Of a stretch of 37,473 nucleotides of DNA, positions 1 to 37,473 are shown one piece after another. The position numbers were made by a program, and so were the translations under genes. How positions within the stretch are numbered: the stretch's first letter is position 1; every line of letters begins with the position of its first letter. This DNA comes from Granulosicoccus sp. (GTDB lineage: Bacteria; Pseudomonadota; Gammaproteobacteria; Granulosicoccales; Granulosicoccaceae): positions 107,740 to 145,212 of the forward strand of contig JAHDGK010000005.1 in the NCBI GenBank assembly GCA_020627685.1, written 5' to 3'. Under the pieces are notes generated by a model. The model was not told the DNA's origin. It worked only from the letters and a program-made list of their open reading frames with translations, and ran no database searches.

Positions 1-3000
1 GGATCTATCGAAGGTGTGATTTCTTATGGTTCTAAGGGCATTTATGTAGAAGGATCAAGTTCCGCTCACCAATATGTTATCGATGGTAGTGGTGCTGGTA
101 CAAGCACCAGCTCAAATTCCGCAAGTCTAAACGATACAGGTGCAAGCTTAATTAGTGGATTTTACAGAGCTGAAACAACAACAAACTCCTCGTTTTACAC
201 GAACGGCGCACTATCTGAAAATTATCTTGGAGCTGGTAGAAGCACGACCGGAACCAGCACCAGTTTAGAGATTGGTGGTCGTACATTGGGTAGTCTCACC
301 GCGCGTGTGTTTCAAGGTGAAATAGCTGAAGTTATTCAAATCAGTTCAGACGTAAGTGGGCTGCAACAGCATTCAATCGTAGAATCCTACTTAGCGTCTA
401 AGTACGGCATCTCGCTTGATCAGACTCTTCCCACTGACTATGTCGATTCAGCAGGTACGGTAGTCTGGCGTGCTAGCGACAACGTTGGCTATACCGCTGA
501 TATCTTTGCTCTTTCAAGAGATGATTTGTATAACCTTGACCAACGAGTTTCTAAGTCAGTTAATGCGGGAAGCATTCTGACCATAGCATTAGATGCTGAT
601 TTTACTTCCCCGAATCAGAGCGCTGCTCGTACTACAGCACACTCTAATGACAAACAGTTTTTATATTTGTCTAACAACGGAGAATCTACCAACACGATAA
701 CAACAGAGGTTCCATCTAACGAACCGGTGTTGGGCAATAACCGAATTGCACGTGAATGGCGAGTCACGAAATCAGCGAATTTTGGACAAGCTACACACCT
801 GAGCTTTTCAGGGTTTGATAATGCTTACTACTTAATCAGTGATGCCGATGGAGATTTTTCATCTGGTGCAACTGTTATGGGCCGACTAAGCGCTACGGGT
901 GAATTTCCTGGGGCAGTCTTGACAGATGGACTCTACTTAACGCTGGTTAAGGGGCTTGATACAGATTCAGACGGTGTTATCGATCTGATGGATTCAGACG
1001 ATGACAACGATGGAATTCCGGATTCAGTCGAAGGTACCGATGATGCTGATAATGATGGTATCCCTAATAATCTTGATACCGATAGTGATGGCGATGGATT
1101 ATCTGATGTATCTGAAGGCGCCGGTGACACTGATAACGATGGAGTACCCAACTACTTAGATGAGGACTCTGACGGTGACGGTGTGCCTGATGTCACGGAA
1201 GGGCCGGATACCTACATTGTTGTAGACAGTGCAACTGTTTCAGGTGCGGAAGATAGCGCCATTCCATTGGGAATCAACGTTGATCCGGCGATACTCACTG
1301 GAGGTTCACAGCTGGATCTTTTAAGTACAGAAATCGGTTTTCGAGATGCGTCATCAGGCAGCACTCCAGTGACGTTTACGGTGCCTGTAAATGCTACTTA
1401 TGTGCGCATAACTGGGGCGGGGGCAAGTGATAACGGAAGCGTGGCAGGCACCGAAGAAGACAATGTGTTTTCATCTATTTTGGTAGATATTGGAAATGCC
1501 ACCTACTCTGGTCATACAACGCTTGTTGTCTCTCAACGGACAGGCAATACCAACTACACGTTCAGCGATATACCGTTGGGTAGCTCGAGCGATACTGGGA
1601 TTGTAGTGGGGCACAACGATTCCGCTGTAAATTCGGTGACAGTTTCTTTAACCGGAAACACGTTGTCAGTGAGTGAAACACAGACCGTAGCGGACCAGGC
1701 TTTCCATGTTGAGTATCTAACGAGTAGTCAAAGCTCGTCTAGTTATATTGGGTCATCTTCTTTGGTACTAGGTACAGCCGTTACCACAGACTCTATCTCA
1801 CTACCAGCAACTGCTGATTTTGCAACATTGTCTGTGATGATGGCGCGAACCACGGCTACAGATTCTCGTGATGAAGATAAGGGGTTCGGAAGCATTTCAA
1901 TTGATGTTGAAGCCCTAACGGCCAGTGGTGTCATTTATGTTCATGATGGTGCCGGTGGTGAAAATGTTTCTAGCTACGCATTCAGTAATTACGATTTAAC
2001 CAGCGATCTACCGATATTATCTAACGCCGGTCAGATTGTTGGTGATATAACAGCCAATGCTGATTCCTTATCGAATATGACGCTTTCGCTAGTAGGAAAT
2101 GTATTGACGATCACTCGTACTTCTGACATGGCAAACAAGTATTCGGCGATGTTTAGTGCGAACAGCTATGAAAGACTGTCCGTAGGATCTTCCGCACGAA
2201 TTTTGGGTAGCTCGGCAGTCACTGGTAATTATCAAGCTAACAGTTCCATTACCAATACCTTTGACCTTGTCATTCCAGGTAATGCAATAACAGGTACGGT
2301 TTCGCTGATGATGTACAACAGCACTAGCCATACTTCTTCCAATAATGAAAATTCTGGGATGGCTTCATTTTCCGTTGATCTCGAGAATGAAACTACATCG
2401 GGTTCGATGATGATCATGCGATCATCAACTCCCGATCTTGTCTCCTGGAAAAATGTTCCGTTCGGAACTCGTCTATTTGATCATGCAGATACAGTCTCTA
2501 ACCGGGCGTCACTAGGGAGCTTCTCAGACCAACTCGCAGGTGTTCCGTCTTTTAGTCGTATAGTTTTATCCGATGGTTCAGACGTGCTTAGAATGAGTGC
2601 GAATCCAACTGTGACTGCTACTGTCTACTCACAATATCAGTTGGTAATGGGGGCACAATGGTCAGGGCAGCTTCCCATTGAATTTGCTACATCTGTCAGC
2701 AATGGAACCCTGTCGCATGGTGCGCTTAATCCCGATTCTGGACTCTGGGTTGTGGATCCTGCTGATATCGCGAATTTAGCGTTTGTACCGAACGAGCATT
2801 TTTCGGGAGCAGACATTGATTTCACTATCAACTACTCAGGCGAGAACGATACCGTATCAATCGATGTGACTCGTGTTGCAGATGCACCTATCGTCAGCAG
2901 CGTTGATCAGCAAGCTACGCAGCGTGTTGTGGCTGATGTGTCCGATAGCTACTCAGCTGCATTAGTTGATACGGATGGTTCAGAAAACCTCTTTGTTGAG

Positions 3001-6000
3001 CTGACAGTGACGACAGGCCATACCATCAGTGACGGTGTGAGTTCGTTTACCGCAACTGCCGGAAACAACTCGGTAGATGCATCAAGCTGGGATCCATCTG
3101 CGCTCACTTATTTGTCAGATGATGTTGGTGTCTTTACTGTGGGTGTTCGCGCAGTTGCAACCGATACCGATGGATTTTCTGCAACACCTGACACTGCGGA
3201 ATCCAACACCTCTTTCGATATCACCGTTCTTCTGGACACAGATGGTGATGGAGATGCTGACATTATCGATACTGATGATGACAATGATGGTATCTCCGAT
3301 GTTGATGAGGGGGTTGCCGATACAGATGGCGACGGAACTCCGGATTCTCTAGATACTGATTCAGATGGTGACGGTGTACCAGATGCCACAGAAGGAGGTG
3401 GCGATGCTGACGGTGATGGCATCCTTGATCACATTGATAATGATACCGATGGCGATGGAATTCCTGATGCCGCTGAAGGGTCAATAGACTCTGACGGTGA
3501 CTCCATACCGGATTATCTGGATACGGATTCAGACGGCGACGGACTGGGTGATGCTGCCGAAGGTGCTATCGATAGCGACAATGATGGCATATTAGATTAT
3601 TTAGATACTGATAGCGATGGTGATGGCATTGATGACGCTGTTGAAGGCAGCATTGATACCGATAGCGATGGCATTTTGGACTACCTCGATCAGGATTCTG
3701 ACGGTGATGGTATCAACGACAGCGTTGAAGGCGCGGTAGATTCAGATGGCGACGGCGCTCCGGACTACGTTGATCTTGACGCTGATGGTGATGGAATTAC
3801 CGACTCGGTAGAAGGGGTTGTCGATACTGATTCAGACGGCCAGCCTGACTACTTAGATACCGACAGTGATGGCGATGGTATTTCAGATGCTGATGAAGGC
3901 ACAGCTGATTCAGATGGTGATGGAATACCTGACGCTCAAGACACTGATGCTAACAACGATGGCATTCCGGACGCGGACTTAGGGACGGGTGATCAGGATG
4001 GTGACGGTGTTCCAGATTATCTTGATGATGACATCGATGGAGATGGCATTGCCAACATCAGTGAAGGGGCTCCTAACCCCACTGACGACAGTGATGGTGA
4101 TGGCATACCGAATTATGCTGATACCGATTCCGATAACGATGGAATTGACGATGCTGCGGAAGGCAACGGTGATTTAGACGGAGATGGTATTCCGGATTAT
4201 TTGGACGGAGATAGCGACGGTGATGGCATCGCAGACATCAACGAAGGTAGCGTCGATTCTGATAACGACGGAATTCCAGACTACGCAGACTCTGACAGTG
4301 ACGGCGATGGTGTGCCTGATTCTGCAGAAGGTTCAGCGGATACTGATTTAGACGGTATCCCGGATTACCTGGATTTAGATGTTGATGGTGACGGCATACC
4401 CGATGCGGTAGAAGGGTTTGTCGACTCTGATGGTGACGGTACTGCAGATTACAAAGATCTAGACAGCGACAACGACGGGTTAGGTGATGGTGCTGAAGGT
4501 ACTGTCGACAGCGATGGTGATGGAATTGCCGACTACCTTGACCCTGATAGTGATAACGACGGTTTACTAGATAGTGAAGAAGCCGCAGGCGATACCGACG
4601 GCGATGGCGTCGCTGACTATCTGGATGATGATAGTGATAACGATGGTATTCCAGACGGTGTGGAAGGTAACTTCGATTCCGATGGCGACGGTGCACCTGA
4701 TTATCTGGATGACGACAGCGACGGTGATGGTATCCCGGATATTTTAGAGGGTGCCGGTGATGCTGACGGAGACCTCATACCGGATTACCTGGATTCCGAT
4801 AGCGATAACGACGGTATACCCGATAGCGTTGAAGGGGCAGGTGATTTTGATAACGACGGAATCCCTGATTCAATCGATACTGATGCAAACGGCGATGGTA
4901 TTCCAGATGCCGCATTAGGTAGCGGCGATCAGGATGGTGACGGTGTTCCTGATTACCTGGATGGCGACATCGATGGTGATGGTATTGCCAACGGTACGGA
5001 AGGGTCTGTTGTACCTGCTGAAGACAGCGATGGCGACGGTATACCTAACTATGCTGATACCGATAGCGACAACGATGGTATTGCAGATGTGCTGGAAGGC
5101 ACGGGTGATGCCGATGGCGATGGAATTCCAGACGCCCATGACACTGACAGTGACAATGATGGTTTAGCAGATTCTGCTGAAGGCATCTTAGACTCTGACC
5201 AGGACGGTATTTTGGATTATCTGGATACCGATAGTGACGGTGACGGCATCAATGACAGCATTGAAACCTCCGCTGACACTGACGGCGATGGAATCCCTAA
5301 CTATCTTGATACTGATAGTGACAATGATGGTATTGGTGATGCCATGGAAAGTAGTGGTGATGCTGATGGTGATGGCGCGCCTGACTTTCTGGATAACGAT
5401 AGTGACGGTGATGGAATTACTGATGGCGCTGAAGGTTCTAACGATACCGATGGCGATGGAATTCCTGACTACTTAGATTCTGATAGTGATGGCGACGGTA
5501 TTCCCGATGTCATCGAAGGGTCTACTGATAGCGATGGCGATGGTATACCGGACGCTCAAGATACGGATGCAAACGGTGATGGTATTCCTGATGCGAACCT
5601 TTCAGACGGTGATATCGATAACGACGGTATACCTGACTATCTAGATGGTGATATCGACGGTGACGGCATACCTAACGGCAGTGAAGGTGCGTTGAATCCG
5701 GCAGCTGACAGTGATGGTGATGGTATTCCAAACTACGCAGATTCTGATAGCGACAACGATGGCGTGCCTGATAGTGAAGAGGGTACGGGTGATGCTGATG
5801 GTGATGGCTTACTGGATGCGTATGATCCTGATGCTGATAACGATGGCATTCCTGATGGTCTTGAGGGCACGAACGACACCGACGGTGACGGCGTTGCAGA
5901 CTACTTAGATTCTGACAGCGATAACGATGGTATTCCCGATAGCATTGAAGGGTCGGTGGATTCAGATGGCGATGGCATTCCGGATTCGCAGGATAGCGAT

Positions 6001-8421
6001 GGAAACAACGACGGTATTCCAGATTCGCTCTTAGGTTCCGGTGATCTTGATGGCGACGGCATTCCAGATTATTTGGATAGCGATATCGACGGTGATGGCG
6101 TTAGCAACACTGAAGAAGCGCAGCCAGATGCAACCACTGATAGTGATGGTGACGGTCTTCCTGATTTTATCGATAGCGACAGTGATAACGATGGGGTGCC
6201 TGATTCCGAAGAGTCTCGCGGTGATACTGATGGCGATGGTATCCCTGACTTCGCTGACACAGATGCGGATGGTGACGGCGTTCCTGATGTAGCGGAAGGC
6301 TTCGGTGATACGGATGGTGACGGTGTTGCTGACTTTATCGATCTGGATGCGGATAACGATGGCATTCCAGATGTCACTGAAGGTACAGAAGATACTGATC
6401 GTGATGGGGTTCTAGACATTAAAGATCTGGATTCTGACAACGACGGTCTGCCTGATCTCATTGAAGCCGGTGGTGATGACATAGACGGTGACGGCCGCGT
6501 CGATAACTATGTGGATAACAACAACGATGGTTACGATGATGGAATGGCTGCAGTGCCACTGCCTGTCGATAACAGCGATAGCGATGACTTGCCGGACTAC
6601 AAAGATCTTGATTCCGACAACGATGGCATTCCCGATACACGAGAGTCAGCGCTTGCCGCATTAGATAGTAATGGTGACGGCCGAATAGATGATGGAGTGG
6701 ATGCGCAAGCATCGCAGCAATCGTCAAATTTTGTCGGTGGCCAACTGCTTAATGACATTCTTGATGAAGATGGTGATGGTTGGGCTGACAACATACCCGC
6801 CAACATGATTGTCGATACTGACGGTGATGGCATGCCTAATCATCAGGATCGGGATAGTGACGGTGATGGTATCAATGACCTGATTGAAGCCGGTGGTGTC
6901 GATGAGGATGGCGATGGCGAGGTTGATGGTTGGAATGATGTTGATGCCGACGGAATACCTGACGACATTGATGCTGATCAACTCGGTACAAGCGATAGTG
7001 ATGGTGATGGCATAGCAGATTTTGCTGATGCAGATTACTTGAATGAAGCTGATTCAGATGGAGACGGTATTGTGGATAGATTTGATATCGATCCTTTTGA
7101 TGAAGGTTTTGCCAGATCCTCAACAGGAGAGCCGTTATTAAGCAGTGCACTGCCTGATACTGACGGTGATGGAATTTCAGATGTGCAGCAACCGATCAAC
7201 GAACAAGGCTTTATTCGTACAGGCCTTGGTGGAGGTGGGTCGCTGAATCCTCTGAGTCTGTTAGCACTATGGTTCTTTGCGGCAGTGGTATTTCGCTGCC
7301 GTAAAGCCGAATTCAATCTTTTCAATTCGGTACGGAGAAAAACTATGCAGAGTAGTGGTCGACGTTCGATAGTTGCCGTTGCCGTATTGTTTTCGGTTTC
7401 GGGTTGTTCCACACTGGGTTTACAAGAGCAGAGTGAACGCCCATCGCTTGGCGCTGCTGCTCCAGAGCAACATAGGGTTGGTAATCATGTCTATGTTGCC
7501 GCAGGTGTAGGCACAAGCCGGCTGAAACCTGATACGAGTGAAGTAACGACATTTGCTGTCAATGATAGAAATAATGGCGGTCAGCAAATTACCTTGGGAG
7601 TCGATGTTTCTCGCCAGCTATCGCTGGAGTTGCATTCTGCTGATTTAGGTGCTGCCGGATTGTCACCAGAAGGCGGAATTAACTACAACATGCATGGTGC
7701 AAGTGCACTCATATATGCAGGTAAAAACCGGCACAATTATAAGCGAGCTGGATTTACCGGTTATGGTCGCGTCGGTTATGGTGTGATGGAAAACAGCGCT
7801 GCCGGAAACATTCCGTATCGCCAAGAAGAATCAAACCATTTACTTGTCGGCGCCGGTTTGGAATATATGACAACAGTGGGTCTTGGTTTTCGAGCCGATT
7901 TGGTATCGTATGAAGATGACGCACAATACGCCCAGTTGGCCATCGTGTATCGAATGGGATCACCGCGCCGCGGGCAGAATGGTGTGATAGCAGAGTCGGG
8001 TACCGACGCAACGGTTAAAAACTCATCGGAGCCATTGCTCCAGGCAGCTATTGCAGTCTCTAATGAAGTTAATGCCTGTGAGGCTCATGCCTCTAATGAT
8101 AGTAATCTATACTTCAATACGAACTCAGTTGTCATGAGTGTAGAAGGGAGACAGCTGTTACAAGCTGTGGCTCAGAAGATGCGGAGCTGTGATAACTTGA
8201 CCCTAGCCCTATCGGCACATACTGATGGCACCGGCACCCCGGGTTATAACCAGAATTTGTCTAAACAAAGAGCGAGCGTTGTTGGGCAGCATTTGTTGGC
8301 CATGGGTGTTCAAGCAGCCAGGATTCAGGCAAAAGCCTACGGTGAAACGCGTCCGGTAGCGCCAAATTCTACGGTGGAAGGTCGACAATTGAACCGGCGT
8401 GTGCAAATGCGCCTTCAGTGA
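1..8421 (+). CDS. Giant TSP3-repeat surface protein with C-terminal OmpA domain, 5' partial
   Basis: The reading frame is open at base 1, so the true start lies upstream. Counting from the GTG at 16, the visible order is: a LamG/concanavalin-like segment (about residues 1-300), a few thrombospondin type 3 (TSP3) repeats (314-395), beta-rich segments (about 400-1070), a long TSP3 array (about 1074-2390), a Gly-rich hydrophobic basic tail resembling GlyGly-CTERM (2403-2430), then M2444 with a lipoprotein-type signal (lipobox SVSGC), a beta-barrel-like region and an OmpA peptidoglycan-binding domain (about 2695-2801). TSP3 units carry DxDxDG calcium motifs. The likely role is a calcium-stiffened surface or adhesion protein. 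The odd point is that a sorting tail and a second export signal sit inside one unbroken frame, so this may be two genes whose separating stop was lost. The frame and domains are certain; function is inferred. Confidence 0.85.
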   Translation, partial: GSIEGVISYGSKGIYVEGSSSAHQYVIDGSGAGTSTSSNSASLNDTGASLISGFYRAETTTNSSFYTNGALSENYLGAGRSTTGTSTSLEIGGRTLGSLTARVFQGEIAEVIQISSDVSGLQQHSIVESYLASKYGISLDQTLPTDYVDSAGTVVWRASDNVGYTADIFALSRDDLYNLDQRVSKSVNAGSILTIALDADFTSPNQSAARTTAHSNDKQFLYLSNNGESTNTITTEVPSNEPVLGNNRIAREWRVTKSANFGQATHLSFSGFDNAYYLISDADGDFSSGATVMGRLSATGEFPGAVLTDGLYLTLVKGLDTDSDGVIDLMDSDDDNDGIPDSVEGTDDADNDGIPNNLDTDSDGDGLSDVSEGAGDTDNDGVPNYLDEDSDGDGVPDVTEGPDTYIVVDSATVSGAEDSAIPLGINVDPAILTGGSQLDLLSTEIGFRDASSGSTPVTFTVPVNATYVRITGAGASDNGSVAGTEEDNVFSSILVDIGNATYSGHTTLVVSQRTGNTNYTFSDIPLGSSSDTGIVVGHNDSAVNSVTVSLTGNTLSVSETQTVADQAFHVEYLTSSQSSSSYIGSSSLVLGTAVTTDSISLPATADFATLSVMMARTTATDSRDEDKGFGSISIDVEALTASGVIYVHDGAGGENVSSYAFSNYDLTSDLPILSNAGQIVGDITANADSLSNMTLSLVGNVLTITRTSDMANKYSAMFSANSYERLSVGSSARILGSSAVTGNYQANSSITNTFDLVIPGNAITGTVSLMMYNSTSHTSSNNENSGMASFSVDLENETTSGSMMIMRSSTPDLVSWKNVPFGTRLFDHADTVSNRASLGSFSDQLAGVPSFSRIVLSDGSDVLRMSANPTVTATVYSQYQLVMGAQWSGQLPIEFATSVSNGTLSHGALNPDSGLWVVDPADIANLAFVPNEHFSGADIDFTINYSGENDTVSIDVTRVADAPIVSSVDQQATQRVVADVSDSYSAALVDTDGSENLFVELTVTTGHTISDGVSSFTATAGNNSVDASSWDPSALTYLSDDVGVFTVGVRAVATDTDGFSATPDTAESNTSFDITVLLDTDGDGDADIIDTDDDNDGISDVDEGVADTDGDGTPDSLDTDSDGDGVPDATEGGGDADGDGILDHIDNDTDGDGIPDAAEGSIDSDGDSIPDYLDTDSDGDGLGDAAEGAIDSDNDGILDYLDTDSDGDGIDDAVEGSIDTDSDGILDYLDQDSDGDGINDSVEGAVDSDGDGAPDYVDLDADGDGITDSVEGVVDTDSDGQPDYLDTDSDGDGISDADEGTADSDGDGIPDAQDTDANNDGIPDADLGTGDQDGDGVPDYLDDDIDGDGIANISEGAPNPTDDSDGDGIPNYADTDSDNDGIDDAAEGNGDLDGDGIPDYLDGDSDGDGIADINEGSVDSDNDGIPDYADSDSDGDGVPDSAEGSADTDLDGIPDYLDLDVDGDGIPDAVEGFVDSDGDGTADYKDLDSDNDGLGDGAEGTVDSDGDGIADYLDPDSDNDGLLDSEEAAGDTDGDGVADYLDDDSDNDGIPDGVEGNFDSDGDGAPDYLDDDSDGDGIPDILEGAGDADGDLIPDYLDSDSDNDGIPDSVEGAGDFDNDGIPDSIDTDANGDGIPDAALGSGDQDGDGVPDYLDGDIDGDGIANGTEGSVVPAEDSDGDGIPNYADTDSDNDGIADVLEGTGDADGDGIPDAHDTDSDNDGLADSAEGILDSDQDGILDYLDTDSDGDGINDSIETSADTDGDGIPNYLDTDSDNDGIGDAMESSGDADGDGAPDFLDNDSDGDGITDGAEGSNDTDGDGIPDYLDSDSDGDGIPDVIEGSTDSDGDGIPDAQDTDANGDGIPDANLSDGDIDNDGIPDYLDGDIDGDGIPNGSEGALNPAADSDGDGIPNYADSDSDNDGVPDSEEGTGDADGDGLLDAYDPDADNDGIPDGLEGTNDTDGDGVADYLDSDSDNDGIPDSIEGSVDSDGDGIPDSQDSDGNNDGIPDSLLGSGDLDGDGIPDYLDSDIDGDGVSNTEEAQPDATTDSDGDGLPDFIDSDSDNDGVPDSEESRGDTDGDGIPDFADTDADGDGVPDVAEGFGDTDGDGVADFIDLDADNDGIPDVTEGTEDTDRDGVLDIKDLDSDNDGLPDLIEAGGDDIDGDGRVDNYVDNNNDGYDDGMAAVPLPVDNSDSDDLPDYKDLDSDNDGIPDTRESALAALDSNGDGRIDDGVDAQASQQSSNFVGGQLLNDILDEDGDGWADNIPANMIVDTDGDGMPNHQDRDSDGDGINDLIEAGGVDEDGDGEVDGWNDVDADGIPDDIDADQLGTSDSDGDGIADFADADYLNEADSDGDGIVDRFDIDPFDEGFARSSTGEPLLSSALPDTDGDGISDVQQPINEQGFIRTGLGGGGSLNPLSLLALWFFAAVVFRCRKAEFNLFNSVRRKTMQSSGRRSIVAVAVLFSVSGCSTLGLQEQSERPSLGAAAPEQHRVGNHVYVAAGVGTSRLKPDTSEVTTFAVNDRNNGGQQITLGVDVSRQLSLELHSADLGAAGLSPEGGINYNMHGASALIYAGKNRHNYKRAGFTGYGRVGYGVMENSAAGNIPYRQEESNHLLVGAGLEYMTTVGLGFRADLVSYEDDAQYAQLAIVYRMGSPRRGQNGVIAESGTDATVKNSSEPLLQAAIAVSNEVNACEAHASNDSNLYFNTNSVVMSVEGRQLLQAVAQKMRSCDNLTLALSAHTDGTGTPGYNQNLSKQRASVVGQHLLAMGVQAARIQAKAYGETRPVAPNSTVEGRQLNRRVQMRLQ
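955..1200 (+). repeat. Short TSP3 repeat block (first block)
   Basis: About three TSP3-type calcium-binding units encoded in the giant gene, with the pattern DTDSDGV..DLMDSDDDNDGIPD followed by EG linkers. They are separated from the main array by about 2 kb coding beta-type segments. Confidence 0.85.
3232..7185 (+). repeat. Main TSP3 repeat array, 84-bp (28-residue) period
   Basis: Tandem degenerate repeats with an 84-bp unit; for example, equivalent GAT codons lie at 3571 and 3655. Each unit reads roughly D-x-D-x-D-G-I-P-D-Y-L-D, then T-D-S-D-G-D-G-I-x-D, then an EG linker. The array is regular to about 6480, then less regular with inserted spacers. Each unit has two Asp-rich calcium loops. 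Synonymous codons vary between units, so DNA identity is lower than protein identity. Confidence 0.92.
3931..6270 (+). repeat. Four higher-order modules within the TSP3 array
   Basis: A variant module (DTDAN/GxDGIPD...LG.GD.DxDG...DxDIDGDG....EG..NP..DSDGDG) starts at 3931, 4867, 5551 and 5983. The distances are 936, 684 and 432 bp, which equal 11, 8 and 5 ordinary 84-bp units plus 12 bp each time. The extra 12 bp is a four-residue insertion in the EG linker (as in EGAPNPTDDSD compared with EGSVDSD). Confidence 0.85.
7345..8421 (+). CDS. OmpA-family lipoprotein (possible separate gene inside the larger frame)
   Basis: An ATG at 7345 follows a GGAGA ribosome-binding sequence (7334-7338) at good spacing and begins a 358-residue protein in the same frame as the upstream giant gene. 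Its N-terminus is a typical lipoprotein signal: basic residues, then a hydrophobic stretch ending SVSGC. A region with alternating aromatic/hydrophobic strands resembling an OmpA-type 8-strand barrel follows. The last ~105 residues are an OmpA C-terminal domain (YFNTNS, the AHTDGTG motif, LSKQRA, GETRP, NRRV), which binds peptidoglycan. Either this is independently translated, coupled to the upstream frame, or it is the natural C-terminus of one fused protein. The internal signal peptide and ribosome-binding site favour an independent start. Confidence 0.55.
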   Translation: MQSSGRRSIVAVAVLFSVSGCSTLGLQEQSERPSLGAAAPEQHRVGNHVYVAAGVGTSRLKPDTSEVTTFAVNDRNNGGQQITLGVDVSRQLSLELHSADLGAAGLSPEGGINYNMHGASALIYAGKNRHNYKRAGFTGYGRVGYGVMENSAAGNIPYRQEESNHLLVGAGLEYMTTVGLGFRADLVSYEDDAQYAQLAIVYRMGSPRRGQNGVIAESGTDATVKNSSEPLLQAAIAVSNEVNACEAHASNDSNLYFNTNSVVMSVEGRQLLQAVAQKMRSCDNLTLALSAHTDGTGTPGYNQNLSKQRASVVGQHLLAMGVQAARIQAKAYGETRPVAPNSTVEGRQLNRRVQMRLQ

Positions 8422-8434
8422 TATCACTAGGTTT

Positions 8435-9739
8435 CTAACTGACAAAGTTAAGCAGTGCCATCAAGCCGATGGCTACGAAGTACATCGGGATAACATAAGG
8501 CCAATTGTGAATAGCCCCTTGCCAGGCTGAGATTCCATATCGACCTTGGAATATCAGATTAGTACCTGACAAGGGGCTTGATGCGTTTCCCAACCCCCAT
8601 GAAAAAAGGTAAGTCATTGCCAGCAATTCAGGGTCTGGGTTGATCGGCAACAGTAACGGTGTGAGTACGGATATTTGTATCACCGGATGAATTCCAATAC
8701 CTGCGATTAAAATCATTGCGGCGAGGGTTAGGCAAGCTGTGCTTAGTGTGTATTCGGTCAACGATATTTGAAAATTGCTGATCGATAAAAATGCGGTAAG
8801 CCCGGTCGCCAACACGCCAGCGGATATAAAAAGAAGTAGTTCATTAGCACTGCCTGGAAGTCCCGACACAACGTGTTTTTGCAAGCGTAGCGAACCTTTG
8901 CCCAATCCCAGTCTGTAAATCATGACAGCTGCAGTTAGCAGCAAGGCTGAAAAAGATATAACAACTAAGATGGGCAGCGCAGGGACGAGCGCCTGAGTGA
9001 CTACTACAGTGACAGTCAGGGCTATCGGTAACCATAATTTGGAGGCTGAAAGAGGATAGCCTGTAAATCGGCTCACTCTGTCAGGGTGTCGGATGATAGC
9101 AATGAAATACATGCTGATGATAGTGAGCACCATCAGTGGAAGTCCTGTTAGCATGACTGCGATCAAACTGACATTGTCGACAAGGGTGAGTACCAATGCG
9201 GTTCCGCCAAAATAAGGCGACCAACTGGAACATGCGCAGAATACTCTTGTCATTGAGCGTGCTGTAAATAAATCTATCGGTTGTTCCTTGGCCATTCGAT
9301 CGCACATCATGATGGGCGCAGAGATATTAATGACTGATCCGAATAGGCCTAACCCGATTAGTGTTTTTAAGTAGGGCTTCGCGCCGGTGGGTAGTTTGCC
9401 TTGGGTGAGCTCCAGGTCGAGTAGGAGTTTTAAGAATCCTACCGACATAATCATGGTCAATAGAAATGTGTTTCGTGAAAACGCTTCGATGAGGCTGAAA
9501 GATCCGCCTTTAGCGTACGCGTATATCAGTAGCGACGCACCAATAGAAAATAAAATGCTTACCTGGATTTTGGCACTGAAACGCAGTGTGGAAAAAAGCA
9601 GTAGTGCTGCTGATACTGCGAGCCCACCAGCAGCTGCATCCAGAGCGATTGTAGGAATTAATTTTTGTGTGCTACCGAATACTCGTACCAAGAGCATGGC
9701 AAACAGCAAGTAGCCAGCAATATGAATACGAGCCGACAC
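8435..9739 (-). CDS. Polytopic permease, ion-transporter (CitM/ArsB-like) type, substrate unknown
   Basis: A 434-residue, almost wholly hydrophobic protein with about 11-12 predicted membrane segments. The conserved-looking part near the C-terminus (GIHPVIQISVLTP and WGLGNASSPLSGTN) resembles the second discontinuous helix motif of the ion-transporter superfamily (citrate, dicarboxylate and arsenite carriers). An equivalent first-half motif may be INISAPIMM with CSSWSPYFGG. The start is a GTG at 9739. It converges on the giant surface gene with only 13 bp between their stops. The superfamily assignment is moderate and no substrate can be named. Confidence 0.7.
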   Translation of the reverse strand: MSARIHIAGYLLFAMLLVRVFGSTQKLIPTIALDAAAGGLAVSAALLLFSTLRFSAKIQVSILFSIGASLLIYAYAKGGSFSLIEAFSRNTFLLTMIMSVGFLKLLLDLELTQGKLPTGAKPYLKTLIGLGLFGSVINISAPIMMCDRMAKEQPIDLFTARSMTRVFCACSSWSPYFGGTALVLTLVDNVSLIAVMLTGLPLMVLTIISMYFIAIIRHPDRVSRFTGYPLSASKLWLPIALTVTVVVTQALVPALPILVVISFSALLLTAAVMIYRLGLGKGSLRLQKHVVSGLPGSANELLLFISAGVLATGLTAFLSISNFQISLTEYTLSTACLTLAAMILIAGIGIHPVIQISVLTPLLLPINPDPELLAMTYLFSWGLGNASSPLSGTNLIFQGRYGISAWQGAIHNWPYVIPMYFVAIGLMALLNFVS

Positions 9740-9767
9740 AGTTAGCCAGGTTCTGCAGCGGAGAGAT

Positions 9768-10004
9768 CTACTCGGCTTTCTTGACCCGAATTTTCGAGCC
9801 TGAAACGTCTGTGCCGTTTAGAGTTTTCATGGCCGCTTTAGCCTCACCAGGCTTAGGCATTTCTACAAAGCCAAACCCTTTGGATATGCCGGTTTTGCTG
9901 TCCATGACGACTGTGCAAGATTGAACGCTACCGTGTGTTTCAAAGAGTTCTCGGACGTTTTCTTCAGTGAGATCGCGGGCAAGGTTTCGGACTAGCAATT
10001 TCAT
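9768..10004 (-). CDS. Small RRM-domain RNA-binding protein
   Basis: The 78-residue protein is a single RNA recognition motif with RNP2 (LLVRNL, residues 3-8) and RNP1 (KGFGFVEM, 42-49), both with the aromatic residues that stack on RNA bases. Such stand-alone proteins are common in proteobacteria and cyanobacteria and are thought to bind single-stranded RNA, often under cold or stress conditions. The C-terminus is basic (IRVKKAE). It lies just upstream of the permease on the same strand, 28 bp away, and may be co-transcribed with it. Confidence 0.92.
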   Translation of the reverse strand: MKLLVRNLARDLTEENVRELFETHGSVQSCTVVMDSKTGISKGFGFVEMPKPGEAKAAMKTLNGTDVSGSKIRVKKAE

Positions 10005-10048
10005 AGAAGAATATTCTCGGTGGGGTACTAATCAAGTGTATCCGATGT

Positions 10049-10663
10049 TTATTTGGCTTGCTCTTTATTCGACGTGATATTCCCGCCTAGTTCCGTAATT
10101 CTCAGGGTCAGTGGCTCTAGGGCCGATTTGGGTACCGCCAGTTTGAGAGTGACTTGGTCTGTGAACTCCTTGTCGAGCACTTCAATGTCCGTTGAGCGAA
10201 GCCAGTATTCCAGTGAACTCAATTGGGAGTAGGGAAGATCAACCGAGTGTTCAATACGAATGAACTGGGTACGTGTTTCCAAACTTTGCAAGGCAGTGCT
10301 GACACATTGGGTGTAGGCGCGAACCAGTCCACCTGCACCGAGTTTCACACCACCAAAAAATCGAGTGACTACCACGACGATATTGCCTAGATCAGAATGT
10401 AGGAGGACATTAAGCATTGGTTTGCCGGCGGTACCCTTGGGCTCTCCATCGTCACTTTGGTCCTGGTGGTACACATTCGTGGGTGAGTCCGCAACCATGG
10501 CCCAGCAATGATGGTTGGCATCTGGAAATTCTGTACGGATGGTTTCGATGGCTGCCAGAGCGTCACTTTTACTTGTCACGGGTACCACCGTGGTGATGAA
10601 GCGGCTACGCTTTATTTCCAGCTCATATCGTTGTTTCGAGTTGGGTACATTGAATCGATCCAT
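10049..10663 (-). CDS. yigZ: YigZ/IMPACT family protein
   Basis: The protein has the UPF0029/IMPACT N-terminal domain: EIKRSRFITTVVPV near the start, then FPDANHHCWA, SDDGEPKGTAGKPML, VVVVTRFFGGVKLGAGGLVRAY. A short C-terminal ferredoxin-like domain follows. Relatives in bacteria are conserved with a poorly defined role; the eukaryotic homologue modulates Gcn2 signalling. The ATG at 10663 gives 204 residues with an N-terminus of family length. The GTG at 10705 would add 14 residues not typical of the family and end beside the operator-like palindrome. The family is certain and the start likely. Confidence 0.92.
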   Translation of the reverse strand: MDRFNVPNSKQRYELEIKRSRFITTVVPVTSKSDALAAIETIRTEFPDANHHCWAMVADSPTNVYHQDQSDDGEPKGTAGKPMLNVLLHSDLGNIVVVVTRFFGGVKLGAGGLVRAYTQCVSTALQSLETRTQFIRIEHSVDLPYSQLSSLEYWLRSTDIEVLDKEFTDQVTLKLAVPKSALEPLTLRITELGGNITSNKEQAK

Positions 10664-10708
10664 ACCGGCATGGTACGTAATTCTGGTGCGCTTGAGTGGC
10701 TTCACTTA

Positions 10709-10731
10709 GATTGTGCCAACGTGGCACAATC
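10709..10731. promoter_or_regulatory. 9-bp inverted repeat, operator candidate
   Basis: Perfect arms GATTGTGCC (10709-10717) and GGCACAATC (10723-10731) surround a 5-bp centre, AACGT. The site lies between divergent yigZ and the P450 remnant/sulfatase and ends 5 bp before the remnant's ATG. Symmetry and position fit a dimeric repressor site (TetR-like in size). No matching regulator gene is in the window. Confidence 0.6.
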
Positions 10732-10736
10732 ATGAT

Positions 10737-10880
10737 ATGGATAACAGCTCTACCCCTACATGGGATATCGATTTCTATAGCGATGCGGTCATTAAAGATC
10801 CGTTTCCCGTTTATGAGCGGCTGAGAGGGCTAGGTCCATTCGTCTATTTACCGCAGAACGAACTCGTACTTGATATTTAG
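10737..10880 (+). pseudogene. Cytochrome P450 N-terminal remnant (47 residues)
   Basis: An ATG at 10737 opens a 47-codon frame ending in TAG at 10880. Its product matches the start of bacterial class I P450s: DIDFYSDAVIKDPFPVYERL, then LRGLGPFVYLPQNELV. In intact proteins this is followed by about 350 more residues including the I-helix and the heme-cysteine loop; none of these are here. The sulfatase begins 13 bases after the stop. This is most simply a gene truncated by deletion, leaving promoter and N-terminus upstream of the sulfatase. A short leader peptide is a weaker alternative. Confidence 0.75.
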
Positions 10881-10892
10881 AGAGACCAGCAC

Positions 10893-12455
10893 ATGAGTGA
10901 TCGACCTAATTTTTTGTACTTTATGACAGATCAACATCGGTCTGATGGTTTGGGTTGTTACCATCATCCTGTGGTGCGCACCCCTAATATCGATGCTCTC
11001 GCTCAGTCGGGGACCCGTTTCGAGCAATTTTTTGTGGCAACTCCCGTGTGCATGCCTAACCGTGCGAGCTTTATGACCGGGCGCTATCCGAGTACCCATG
11101 GCTTAAGGTACAACGGCTGTCTGTTATCAGAGCGTGCGAATACATTCGTGGATGTGCTGGGTAAAAGTGGATATCGAACAGCGAGCATTGGCAAAAGTCA
11201 TTTGCAGCCCATGACCGACATCGCTCCATTTTCGGCAGAGGAGTTCGCTACAGGCCCGATAAAAGAAGCTTGGAAAAAAGACGATGCTCTATACGATAAC
11301 GAACAGCCTGCTCAATATGATTCCGATGGGCGTTATAAATTCCCCGAACCATACTATGGCTATCAACACATCGACATGGTAACGGGGCATGGGGACCGCG
11401 CCGGCGGTCATTACCAGCAGTGGTTTCGCGAACGTCATGATAACTGGCAAGAGCTTTTAGATCGGGACAATCAGCTTCCGCATAATTATTCGTGTCCTCA
11501 AGCCTTTAGAACTCCCATCCCTGAAGACAGCTACCCAACGGCATTTATCAGAGAGAAGGCCAAAGACTATTTACGGGCTGCACAGAATCACGACGAACCG
11601 TTTTTCTCGTTTGTCTCGTTTCCTGATCCTCATCATCCGTTCAACCCTCCGGGAAAGTACTGGGATATGTATAACCCGGATGACTTCGATTTATCCGTGC
11701 GCTACGAGGATCATCAAAATCCACCGCCCCCATTGCGTTATGCGAAGGAGCAATACGATACCGGTGAATTACCGAAATTAGCGCAGATAGCGTTCATGGC
11801 AAGTGATCAGCATATACGCGAGGCGATGGCCTTAACGGCAGGCATGACGACCATGATAGATGATGCTATTGGCGAGATAGTCGATGTTTTAAAAGAAACA
11901 GGGCAGTACGACAACACCGTGATCATTTTTAATTCCGACCATGGTGATTTTTTAGGTGATTTTAATTTACTGCTTAAAGGTGCTTGGCCAAAGGATGCAG
12001 TTACTCAGGTCCCTATGATTTGGTCTGACCCAAAGAACAGACAATCCTCTGTTACTTCATCATTAGCGTCTACCGTCGATATTGCGCCAACTATATTAGA
12101 GCGTGCCGGTATTCTTCCTTACTATGGTATGCAAGGTAAGAGTTTTATACCATGCCTAGAAGGCGAGTCGGGCCCAAGAGAGTCTTTGCTTATAGAGTTC
12201 AATGATGGCGGAAAACGGCTGGGCTTTAACCCGCCTGCGAGGGTGCGTGTCCTGGTTCGTGATGAGTGGCATCTGGCTATTTATAAAGGCGAGGAGTGGG
12301 GCGAGCTGTACGACAGGATCAACGACCCGAAACATTTGAATAACTTATGGGATAGTCCTGATCACGCCATAATAAAATCAGACTTGGTGCTCGAGTTATC
12401 GCATGAGCTTATTGCGCAAATGGATGAAAGCCCTCGTTCCACGTTGTTGGCGTAA
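10893..12455 (+). CDS. Type I sulfatase / phosphonate monoester hydrolase family enzyme
   Basis: The 520-residue protein has the alkaline-phosphatase-fold sulfatase layout. Metal-binding residues lie near the N-terminus (MTDQHRSD). The modification site C53-M-P-N-R57 fits the CxPxR rule for conversion of Cys to formylglycine. It is followed by ASFMTGR, and a second metal site is NSDHGD (D349, H350). It hydrolyses sulfate esters or related phosphonate esters; substrate specificity (choline sulfate, aryl sulfate, sugar sulfate) cannot be read from the sequence. There is no signal peptide, so it is probably cytoplasmic and acts on imported substrate. It sits 13 bases after the P450 remnant and converges on the GST-like gene. 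Confidence 0.9.
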   Translation: MSDRPNFLYFMTDQHRSDGLGCYHHPVVRTPNIDALAQSGTRFEQFFVATPVCMPNRASFMTGRYPSTHGLRYNGCLLSERANTFVDVLGKSGYRTASIGKSHLQPMTDIAPFSAEEFATGPIKEAWKKDDALYDNEQPAQYDSDGRYKFPEPYYGYQHIDMVTGHGDRAGGHYQQWFRERHDNWQELLDRDNQLPHNYSCPQAFRTPIPEDSYPTAFIREKAKDYLRAAQNHDEPFFSFVSFPDPHHPFNPPGKYWDMYNPDDFDLSVRYEDHQNPPPPLRYAKEQYDTGELPKLAQIAFMASDQHIREAMALTAGMTTMIDDAIGEIVDVLKETGQYDNTVIIFNSDHGDFLGDFNLLLKGAWPKDAVTQVPMIWSDPKNRQSSVTSSLASTVDIAPTILERAGILPYYGMQGKSFIPCLEGESGPRESLLIEFNDGGKRLGFNPPARVRVLVRDEWHLAIYKGEEWGELYDRINDPKHLNNLWDSPDHAIIKSDLVLELSHELIAQMDESPRSTLLA

Positions 12456-12481
12456 TCAGGATTTTTACTGCGGCTTCTTAT

Positions 12482-13426
12482 TTAGCCAACGGTGACTCGA
12501 TAACCAGCTCTTGGGAAATGAACACAAACGGTGCCCACTTCATCGGCGGTGCGGTCTATTGAAATAGTTTCGGCATCAGCAAAGCGGACGACTCCCTGGA
12601 CAGGTTGTTCACCTCCGTTGACATCCGGATGAACAGTCACAGTGTCACCGGGCTTTAATCCTTGCGGGTCATGATCGGCTACACCTGACGTTGTTGTTGG
12701 TTCTGTTGAAAACGCAAGTTCGATAGCGGCTTGAGCATCGAACGTATCAGAGGTGCCATGGCCTATTGCCTCTACTTTGTCAGCCCAGTTAACTAAGTTT
12801 GGAAATTCAGCCAGCATGGCAGGCCCGTCACTCCAACGACCTTTAACAAACCAAATGACATGATAAAGCTGGGCGTCGAGTGCGGCAGGTGCATCACCCA
12901 ATATAAAAGCGCGACCATCGCTTAGGACTTCATCAAGCCAATTAAGTGGAGCGCGCAACTGTGCAACCAGATGTGGTAGTTGGGCGTTGGCTGTGCGAAG
13001 ACCCTCAGCCCAGTTTTCACCCAGATACAAGCGGCCTCTGTCTTGTGCAAAGTCAGCGGGTAAATTATCGCCAGCTGAACCTAATACGATCTTGACTGAT
13101 AAGTCGAACAGGGCGCCGTCTGTCCATCGGCTTAAACACCACATTAGGCCTGCGTCGCTGGTGGGCATAAACGTGGGAGAAGGGTATCTTTTTTCAAGCT
13201 CGCGAATAATGCATTGGCTGTCGCAGTAAATGTCCGCACCAATTTGCATAACAGGCGTGCGCCGATATCCGCCGGTCAGTGCGGTAAGCAGTGGTTTAGG
13301 CGGTAATCGGGGAATCTCAACATCGTACCAATGCAGCCCTTTAATGCCGAATGCCACTCGTACTTTTTCTGCAACTGGTGATTGCGGGTAATTGTGAAAG
13401 ACAATGTCGTTTGTAGTGATGCTCAT
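12482..13426 (-). CDS. Glutathione S-transferase-like protein with C-terminal extension
   Basis: The ATG at 13426 gives 314 residues. Residues 1-80 form a GST N-terminal thioredoxin fold (FHNYPQSPVAEKVRVAFG, then RRTPVMQIGADIYCDSQCI with the cis-Pro loop and the Asp-Ser pair that binds the gamma-glutamyl group). An all-helical C-terminal domain follows to about residue 225. The last ~80 residues (GLKPGDTVTVHPDVNG onward) look like a small beta-barrel/SH3-like addition unusual for GSTs. An in-frame GTG at 13465 would overlap the upstream dehydrogenase gene and adds an N-terminus atypical of the family. It forms a likely operon with that dehydrogenase, eight bases apart. Substrate unknown. Confidence 0.85.
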   Translation of the reverse strand: MSITTNDIVFHNYPQSPVAEKVRVAFGIKGLHWYDVEIPRLPPKPLLTALTGGYRRTPVMQIGADIYCDSQCIIRELEKRYPSPTFMPTSDAGLMWCLSRWTDGALFDLSVKIVLGSAGDNLPADFAQDRGRLYLGENWAEGLRTANAQLPHLVAQLRAPLNWLDEVLSDGRAFILGDAPAALDAQLYHVIWFVKGRWSDGPAMLAEFPNLVNWADKVEAIGHGTSDTFDAQAAIELAFSTEPTTTSGVADHDPQGLKPGDTVTVHPDVNGGEQPVQGVVRFADAETISIDRTADEVGTVCVHFPRAGYRVTVG

Positions 13427-13433
13427 AGCAGTA

Positions 13434-14603
13434 TCAACCTTGCGTGTTCTGCCAGCGACCTTCAAAGTCTTCTGGAATCATCAGTATGTCACGGTCTAAA
13501 GAATCTACTTCTCGTCGGCCGCAAAGTGCCATTGATACATCAAGCTCTTTATGAATGATTTCCAGTGCACGCGTGACACCTTTTTCACCCATGGCACCTA
13601 GTCCATAGATATAGGCTCGCCCAATAAACACACCTTTTGCACCCATAGCTAGGGCCTTCAAGACATCCTGACCAGAACGAATACCACTATCGAGGTGTAC
13701 TTCGATTTGATCACCGACAGCCTCCAGTATGGAGGGCAGCATACGAATAGAACTCAGACAACCATCGAGTTGTCTGCCACCATGATTGGACACCACAATA
13801 GCATCGGCACCCACTTCTAACGCCCGTTTGGCATCCTCGGCATCAAGAATACCTTTAAGTATAACTTTGCCACCCCAGAGCTCTTTTATTCGTGCAACTT
13901 TATCCCAATCAAGCGTAGGGTCAAATTGCTCACCAATCCAAGTCATCATCTCAGAAGGGTCGCTGTCGACATGGCCAACAATATTGCCCAGATGACGACG
14001 TTTTGCGCCAAGCATTTCTATACCCCAACGCCATTTAGTGGCAAGGTTGGCAATCGATGAAGGAGTAAGCTTCGGGGGGGCAGATAAGCCATTTTTTAAA
14101 TCCTTATGGCGTTGTCCGACAATTTGCAAATCGAGCGTGATGACCAATGCAGAACACTTGGCATCCTTTGCCCGTTGAATTAAGCGATTTAAAAAATCTT
14201 CATCTCTCATGGTGTACAGCTGAAACCAGAAAGGCTTGGTTGTTGCGGCTGCTACGTCTTCTATCGAGTTGACCGACATCGTGGTCAATGTAAAAGGCAC
14301 GTTAAATTTTTCCGCAGCCCTGGCAGCTTTAATTTCTCCATCGGCAGACTGCATGCCAGTCATTCCCACGGGCGCGAGCGCGACTGGCATGGCGACCTCT
14401 TGGCCAATCATGGTTGAGGCTGTGCTTCTACCTGACATATCGACAGCCACCCGTTGACGCAGATAAATCTGATCAAAGTCGCTGGTGTTTTCGCGAAACG
14501 TTTGTTCGGTCCAGCTACCAGACTCCGCATAGTCGTAAAACATGCGCGGTACGCGACGTTTGTAAATGGGCTTGAAGTCTTCTATGCAGGTAATGACTGT
14601 CAC
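13434..14603 (-). CDS. FMN-dependent alpha-hydroxy-acid dehydrogenase/oxidase (LldD-like)
   Basis: The 389-residue protein covers the full family fold. Seen are: the N-terminal FYDYAESG (Tyr-Asp), LAPVGMTG at the flavin phosphate end, FWFQLY, LVITLDLQ, K250 in VILKGI, the catalytic base H274 with R277 in SNHGGRQLDG, and the FMN-binding LDSGIRSGQDVLKALAMGA. Family members oxidise L-lactate, glycolate, mandelate or similar 2-hydroxy acids. Specificity cannot be decided here. It leads a minus-strand pair with the GST-like gene, divergent from the SBP56 operon. Confidence 0.92.
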   Translation of the reverse strand: MTVITCIEDFKPIYKRRVPRMFYDYAESGSWTEQTFRENTSDFDQIYLRQRVAVDMSGRSTASTMIGQEVAMPVALAPVGMTGMQSADGEIKAARAAEKFNVPFTLTTMSVNSIEDVAAATTKPFWFQLYTMRDEDFLNRLIQRAKDAKCSALVITLDLQIVGQRHKDLKNGLSAPPKLTPSSIANLATKWRWGIEMLGAKRRHLGNIVGHVDSDPSEMMTWIGEQFDPTLDWDKVARIKELWGGKVILKGILDAEDAKRALEVGADAIVVSNHGGRQLDGCLSSIRMLPSILEAVGDQIEVHLDSGIRSGQDVLKALAMGAKGVFIGRAYIYGLGAMGEKGVTRALEIIHKELDVSMALCGRREVDSLDRDILMIPEDFEGRWQNTQG

Positions 14604-14928
14604 GGTAGATCTGTTTCCACGTCTAAGGGCTGCTGAATAGGGCTTCGAGACAGCCTGAAAGGGTTGGGCGAATGTTGCTAGCTTGGGATGGCAACCTTGC
14701 GAACACTACAGCACAGTATATTACAGCGCTCATCTGGCGAAAACGTAGGTTTTAGAGCCGGGTTTTATTGACACCTGACCGTCGCAATTGCGCTTGCGGG
14801 CGGAATGTTTGGGCAGCTATCCTTGGACGGGTGGGTAGAACTACTTGCAGACCCCATCCGATAACACTTCTCGTGTTCAATCGTATACGAACGATCCACG
14901 CAGAGTTTTTCCTACGGAGACTGAAATT
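14604..14928. other. Divergent intergenic region between LldD-like gene and SBP56 operon
   Basis: About 325 bp without a convincing gene. It holds the promoters of both directions, but no clear -35/-10 pair could be picked. A GTTGC...GCAAC hairpin lies near 14673-14693. A perfect 10-bp palindrome TCGTATACGA lies at 14881-14890, 38 bp before the SBP56 ATG. No homology to known RNA elements is recognised. Confidence 0.5.
14881..14890. promoter_or_regulatory. Palindrome TCGTATACGA, weak operator candidate
   Basis: A perfect 10-bp palindrome 38 bp upstream of the SBP56 start codon. The position fits a regulator site, but short palindromes occur by chance. Confidence 0.3.
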
Positions 14929-16293
14929 ATGGCGTCCAGTGAAATGTCGACCTGTTGTGGGCCAGGGTACGCATCGCCCGCAGATGCCATGAAAGCGCCT
15001 CGTGAGAAGCTGCTGTATACCATCGCAATTTATGTCGGCACCGGCATTCAAAAACCGGATTACCTTGCCACGGTAGATGCTGACCCTGATAGCCCAACGT
15101 ATTCACAAGTAATCAGTCGTTGTGAGATGCCCGGTATCGGTGATGAGCTGCATCACATGGGTTGGAACGCGTGTTCGTCGTGTTTTGATGATGGTGAAAT
15201 GGAGCGAAAGTATCTCATCGTCCCAGGCGTGCGAAGTTCAAACTTACACATTGTCGATTGTGGAACCGACCCAAGAAACCCATCGGTTCACAAAGTGATT
15301 TCCGGGGATGAAATTAAGGAAAAAACGGACTTGTCTGCGCCACACACTGTTCATTGTTTAGGCTCCGATATCATCATTTCGATGCTGGGTGATGCTAAGG
15401 GGAATGCACCCGGGGGCTTCCTGCATTTGAATAAAGACTTTGAAATCGTCGGGCGTTGGGAAAACGATTTGGGCGGTATGAAATTTAACTATGATTTCTG
15501 GTATCAACCTCGCCATAACGTCATGGTGTCCAGCGAATGGGCTGCACCCAACACCTTTATGCCCGGATTCGATTTAGAAGAAGTCGGTAAATTAAAGTAC
15601 GGACGAGAAATTCACTTTTGGGACTTTGAGAAAAAGACGGTTGAAAACACCGTGTATCTGGGGGAGGACGGTCTTGTGCCGTTAGAAGTCAGATTTCACC
15701 ATGAGCCAAGTTCCACGCACGGTTTTGTTGGCGCTGCCATGTCATCCAACATTATTCACTGGTACAAAAAAGATCAGGAATGGATCGTAGAAAAAATCAT
15801 TGATGTTGAGAACGAAAAGCATCCTGAATGGCCAATACCATTACCCGGATTAATCACGGTTATCCTGATTTCCATGGACGATCGATTCCTGTATTTCTGC
15901 AATTGGTTGCACGGTGATATTCGCCAATATGACATCACCGATCCTCATAACCCGGTAATGACCGGACAAGTCTGGATGGGTGGCATGTTAAAGAAAGCAC
16001 CGGTGGTGAACGGTGTTGAAATCGCAGGTGGGCCCCAAATGATTCAGATGAGTTTGGACGGGAAGCGTTTGTATGTGACCACGTCATTATTCTCTACCTG
16101 GGACAACCAGTTTTATCCTGATATTCGTCATAAGGGTGGTGTTATGTTGATGGTGGATTGCGATAGCGAGAACGGTGGAATGGAAATCAACAAAGACTTC
16201 ATCGTTAATTTTGGTAATGAGCCGAACGGACCATCGCGTTGCCATGAAACTCGCTACCCCGGCGGCGATTGCACCTCTGACATATGGTTATAA
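14929..16293 (+). CDS. mtoX: Selenium-binding protein 56 family / methanethiol oxidase
   Basis: The 454-residue protein aligns along its whole length with the SBP56 family, from CCGPGYASP..AMKAPRE at the N-terminus to HETRYPGGDCTSDIWL at the C-terminus. Diagnostic segments include DELHHMGWNACSSCF (H75, H76, C82, C85), YDFWYQPRHNVMVSSEWAAP, DDRFLYFCNWLHGDIRQYDI and AGGPQMIQMSLDGKRLYVTTS. Family members studied (human SELENBP1, Hyphomicrobium MtoX) are copper enzymes converting methanethiol, O2 and water to formaldehyde, H2O2 and H2S. The ATG at 14929 has an ACGGAGA ribosome-binding site (14914-14920). No signal peptide is seen, so a cytoplasmic location is inferred, unlike the periplasmic MtoX described. 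First gene of a plus-strand cluster. The symbol is by homology. Confidence 0.93.
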   Translation: MASSEMSTCCGPGYASPADAMKAPREKLLYTIAIYVGTGIQKPDYLATVDADPDSPTYSQVISRCEMPGIGDELHHMGWNACSSCFDDGEMERKYLIVPGVRSSNLHIVDCGTDPRNPSVHKVISGDEIKEKTDLSAPHTVHCLGSDIIISMLGDAKGNAPGGFLHLNKDFEIVGRWENDLGGMKFNYDFWYQPRHNVMVSSEWAAPNTFMPGFDLEEVGKLKYGREIHFWDFEKKTVENTVYLGEDGLVPLEVRFHHEPSSTHGFVGAAMSSNIIHWYKKDQEWIVEKIIDVENEKHPEWPIPLPGLITVILISMDDRFLYFCNWLHGDIRQYDITDPHNPVMTGQVWMGGMLKKAPVVNGVEIAGGPQMIQMSLDGKRLYVTTSLFSTWDNQFYPDIRHKGGVMLMVDCDSENGGMEINKDFIVNFGNEPNGPSRCHETRYPGGDCTSDIWL

Positions 16294-16297
16294 AACG

Positions 16298-16747
16298 ATG
16301 AATCACAAAGAAGAATATCCAGAAGAATACCTGGCCAGTATATTGTCCGATGTGAAAACCATAGCCATGGTCGGTGCAAGTCCTGACCCGACCAAATTCA
16401 GTTATGGTGTTTTGCGGGTTTTACATGAACAGGGCTATAACATGATCCCGGTAAACCCCAAGCAGGCAGGTAATGATATCCGTGGCTTGACGGTTTTCGG
16501 ATCGCTTGCTGACATAGATCAACCCGTTGATATGGTGCAAGTGTTCCGTGCCTCTGAAGCGTTACCTGGTATAGCTCAGGAAGCCATCGACATAGGTGCG
16601 ACGGTTTTGTGGGGACAAATCGGTGTGTACAACGAAGACGCCGCGAAACTTGCTGAAGACGCTGGGCTTCGCGTGGTTATGGATCGTTGCCCGAAAATCG
16701 AATTGTTTCGACCTTTCTGGAAGCCAAAGTTAAACCAGGAAATATAG
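16298..16747 (+). CDS. CoA-binding domain protein (YccU-like)
   Basis: The ATG at 16298 is four bases after the SBP56 stop and gives 149 residues. It has a single Rossmann-type CoA-binding fold: IAMVGASPDPTKFSYGVLRVL (nucleotide loop), then YNMIPVNPKQAGNDIRGLTVFGSL, then DMVQVFRASEALPGIAQEA and TVLWGQIGVYNEDAAKLAEDAG, ending in MDRCPKIEL. Stand-alone members are common but their role is unclear; they may bind CoA or acyl-CoA. Tight linkage to SBP56 and a ferredoxin suggests a shared pathway, but the biochemical role is unknown. Confidence 0.9.
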   Translation: MNHKEEYPEEYLASILSDVKTIAMVGASPDPTKFSYGVLRVLHEQGYNMIPVNPKQAGNDIRGLTVFGSLADIDQPVDMVQVFRASEALPGIAQEAIDIGATVLWGQIGVYNEDAAKLAEDAGLRVVMDRCPKIELFRPFWKPKLNQEI

Positions 16748-16749
16748 GC

Positions 16750-17076
16750 GTGTCCTCGTTTAATGTGTTGCTTCGCAATAGCGGAGTTGAACTGCAGGTT
16801 GCCCCGGATGAACCCATCTATAAAGCGGCGTTGAAAGCAGGGGTGCAGCTACCTATTGGATGCGACTATGGCGGTTGTATCACGTGCGCTGCGAAATTAG
16901 TTGAAGGCAAAGTTCGACAGCCGGGAGCTTCGGCTTTAAACCAACGCCAATCTCAGGCCGGATACATTTTATTGTGTGTTGCTCGTCCTAAATCTGATTG
17001 CATCATTGACGAAGGTGTGGAGTCGCACGATGAGTTGTATGTGAATCCGTTTACCGGCAAGCTTGCTGGCAATTAA
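16750..17076 (+). CDS. [2Fe-2S] plant-type ferredoxin
   Basis: The GTG at 16750, two bases after the CoA-binding gene's stop, with AGGAA at 16736-16740, gives 108 residues. Cluster ligands are C38, C43, C46 (CDYGGCITC, the C-x4-C-x2-C pattern) and C76 (YILLC). It is a one-electron carrier for an oxygenase or reductase. No ferredoxin reductase or oxygenase is encoded next to it, so its partner may be elsewhere or in this cluster. An in-frame ATG at 16687 would overlap the upstream gene by 61 bases and adds residues outside the fold, so GTG is preferred. Confidence 0.88.
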   Translation: MSSFNVLLRNSGVELQVAPDEPIYKAALKAGVQLPIGCDYGGCITCAAKLVEGKVRQPGASALNQRQSQAGYILLCVARPKSDCIIDEGVESHDELYVNPFTGKLAGN

Positions 17077-17227
17077 CTTTCAAGCGCTAATCCAGAGTTC
17101 AGATGAAACCCCAACCCAGACGCCGTTTTATATTTTCACCGGGACTTCAGCCGGACAGGTTTCCCAAAGCGCTTGCCTCTATCGCTGATATCAAAACACC
17201 CGTGCTCTTTTGATTCGAGTTTCTCAG

Positions 17228-17257
17228 TTGGTTATTGAGGCTGCATAGCGTTATGAT
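17228..17257 (+). promoter_or_regulatory. Possible sigma-70 promoter for proX
   Basis: TTGGTT (17228-17233) and TATGAT (17252-17257) with an 18-bp spacer lie 35 bp before the proX start. The -10 is good, the -35 weak. The 215-bp gap 17077-17291 otherwise shows no gene. Confidence 0.35.
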
Positions 17258-17291
17258 TGTTGGGTAGGTCAATACACTTGGAGAAATACTT

Positions 17292-18266
17292 TTGCAAATC
17301 AAACACTTAAAAAAATCGATAGGTGCCCTCGCGCTACTTGCAGCGTTTTCTGGGAATTCTCAAGCGGCGGAATGCGGTGAAGTTTCTATTACTGAAATGG
17401 ACTGGGATTCGGCGCGAGTAGTCACGGCTGTTGCTAAGTTCCTCATGGAGCAGGGTTACGGCTGTTCTGTCACGACAGTCCCTTCAGCGTCCACGCCCGC
17501 TTTGGCGTCGCTAGCGGAAACCGGTAAGCCTGACATCCTCACTGAAGTCTGGACAAATGGCGCCCCCGCTTATAACGGTTTGGTGGAATCAGGCAAGATC
17601 GAACCCTTAACTGAAGTTCTTTCAGACGGTGGTGTTGAAGCTTGGTGGGTACCAACCTACTTGGTGGAGAAACATCCTGAGCTCGCCACCTTAGAAGGTG
17701 TTCTGGCAAACCCAGAATTAGTTGGCGGTCGTTTTCACAATTGTCCAGTAGGTTGGACTTGCCAAATCATCAATACAAACATGGCGAAAGCTTCTTTCGG
17801 CGATAGCGGTATGGAAGACTTTATCCACGGTTCTGGTGAAACACTGGCAGCCAGTATTGGTGCAGCATTTGAAAACGAAGAGCCTTGGTTCGGTTACTAC
17901 TGGGCACCAACGTCAATCTTAGGCAAGTACCCAATGACTCAAGTTGACATTGGTCCACACGATGCTGCTACTCATGAGTGCAACAGCTTGGCCGATTGCG
18001 CAACACCTAAAGCTGCGGCGTACCCCAAGAGTATCGTTACAACGGTTGTATCCGATACATTCGCTGCGGGTAATCCTGAAGTTACCGATCTTATGCGAAA
18101 TCTGGCGTTCACCAATACTCAAATGGGTGAATTGCTGGCATGGAAAGAAGACAACAATGCATCAGCTGATGAAGCAGCTGTACAGTTCCTGACTAACTAT
18201 AAGGATGTATGGCCAGCATGGTTGGGTGATGATGCTAAAGCTAAGCTTTCAGCACTAACTCAGTAG
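17292..18266 (+). CDS. proX: Glycine betaine/proline-type ABC transporter, periplasmic binding protein
   Basis: The 324-residue protein has a signal peptide (basic MQIKHLKKS, hydrophobic core, cleavage near SQAA-E). It continues with an OpuAC-type domain: ITEMDWDSARVVTAV, ASTPALASLAETGKPDILTEVW (typical of ProX), WWVPTYL, FENEEPWFGYYWAPT. Aromatic residues (Trp, Tyr, Phe) suitable for a quaternary-amine cage are visible. It captures glycine betaine or related zwitterions (choline, carnitine, DMSP) for ProWV. The start is a TTG at 17292 with GGAGA at 17280-17284. A terminator-like hairpin follows before proW. The exact ligand is not decided. Confidence 0.9.
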   Translation: MQIKHLKKSIGALALLAAFSGNSQAAECGEVSITEMDWDSARVVTAVAKFLMEQGYGCSVTTVPSASTPALASLAETGKPDILTEVWTNGAPAYNGLVESGKIEPLTEVLSDGGVEAWWVPTYLVEKHPELATLEGVLANPELVGGRFHNCPVGWTCQIINTNMAKASFGDSGMEDFIHGSGETLAASIGAAFENEEPWFGYYWAPTSILGKYPMTQVDIGPHDAATHECNSLADCATPKAAAYPKSIVTTVVSDTFAAGNPEVTDLMRNLAFTNTQMGELLAWKEDNNASADEAAVQFLTNYKDVWPAWLGDDAKAKLSALTQ

Positions 18267-18295
18267 TTCTTGTTGTAGTTTTTTTATCGTATTAC

Positions 18296-18334
18296 AGGCG
18301 GTGGATGGCGAGAGCTGGCACCGCCTTTTCTTTT
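18296..18334 (+). terminator. Intrinsic-terminator-like hairpin between proX and proW
   Basis: Stem AGGCGGTG (18296-18303) pairs with CACCGCCT (18319-18326), 8 bp perfect, followed by TTTTCTTTT. It is inside the operon, so it probably terminates only part of transcription, reducing expression of proW and proV relative to proX. Confidence 0.75.
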
Positions 18335-18346
18335 GAGGGTGTTTAA

Positions 18347-19378
18347 TTGGCTGCTTACGATTGGTTCTTCGATACAGTTGGTTTACGCGAGTGGTGCAAC
18401 GCGTCGAAGAGTGAAGGCACGATGAGTATGGCCGATCTTCTGGCTAAAGCTAAAGGCGGAGCGTCGGAGACGAGTTGGTGGGAAGTACCGTTCCCGTCTC
18501 TAGATACCCTTAACAAGTCCTGTGACTCGGTGATGCGAACCAGGGACTTCACGGCATCCATTGAGCAAGCGTTTTTAGGTGTCAAAGATAATCTTAAAGT
18601 GGTTTTAGATCCCATCACGCAGCCACTCAGCTGGATGTTAGACGGTGCACTCGCGTTGTTTGTCGGCACACCGTGGTGGTTGTTGATCGCACTTATCTTA
18701 ATGCTCACCTACTATGCATCGCGCAATGTGCTTGTCACCATATTTGTGGCATTTTCGTTTTTTCTGTTGGCGTTCATTGACCACTACACCTACGCGGTAC
18801 AGACGCTCTCCATTATATTTGTGTGCACAATATTAAGCGTGTTGTTTGGAGTTCCGCTGGGTATAGCGATGTCGAAAAGCAATACGTTTCAACGTTTCAC
18901 TATTCCCATACTGGACATGTTGCAAACCTTGCCATCATTCGTTTACCTCATACCGCTAATTTTTCTATTCAGCGTGACAGAGTCCAAACTGTATGGCATT
19001 GCAATCATTATGTACGCGATTGTCCCCGTTGTGCGTCTAACCGATCTGGGTATTCGTCTTGTTGATAAAGACGTCATCGAAGCAGCTGATGCGTTCGGCA
19101 TGACCTCACGACAGAAGCTGTTTGGGGTTGAGATCCCCTTAGCTTTGCCAAATATCATGGCCGGAGTAAATCAAACCATCATGATGGCACTGGCAATGGT
19201 GGTCATCGCCTCTTTGGTATCTGCACCGGGACTAGGCACACTTGTGTTGCGTGGCATAAGGAACCTTGAGCTGGGAGTAGGGCTTGTCTCAGGCTTTGCC
19301 ATAGTGCTTCTGGCAGTGGTTCTGGACAGGGTCAGTAAAGCCTCTCTGGCGCGAATTAACGCGGCACAGAGTCACTGA
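18347..19378 (+). CDS. proW: Glycine betaine/proline-type ABC transporter, permease
   Basis: The 343-residue protein starts with a hydrophilic N-terminal tail of about 100 residues, as in E. coli ProW. About 6-7 membrane segments follow. The binding-protein-dependent permease signature is in the cytoplasmic loop (EAADAFGMTSRQKLFGVEIPLALPNIMAG) with VNQTIMMALAMVVIASLV after it. The start is a TTG at 18347 with GAGGGTG just upstream (18335-18341). The stop overlaps the proV start (TGATG). It forms the membrane channel with ProV ATPase and ProX. Confidence 0.92.
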   Translation: MAAYDWFFDTVGLREWCNASKSEGTMSMADLLAKAKGGASETSWWEVPFPSLDTLNKSCDSVMRTRDFTASIEQAFLGVKDNLKVVLDPITQPLSWMLDGALALFVGTPWWLLIALILMLTYYASRNVLVTIFVAFSFFLLAFIDHYTYAVQTLSIIFVCTILSVLFGVPLGIAMSKSNTFQRFTIPILDMLQTLPSFVYLIPLIFLFSVTESKLYGIAIIMYAIVPVVRLTDLGIRLVDKDVIEAADAFGMTSRQKLFGVEIPLALPNIMAGVNQTIMMALAMVVIASLVSAPGLGTLVLRGIRNLELGVGLVSGFAIVLLAVVLDRVSKASLARINAAQSH

Positions 19379-20481
19379 TGGGAATGGATAACGTGGCTAC
19401 AGAAAACACAATAAACACAGCTCCATCCGCGCCTGCAAAGGTTGTTATCCGCGATCTGTTTAAGATATTCGGTAGCGATCCCAAAATGGGCTTGCAGCAG
19501 GTCAGAAACGGCGTCAATAAAACCGACCTACTTGATCAGCACGGGCAAGTCCTTGGTTTGCGTGACATCAATGTCGAGATGGGCGAAGGCCAGATCACTG
19601 TCATCATGGGTTTGTCCGGTTCGGGAAAGTCGACGCTCATTCGTCATTTGAATCGATTGATTGAACCCACCGCCGGTGAAATCCTGGTAGACGGTGTAGA
19701 TGTCATGAGTTACTCGGCAACGCAGCTTAGAGAGCTACGCCAATCTCAGATGTCGATGGTATTTCAAAAATTTGCGCTGCTGCCTCATAGAACGGTTCTA
19801 CAAAATGCCGGCATGGCCATGCGCATCCGCGGTGACCAAGAGGATGCCATTAATGCTGAGGCAGCGAAATGGTTGGACAGGGTTGGGTTGCAAGGGGTAG
19901 GAAATCAATATCCGCATCAATTATCGGGCGGTATGCAACAACGTGTTGGTATTGCTCGTGCGTTGACCTCGAATGCGCCCATTATGTTAATGGACGAAGC
20001 ATTCTCGGCCCTTGATCCGCTTATCCGAACGGACATGCAAAACTTGTTGTTAGAACTGCAGAAAGATCTGCATAAAACCATCGTGTTCATTACTCACGAT
20101 TTAGATGAAGCGCTGAAAATAGCTGACCATTTAGTTATTTTGAAAGACGGTCATATCGTCCAGCAGGGTGAGCCTCAAGATATTCTGTTGAATCCGAGCG
20201 ACCCTTACATCGAAGATTTTGTGGGTGACATTAATCGTGCAAGGGTACTCCGAGCGCGATCAGTTATGGAGCCGCTAGTCGGCGAACCTCCTGCTGATGC
20301 ACAGGGACAGGTAGACCACGATGATACGCTTGAAAGCATTATTGCCCGATCAGGTGGTGATATCTCGCACGGCTATGTTGTCACTAAGGATAACGTGCCT
20401 GTTGGCACCCTGAATATGACGGCATTGCTTAAAGCCTTAGTGCCACGAATATCTTCTGACAGTGGCGCTAGAAATTACTAG
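19378..20481 (+). CDS. proV: Glycine betaine/proline-type ABC transporter, ATPase
   Basis: The 367-residue protein has Walker A GLSGSGKST (78-86), Q-loop FQKFALLPH, signature LSGGMQQRV (182-190), Walker B PIMLMDEAF (201-209) and H-loop THDLDEAL. The N-terminal region before the ATPase core (FGSDPKMGLQQVRNG) is typical of ProV/OpuAA. The C-terminal ~90 residues form one shortened CBS-like region ending in VPVGTLNMTALLKALVPRI; in relatives such regions sense ionic strength. The ATG at 19378 overlaps the proW stop; ATG at 19384 is also possible. Confidence 0.93.
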   Translation: MGMDNVATENTINTAPSAPAKVVIRDLFKIFGSDPKMGLQQVRNGVNKTDLLDQHGQVLGLRDINVEMGEGQITVIMGLSGSGKSTLIRHLNRLIEPTAGEILVDGVDVMSYSATQLRELRQSQMSMVFQKFALLPHRTVLQNAGMAMRIRGDQEDAINAEAAKWLDRVGLQGVGNQYPHQLSGGMQQRVGIARALTSNAPIMLMDEAFSALDPLIRTDMQNLLLELQKDLHKTIVFITHDLDEALKIADHLVILKDGHIVQQGEPQDILLNPSDPYIEDFVGDINRARVLRARSVMEPLVGEPPADAQGQVDHDDTLESIIARSGGDISHGYVVTKDNVPVGTLNMTALLKALVPRISSDSGARNY

Positions 20482-20508
20482 TTTTTAGACAACTTCTCAG
20501 GCATTTAT

Positions 20509-21258
20509 ATGTCGGTAAGCATTCACTTCGCCCCCCGTCAGTATCGCATTGGACTAATTGTCCCGTCGTCGAATACAAACGTTGAGCCGGACTTTAACTT
20601 AGTCTGTCCGGCTGGCGTTACCGTCCATAGTGCACGAAGTGGTGGCTATGACGTCGAAGCAATTCCTGATTCGGATGAAATGCGTAAATTTGTTCGGACG
20701 TCTCTCGATCAAAACTTATCCGATTTAAAGGATGCGCGCGTCGATGTGATTGCCTACGGATGTACCTCCGCAACATTGTCCGAGGGCCCGGAGTTCGACA
20801 AAGAATTCTCCAATAAAATTACAGCGGACACTGGCATACCTGCGATAACGACGGCTGGAGCACTGGTTGAAGCCATCAAGTGTATGGGTGTAAAACAAGT
20901 ATCATTTACATCTCCCTATGTAAAACGGCTGAGTCGCGAGGCCACTGACTACCTGGTGGCCAGCGGAATTTCCGTGCTAAAAGAAGTCGCCTTTGACAAG
21001 GAACTCTCAAGCCTTGAGCAGAATGCATTAACGCCGCAAGACGCCTTTGATATGGCGTTAAAAGCGAACCACGACGATGCAGAAGCCGTAGTTATTTCCT
21101 GCACTGATTATCGGGCGCTTGAGGCCATTGAAGAGATAGAAAAAGTGCTCGATAAACCGGTAATTACCAGTAATCAAGCACTCATTTATGCCTGCTTGAA
21201 ACGTTTGGGTGTTTCAACACGAGATATCAGAGGTGCCGGGCGATTGTTTTCTTTATAG
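20509..21258 (+). CDS. Maleate isomerase / Asp-Glu racemase superfamily enzyme
   Basis: The 249-residue protein has GLIVPSSNTNVEPDF near its start, the hallmark of maleate isomerase and arylmalonate decarboxylase relatives. The two catalytic cysteine sites are DVIAYGCTSATLSEGP and AVVISCTDYRALEAIE. The loop GIPAITTAGALVEAI follows the first. It likely isomerises, racemises or decarboxylates a small dicarboxylic acid. It ends the plus-strand SBP56/ProXWV cluster, 27 bp after proV. Which reaction it performs cannot be told, since both cysteines are present as in maleate isomerases and racemases. Confidence 0.85.
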   Translation: MSVSIHFAPRQYRIGLIVPSSNTNVEPDFNLVCPAGVTVHSARSGGYDVEAIPDSDEMRKFVRTSLDQNLSDLKDARVDVIAYGCTSATLSEGPEFDKEFSNKITADTGIPAITTAGALVEAIKCMGVKQVSFTSPYVKRLSREATDYLVASGISVLKEVAFDKELSSLEQNALTPQDAFDMALKANHDDAEAVVISCTDYRALEAIEEIEKVLDKPVITSNQALIYACLKRLGVSTRDIRGAGRLFSL

Positions 21259-21342
21259 CAGTTGCTTTATAAATACTAAGAAGCGGGTGATTTTAAGAAT
21301 GACCGTGTTCATTTGCACATGGAAATATAAAGGCTATCCAGC

Positions 21343-22065
21343 TCAGTACATCGTGGCTTGATATTCCTTTTCTATATCATCACCCATCTTTTCTGCCAGG
21401 TTTTTTTCAACCGCTTCGCCTGAAATTTGTTCGGTGACCATTGCTGGCAGGGACGGCAGTTCTTTGCGATCATGATGTGAATCTGATCGCCATAACTTTG
21501 AACGCCTGAATGCCTTAGCGCAATGAAGGAAGGCCTCATGCACGTCAACAACAATGGCAAGCGTTGGGGTGCGATTATTGACTGCGAGGCTGGCGAGTAA
21601 TTCGGGGTCGCGACTTAAAAACGCCCGCCCGTTGACGCGGAGCGTGTCTTCGAATCCTGGGACAATAAACAGCAATCCCACTGAGGGGTTTGAGACGATA
21701 TTGCTCAAACTATCGAGGCGGTTGTTACCGGGTCTGTCGGGAATGGCAATCGTCTTGTCGTCAATCACTTTTACAAACCCTGATGGATCGCCGCGAGGGC
21801 TTACATCGGCTGAACCGTTTTCATGTTGCGTGGACAAGCACAGAAACGGGGAGCGTAAAATAAATTCGCGGCAGTAACGATCTAAAGTACCTAGAGATTT
21901 TTTAATGGCGATTTCATGTGTATCCCCGTAGCAGCTCCGCAGTTGTTCTTCGCTCTCAATAAGGAATTCGGTGTTCTGTTTCAAAGAGTCAATATCCAAC
22001 GGGGCACCTGATAATCTGTTTGCTTCTAAAGGAAGAACATCTGTTTGACGAGCTGCTATCGACAA
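21343..22065 (-). CDS. PPOX-type FMN-binding split-barrel protein (MSMEG_1061/DR2398-like)
   Basis: The 240-residue protein belongs to the pyridoxamine 5'-phosphate oxidase-like flavin fold: FLCLSTQHENGSADVSPRGDPSGFV, the flavin-site IPDRPGNNRLDSLSNIVSNPSVGLLFIVPG, and RVNGRA. A C-terminal segment CAKAFRRSKLW with conserved basic residues follows. Such proteins bind FMN or F420 and reduce or oxidise small molecules; no substrate is known. The only start that fits is a TTG at 22065. It is downstream of, and on the same strand as, the TctDE-type operon (73-bp gap), so co-transcription is possible. Confidence 0.85.
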   Translation of the reverse strand: MSIAARQTDVLPLEANRLSGAPLDIDSLKQNTEFLIESEEQLRSCYGDTHEIAIKKSLGTLDRYCREFILRSPFLCLSTQHENGSADVSPRGDPSGFVKVIDDKTIAIPDRPGNNRLDSLSNIVSNPSVGLLFIVPGFEDTLRVNGRAFLSRDPELLASLAVNNRTPTLAIVVDVHEAFLHCAKAFRRSKLWRSDSHHDRKELPSLPAMVTEQISGEAVEKNLAEKMGDDIEKEYQATMY

Positions 22066-22138
22066 GATACACGAGTTGCAATAGCCATGAAACTGTTGAG
22101 CTGGGCGATTTTGAGTAGGTTTCGAATTCTGCAGGGCG

Positions 22139-23146
22139 TCACTGTATCAAGGCATTTTCCCATTCCTTGATAAACGTTTTGCGTTTTAACTTGTCTAGAA
22201 AAATCATTAAACCCGGCTCTAGTGCTATCGCAGAACGTTGCTCATTCTGAGAGGCTGCTTGAAGTGGAGGCAGATGATATGAATCTCCTTCCGCTTTTGT
22301 CCATTCCGATGAAGTCAGAAATCGCAAAAAGCTCGCCGATGATCTAATTGACAATGAATGTTTTGAAACCATTGCCGTTCTCATCATCGTGTTCGGAAAG
22401 TCGGAAGGAAGAATGATTTCTATTTTGTCTGCAATATCAGTACGCGCCTGAGCGTAGCTGCCAAGAACGTTATAGGCAATCGAAATCGTGTTGTTGGATA
22501 AATCCTCAATCATGCTTCCAGAGCAGCAGTAAAGGCGAGTTTCCAAACTACCCATGATTTCCATAAGTCGCCAATACGTCTCGGATGCGCGCGCATCCTG
22601 TGTGGCAAACAAATACCCCAATCCTGACTGGCGGACATCATAACTGCCAATCTTGCCTCTGAATAGTTCCGGATTGGTACGCAGTACTCGAATCATCTCT
22701 TGTCTTGAACGCGGAACTTTCAGTGTTTCAAAGGCCTTCTTGTTGATGACGATGCTGGCAGGTTCCATCGTAAATCCGAACAAACTTTCCCTCCACTGTG
22801 CCCAGTCTGGATAGGAGATACCTTCTATTCGAGCTGAAAATCCGTCATTCACCAGTTTAAGTTGCAAATCCATTGCGCTGGAAATTACGACGTCATAATC
22901 TTGCGGGTTGCGCTGAAATTCTTCATAGACATCTGCAGAGCTTGCAACGTAGTAGTTGATGTTCAGCTCTGGGTTGATCGTCAGGAAGCTAGTGATAATC
23001 GGTGCGAATATGGCTGTGTCTGTGCTGGATATAACGCTGATTGTTTGGCTGCCTATTGCGCCTTCGAATAATTGCTTGTCTTCCCACTCTATGGAATTTG
23101 CGTGGCTTGCAAAGAGGCTGATAATTAAAAGGATAAGGTAACGCAT
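22139..23146 (-). CDS. Periplasmic binding protein, iron/solute SBP type, linked to TctE-like kinase
   Basis: The 335-residue protein has a signal peptide (MRYLILLIISLFASHANS) and a type II periplasmic binding fold (TAIFAPIITSFLTINPELNI, DVVISSAMDLQLKLVNDGF, FTMEPASIVINKKAF, IAYNVLGSYAQARTD). No permease or ATPase gene is adjacent. It overlaps the 3' end of the kinase gene by 22 bp. This arrangement is seen with some TctE-type kinases, where the binding protein probably passes ligand to the sensor or captures the regulating tricarboxylate. Three-component signalling is inferred, not shown. Confidence 0.85.
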   Translation of the reverse strand: MRYLILLIISLFASHANSIEWEDKQLFEGAIGSQTISVISSTDTAIFAPIITSFLTINPELNINYYVASSADVYEEFQRNPQDYDVVISSAMDLQLKLVNDGFSARIEGISYPDWAQWRESLFGFTMEPASIVINKKAFETLKVPRSRQEMIRVLRTNPELFRGKIGSYDVRQSGLGYLFATQDARASETYWRLMEIMGSLETRLYCCSGSMIEDLSNNTISIAYNVLGSYAQARTDIADKIEIILPSDFPNTMMRTAMVSKHSLSIRSSASFLRFLTSSEWTKAEGDSYHLPPLQAASQNEQRSAIALEPGLMIFLDKLKRKTFIKEWENALIQ

Positions 23147-24495
23147 GCGCCTCCGCTGGGGTTGTTGCTAAGCTCTACAGCGCCATCGTGAGCTTTGGCC
23201 ACATCACGCACTATAGTCAAGCCAAGGCCCGAACCAATCGTACCGCTGGCGTTTTCACCGCGGGTGAAACGGTCGGTGAGGCTTGCCATTTCGTGGGTTT
23301 GGAATCCCGGCCCTTGATCTTGCACTGCGATGAAAGTGACGGGTTGTTTCCTCACTTCAATGGTAATTACACTGTCGCTGGGCGAGTATTTGAGCGCGTT
23401 ATCGATTAAATTTCTAACTGCATTTTGTATGAGTATTGAATCTCCTAACAAAATCACTTCGGCATCGGTGTTGAGTTGAATGGTCACATCCTTCATTTCA
23501 GCGACGGGCCGCAATCGCATCACGATATCCTCAGTTATTTCCACCAAGTCAATACTGACATAGTCGTGTTGATCTGCTCTGAATGAGATCATCGCGTGAT
23601 CCAGCAGTTGACCTGCGGCACGAGAAGTTTCGTCGATGGCGCGAATCATAGACCGTAGTGCCTGTCTGTTTTCCTCCTTATCAACTCGCTGTAACGTCAT
23701 TTCTGCGTGCGAACGAACGGTGGCAATAGGCGTGCGAACACGATGCGCTGCTTCGGCAATAAATTCTTCAGATTGTTTAAGTGAACGTTCTAGACGTTCC
23801 ATGAAATGGTTTAGTGATGAAACCAAAGGAACCATTTCAGTAGGCACGGGTTTGGCAACGGGGCTGAGATCTTGGGGCCCTCTGCGAGCCACTGAATCGG
23901 CCAATCTTTTGAGAGGGGCGATGGTTGCCGAGCTTACCCAGATGGAGAGTAGAACGGCCAAGCAGAAAAACCCGATACCGTAGATAGCGATATTCTCTGA
24001 TATCTCATCCAGAGCATCGTCCAAACTATCTTGAGTTTGTGCGATGGACGCCGTAATGATGGTTCGTTGATCAGCACCAATCAAAGTACGCGATGCTGAC
24101 ACTTGTCGCACTGCAACATCTCGATATATTGTAGAGCGATAAGCCGTCTCGGTGACACTTCTGTCTTTAGGAAGGCTTAGGTCCTCATAACCGGACAACA
24201 CTAAATCGTCTTGATATATGACGTAAAAAACTCTGTCGTCGGTTGTAGTGCCTAGCATGGAAAAAGCAGCGTACGGTATATCTATTTCAACAGAACCATC
24301 TCTCAATGCAGCGGCATCGAGTATTGAGGTTACTGAGGCTCTGAGAATACTATCTTGACTCTGTACGGCGATATGAGCTGCATAATTGCGAATAACGAAG
24401 TAAGACAGCAGCGTCAGCATTGCAACACCGCCTATCAATGTCATCACTAAGCGGTTCCGTAACGAACCATAGACGTTAACGTCGCTAGTGCTCAT
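23125..24495 (-). CDS. tctE: TctE-like sensor histidine kinase
   Basis: The 456-residue protein has a transmembrane helix (about 14-35), a periplasmic sensor domain (36-167), a second helix (168-190) and HAMP. The H-box EFIAEAAHRVRTPIATV holds H251, and the catalytic domain has N-box LIQNAVRNLIDNALKYS, G1 VQDQGPGF and G2 GSGLGLTIV. The periplasmic part resembles the 2CSK N-terminal domain of tricarboxylate sensors. It overlaps the regulator gene by 11 bp, so they are translated together, and is overlapped in turn by a binding-protein gene. Signal probably a carboxylate. Confidence 0.92.
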   Translation of the reverse strand: MSTSDVNVYGSLRNRLVMTLIGGVAMLTLLSYFVIRNYAAHIAVQSQDSILRASVTSILDAAALRDGSVEIDIPYAAFSMLGTTTDDRVFYVIYQDDLVLSGYEDLSLPKDRSVTETAYRSTIYRDVAVRQVSASRTLIGADQRTIITASIAQTQDSLDDALDEISENIAIYGIGFFCLAVLLSIWVSSATIAPLKRLADSVARRGPQDLSPVAKPVPTEMVPLVSSLNHFMERLERSLKQSEEFIAEAAHRVRTPIATVRSHAEMTLQRVDKEENRQALRSMIRAIDETSRAAGQLLDHAMISFRADQHDYVSIDLVEITEDIVMRLRPVAEMKDVTIQLNTDAEVILLGDSILIQNAVRNLIDNALKYSPSDSVITIEVRKQPVTFIAVQDQGPGFQTHEMASLTDRFTRGENASGTIGSGLGLTIVRDVAKAHDGAVELSNNPSGGACVTLSF

Positions 24496-25150
24496 CCAGG
24501 CGATATCCCAGACCTCTAAGAGTCGTGATTGTTAAGGTTGAAGGTTCAAGGTGTTTTCGTAATCTACCTATATAAACTTCAATCGCGTTCTCTGAAACTT
24601 CGTCGTCATAGGAGAAAAGTCGATCAAATAGTTTTTGTTTTGAAAATACTTTGCCCGGTGAGTTAATGAGTATTTCCAGTAGCCTGAGTTCTCTATTACG
24701 CAATTTAATAACGCTGCCGGATATGCTCAACTGACCCGCTACAGGGTCAAATTCTATGTCTGCTATGCGAACAGTCGTCTGTGTCGAACCCGATTTTCTT
24801 CTAAGCACTGCTCTACATCTGGCTTGGAGCTCCTCGTGATCGAAGGGTTTGGTTACGTAATCGTCTGCGCCCAGATCCAGCATGCTCACTCTATCGGATA
24901 CTTGAGAGCGCGCGGTAAGAACAATGACCGGCGTGTCTTTTTTTAGAGCGCGGAAGTGCTCTAGAAAATCTCTACCGTCGCCATCTGGCAACATGATATC
25001 GAGCAGTAGTAGGTCATAGTCCACCGTTTCTGAGAATGCTTTTGCATCACTGAGACTTATTGCATGGTCGACCACATGTCCATCCAGATTCATGCGCGTA
25101 GCAATAGCGTGTGCCAAATCTTCGTTATCTTCGATTAAAAGAAATTTCAC
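24485..25150 (-). CDS. tctD: TctD-like OmpR-family response regulator
   Basis: The 221-residue protein has a receiver domain with acidic pocket IEDNED (E7, D8), phospho-acceptor D51 in LLLLDIMLPD and K101 in DDYVTKPF. A winged-helix DNA-binding domain follows (LRNRELRLLEILINSPGKVF, then VYIGRLRKHLE and TLRGLGYRL). The start is a GTG at 25150. It is divergent from tctC across a 110-bp gap that has two direct repeats, so it likely activates tctCBA when the kinase detects its substrate. Confidence 0.93.
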   Translation of the reverse strand: MKFLLIEDNEDLAHAIATRMNLDGHVVDHAISLSDAKAFSETVDYDLLLLDIMLPDGDGRDFLEHFRALKKDTPVIVLTARSQVSDRVSMLDLGADDYVTKPFDHEELQARCRAVLRRKSGSTQTTVRIADIEFDPVAGQLSISGSVIKLRNRELRLLEILINSPGKVFSKQKLFDRLFSYDDEVSENAIEVYIGRLRKHLEPSTLTITTLRGLGYRLDEH

Positions 25151-25178
25151 ACCAGGCCTTTAGACGTGTTCAGCGGGC

Positions 25179-25200
25179 ATGACAGGTTCATGTCAGGTTC
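25179..25200. promoter_or_regulatory. Tandem 11-bp direct repeats, OmpR-type activator site candidate
   Basis: ATGACAGGTTC (25179-25189) and ATGTCAGGTTC (25190-25200) are contiguous, 10 of 11 positions identical. OmpR-family regulators typically bind two direct repeats spaced one helical turn. The site lies between divergent tctD and tctC, 61 bp before the tctC ATG. Confidence 0.6.
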
Positions 25201-25260
25201 CCATGTTGGAATAGCGAGGATGTCCCGTCTGGTGGGCAAATGTCAACGGAGGAAATAATA

Positions 25261-26244
25261 ATGAAATTATCAATGAGTCGTCGCATTTTATTGGCGACAG
25301 CCGTCGCAACGCTTGGTTTTGCAAGCCCGGTCGTTGCTGATGGGCATAAAATGCTGGACAGCGTGCACTTCCTTATCCCCGGCGGTGCTGGTGGTGGTTG
25401 GGACGGTACTGCTCGAGGAACCGGTGAAGCCTTAACCAAGGCGGGTATCGTCGGCAATGCCTCTTACGAGAACATGTCCGGAGGCGGTGGTGGTAAGGCT
25501 ATTGGGTATCTTATCGAGAACGCCAGCAGCAACCACGGTACTTTGATGGTTAACTCAACACCCATCGTTATCCGCTCGCTAACTGGAGTTTTTCCCCATA
25601 ATTTCCGAGACTTAACGCTCGTTGCCGGTACTATCGGCGATTACGCTGCCATTGTTGTCGGTAAAGATAGCCCGGTAAATTCAATGGCTGATCTGTTAGC
25701 AGCCTACGAAGCCGATCCGAGTGCAACAGCTATCGGTGGTGGTTCAGTGCCTGGTGGTATGGATCATCTCGTTGCTGCCATGGTTATGGAAGCCGCAGGT
25801 AAAGATGCCTTAGGTGTCAAGTATATTCCTTACGATGCAGGTGGTAAGGCGATGGCGGCATTGCTGTCGGGTGAAATAGCAGCACTATCTACGGGTTTCT
25901 CAGAGGCTGTCGATCTTGCAAATGCGGGTGAAGTAAAGATAATCGGCGTCACATCCGATGAGCGTGTTAGCGCTGCTGCGGACGCTCAAACGATGAAAGA
26001 GCAAGGAATAGACACCTCTTTTGTAAACTGGCGCGGATTCTTCGCAGCTCCGGGTCTGCCTGCAGACATGTTAGAGAGCTATCAGGCTGCAATATCAAAA
26101 ATGTATGAAACCAGTGAGTGGGAAGAAGTTCGTGCTCGCAACGGTTGGGTAAATATTCATAATTCCGGTGATGACTTCAATGCGTTTCTTGAAGAGCAAG
26201 AGAAGGTCATTGGCGATCTGATGAAAAAGCTCGGTTTCTTATAA
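25261..26244 (+). CDS. tctC: Tripartite tricarboxylate transporter, substrate-binding protein
   Basis: The 327-residue protein has a signal peptide (MKLSMSRRILLATAVATLGF, cleavage near VADG) and a TctC fold: VHFLIPGGAGGGWDGTARGTGEAL (substrate-binding loop), KAIGYLIENASS, YDAGGKAMAALLSGEIAALS, and TSFVNWRGFFAAPGLP. It binds a carboxylate for the TctAB membrane pair. ATG 25261 is preferred over an upstream in-frame ATG at 25240 because GGAGGAAATAATA is directly before it. A terminator hairpin follows before tctB. Confidence 0.93.
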   Translation: MKLSMSRRILLATAVATLGFASPVVADGHKMLDSVHFLIPGGAGGGWDGTARGTGEALTKAGIVGNASYENMSGGGGGKAIGYLIENASSNHGTLMVNSTPIVIRSLTGVFPHNFRDLTLVAGTIGDYAAIVVGKDSPVNSMADLLAAYEADPSATAIGGGSVPGGMDHLVAAMVMEAAGKDALGVKYIPYDAGGKAMAALLSGEIAALSTGFSEAVDLANAGEVKIIGVTSDERVSAAADAQTMKEQGIDTSFVNWRGFFAAPGLPADMLESYQAAISKMYETSEWEEVRARNGWVNIHNSGDDFNAFLEEQEKVIGDLMKKLGFL

Positions 26245-26252
26245 TTGATGTA

Positions 26253-26288
26253 GCGGGGCGGACATCACACTGTCCGTCCCGCATTTTT
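26253..26288 (+). terminator. Intrinsic-terminator-like hairpin between tctC and tctB
   Basis: Stem GCGGGGCGGAC (26253-26263) pairs with GTCCGTCCCGC (26272-26282), 11 bp with one G-U pair and an 8-base loop, followed by ATTTTT (26283-26288). It probably reduces tctBA transcription relative to tctC. Confidence 0.8.
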
Positions 26289-26299
26289 GGGAGCTGAGA

Positions 26300-26782
26300 A
26301 TGGCACTGGATCGTTGGATAGCTTTGATTCTTCTGGGAATATGCCTGGTGTACGGATACACAGCATGGTTCACCATGGATTCATCGCTAGCGCCATTCAT
26401 GAAGCGAAATCCCATTTGGCCCAGTACGTTTCCTAAAGTACTTTCTGTTTTAGGAATTGTGGCATCTACCATCATCCTGTTAGGTTTCGAGAAAAGTGAC
26501 GACAAGCCAGGTGAAATCGACTATCGACGGTTAGGAGATTATCATTTAGGCCAAGCGCTACTACTGCTAGTATTGATGGTTGCCTACGCATTATTTCTCA
26601 GACCTGCAGGCTTCCTTTTTTCAACAGCGGGTTTTCTGATTCTTGGCTCGTATATTCTGGGCGAGAGAAAGTGGCACCTCATGATTCCCATTGCGATCGT
26701 TGCCACGTTTATTGTTTGGTACCTTGTTCAAGAAGTGTTAGGGATCTTCTTAAGGCCATTACCCACGATGTTGGGAGGCTGA
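26300..26782 (+). CDS. tctB: Tripartite tricarboxylate transporter, small permease
   Basis: The 160-residue protein has four predicted membrane helices (about residues 5-24, 48-65, 83-105, 113-130 and a C-terminal one), as in TctB/DUF1468. The N-terminal motif is FMKRNPIWPSTFPKVLSVL. A GGGAG ribosome-binding site precedes ATG 26300. It pairs with TctA, whose ATG is only one base past its stop. Confidence 0.9.
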   Translation: MALDRWIALILLGICLVYGYTAWFTMDSSLAPFMKRNPIWPSTFPKVLSVLGIVASTIILLGFEKSDDKPGEIDYRRLGDYHLGQALLLLVLMVAYALFLRPAGFLFSTAGFLILGSYILGERKWHLMIPIAIVATFIVWYLVQEVLGIFLRPLPTMLGG

Positions 26783-26783
26783 A

Positions 26784-28286
26784 ATGTTAGAAGGACTTTT
26801 ACTCGGAATTCAAACCGCGTTTTCCATTCAGAATTTATTGATGGTAGTCGGTGGATGTTTAATTGGGACATTCATCGGAATGCTGCCCGGTCTTGGGCCC
26901 ATGTCCATCATCGCCATCATGATTCCCGTTGCTATTTCAATGGGGGATCCTTCGGCGGCCCTGATACTCTTGGCGGGTGTTTATTACGGCGCTATTTTCG
27001 GTGGTTCCACCTCGTCAATTTTGCTGAACGCGCCCGGTGTTGCAGGCACAGTAGCCAGTAGTTTCGATGGCTACCCCATGGCGAAAAAGGGGCAGGCGGG
27101 AAAAGCGTTAACGGTTGCTGCCATTGCCAGCTTCTGCGGAGGCTCAATAGGTGCGTTGTTGCTCATGATCTTTGCACCTGCATTGTCATCGGTTGCCTTG
27201 TTGTTTCATTCCTCAGAATACTTTGCCCTCATGGTCGTGGGTTTATCGGCCATTGCAGCGTTTGCTGGTGCCGGGCAAGTGACTAAAGCATTAATGATGA
27301 CGATTCTGGGGCTAATACTAGCCACGGTCGGTGAAGGTGCATTGTTCAACATGCCCAGATTTACGATGGGGCTAATGGATTTGCAGTCAGGCTTTGGTTT
27401 CATCACCTTGGCCATGGCTATGTTCGCCTTGCCTGAGGCACTCTTCTTAGTGTTGAAACCTCGCAGCAGCAATTCTGCGGAAGCCGGTGAAATTAAAGAT
27501 CTTCGAATCTCCCGGCAAGAGGCTAAGGCAATTGCCCCGGTCATTGGCAGGCAATCGATTCAAGGGTTTTTTATTGGTGTCTTGCCCGGAGCGGGGGCAA
27601 CAATTGCTAGCTTTTTAGGCTATGCCGTCGAACGCAATATTGCGACTAAAAAAGAACAAGATGAATTTGGTAACGGCTCTATCAAAGGATTGGCCGCGCC
27701 GGAAACTGCGAATAACGCGGCGTGTACCGGTTCATTTGTACCGTTGCTAACGCTGGGCATTCCAGGTTCAGGTACAACTGCGATTTTACTGGGTGCGCTT
27801 ATCGCTTTGAATGTCACGCCGGGTCCGCGTTTAATGATCGATGACCCACAGATTTTTTGGGCGGTTATCATTTCTATGTACATCGGTAATTTAATTTTGC
27901 TTGTCTTGAATCTGCCCCTAATTCCTTATATTGCCAAGGTCCTGCAGATACCTAGAAACTACCTGATTCCGTTTATATTATTTTTTACGTTGATGGGGGC
28001 TTACATAGGCCAGAACAATGCAACTGAATTGCTCATGCTGGTTGGTTTTGGAATATGTGCGACAGCATTTAAGTTTGCGAATTACCCGCTTGCTCCACTC
28101 TTAATAGGCTTTATTTTAGGTGGCATGCTTGAGGATAATTTCTCACGCTCCATGCAACTATACGATGGTGTTGCATTTATGTGGGAGCGTCCAATGACCC
28201 TGGGTCTGTTGTTGATCGCTGTCGGGCTCGTCATATTACCCAGCTACCGAGCGCATCGAGCTAGTAGGTTGTCTGCAAAACAATAA
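26784..28286 (+). CDS. tctA: Tripartite tricarboxylate transporter, large permease
   Basis: The 500-residue protein has about 12 membrane segments and two TctA signature repeats, GTFIGMLPGLGPMSIIAIM near residues 29-48 and IGVLPGAGATIASFLGYAVE in the second half. It also has FGGSTSSILLNAPG and ETANNAACTGSFVPLLTLGI. It is the Na+ or H+-coupled carrier for a di- or tricarboxylate. The ATG has GGGAGG upstream. Substrate cannot be chosen by sequence. Confidence 0.95.
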   Translation: MLEGLLLGIQTAFSIQNLLMVVGGCLIGTFIGMLPGLGPMSIIAIMIPVAISMGDPSAALILLAGVYYGAIFGGSTSSILLNAPGVAGTVASSFDGYPMAKKGQAGKALTVAAIASFCGGSIGALLLMIFAPALSSVALLFHSSEYFALMVVGLSAIAAFAGAGQVTKALMMTILGLILATVGEGALFNMPRFTMGLMDLQSGFGFITLAMAMFALPEALFLVLKPRSSNSAEAGEIKDLRISRQEAKAIAPVIGRQSIQGFFIGVLPGAGATIASFLGYAVERNIATKKEQDEFGNGSIKGLAAPETANNAACTGSFVPLLTLGIPGSGTTAILLGALIALNVTPGPRLMIDDPQIFWAVIISMYIGNLILLVLNLPLIPYIAKVLQIPRNYLIPFILFFTLMGAYIGQNNATELLMLVGFGICATAFKFANYPLAPLLIGFILGGMLEDNFSRSMQLYDGVAFMWERPMTLGLLLIAVGLVILPSYRAHRASRLSAKQ

Positions 28287-28310
28287 ACCGAGTATTGGCG
28301 GGTGTGCTGT

Positions 28311-28991
28311 TTATTGGGTAAAAGCCTCGTTGAAAGCACGTTCGCCTTGCTTGGTAAATGTTACGACCCGGCTGCTCTTGTCTCTTTTAACCCAGCGTAG
28401 TGCTTCAAATTGGGTCATAAAGGCTCTGCCTAAACTGCCTGCCAGATGAGAGCGGCGCTCGCTCCAATCGAGACATGATCTACACAATGGAGCACGAGAA
28501 GACTGGAGTGCATCGAGATCGATACCAAAGTCTTGAACAAATACACGGCCTTTTTTTGTCAGCGTTAACTCACCGTCATTTACTGACAGGAAGCGCTTGC
28601 TTACCAAGCTATCGTGTAGCTGTATACCTTTATTTCCGGCGAGATGGTTGTAGCAAACCCGAGCATTCCGCATAGCGGCATCTCGCGGACCCGTTAAAAC
28701 TTTAAGTGGTTCATCGTTAGCGGTTAAACCCATTAGGGTCTCTAATAGATTTGCTACCTCTTCATTGGCCAGCGCAAAATACTTATGCCTGCCTTGCTTC
28801 TGAAGCGACAGTAGGCCGCCGGCTTCCAGCTTGGCCAAGTGGCTTGTTGCTGTTTGCGCAGTTATTCCTGCTTCTCTAGCTAATTCAGATGCGGTTAGTG
28901 CTTTACCGTGCATGAGCGTTGAAAGCATTCTTGCGCGCGTGTTGTCGCCCAGTAATGCACCGATTTTCGCGATATTGGGAGTGCTATCCAT
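28311..28991 (-). CDS. ArsR-family transcriptional regulator
   Basis: The 226-residue protein has an ArsR winged-helix domain (residues 5-85; LTASELAREAGITAQTATSHLAKLEAGGL, then LQKQGRHKYFAL). A C-terminal region with cysteines (CRSCLDW) and a HMG-like ALRWVKRDKS follows. The C-terminal half is longer than in metal-sensing ArsR proteins and may bind an organic ligand. Divergent from the NIPSNAP/ABM pair, whose promoter region has an inverted repeat beside the ArsR start. It converges on tctA. Confidence 0.9.
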   Translation of the reverse strand: MDSTPNIAKIGALLGDNTRARMLSTLMHGKALTASELAREAGITAQTATSHLAKLEAGGLLSLQKQGRHKYFALANEEVANLLETLMGLTANDEPLKVLTGPRDAAMRNARVCYNHLAGNKGIQLHDSLVSKRFLSVNDGELTLTKKGRVFVQDFGIDLDALQSSRAPLCRSCLDWSERRSHLAGSLGRAFMTQFEALRWVKRDKSSRVVTFTKQGERAFNEAFTQ

Positions 28992-28992
28992 A

Positions 28993-29010
28993 CTTCGATC
29001 GTAGTCGAAG
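28993..29010. promoter_or_regulatory. 6-bp inverted repeat, ArsR operator candidate
   Basis: CTTCGA (28993-28998) and TCGAAG (29005-29010) surround a 6-bp centre, immediately upstream of the ArsR ATG (28991) and about 70 bp from the NIPSNAP gene start. Another TACTTC lies near 29028-29033. It fits autoregulation of the divergent pair. Confidence 0.45.
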
Positions 29011-29081
29011 CATCTGCGTAGGTCAATACTTCATAATTTGTCTCCATCGAGAACAAACACTGTCCTTAGAGGGAAGACCGT

Positions 29082-29411
29082 ATGTTGACTTGCATCATTC
29101 AGTACCAGATTGATCCGACTAAGCGAGAACACTTTGCCCAATATGCTCAAAATTGGGGTCAAGCAATACCTCGTTGCGGGGCAGACCTGATAGGTTACTA
29201 CGCGCCATGTGAAGGATCGACAACTCTGGCTTACGGAATCTACAACGTTGATAGCCTTGCGGATTACGAACAGTATCGTAAGAGGTTATCCAATGATCCT
29301 CTGGGTAAGGAGAACTACGAATTTGCTCAAAAAGAGAAATTTTTGTTACGTGAGGATCGTACCTTTTTAAAGCAGGTGTCTTTTCCGCATAGCGAATTAA
29401 TCAAACCATGA
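29082..29411 (+). CDS. NIPSNAP-like ferredoxin-fold protein
   Basis: The 109-residue protein has the NIPSNAP/dimeric alpha-beta barrel pattern (CIIQYQIDPTKREHFAQYAQ, GADLIGYYAPCEGSTTLAYGI, DYEQYRKRL, FLLREDRTFL). Members are putative small-molecule-binding or monooxygenase-like proteins of unclear function. The ATG has AGAGGGA upstream. The stop overlaps the next gene (ATGA), so the two are co-translated. The divergent ArsR gene likely controls them. Confidence 0.85.
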   Translation: MLTCIIQYQIDPTKREHFAQYAQNWGQAIPRCGADLIGYYAPCEGSTTLAYGIYNVDSLADYEQYRKRLSNDPLGKENYEFAQKEKFLLREDRTFLKQVSFPHSELIKP

Positions 29412-29761
29412 TAGCGGTGATATTTGAAGTACACATACAGCCAGAGAATCGCCAAACTTATATTGATTTGGCATCCGAGCTAAAACCGATACTGGAAAGC
29501 ATTGATGGGTTTGTCTCGGTGGAGCGTTTTCAAAGTCTGACAAATAGCGATAAGTTGTTGTCATTATCGTTTTTTCGTAACGAACATGCGGTGCAACAAT
29601 GGCGTAGCCAAGAGCACCACAGGGATGCACAAACGTCTGGTCGGACATCTGTTTTCAAAGACTATCGGCTTCGAGTTGCCGGAGTCATAAGAGACTACGG
29701 CATGAATGAACGAGATCAAGCTCCACTGGATAGCAGAGAGACTCATAATCGTCGAAGCTAA
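29408..29761 (+). CDS. Antibiotic-biosynthesis-monooxygenase (ABM)-like protein
   Basis: The 117-residue protein has the ABM ferredoxin-like fold: FEVHIQPENRQTYIDLASELKP, IDGFVSVERFQSL, LLSLSFFRNEHAVQQWRSQEHH. Small proteins of this type act as cofactor-free oxygenases or heme/substrate-binding subunits. It overlaps the NIPSNAP gene by four bases and converges on a FAD oxidase with a 4-bp overlap of stops. Function unknown. Confidence 0.85.
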   Translation: MIAVIFEVHIQPENRQTYIDLASELKPILESIDGFVSVERFQSLTNSDKLLSLSFFRNEHAVQQWRSQEHHRDAQTSGRTSVFKDYRLRVAGVIRDYGMNERDQAPLDSRETHNRRS

Positions 29762-31131
29762 GCGATCTTGCCTCTGCTGGCTGAATAGGCAGCAAGCTTG
29801 GATTCCATTTTGTCTTTGGCTGCATACCAGGAGACTGCGGCTGGCAAGAACCAAGGATTGCCTCTGTAAAGCGGTCGCGTGGGAAAGGGGAGGTTGTCAA
29901 AAGCTGTGACGCCTGCAGGGTCACCGATTATCTTTTGGCCCGCTCTCATTCCCAGATAGCTTGCCATTGCAATTCCCGATCCGCAGTAACCCATGGCGTA
30001 GTGCAGGCCGTTGTGTACTCCGGTGTGGGGCATGGTGTCAAAGGTGTACCCGACGGTGCCAGTCCAGGAATGAGAAATTTTTGAATCAATCAGCTGTGGA
30101 AAAATCCGAACCATTTGTTCGTGAAGTCTCGGTGCGCTTACGGTTGGATCGGTTTCATTTGCGGATACTCTGCCTCCGAAAAGAATGCGTGTTCTATCCG
30201 GAGAGGTGCGGTAGTAATAAACAACTTTGCAGCTATCGGTGACAACCCGGCGACTTGGAAATAGTTCGTCGACAAGTTCGATGGGTAATGCTTCGGTGGC
30301 AATAACGTAGCTACCAATGGGTATTACGCGACGGCTAAACCAGGGTGTTAACTGACCGGTATAGCCATTAGTGGCTATCATGACGTCGCGTGATTTTATA
30401 ATGCCTTTAGCGGTGGTGATGGAGAACTGATTGCTACTTTTTTCGGTATGCCGGATGACGGATGTGGCCTGGCATTGCGATATTAGCGTGACGCCCGCCG
30501 CCAACGCTTTTTTCACGAGCCCCTGATGGTACTTCGTTGCATGAATGGCGGCGTGTTTTGTAAATACAACGCCGCCATAGTAAGTGTCTGTACCCAGTTC
30601 CGTACGTAGATCTTCTATGGGCACGGCAAAGGCTTCAACATTTTCTGTTTTATTGAGGTGTTCGATTTCGCGGCACATCTGATCGTAGTGAGTAGGTGTG
30701 TGCGCTGCGTGAAAAAGGCCGTTGCGTTCGAAGTTGCATTCGATAGATTCCTGCGCGACGAACGATTCAATCCAGCTCAAAGCGTTTTCTCCCTCCTGAC
30801 GCAAACGTCTGGCTTTTTCCAGCCCATATGTTTTCGCTAGTGTTGACTCGCTGGGATCGATGCCAGGGCTTATCTGGCCTCCGTTGCGGGTGCTGCAACC
30901 ATGACCTATTTCACCGCTATCAATCAGCACAGTGCTGCGTCCTGCCGCAATGGTTTGTAATGCAGTGTGAAGTCCTGTGTATCCTGAGCCGATGATCACG
31001 ACATCGGCATCTGCAGGCAAATCATGGGTGGGGATGTTTAGATCTTCCGCGTCGTCCTGCCAATAGGGTGCGTTTTTATAGTCGTCTGTAAATAGGAGGC
31101 GTGAGGCGGCAGACTTGGTTAATGAATCCAA
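29758..31131 (-). CDS. FAD-dependent amino acid/amine oxidoreductase (DAO family)
   Basis: The 457-residue protein has the N-terminal flavin-binding GSGYTG (G48-S-G50-Y-T-G53; VVIIGSGYTGLHTAL), FDxxxx loop HGCSTRNGGQISPGI, MIATNGYTG, and a C-terminal YAMGYCGSGIAMASYLG. It resembles gamma-glutamylputrescine oxidase/OrdL relatives and may oxidise an amine or methylated amino acid such as sarcosine. The start is a TTG at 31131; a further 27 codons lie in frame upstream with no common start codon. It shares a 160-bp divergent gap with the FAH gene. Confidence 0.85.
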   Translation of the reverse strand: MDSLTKSAASRLLFTDDYKNAPYWQDDAEDLNIPTHDLPADADVVIIGSGYTGLHTALQTIAAGRSTVLIDSGEIGHGCSTRNGGQISPGIDPSESTLAKTYGLEKARRLRQEGENALSWIESFVAQESIECNFERNGLFHAAHTPTHYDQMCREIEHLNKTENVEAFAVPIEDLRTELGTDTYYGGVVFTKHAAIHATKYHQGLVKKALAAGVTLISQCQATSVIRHTEKSSNQFSITTAKGIIKSRDVMIATNGYTGQLTPWFSRRVIPIGSYVIATEALPIELVDELFPSRRVVTDSCKVVYYYRTSPDRTRILFGGRVSANETDPTVSAPRLHEQMVRIFPQLIDSKISHSWTGTVGYTFDTMPHTGVHNGLHYAMGYCGSGIAMASYLGMRAGQKIIGDPAGVTAFDNLPFPTRPLYRGNPWFLPAAVSWYAAKDKMESKLAAYSASRGKIA

Positions 31132-31291
31132 CGGCGTAATTTCCCAGTTTGCGTTGTATTTAAATGCGAAGGCTTCCAGTATTACATTGCCCGAGATAAT
31201 TTAACCAGCTTCCTGCAAATGGGCGGTCGTCGTGTGGATCTGACATAATCCTGTATCCGACTGAAAAACAAGGCCTGCAACGGATATTTTT

Positions 31292-31978
31292 ATGAAGGAC
31301 TACTGCATTTCACCCCCTGAAATCGTCGCATTACCCGTTGCGGGCCAGTCAACTGTATTCCCGGTCAGGAGGGTGTATTGCATCGGTCGAAACTACGCGG
31401 CTCATGCCATCGAGATGGGGCACGACCCTGACAGAGAGCCACCGTTTTTCTTTCAAAAAAATCCGAATAATTTGGACCCGTCTGGGGAATTTAAATATCC
31501 CGCGAAATCCAACGATGTGCATTATGAAGTTGAAATGGCGGTGATGCTTAAATCGGGTGGCAAAAATATCGCTATTCAAGATGCGCTTAATCACGTGTAT
31601 GGCTATGCGTTGTCCCTTGATATGACCCGACGGGACTTACAGGCTGAACAGAAAAAACAAGGGCGGCCTTGGGAAATAGGTAAAGCTTTTGAAGATTCAG
31701 CGCCTGTGGGGCCCATTAGAACGGTCCAGGAAGTGGGTCATCCGGAGAGTGGGAAAATTCAACTGACGGTTAATGGTGAGATCAAGCAAGAAGGGGATTT
31801 AAATCAAATGATTTGGAAAGTCCCTGAAATGATCGCGTACCTGTCTGAATATTTTCAACTTGAAGCGGGCGATGTCATCTTGTCAGGAACTCCAGCCGGG
31901 GTAGGGCCTATCAATAAAGGCGATGTTATGGGGATAGAGATAGCAGGCTTGGGCGCAATGAGTGTCCCAGTTGTCTGA
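31292..31978 (+). CDS. Fumarylacetoacetate hydrolase family protein (fumarylpyruvate hydrolase-like)
   Basis: The 228-residue protein has the FAH catalytic fold. YCIGRNYAAHAIEMGHDP is at the start; metal ligands are E79, E81 (HYEVEMAVM) and D110 (YALSLDMTRRD). GKAFEDSAPVGP and GDVILSGTPAGVGPINKGD close the active site. Close relatives hydrolyse fumarylpyruvate or related 2,4-diketo acids in aromatic or sugar acid breakdown. It lies beside the carboxylate importer, and a cis-trans isomerase family gene is elsewhere in the window, but the pathway is not proven. Confidence 0.9.
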   Translation: MKDYCISPPEIVALPVAGQSTVFPVRRVYCIGRNYAAHAIEMGHDPDREPPFFFQKNPNNLDPSGEFKYPAKSNDVHYEVEMAVMLKSGGKNIAIQDALNHVYGYALSLDMTRRDLQAEQKKQGRPWEIGKAFEDSAPVGPIRTVQEVGHPESGKIQLTVNGEIKQEGDLNQMIWKVPEMIAYLSEYFQLEAGDVILSGTPAGVGPINKGDVMGIEIAGLGAMSVPVV

Positions 31979-32151
31979 GATTTTCTTGGTTTAAAAAAGC
32001 CCATTAGTAACTCTCGCTAAATCATCAGCTTGCAATTGAACCCGTAAAAACGACCAAGTTTTTATAGGGGGGAACCGGAAGTTTTATATTGCCTTCCCCC
32101 GTAATTGCAGTAATCCCGTCGAATTGATCTATTAAAAATAAAAAATACTGC

Positions 32152-32179
32152 TTGCACAAATTCGAGCGGGATGTATCAT
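32152..32179 (+). promoter_or_regulatory. Sigma-70-like promoter of sugar ABC operon
   Basis: TTGCAC (32152-32157) and TATCAT (32174-32179) with a 16-bp spacer. The predicted start of transcription is near 32186, right before the palindromic operator. The preceding gap 31979-32151 shows no gene. Confidence 0.6.
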
Positions 32180-32189
32180 TGGGCGTAGT

Positions 32190-32209
32190 AAATGTTACCG
32201 GTAACATTT
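32190..32209. promoter_or_regulatory. 20-bp perfect palindrome, LacI/GntR-type operator
   Basis: AAATGTTACC (32190-32199) followed by GGTAACATTT (32200-32209) is a perfect palindrome with a central CG, as in LacI-family operators, and close to the ATGTTA-N4-TAACAT sites of E. coli GntR (gluconate). It overlaps the likely transcription start, so repression is expected. The regulator gene is outside the window. Confidence 0.85.
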
Positions 32210-32270
32210 GTTCTGGGAATTGGGTGGCCTGTTTGCAAAAGGCTATTCACAACTGACTCGCTGCCAAGTT

Positions 32271-33362
32271 ATGCCGAAAATTAAGCTTGAAAATCTAACT
32301 AAGCGTTATGGCAACTTTGAAGTGTTGCACGGCGTTGATCTGGAGATGGAAGACGCTGAATTTACGGTGTTGGTCGGTCCATCCGGGTGCGGTAAGTCCA
32401 CAACGCTGCGCATGATTGCCGGGTTGGAAACGGTATCCGACGGAGAGATTTTCATCGACGGTAGGCCAGTGAGCCAACTGGAGCCCAAGGATCGTGATTT
32501 AGCCATGGTGTTCCAGGATTACGCTTTGTATCCGCATATGAACGTGGCGAAAAACATGTCCTTTGCGCTGCGTCTTGAAAAGCGTCCGAAAGCTGAAATC
32601 AATAAAAAAATAAAAGAGGTGGCAGAGATTCTCGGTCTGACCGATTTTCTGCATAGAAAACCTGCAGAACTTTCAGGTGGCCAGCGCCAGAGAGTGGCAA
32701 TGGGTCGCGCATTGACGCGAGACAGCTCAACCTTTTTGTTTGACGAACCACTGTCGAACCTTGATGCGAAGTTAAGAACACAAATGCGCGCTGAACTCGC
32801 TCTGATGAGACAGCGTGTTCATAAAAACATGATTTACGTGACTCACGATCAGATAGAAGCCATGACCTTGGCTGATCGAATTGTTGTCATGCACGCGGGT
32901 CGTATCCAGCAGCAGGGTACACCTGAAGAATTGTTTAAAAAGCCTGTGAACAAGTTTGTAGCGGGCTTTCTCGGATCTCCACCGATGAACTTTCTTGAGT
33001 CAACCGTTCAGCAAGAAGGAGACGATGTGTTTCTTGCCGGTCAAGGATTTCGCTTAAAAATTGATGGCGAGCTCACTAAACGTTTATCACCGCTTAGTGG
33101 TTCCAAGGTGGACGTGGGTATTCGTCCATCTGATTTATCGTTTGACCCTGACGCCAGTGCCGACAACGCAATAGACATAAACGTGGTTATTTCAGAATAC
33201 GTCGGTGCGCAGTCGGTTCTTATTGGCGACTGCGGTGGGCAGAAAGTGATGGTAGAGCTTAAGTCAGATACACCTATCGCTTTGGGTGAAAAATTACGAT
33301 TTAGAGTTGAATGTTCGGATTTACATTTGTTTGACACGAGTAGCGAACTAGCCATCGGTTAG
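32271..33362 (+). CDS. Sugar ABC transporter ATPase (UgpC/MalK-like)
   Basis: The 363-residue protein has Walker A GPSGCGKST (36-44), Q-loop FQDYALYPHM, signature LSGGQRQRV (134-142), Walker B STFLFDEP (153-160) and THDQIEAM. A C-terminal MalK-type OB-fold (TOBE) regulatory domain follows from about 235 (FLGSPPMNFLES, GIRPSDL). The ATG at 32271 is preferred: the frame extends to a TTG at 32208, but that lies in the operator. It powers the two permeases downstream. Confidence 0.95.
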   Translation: MPKIKLENLTKRYGNFEVLHGVDLEMEDAEFTVLVGPSGCGKSTTLRMIAGLETVSDGEIFIDGRPVSQLEPKDRDLAMVFQDYALYPHMNVAKNMSFALRLEKRPKAEINKKIKEVAEILGLTDFLHRKPAELSGGQRQRVAMGRALTRDSSTFLFDEPLSNLDAKLRTQMRAELALMRQRVHKNMIYVTHDQIEAMTLADRIVVMHAGRIQQQGTPEELFKKPVNKFVAGFLGSPPMNFLESTVQQEGDDVFLAGQGFRLKIDGELTKRLSPLSGSKVDVGIRPSDLSFDPDASADNAIDINVVISEYVGAQSVLIGDCGGQKVMVELKSDTPIALGEKLRFRVECSDLHLFDTSSELAIG

Positions 33363-33401
33363 TAATTGCTCGTTATTTTGTTGTTTCATTAGGAGGAGCA
33401 C

Positions 33402-34730
33402 ATGCTTAGTATCACCAAAACGCTGCGTACTGCAGCTGCGGCATCAGTACTGTTTGCCGGCCAAGCTATGGCAGGGCCGTATGACGACTATGCTGGTATG
33501 ACCTTAGTGGTTAATTTTCCTGCACATCCGCACTACGATGCTGTTAGAAAAATCTTACCTGAATTCACTAAAGAGACAGGCATTGAAGTTGAGGTAGACC
33601 AACTTCCATACTTGAAAATGCGTGAGCGCCAGACTCTGGAACTCGCTCAGGACGAAGGCGACTACGATTTAATCGCCTATGTTGTTTTCTCGAAAGCGGA
33701 CTATGTATACGCCGACCAGCTTGAAAATCTGGCTCGCTATTTTATGAACCCAAAACTGGCTGACCCAAGCTACGACGCTGACGATCTCATCGATGGCTAC
33801 GTTTACAACATTGGTTTTGCTGGCGGTAATAAAGGGTATCTCCAGGGCAAAACAGGGTCTTTATTCGGTATACCTTACGGCTCAGAAACATCCGTACTGG
33901 GTTATCGTAAAGACATCTTTGAAAAGCATGGTTTAGAGGTTCCAGAAACCTACGAACAAATGCTTGATATCGCCTGCAAGATTCCTGAATTAGAGCCTGG
34001 AATGGGTGGTTTAAGTTCGCGTGCAGCTTCCGGACACCATGCCAGCCACGCTTTCTTACTCCACTTGGCACCTATGGGTGGTCGTGTATTCGATGATAGC
34101 TGGACACCAATCGTTAACAACGAAGCCGGTGTGAAAGCTGCGAATGCACTTAAAACTATCGTCGATTGCGGCCCTGAAGGCGCGGCGAGCTTTGGTTTTG
34201 GTGAAGCTTTAGGTTCTTTCCTAGCCGGTGACACCGCGATGTTCCTGGATACGACGGTTGTTGCAGGACAAATTAATGATCCGAAAAAATCGAAAGTAGT
34301 CGGTAAAGTCGGTTGGGCGATGCATCCGATGGACGTTCGTCGTGGTAGCCAGACAGGTGGTTTTGGAATTGGTATTCCAAAGAACGCTGAAAACAAAGAA
34401 GCCGCATTCTTACTGATGCAATGGTTAACGTCTAAAGCAGGCGACAAGCTGGTTGCGATGGCGGGTGGAAACCCATCTAGATTTTCAACGCATGCCGATG
34501 CTGATGTGAATGCAAAATTCCCACACATGGCAACATTTGGTGAAGCACTTAAGCATGCTGATCCTGACTGGCGTCCAATCATCCCAGTATGGGGAAAAAT
34601 CAACGCTGATTTGGGAACGACTTTATCTAAGGTCTTAACAGAAGATTTAGATATTCAAGAAGCGTTAGACGGCGTTGCAAGCCGCGCCAAAGTCGTTATG
34701 GAAGAAGCCGGTTACTACACCTGGCAGTAA
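33402..34730 (+). CDS. Sugar ABC transporter, periplasmic binding protein
   Basis: The 442-residue protein has a signal peptide (MLSITKTLRTAAAASVLFAG, cleavage near QAMAG-P) and a CUT1-type binding fold (FTKETGIEVEVDQLPYLKMRER, GDYDLIAYVVFSKADYVYADQ, GETSVLGYRKDIFEKHGLEVP, then FLAGDTAMFLDTTVVAGQIND and GGFGIGIPKNAENKEAAFLLMQWL). It binds an oligosaccharide, sugar or sugar acid. GGAGGAG precedes the ATG. A terminator hairpin follows. The GntR-like operator and downstream lactonase suggest a sugar acid or lactone. Confidence 0.92.
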   Translation: MLSITKTLRTAAAASVLFAGQAMAGPYDDYAGMTLVVNFPAHPHYDAVRKILPEFTKETGIEVEVDQLPYLKMRERQTLELAQDEGDYDLIAYVVFSKADYVYADQLENLARYFMNPKLADPSYDADDLIDGYVYNIGFAGGNKGYLQGKTGSLFGIPYGSETSVLGYRKDIFEKHGLEVPETYEQMLDIACKIPELEPGMGGLSSRAASGHHASHAFLLHLAPMGGRVFDDSWTPIVNNEAGVKAANALKTIVDCGPEGAASFGFGEALGSFLAGDTAMFLDTTVVAGQINDPKKSKVVGKVGWAMHPMDVRRGSQTGGFGIGIPKNAENKEAAFLLMQWLTSKAGDKLVAMAGGNPSRFSTHADADVNAKFPHMATFGEALKHADPDWRPIIPVWGKINADLGTTLSKVLTEDLDIQEALDGVASRAKVVMEEAGYYTWQ

Positions 34731-34740
34731 AGCACGATAC

Positions 34741-34777
34741 GGTGCGCTGCCGGTAATACCGGTAGCGCAGCCTTTTT
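34741..34777 (+). terminator. Intrinsic-terminator-like hairpin after the sugar-binding-protein gene
   Basis: Stem GCGCTGCCGGT (34744-34754) pairs with ACCGGTAGCGC (34758-34768), 11 bp with one G-U pair and a 3-base loop. It can extend by T-A and, past a bulge, GG-CC; a T-run follows (34773-34777). It lies 10 bases after the stop and before the first permease. Confidence 0.8.
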
Positions 34778-34807
34778 CCTTCCACCAATAGAGATTTGAA
34801 ACTTGCC

Positions 34808-35719
34808 ATGAGTGCAACGACTTTCAATCGTCTCACGCCTTATCTGTTCCTGGCACCTGCGTTAGTCATTATGGTGCTAGCACTTTTGTATCCCCTCGGG
34901 TACATGGTGTATGGCAGCTTTCGCGACTGGGACCCCAGCCAGGCGCTTGGCGAATCGGAATTTACCGGTTTAGCCAACTACGTGACTCTTTGGAATGATC
35001 CGAATTTTCGTGAAAGCGTTGCTGTCACTTTAAAATTTGCAGTTTCCGTCGTCAGTATCGAAATGCTCATCGGCGTTGGGCTGGCGTTGCTATTAGATAG
35101 AAACTTACGGGGCATGTCAGTGCTACGTACGTTATTCATCTTGCCCATGATGATTGCGCCGGTTGTGGTTGGCCTAGTATGGCGCTACATGTATCACCCC
35201 ACGGTGGGCATATTCAATAACACATTAAAGTCTATTGGTTTAGAACCGGTAGATTGGTTGGGGCAGCATGCGCTGCTCTCCGTCATCATTGCCGATATCT
35301 GGCAATGGACGCCGTTCATATTTATTCTTTCGCTAGCCGCCTTGCAATCGCTACCGCGCTCGGCCTTAGAAGCTGCCCGCATTGACGGTGCAACGGGTTG
35401 GCAACAGATCATTCACATCAAGCTTCCGCTGATGATGCCTGTTTTGATTGTCACAGGCTTATTACGATTAATTGATGCCTTTAAGGTTCTGGAAGTTATC
35501 TTGGTAATGACCGAAGGTGGCCCAGGACTATCCACTGAAATATTAGCACTACGTATTTCTCGAACCGCTACTGAGTTCCGTGAGTTAGGGGTAGCTGCCG
35601 CCATGTCCAATTACCTACTTATTCTCCTGATGCTGCTTACCTTACTGATGCTTTTCTACAACAGATGGCAAGAGTACCGAGCAGCTAAAGCAAAACGTGC
35701 AATAGAGGAGGCGGTGTAA
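34808..35719 (+). CDS. Sugar ABC transporter, permease 1 (MalF-like)
   Basis: The ATG at 34808 gives 303 residues with six predicted membrane segments. The first is LFLAPALVIMVLALLYPLGY. The cytoplasmic EAA loop is LEAARIDGATGWQQIIHIKLPLMMP. A TTG at 34796 would add four residues; neither has well-placed ribosome-binding sequence (GAGA at 34791-34794), so the start is uncertain. The stop overlaps the next permease ATG (TAATG). Confidence 0.92.
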   Translation: MSATTFNRLTPYLFLAPALVIMVLALLYPLGYMVYGSFRDWDPSQALGESEFTGLANYVTLWNDPNFRESVAVTLKFAVSVVSIEMLIGVGLALLLDRNLRGMSVLRTLFILPMMIAPVVVGLVWRYMYHPTVGIFNNTLKSIGLEPVDWLGQHALLSVIIADIWQWTPFIFILSLAALQSLPRSALEAARIDGATGWQQIIHIKLPLMMPVLIVTGLLRLIDAFKVLEVILVMTEGGPGLSTEILALRISRTATEFRELGVAAAMSNYLLILLMLLTLLMLFYNRWQEYRAAKAKRAIEEAV

Positions 35720-36663
35720 TGGCTGCAGTATCTGATAATTCGCAAGCGCAACATCCTGCTTTCTATGCCGTAGTTGTCATGCTCATTATCATGGCAGTGG
35801 GTCCTATTGCCTTGATGTTTGTCAACTCTTTCAAGTTAGATGTAGACATCATCTCAGGTACTAGTGGCTTGTTGTTTTTACCCACCATTCAAAATTATGA
35901 GACTGCCTTGTGCGATGTTCTACCGTATGAGCTTGATCATCTGGATTTCTGCGCGCTGAAGTTTGGCGGAGCTTTCATAAACTCTCTAATCATCGCCCTG
36001 GTGTCCACGTTCTTTACATTGGTGATCGGGTGTATGGCGGCTTATGCGCTTGTTCGATTTCGCTTCATGGGTCGAGACACAGCCTCAGGCACCACCTTGA
36101 TGGTTCGTATGGTTCCTCCGGCAGTACTGTTAGTACCTGTATTCGGTCTGTGGAATAACGAGTTTTGTATTTCCAAGACCAGTTGGCTTGGAGAGATTAT
36201 TCGGGATAATTTCGGCGGTAGAGGTGATGTCTGTCTTGCCGGAACGCACTCTGGAATCATCCTTATCTATATTGCGATGAACCTGCCGTTTGTCATTTGG
36301 ATACTGCAAAGTTTTATCGTGCAAGTTCCTCGTCAGTTAGAGGAAGCTGCAAGAATGGACGGCGCGGGCCCGTTTCAAGTTTTCTTTAAAGTGGTTCTAC
36401 CCTTGATTAAACCGGGTTTAGCAGCAGCTGCAATATTCACTTTTCGTATTGCCTGGAACGAATACCTCTTAGCGTCTGCGTTATCAGACAGAGACACCAA
36501 AACAGTTCCGATTCTCATCGTTAACAATATGTCTGAGTTTAACGTGGAGTGGGGCGTCATCATGGCGACTGGGATGTTGTTAGCGATCCCACCCATTATT
36601 TTTACACTATTCGCCTCACGTCAAATCATTACGGGTATGACGGCAGGTGCTGTTAAAGGCTGA
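35719..36663 (+). CDS. Sugar ABC transporter, permease 2 (MalG-like)
   Basis: The 314-residue protein has six predicted membrane segments and the EAA loop EEAARMDGAGPFQVFFKVVLPLIKP. A GGAGG sequence precedes the ATG. The two periplasmic loops are longer than usual for this family and carry cysteine pairs: C65 and C78 in the first (ALCDVLPYELDHLDFCALKF), C150 and C172 in the second (NNEFCIS and GDVCLAG). These could form disulfides. With permease 1 it makes the channel. Confidence 0.93.
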   Translation: MAAVSDNSQAQHPAFYAVVVMLIIMAVGPIALMFVNSFKLDVDIISGTSGLLFLPTIQNYETALCDVLPYELDHLDFCALKFGGAFINSLIIALVSTFFTLVIGCMAAYALVRFRFMGRDTASGTTLMVRMVPPAVLLVPVFGLWNNEFCISKTSWLGEIIRDNFGGRGDVCLAGTHSGIILIYIAMNLPFVIWILQSFIVQVPRQLEEAARMDGAGPFQVFFKVVLPLIKPGLAAAAIFTFRIAWNEYLLASALSDRDTKTVPILIVNNMSEFNVEWGVIMATGMLLAIPPIIFTLFASRQIITGMTAGAVKG

Positions 36664-36717
36664 TCGTCTTTATCGGCACGGTTTTAGTTTTTATATTTAG
36701 ATTATTCGGAGAGAATT

Positions 36718-37473
36718 TTGAGTTCAGCATCCATAGCATTGGACACGAGTTACGATCTTTTAGTTGGAACGTACACGGATTTAGATGCACTTGCACACCA
36801 GCCCTATGCACCCACTTCGGGGAAGGGGATTTACGGACTCACGCTCACGCCAAACGGTGACTTGCTTGAACGCGAAATTCTGGATGCTCTTAATCCTGCG
36901 GTGCTGATACCGCACTCAAACGGCTCTATGATGTACGCCATTCTTGAAACCATTCAAAATGAAGGTGAAGTATTCCAATACAGTGTGGCTGATGATTCAT
37001 CTATGACGTTAGAGGGCTCTTTCAAAGCCTCGGGCAAGTCGACTTGTTATCTGGCCTTGTCGCCTCAAAAAGACGTTGCCATTGTTATCAATTATTGGGA
37101 TGCCATAATCGACGTTATAAACGTTGATGAGTCAGGCAAATTAGGCTCTGTTATCCAATCGTTTAAGCAGTTCTATCGCCCCGAAGATCAATGGCGTCAG
37201 GTGGCTACCAGAGAAGATCATTGGTCCAACAGACAAGTGGGGCCTCATGCTCATTGCGCGCATTTTTGGAAGGACTGGGTCTTCATTCCTGACTTAGGCG
37301 AGAATGCGGTATTCCAGTACCGGTACGATCCTGCAACGAAACAACTCAAGTCAGATACACACATAGAATTCGAAGCAGGTTCGGGACCGCGGCATATGGC
37401 CATGCATCCAAGCCTGGACATCTGTTATGTCTCTAACGAATTGTTCAATACCGTGTGTGTGGCGAAACTCGAT
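36718..37473 (+). CDS. Lactonase, 6-phosphogluconolactonase-type beta-propeller, 3' partial
   Basis: A frame from TTG 36718 runs to the window end (252 codons, no stop), so the gene is cut. GGAGAG (36708-36713) precedes the start. The product has DLLVGTYT at the N-terminus and propeller motifs: SNGSMMYAILE, GPHAHCAHF, VFIPDLGENAVFQYRYD, GSGPRHMAMHP and LDICYVSNELFNT, the pattern of PF10282 seven-bladed lactonases. These open sugar 1,5-lactones such as gluconolactone. Its place after the sugar ABC genes suggests it processes the imported lactone. Confidence 0.85.
   Translation, partial: MSSASIALDTSYDLLVGTYTDLDALAHQPYAPTSGKGIYGLTLTPNGDLLEREILDALNPAVLIPHSNGSMMYAILETIQNEGEVFQYSVADDSSMTLEGSFKASGKSTCYLALSPQKDVAIVINYWDAIIDVINVDESGKLGSVIQSFKQFYRPEDQWRQVATREDHWSNRQVGPHAHCAHFWKDWVFIPDLGENAVFQYRYDPATKQLKSDTHIEFEAGSGPRHMAMHPSLDICYVSNELFNTVCVAKLD

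Follow-up and report, generated by a model that had tools for sequence, protein, structure and literature searches.

The window, a stretch of 37,473 nucleotides from Granulosicoccus sp., holds the 3' part of a single 4407-aa frame (length counted in the genome from the first start codon) in which an adhesin region runs through a sorting-type tail and a second signal sequence into an OmpA part. We consider it probable that the product of this fused gene is a polyprotein from which a sorting protease and a signal peptidase release the adhesin and an OmpA partner. The frame starts 4803 nt before the window and is free of stops up to the stop codon at 8419-8421. Along it lie, in order, a signal-like start, a PA14 domain, an Asp/Gly-rich repeat stretch of about 1400 aa, a Gly-rich tail, a basic loop, a second signal with a lipobox, a barrel region and an OmpA domain. 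The features within the window are as follows.

1..7218 (+): adhesin region, 3' part, with Asp/Gly-rich TSP3-type repeats at roughly 3240-7180 (TSP_3 profile and composition)
7219..7242 (+): tail motif TGLGGGGS, rich in Gly and lacking the Cys of most fused relatives (sequence)
7252..7293 (+): TM1, the tail's hydrophobic segment (best 15-residue mean hydropathy 2.27)
7294..7365 (+): 24-residue basic loop with net charge +7, closing the tail and opening the second signal (residue count and charge)
7334..7347 (+): GGAG (7334-7337) and ATG (7345), a possible internal start that is not conserved (sequence and relatives)
7366..7407 (+): second signal, carrying the lipobox VSGC (assigned by pattern)
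7453..7902 (+): outer-membrane beta-barrel region (Pfam matches under the cut-off and a low-confidence structure model)
8110..8397 (+): OmpA peptidoglycan-binding domain (PF00691, 63.3 bits against a cut-off of 27.2; solved relatives by sequence)

Translation and the PF00691 match confirmed the layout described in the initial annotation, in which a Gly-rich hydrophobic tail (TGLGGGGS-LNP-LSLLALWFFAAVVF-RCRK, 7219-7305) is followed by 13 stop-free codons and then, in the same frame, by an SVSGC lipobox and an OmpA domain. Upstream of the tail, TSP_3 scores 78 bits over 22 stretches when window positions 1-7344 are scanned, and only 18.8 bits, below the cut-off, in a scan of the whole 4407-aa protein. 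The basic loop is predicted by the positive-inside rule to be cytoplasmic. Behind the second hydrophobic stretch lies the Cys codon of SVSGC (7405-7407), the pattern of signal plus lipobox before a Cys that marks bacterial lipoproteins, and a signal peptidase II site is predicted before this Cys; signal types here and in the relatives were assigned by simple patterns of this kind. The barrel region falls under the Pfam cut-offs for OMP_b-brl (25.2 bits, cut-off 28.7) and OmpA_membrane (18.8, cut-off 21), and the predicted structure of the barrel/OmpA part is a run of strands of low confidence (mean pLDDT 39.8, alignment of two rows). Elsewhere in the window, a 47-codon ORF at 10737, considered as a P450 N-terminus, had no Pfam match.

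The tail had been described as GlyGly-CTERM-like. Its three-part build, with a Gly/Ser-rich motif, a TM stretch and a basic end, agrees with that description, but there is no match to the curated GlyGly-CTERM model TIGR03501 (cut-off 15.5 bits), and a fused paralogue in the same genome, 53% identical, also remains below it (12.1-12.4 bits). Moreover, the tail is internal rather than C-terminal, as the frame continues to 8421. The name is thus one of resemblance for this copy. No other NCBIfam or Pfam model matched the tail motif either, including JDVT-CTERM (NF033191), whose motif Cys the window tail lacks, and MYXO-CTERM (TIGR03901). Among the fused relatives, a JDVT-CTERM-type cysteine is found in 37 of 40 tails, and all seven Cys-bearing fused tails submitted to NCBIfam scored above the JDVT-CTERM cut-off; two of the fused relatives were also slightly above the MYXO-CTERM cut-off of 20 (23.6 and 20.3). 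The three Cys-less fusions (L047, L048, L077) all belong to the window's clade, and the tail of L078 has a Cys in the motif GSGCS. Another fusion in the same genome reaches 23.5 bits with the JDVT model, below its cut-off of 27. Three Cys-less tails from split pairs were scanned and none was above the GlyGly or JDVT cut-off. In loci examined elsewhere, with tails located by an HMM trained on 20 tails, the JDVT tag ends the protein in 29 of 30. In a single-contig genome of 7.78 Mb, locus L215 has an internal GlyGly-CTERM above the cut-off followed by a signal, a barrel and an OmpA domain.

Both candidate sorting proteases are encoded in the window's own genome: rhombosortase (148.7 bits, cut-off 84), which adjoins gspG-K, and MrtJ (109.3 bits, cut-off 75). 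Among 48 family genomes, rhombosortase is above the cut-off in 47 and MrtJ is present in 44; none of 14 control genomes was above either cut-off.

To place the fusion, we classified 149 relatives of the barrel part in a survey that was not exhaustive: not all matches were listed, and at most about 21 candidates were scored per genome. From 165 frames, 14 duplicates were dropped and then two truncated frames set aside. Frames were counted only if their match started no later than query residue 70 and reached at least residue 170 (which excluded, among others, L079, with a masked stretch), and three listed family rows (G025:C234, G038:C341 and G038:C134) and two rows of G056, from another family, were left out. 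The barrel part is joined in frame to such a tail in 40 relatives, is a separate gene directly behind a tail-ended gene in 39 (four of which, L147, L172, L177 and L179, were missed by the rule and added by eye), and is neither in the remaining 70, defined as having no frame with a tail at its end in the roughly 400 nt upstream, with a few of these near contig ends. The 40 fusions are spread over at least 26 of the 48 family genomes, with three in the single-contig genome of 7.78 Mb, and a quick tree requires at least nine switches between the fused and split states. Most split pairs overlap by 1-4 nt (28/39), and in 22 of the 39 the ATG closest to the stop forms an ATGA overlap; 32 pairs share the +1 phase, and 26 second genes start with an SD core. 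Both states occur among the window's nearest relatives, and one close relative, L021, has an in-frame stop between the two parts. The initial annotation expected a stop between the parts to be kept either always or never, and both states occur. Taken together, the sequence comparisons show that the fused frame is real and a repeated gene fusion rather than an error.

The junction has the same layout in all 40 fusions, in which a tail is followed by a loop of 3-41 aa with net charge +3 to +8 and then by a second signal-like stretch, so that two hydrophobic stretches are linked by a positive loop. A lipobox or AxA pattern is present at the second signal in 39 of 40; the lipobox pattern probably overcalls L054, L082 and L176, where a later AxA is present. 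Across the motif, TM1, loop and second signal, pooled pN/pS is below 1. In the comparison of the window with its paralogue, we found no constraint in TM1 (pN 0.57, pS 0.59), little in the loop (0.57, 0.83), and pN 0.30 against pS 0.81 in the barrel.

We suggest that one precursor carries two proteins. Its N-terminal signal would direct the giant adhesin, with its PA14 domain and repeats, through the inner membrane, the tail would halt transfer and leave its Arg/Lys end in the cytoplasm, and the second signal would go back into the membrane and export the barrel-OmpA part. An intramembrane sorting protease would then cut at the tail motif, MrtJ in the Cys-bearing relatives and, as a first guess, rhombosortase in the Cys-less window copy. 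The second signal would be cut by a signal peptidase, which would be II in the window and I in many relatives. We infer that the adhesin ends up on the cell surface, type II secretion being the probable route, and that its partner, the barrel-OmpA lipoprotein, is delivered to the outer membrane and attaches to peptidoglycan. The family would alternate between one frame and two coupled genes, the stop codon between the parts being dispensable because both ends of the junction would be cut off anyway. Supporting this reading are the repeated fused and split states, the uniform junction layout with its signal patterns, the loops that lack a start codon, the pooled pN/pS, the JDVT-CTERM scores of the Cys-bearing tails, the presence of both proteases across the family, rhombosortase beside gspG-K, the internal GlyGly-CTERM of L215 and the published parallels. 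Counting against the polyprotein are the window tail, which is above neither the GlyGly nor the JDVT cut-off, the like result for the three Cys-less split tails, the sub-threshold JDVT score of the other fusion in the window's genome (L050), the simple patterns behind the signal types, the weak constraint on TM1 and the loop relative to the paralogue, and the SD-preceded ATG, from which a separate start is possible in the window copy.

That ATG (7345) and its ribosome-binding site were noted in the initial annotation and are present. The OmpA part might then be made mainly from this start, the long frame being a coupled pair minus its stop; the GGAG/ATG spacing is good, a good signal peptide follows, and the second genes of split pairs start in this way. 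However, the ATG is missing at this position in the paralogue (L048) and in the next relative (L077), and a start codon is absent from 28 of the 40 fused loops, so that separate initiation of the second part is impossible there. Only one of 16 loop start codons, that of the window, lies behind an SD core, which equals the chance expectation (1.0 from the background rate). These counts rule out an internal ATG as the general mechanism, and we regard separate translation as an unlikely account, while the ATG could add a product in the window copy. As an evolutionary statement, the lost stop between coupled genes proposed earlier does hold, given the overlapping and abutting pairs and the stop in L021. 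It is similarly unlikely that the protein stays whole as a membrane hairpin, with the adhesin linked to the OmpA part and the envelope bridged. The frame is unbroken in 40 fusions, as such a bridge would need, but the lipobox or AxA is retained at nearly every second signal, the protease motif is retained in 37 of 40 tails, 39 split pairs work without a link and, on general grounds, an inner-membrane hairpin would be expected to retain a barrel bound for the outer membrane.

Weak constraint on TM1 and the loop would also fit a decaying window copy that lost its stop without consequence; this is highly improbable given the absence of stops in the 4407-aa frame and the low pN of the barrel. The sequencing or assembly error that had been raised as an option draws on the stop in L021 and has the least to recommend it, at a negligible probability: there are 39 further fusions, including three in the single-contig 7.78-Mb genome, and a fused paralogue in the window's own genome. 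The same 39 support the remaining option, a natural fused protein with two signals.

On balance, we lean towards a broader reading in which the family and at least one case outside it comprise polyproteins as long as about 5,500 aa. In these, an internal tag and an internal signal peptide would form a membrane hairpin excised by two different proteases, which would yield a surface adhesin together with an outer-membrane partner of its own at a fixed 1:1 ratio, with a stop codon that is evolutionarily optional and came or went many times. Searches look for sorting tags at the ends of proteins and for signal peptides at their starts, and a fused family with both in mid-frame would be read as single proteins. 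Natural fused and split versions of one pair offer a direct test of whether MrtJ or rhombosortase cuts an internal tag and of whether an internal signal serves as a substrate for bacterial signal peptidases. The family would also extend TraAB-like adhesin/OmpA modules to a distant bacterial group.

Cleavage of a bacterial precursor at a signal sequence in its interior is known for the Bradyrhizobium FbcH cytochrome b/c1 precursor; unlike the window polyprotein, FbcH has no sorting tag and yields respiratory inner-membrane proteins. With the GlyGly-CTERM/rhombosortase/type II secretion system, as described for VesB (PMC6219818), the window shares the Gly-rich motif, TM stretch and basic end, and its genome has rhombosortase and type II secretion genes, but its tag is internal and below the model. 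The JDVT-CTERM/MrtJ system (mentioned in PMC11980579) provides the tag of most fused relatives, and MrtJ is in the window's genome, whereas the window tail lacks the Cys. Myxobacterial traA and traB are described as overlapping by four bases, as do 22 of our 39 split pairs, with TraA comprising PA14, repeats and a C-terminal sorting tag and TraB an OmpA domain (PMC3325183). The first part here can be likened to TraA (PA14, repeats, tag) and the second to TraB (OmpA domain), and by analogy the window precursor resembles a fused TraA/TraB pair; as described there, TraA and TraB are two genes with cysteine-rich repeats, in contrast to the TSP3-type adhesin of the window. Membership of either family was rejected: NCBIfam TraB scores 59.3 bits against a cut-off of 700, through the OmpA domain only, and no TraA model matched in the first 855 aa. 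The precedent is MXAN_5598 of Myxococcus xanthus, described as one protein with a large adhesin region, an internal MYXO-CTERM tag and then outer-membrane barrel and OmpA domains, for which the authors suggest a two-gene fusion with a processed N-terminal part (PMC11980579). Likened by that description, it has the same adhesin, internal tag, barrel and OmpA order as the window gene; the account there concerns a single protein with a myxobacterial tag, whereas here at least 40 fusions and 39 split pairs form a family of gammaproteobacterial type whose tags are JDVT-like or Gly-rich.

The Gly-rich tail and the second signal lie in one open frame that begins 4803 nt before the window and encodes 4407 aa, counted from the first start codon. 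The coordinates in the initial annotation are correct; this frame, which ends with the stop codon 8419-8421, holds:

7219-7305, Gly-rich tail, in frame with stop 8419-8421
after the Gly-rich tail, basic loop, in frame with stop 8419-8421
7334-7337, GGAG, 5' of the ATG at 7345
7345, ATG, in frame with stop 8419-8421
7405-7407, lipobox Cys codon, in frame with stop 8419-8421

The 4407-aa protein has a signal-like N-terminus, a PA14 domain (47.3 bits), about 1400 aa N-terminal of the tail that are Asp- and Gly-rich by composition, and an OmpA domain (63.3 bits); the barrel region after the second signal matched two Pfam barrel models, both just below cut-off. TSP3 was found in 22 stretches (78 bits) when the window part was scanned alone, but TSP_3 reached just 18.8 bits, below the cut-off of 25, when the whole protein was scanned. 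OmpA was the sole domain matched in the paralogue from the same genome (L048, 4070 aa). Long ORFs with Ser/Pro-rich translations lie opposite the Asp-rich repeats (3108-3422 and 6069-6482 on the minus strand, and others); they are unlikely to be genes and probably represent by-products of the repeat codons. A 47-codon ORF (10737-10881, plus strand), 5' of the sulfatase gene at 10893-12455, resembles by eye a truncated cytochrome P450 N-terminus and had no Pfam match.

A search with the barrel-OmpA part (query P0002) gave one near named relative, L011, a contig whose label reads uncultured Granulosicoccaceae bacterium. Matches were present in 48/48 genomes of the family, with 27 in the window's own genome, 5 of these within fused frames. 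We surveyed the neighbourhoods of most family matches listed, which gave 151 distinct barrels, or 149 once 2 truncated ones were set aside. Among the matches listed, 40/149 barrels are fused in frame after repeats and a tail, 39/149 are split, forming a separate gene right after one with a terminal sorting-type tail (35 assigned by rule, 4 by eye), and 70/149 stand alone, with no tail-ended gene in the examined stretch. Of the 48 genomes, at least 26 contain fused loci, and three of these loci (L059, L074, L075) occur in one single-contig genome of 7.78 Mb. Coupling between the two genes is tight in the split pairs: with the ATG closest to the stop as the start, a 4-nt ATGA overlap is found in 22/39, a 1-nt overlap in 6, a longer one in 4 and none in 7, and the upstream stop has the same +1 phase in 32/39. 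At least nine fused/split changes, counted over all branches, are needed on the tree of 149 barrels; this tree comes from a quick method, flags long branches and leaves about one third of inner branches open.

On whether close relatives carry one gene or two, a comparison proposed in the initial annotation, the answer is mixed. The window clade (SH-aLRT 98) has four members: the window, L048 and L077 are fused, and L021, from the same genome as L077, is split, with an in-frame stop separating tail from OmpA start. The adhesin half also occurs alone, since L222 (G019:C75), near kin of the window repeat region and tail, stops six residues past the tail and no OmpA gene lies in the short stretch 3' of it. 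Twenty-four of the split pairs (L004, L135, L138, L140-L142, L146-L148, L153, L154, L156, L157, L159, L161-L164, L167, L168, L172, L175, L177, L179) form a conserved group, found in many family genomes and once in the window's, with a first protein that ends in a Cys-less Gly-type tail and mostly overlaps the OmpA-barrel gene.

In all 40 fusions, 3-41 residues carrying a net charge of +3 to +8 form a loop between the hydrophobic tail and a second hydrophobic stretch, which fits a lipobox pattern in 23, an AxA pattern in 16 and neither in 1. Positively charged loops lie on the cytoplasmic side of membranes (the positive-inside rule), from which the junction is predicted to be a membrane hairpin with its loop in the cytoplasm. 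No ATG, GTG or TTG occurs in 28/40 loops; the other 12 hold 16 start codons in total, of which two are ATG. The ribosome-binding site and ATG reported in the initial annotation are present but at chance level, since only this one of the 16 start codons follows an SD core and 1.0 is predicted from the 6.0% background rate; as a positive control, 26/39 split OmpA starts have an SD core. The GGAG and ATG may nevertheless function in the window copy. Across nine pairs of fused relatives, pN/pS was 0.33 for the motif, 0.39 for TM1, 0.67 for the loop (115 codons pooled), 0.43 for the second signal and 0.25 for the barrel, in protein-guided alignments that bias the ratio towards low values. The window and L048 share 29% identity in TM1 (pN 0.57, pS 0.59) and 20% in the loop (pN 0.57, pS 0.83), a comparison that shows little or no sequence constraint on either; hydropathy, charge and the open frame are all retained across both.

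We scanned seven fused tails with the NCBIfam tail models. Six of them bear a Cys motif and scored 29.2 to 47.3 bits against JDVT-CTERM, above its cut-off of 27; a seventh Cys tail (L082) also passed, at 31.6 bits. The window tail matched none of the models, including GlyGly-CTERM (cut-off 15.5 bits). By pattern, Cys is present in 37/40 fused tails. The single PF02517 match in the window's genome passed the model for MrtJ, the JDVT-CTERM protease (109.3 bits, cut-off 75), which was above cut-off in 44/48 family genomes (28/28 good ones) and in 0/14 control genomes, 11 of which had weaker matches. Four JDVT-type tails in the window's genome reach 23 bits or more. Three of them are internal, including L050, whose 23.5 bits fall below cut-off; the fourth is terminal and lies at a contig edge. 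Within the class, JDVT tails were above cut-off in 42/369 genomes, and 29 of 30 loci examined had 0-21 residues after the tail; two of these terminal tails (L195, L210) belong to the window's family, which therefore has terminal tags as well. In L207, from another family, the JDVT tail is internal, and after it come a signal-like stretch and a barrel start, up to the contig end.

GlyGly-CTERM scores stayed below 15.5 bits for L048 (12.1-12.4), L021 (10.7), L077 (10.8) and the terminal tail of L222 (12.7-13.7), and three Cys-less tails from the conserved split group gave 13.7 bits in one and no match in two. This model is short, and was above cut-off in 1/14 control genomes. Five proteins of the window's genome end in GlyGly tails above cut-off (L212, L217, L220, L223, L226). 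In L215, from the single-contig genome, an internal GlyGly tail above cut-off precedes a loop, AxA signal, barrel and OmpA; both tag types therefore occur inside such frames. The L215 locus (G023:C1:5937467-5940529) belongs to a frame of 5469 aa that has Ig/cadherin-like domains and no TSP3 repeats in the examined part. Rhombosortase, the GlyGly-CTERM protease, was above cut-off in 47/48 family genomes and 0/14 controls, all 14 with weaker matches. Its gene in the window's genome (L092, G000:C113) adjoins gspG, gspH, gspI, gspJ and gspK in divergent orientation, with 4/5 pseudopilin models above cut-off and GspH at 79.1 against 80. As a first guess, rhombosortase would be the protease for the window tail.

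Most likely, the adhesin part would be exported first, the Gly-rich tail would act as a stop-transfer, the second signal would re-export the barrel-OmpA part, and two cuts of the precursor would follow. We infer both cuts in this family. For VesB, cutting by rhombosortase, a modification at the C-terminus and type II secretion have been reported (PMC6219818), and for TraA, cleavage of MYXO-CTERM by MrtX (PMC11980579). In searches of the open-access literature, fusions of the window's tail-barrel-OmpA type were described in none of the titles and abstract openings found. An internal sorting tag does have one published precedent: in MXAN_5598 (PMC11980579) a MYXO-CTERM tag lies within the protein, ahead of barrel and OmpA domains, and the authors of that study propose processing. 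Together with the gene pairing and the TraAB parallel, MXAN_5598 suggests that adhesin and OmpA parts may be partners. The window fell outside the TraA and TraB models; the likeness to TraAB lies in PA14, repeats and a tag in the first part, an OmpA partner, and the 4-nt overlap of the split pairs here, which parallels the four-base overlap of traA and traB (PMC3325183).
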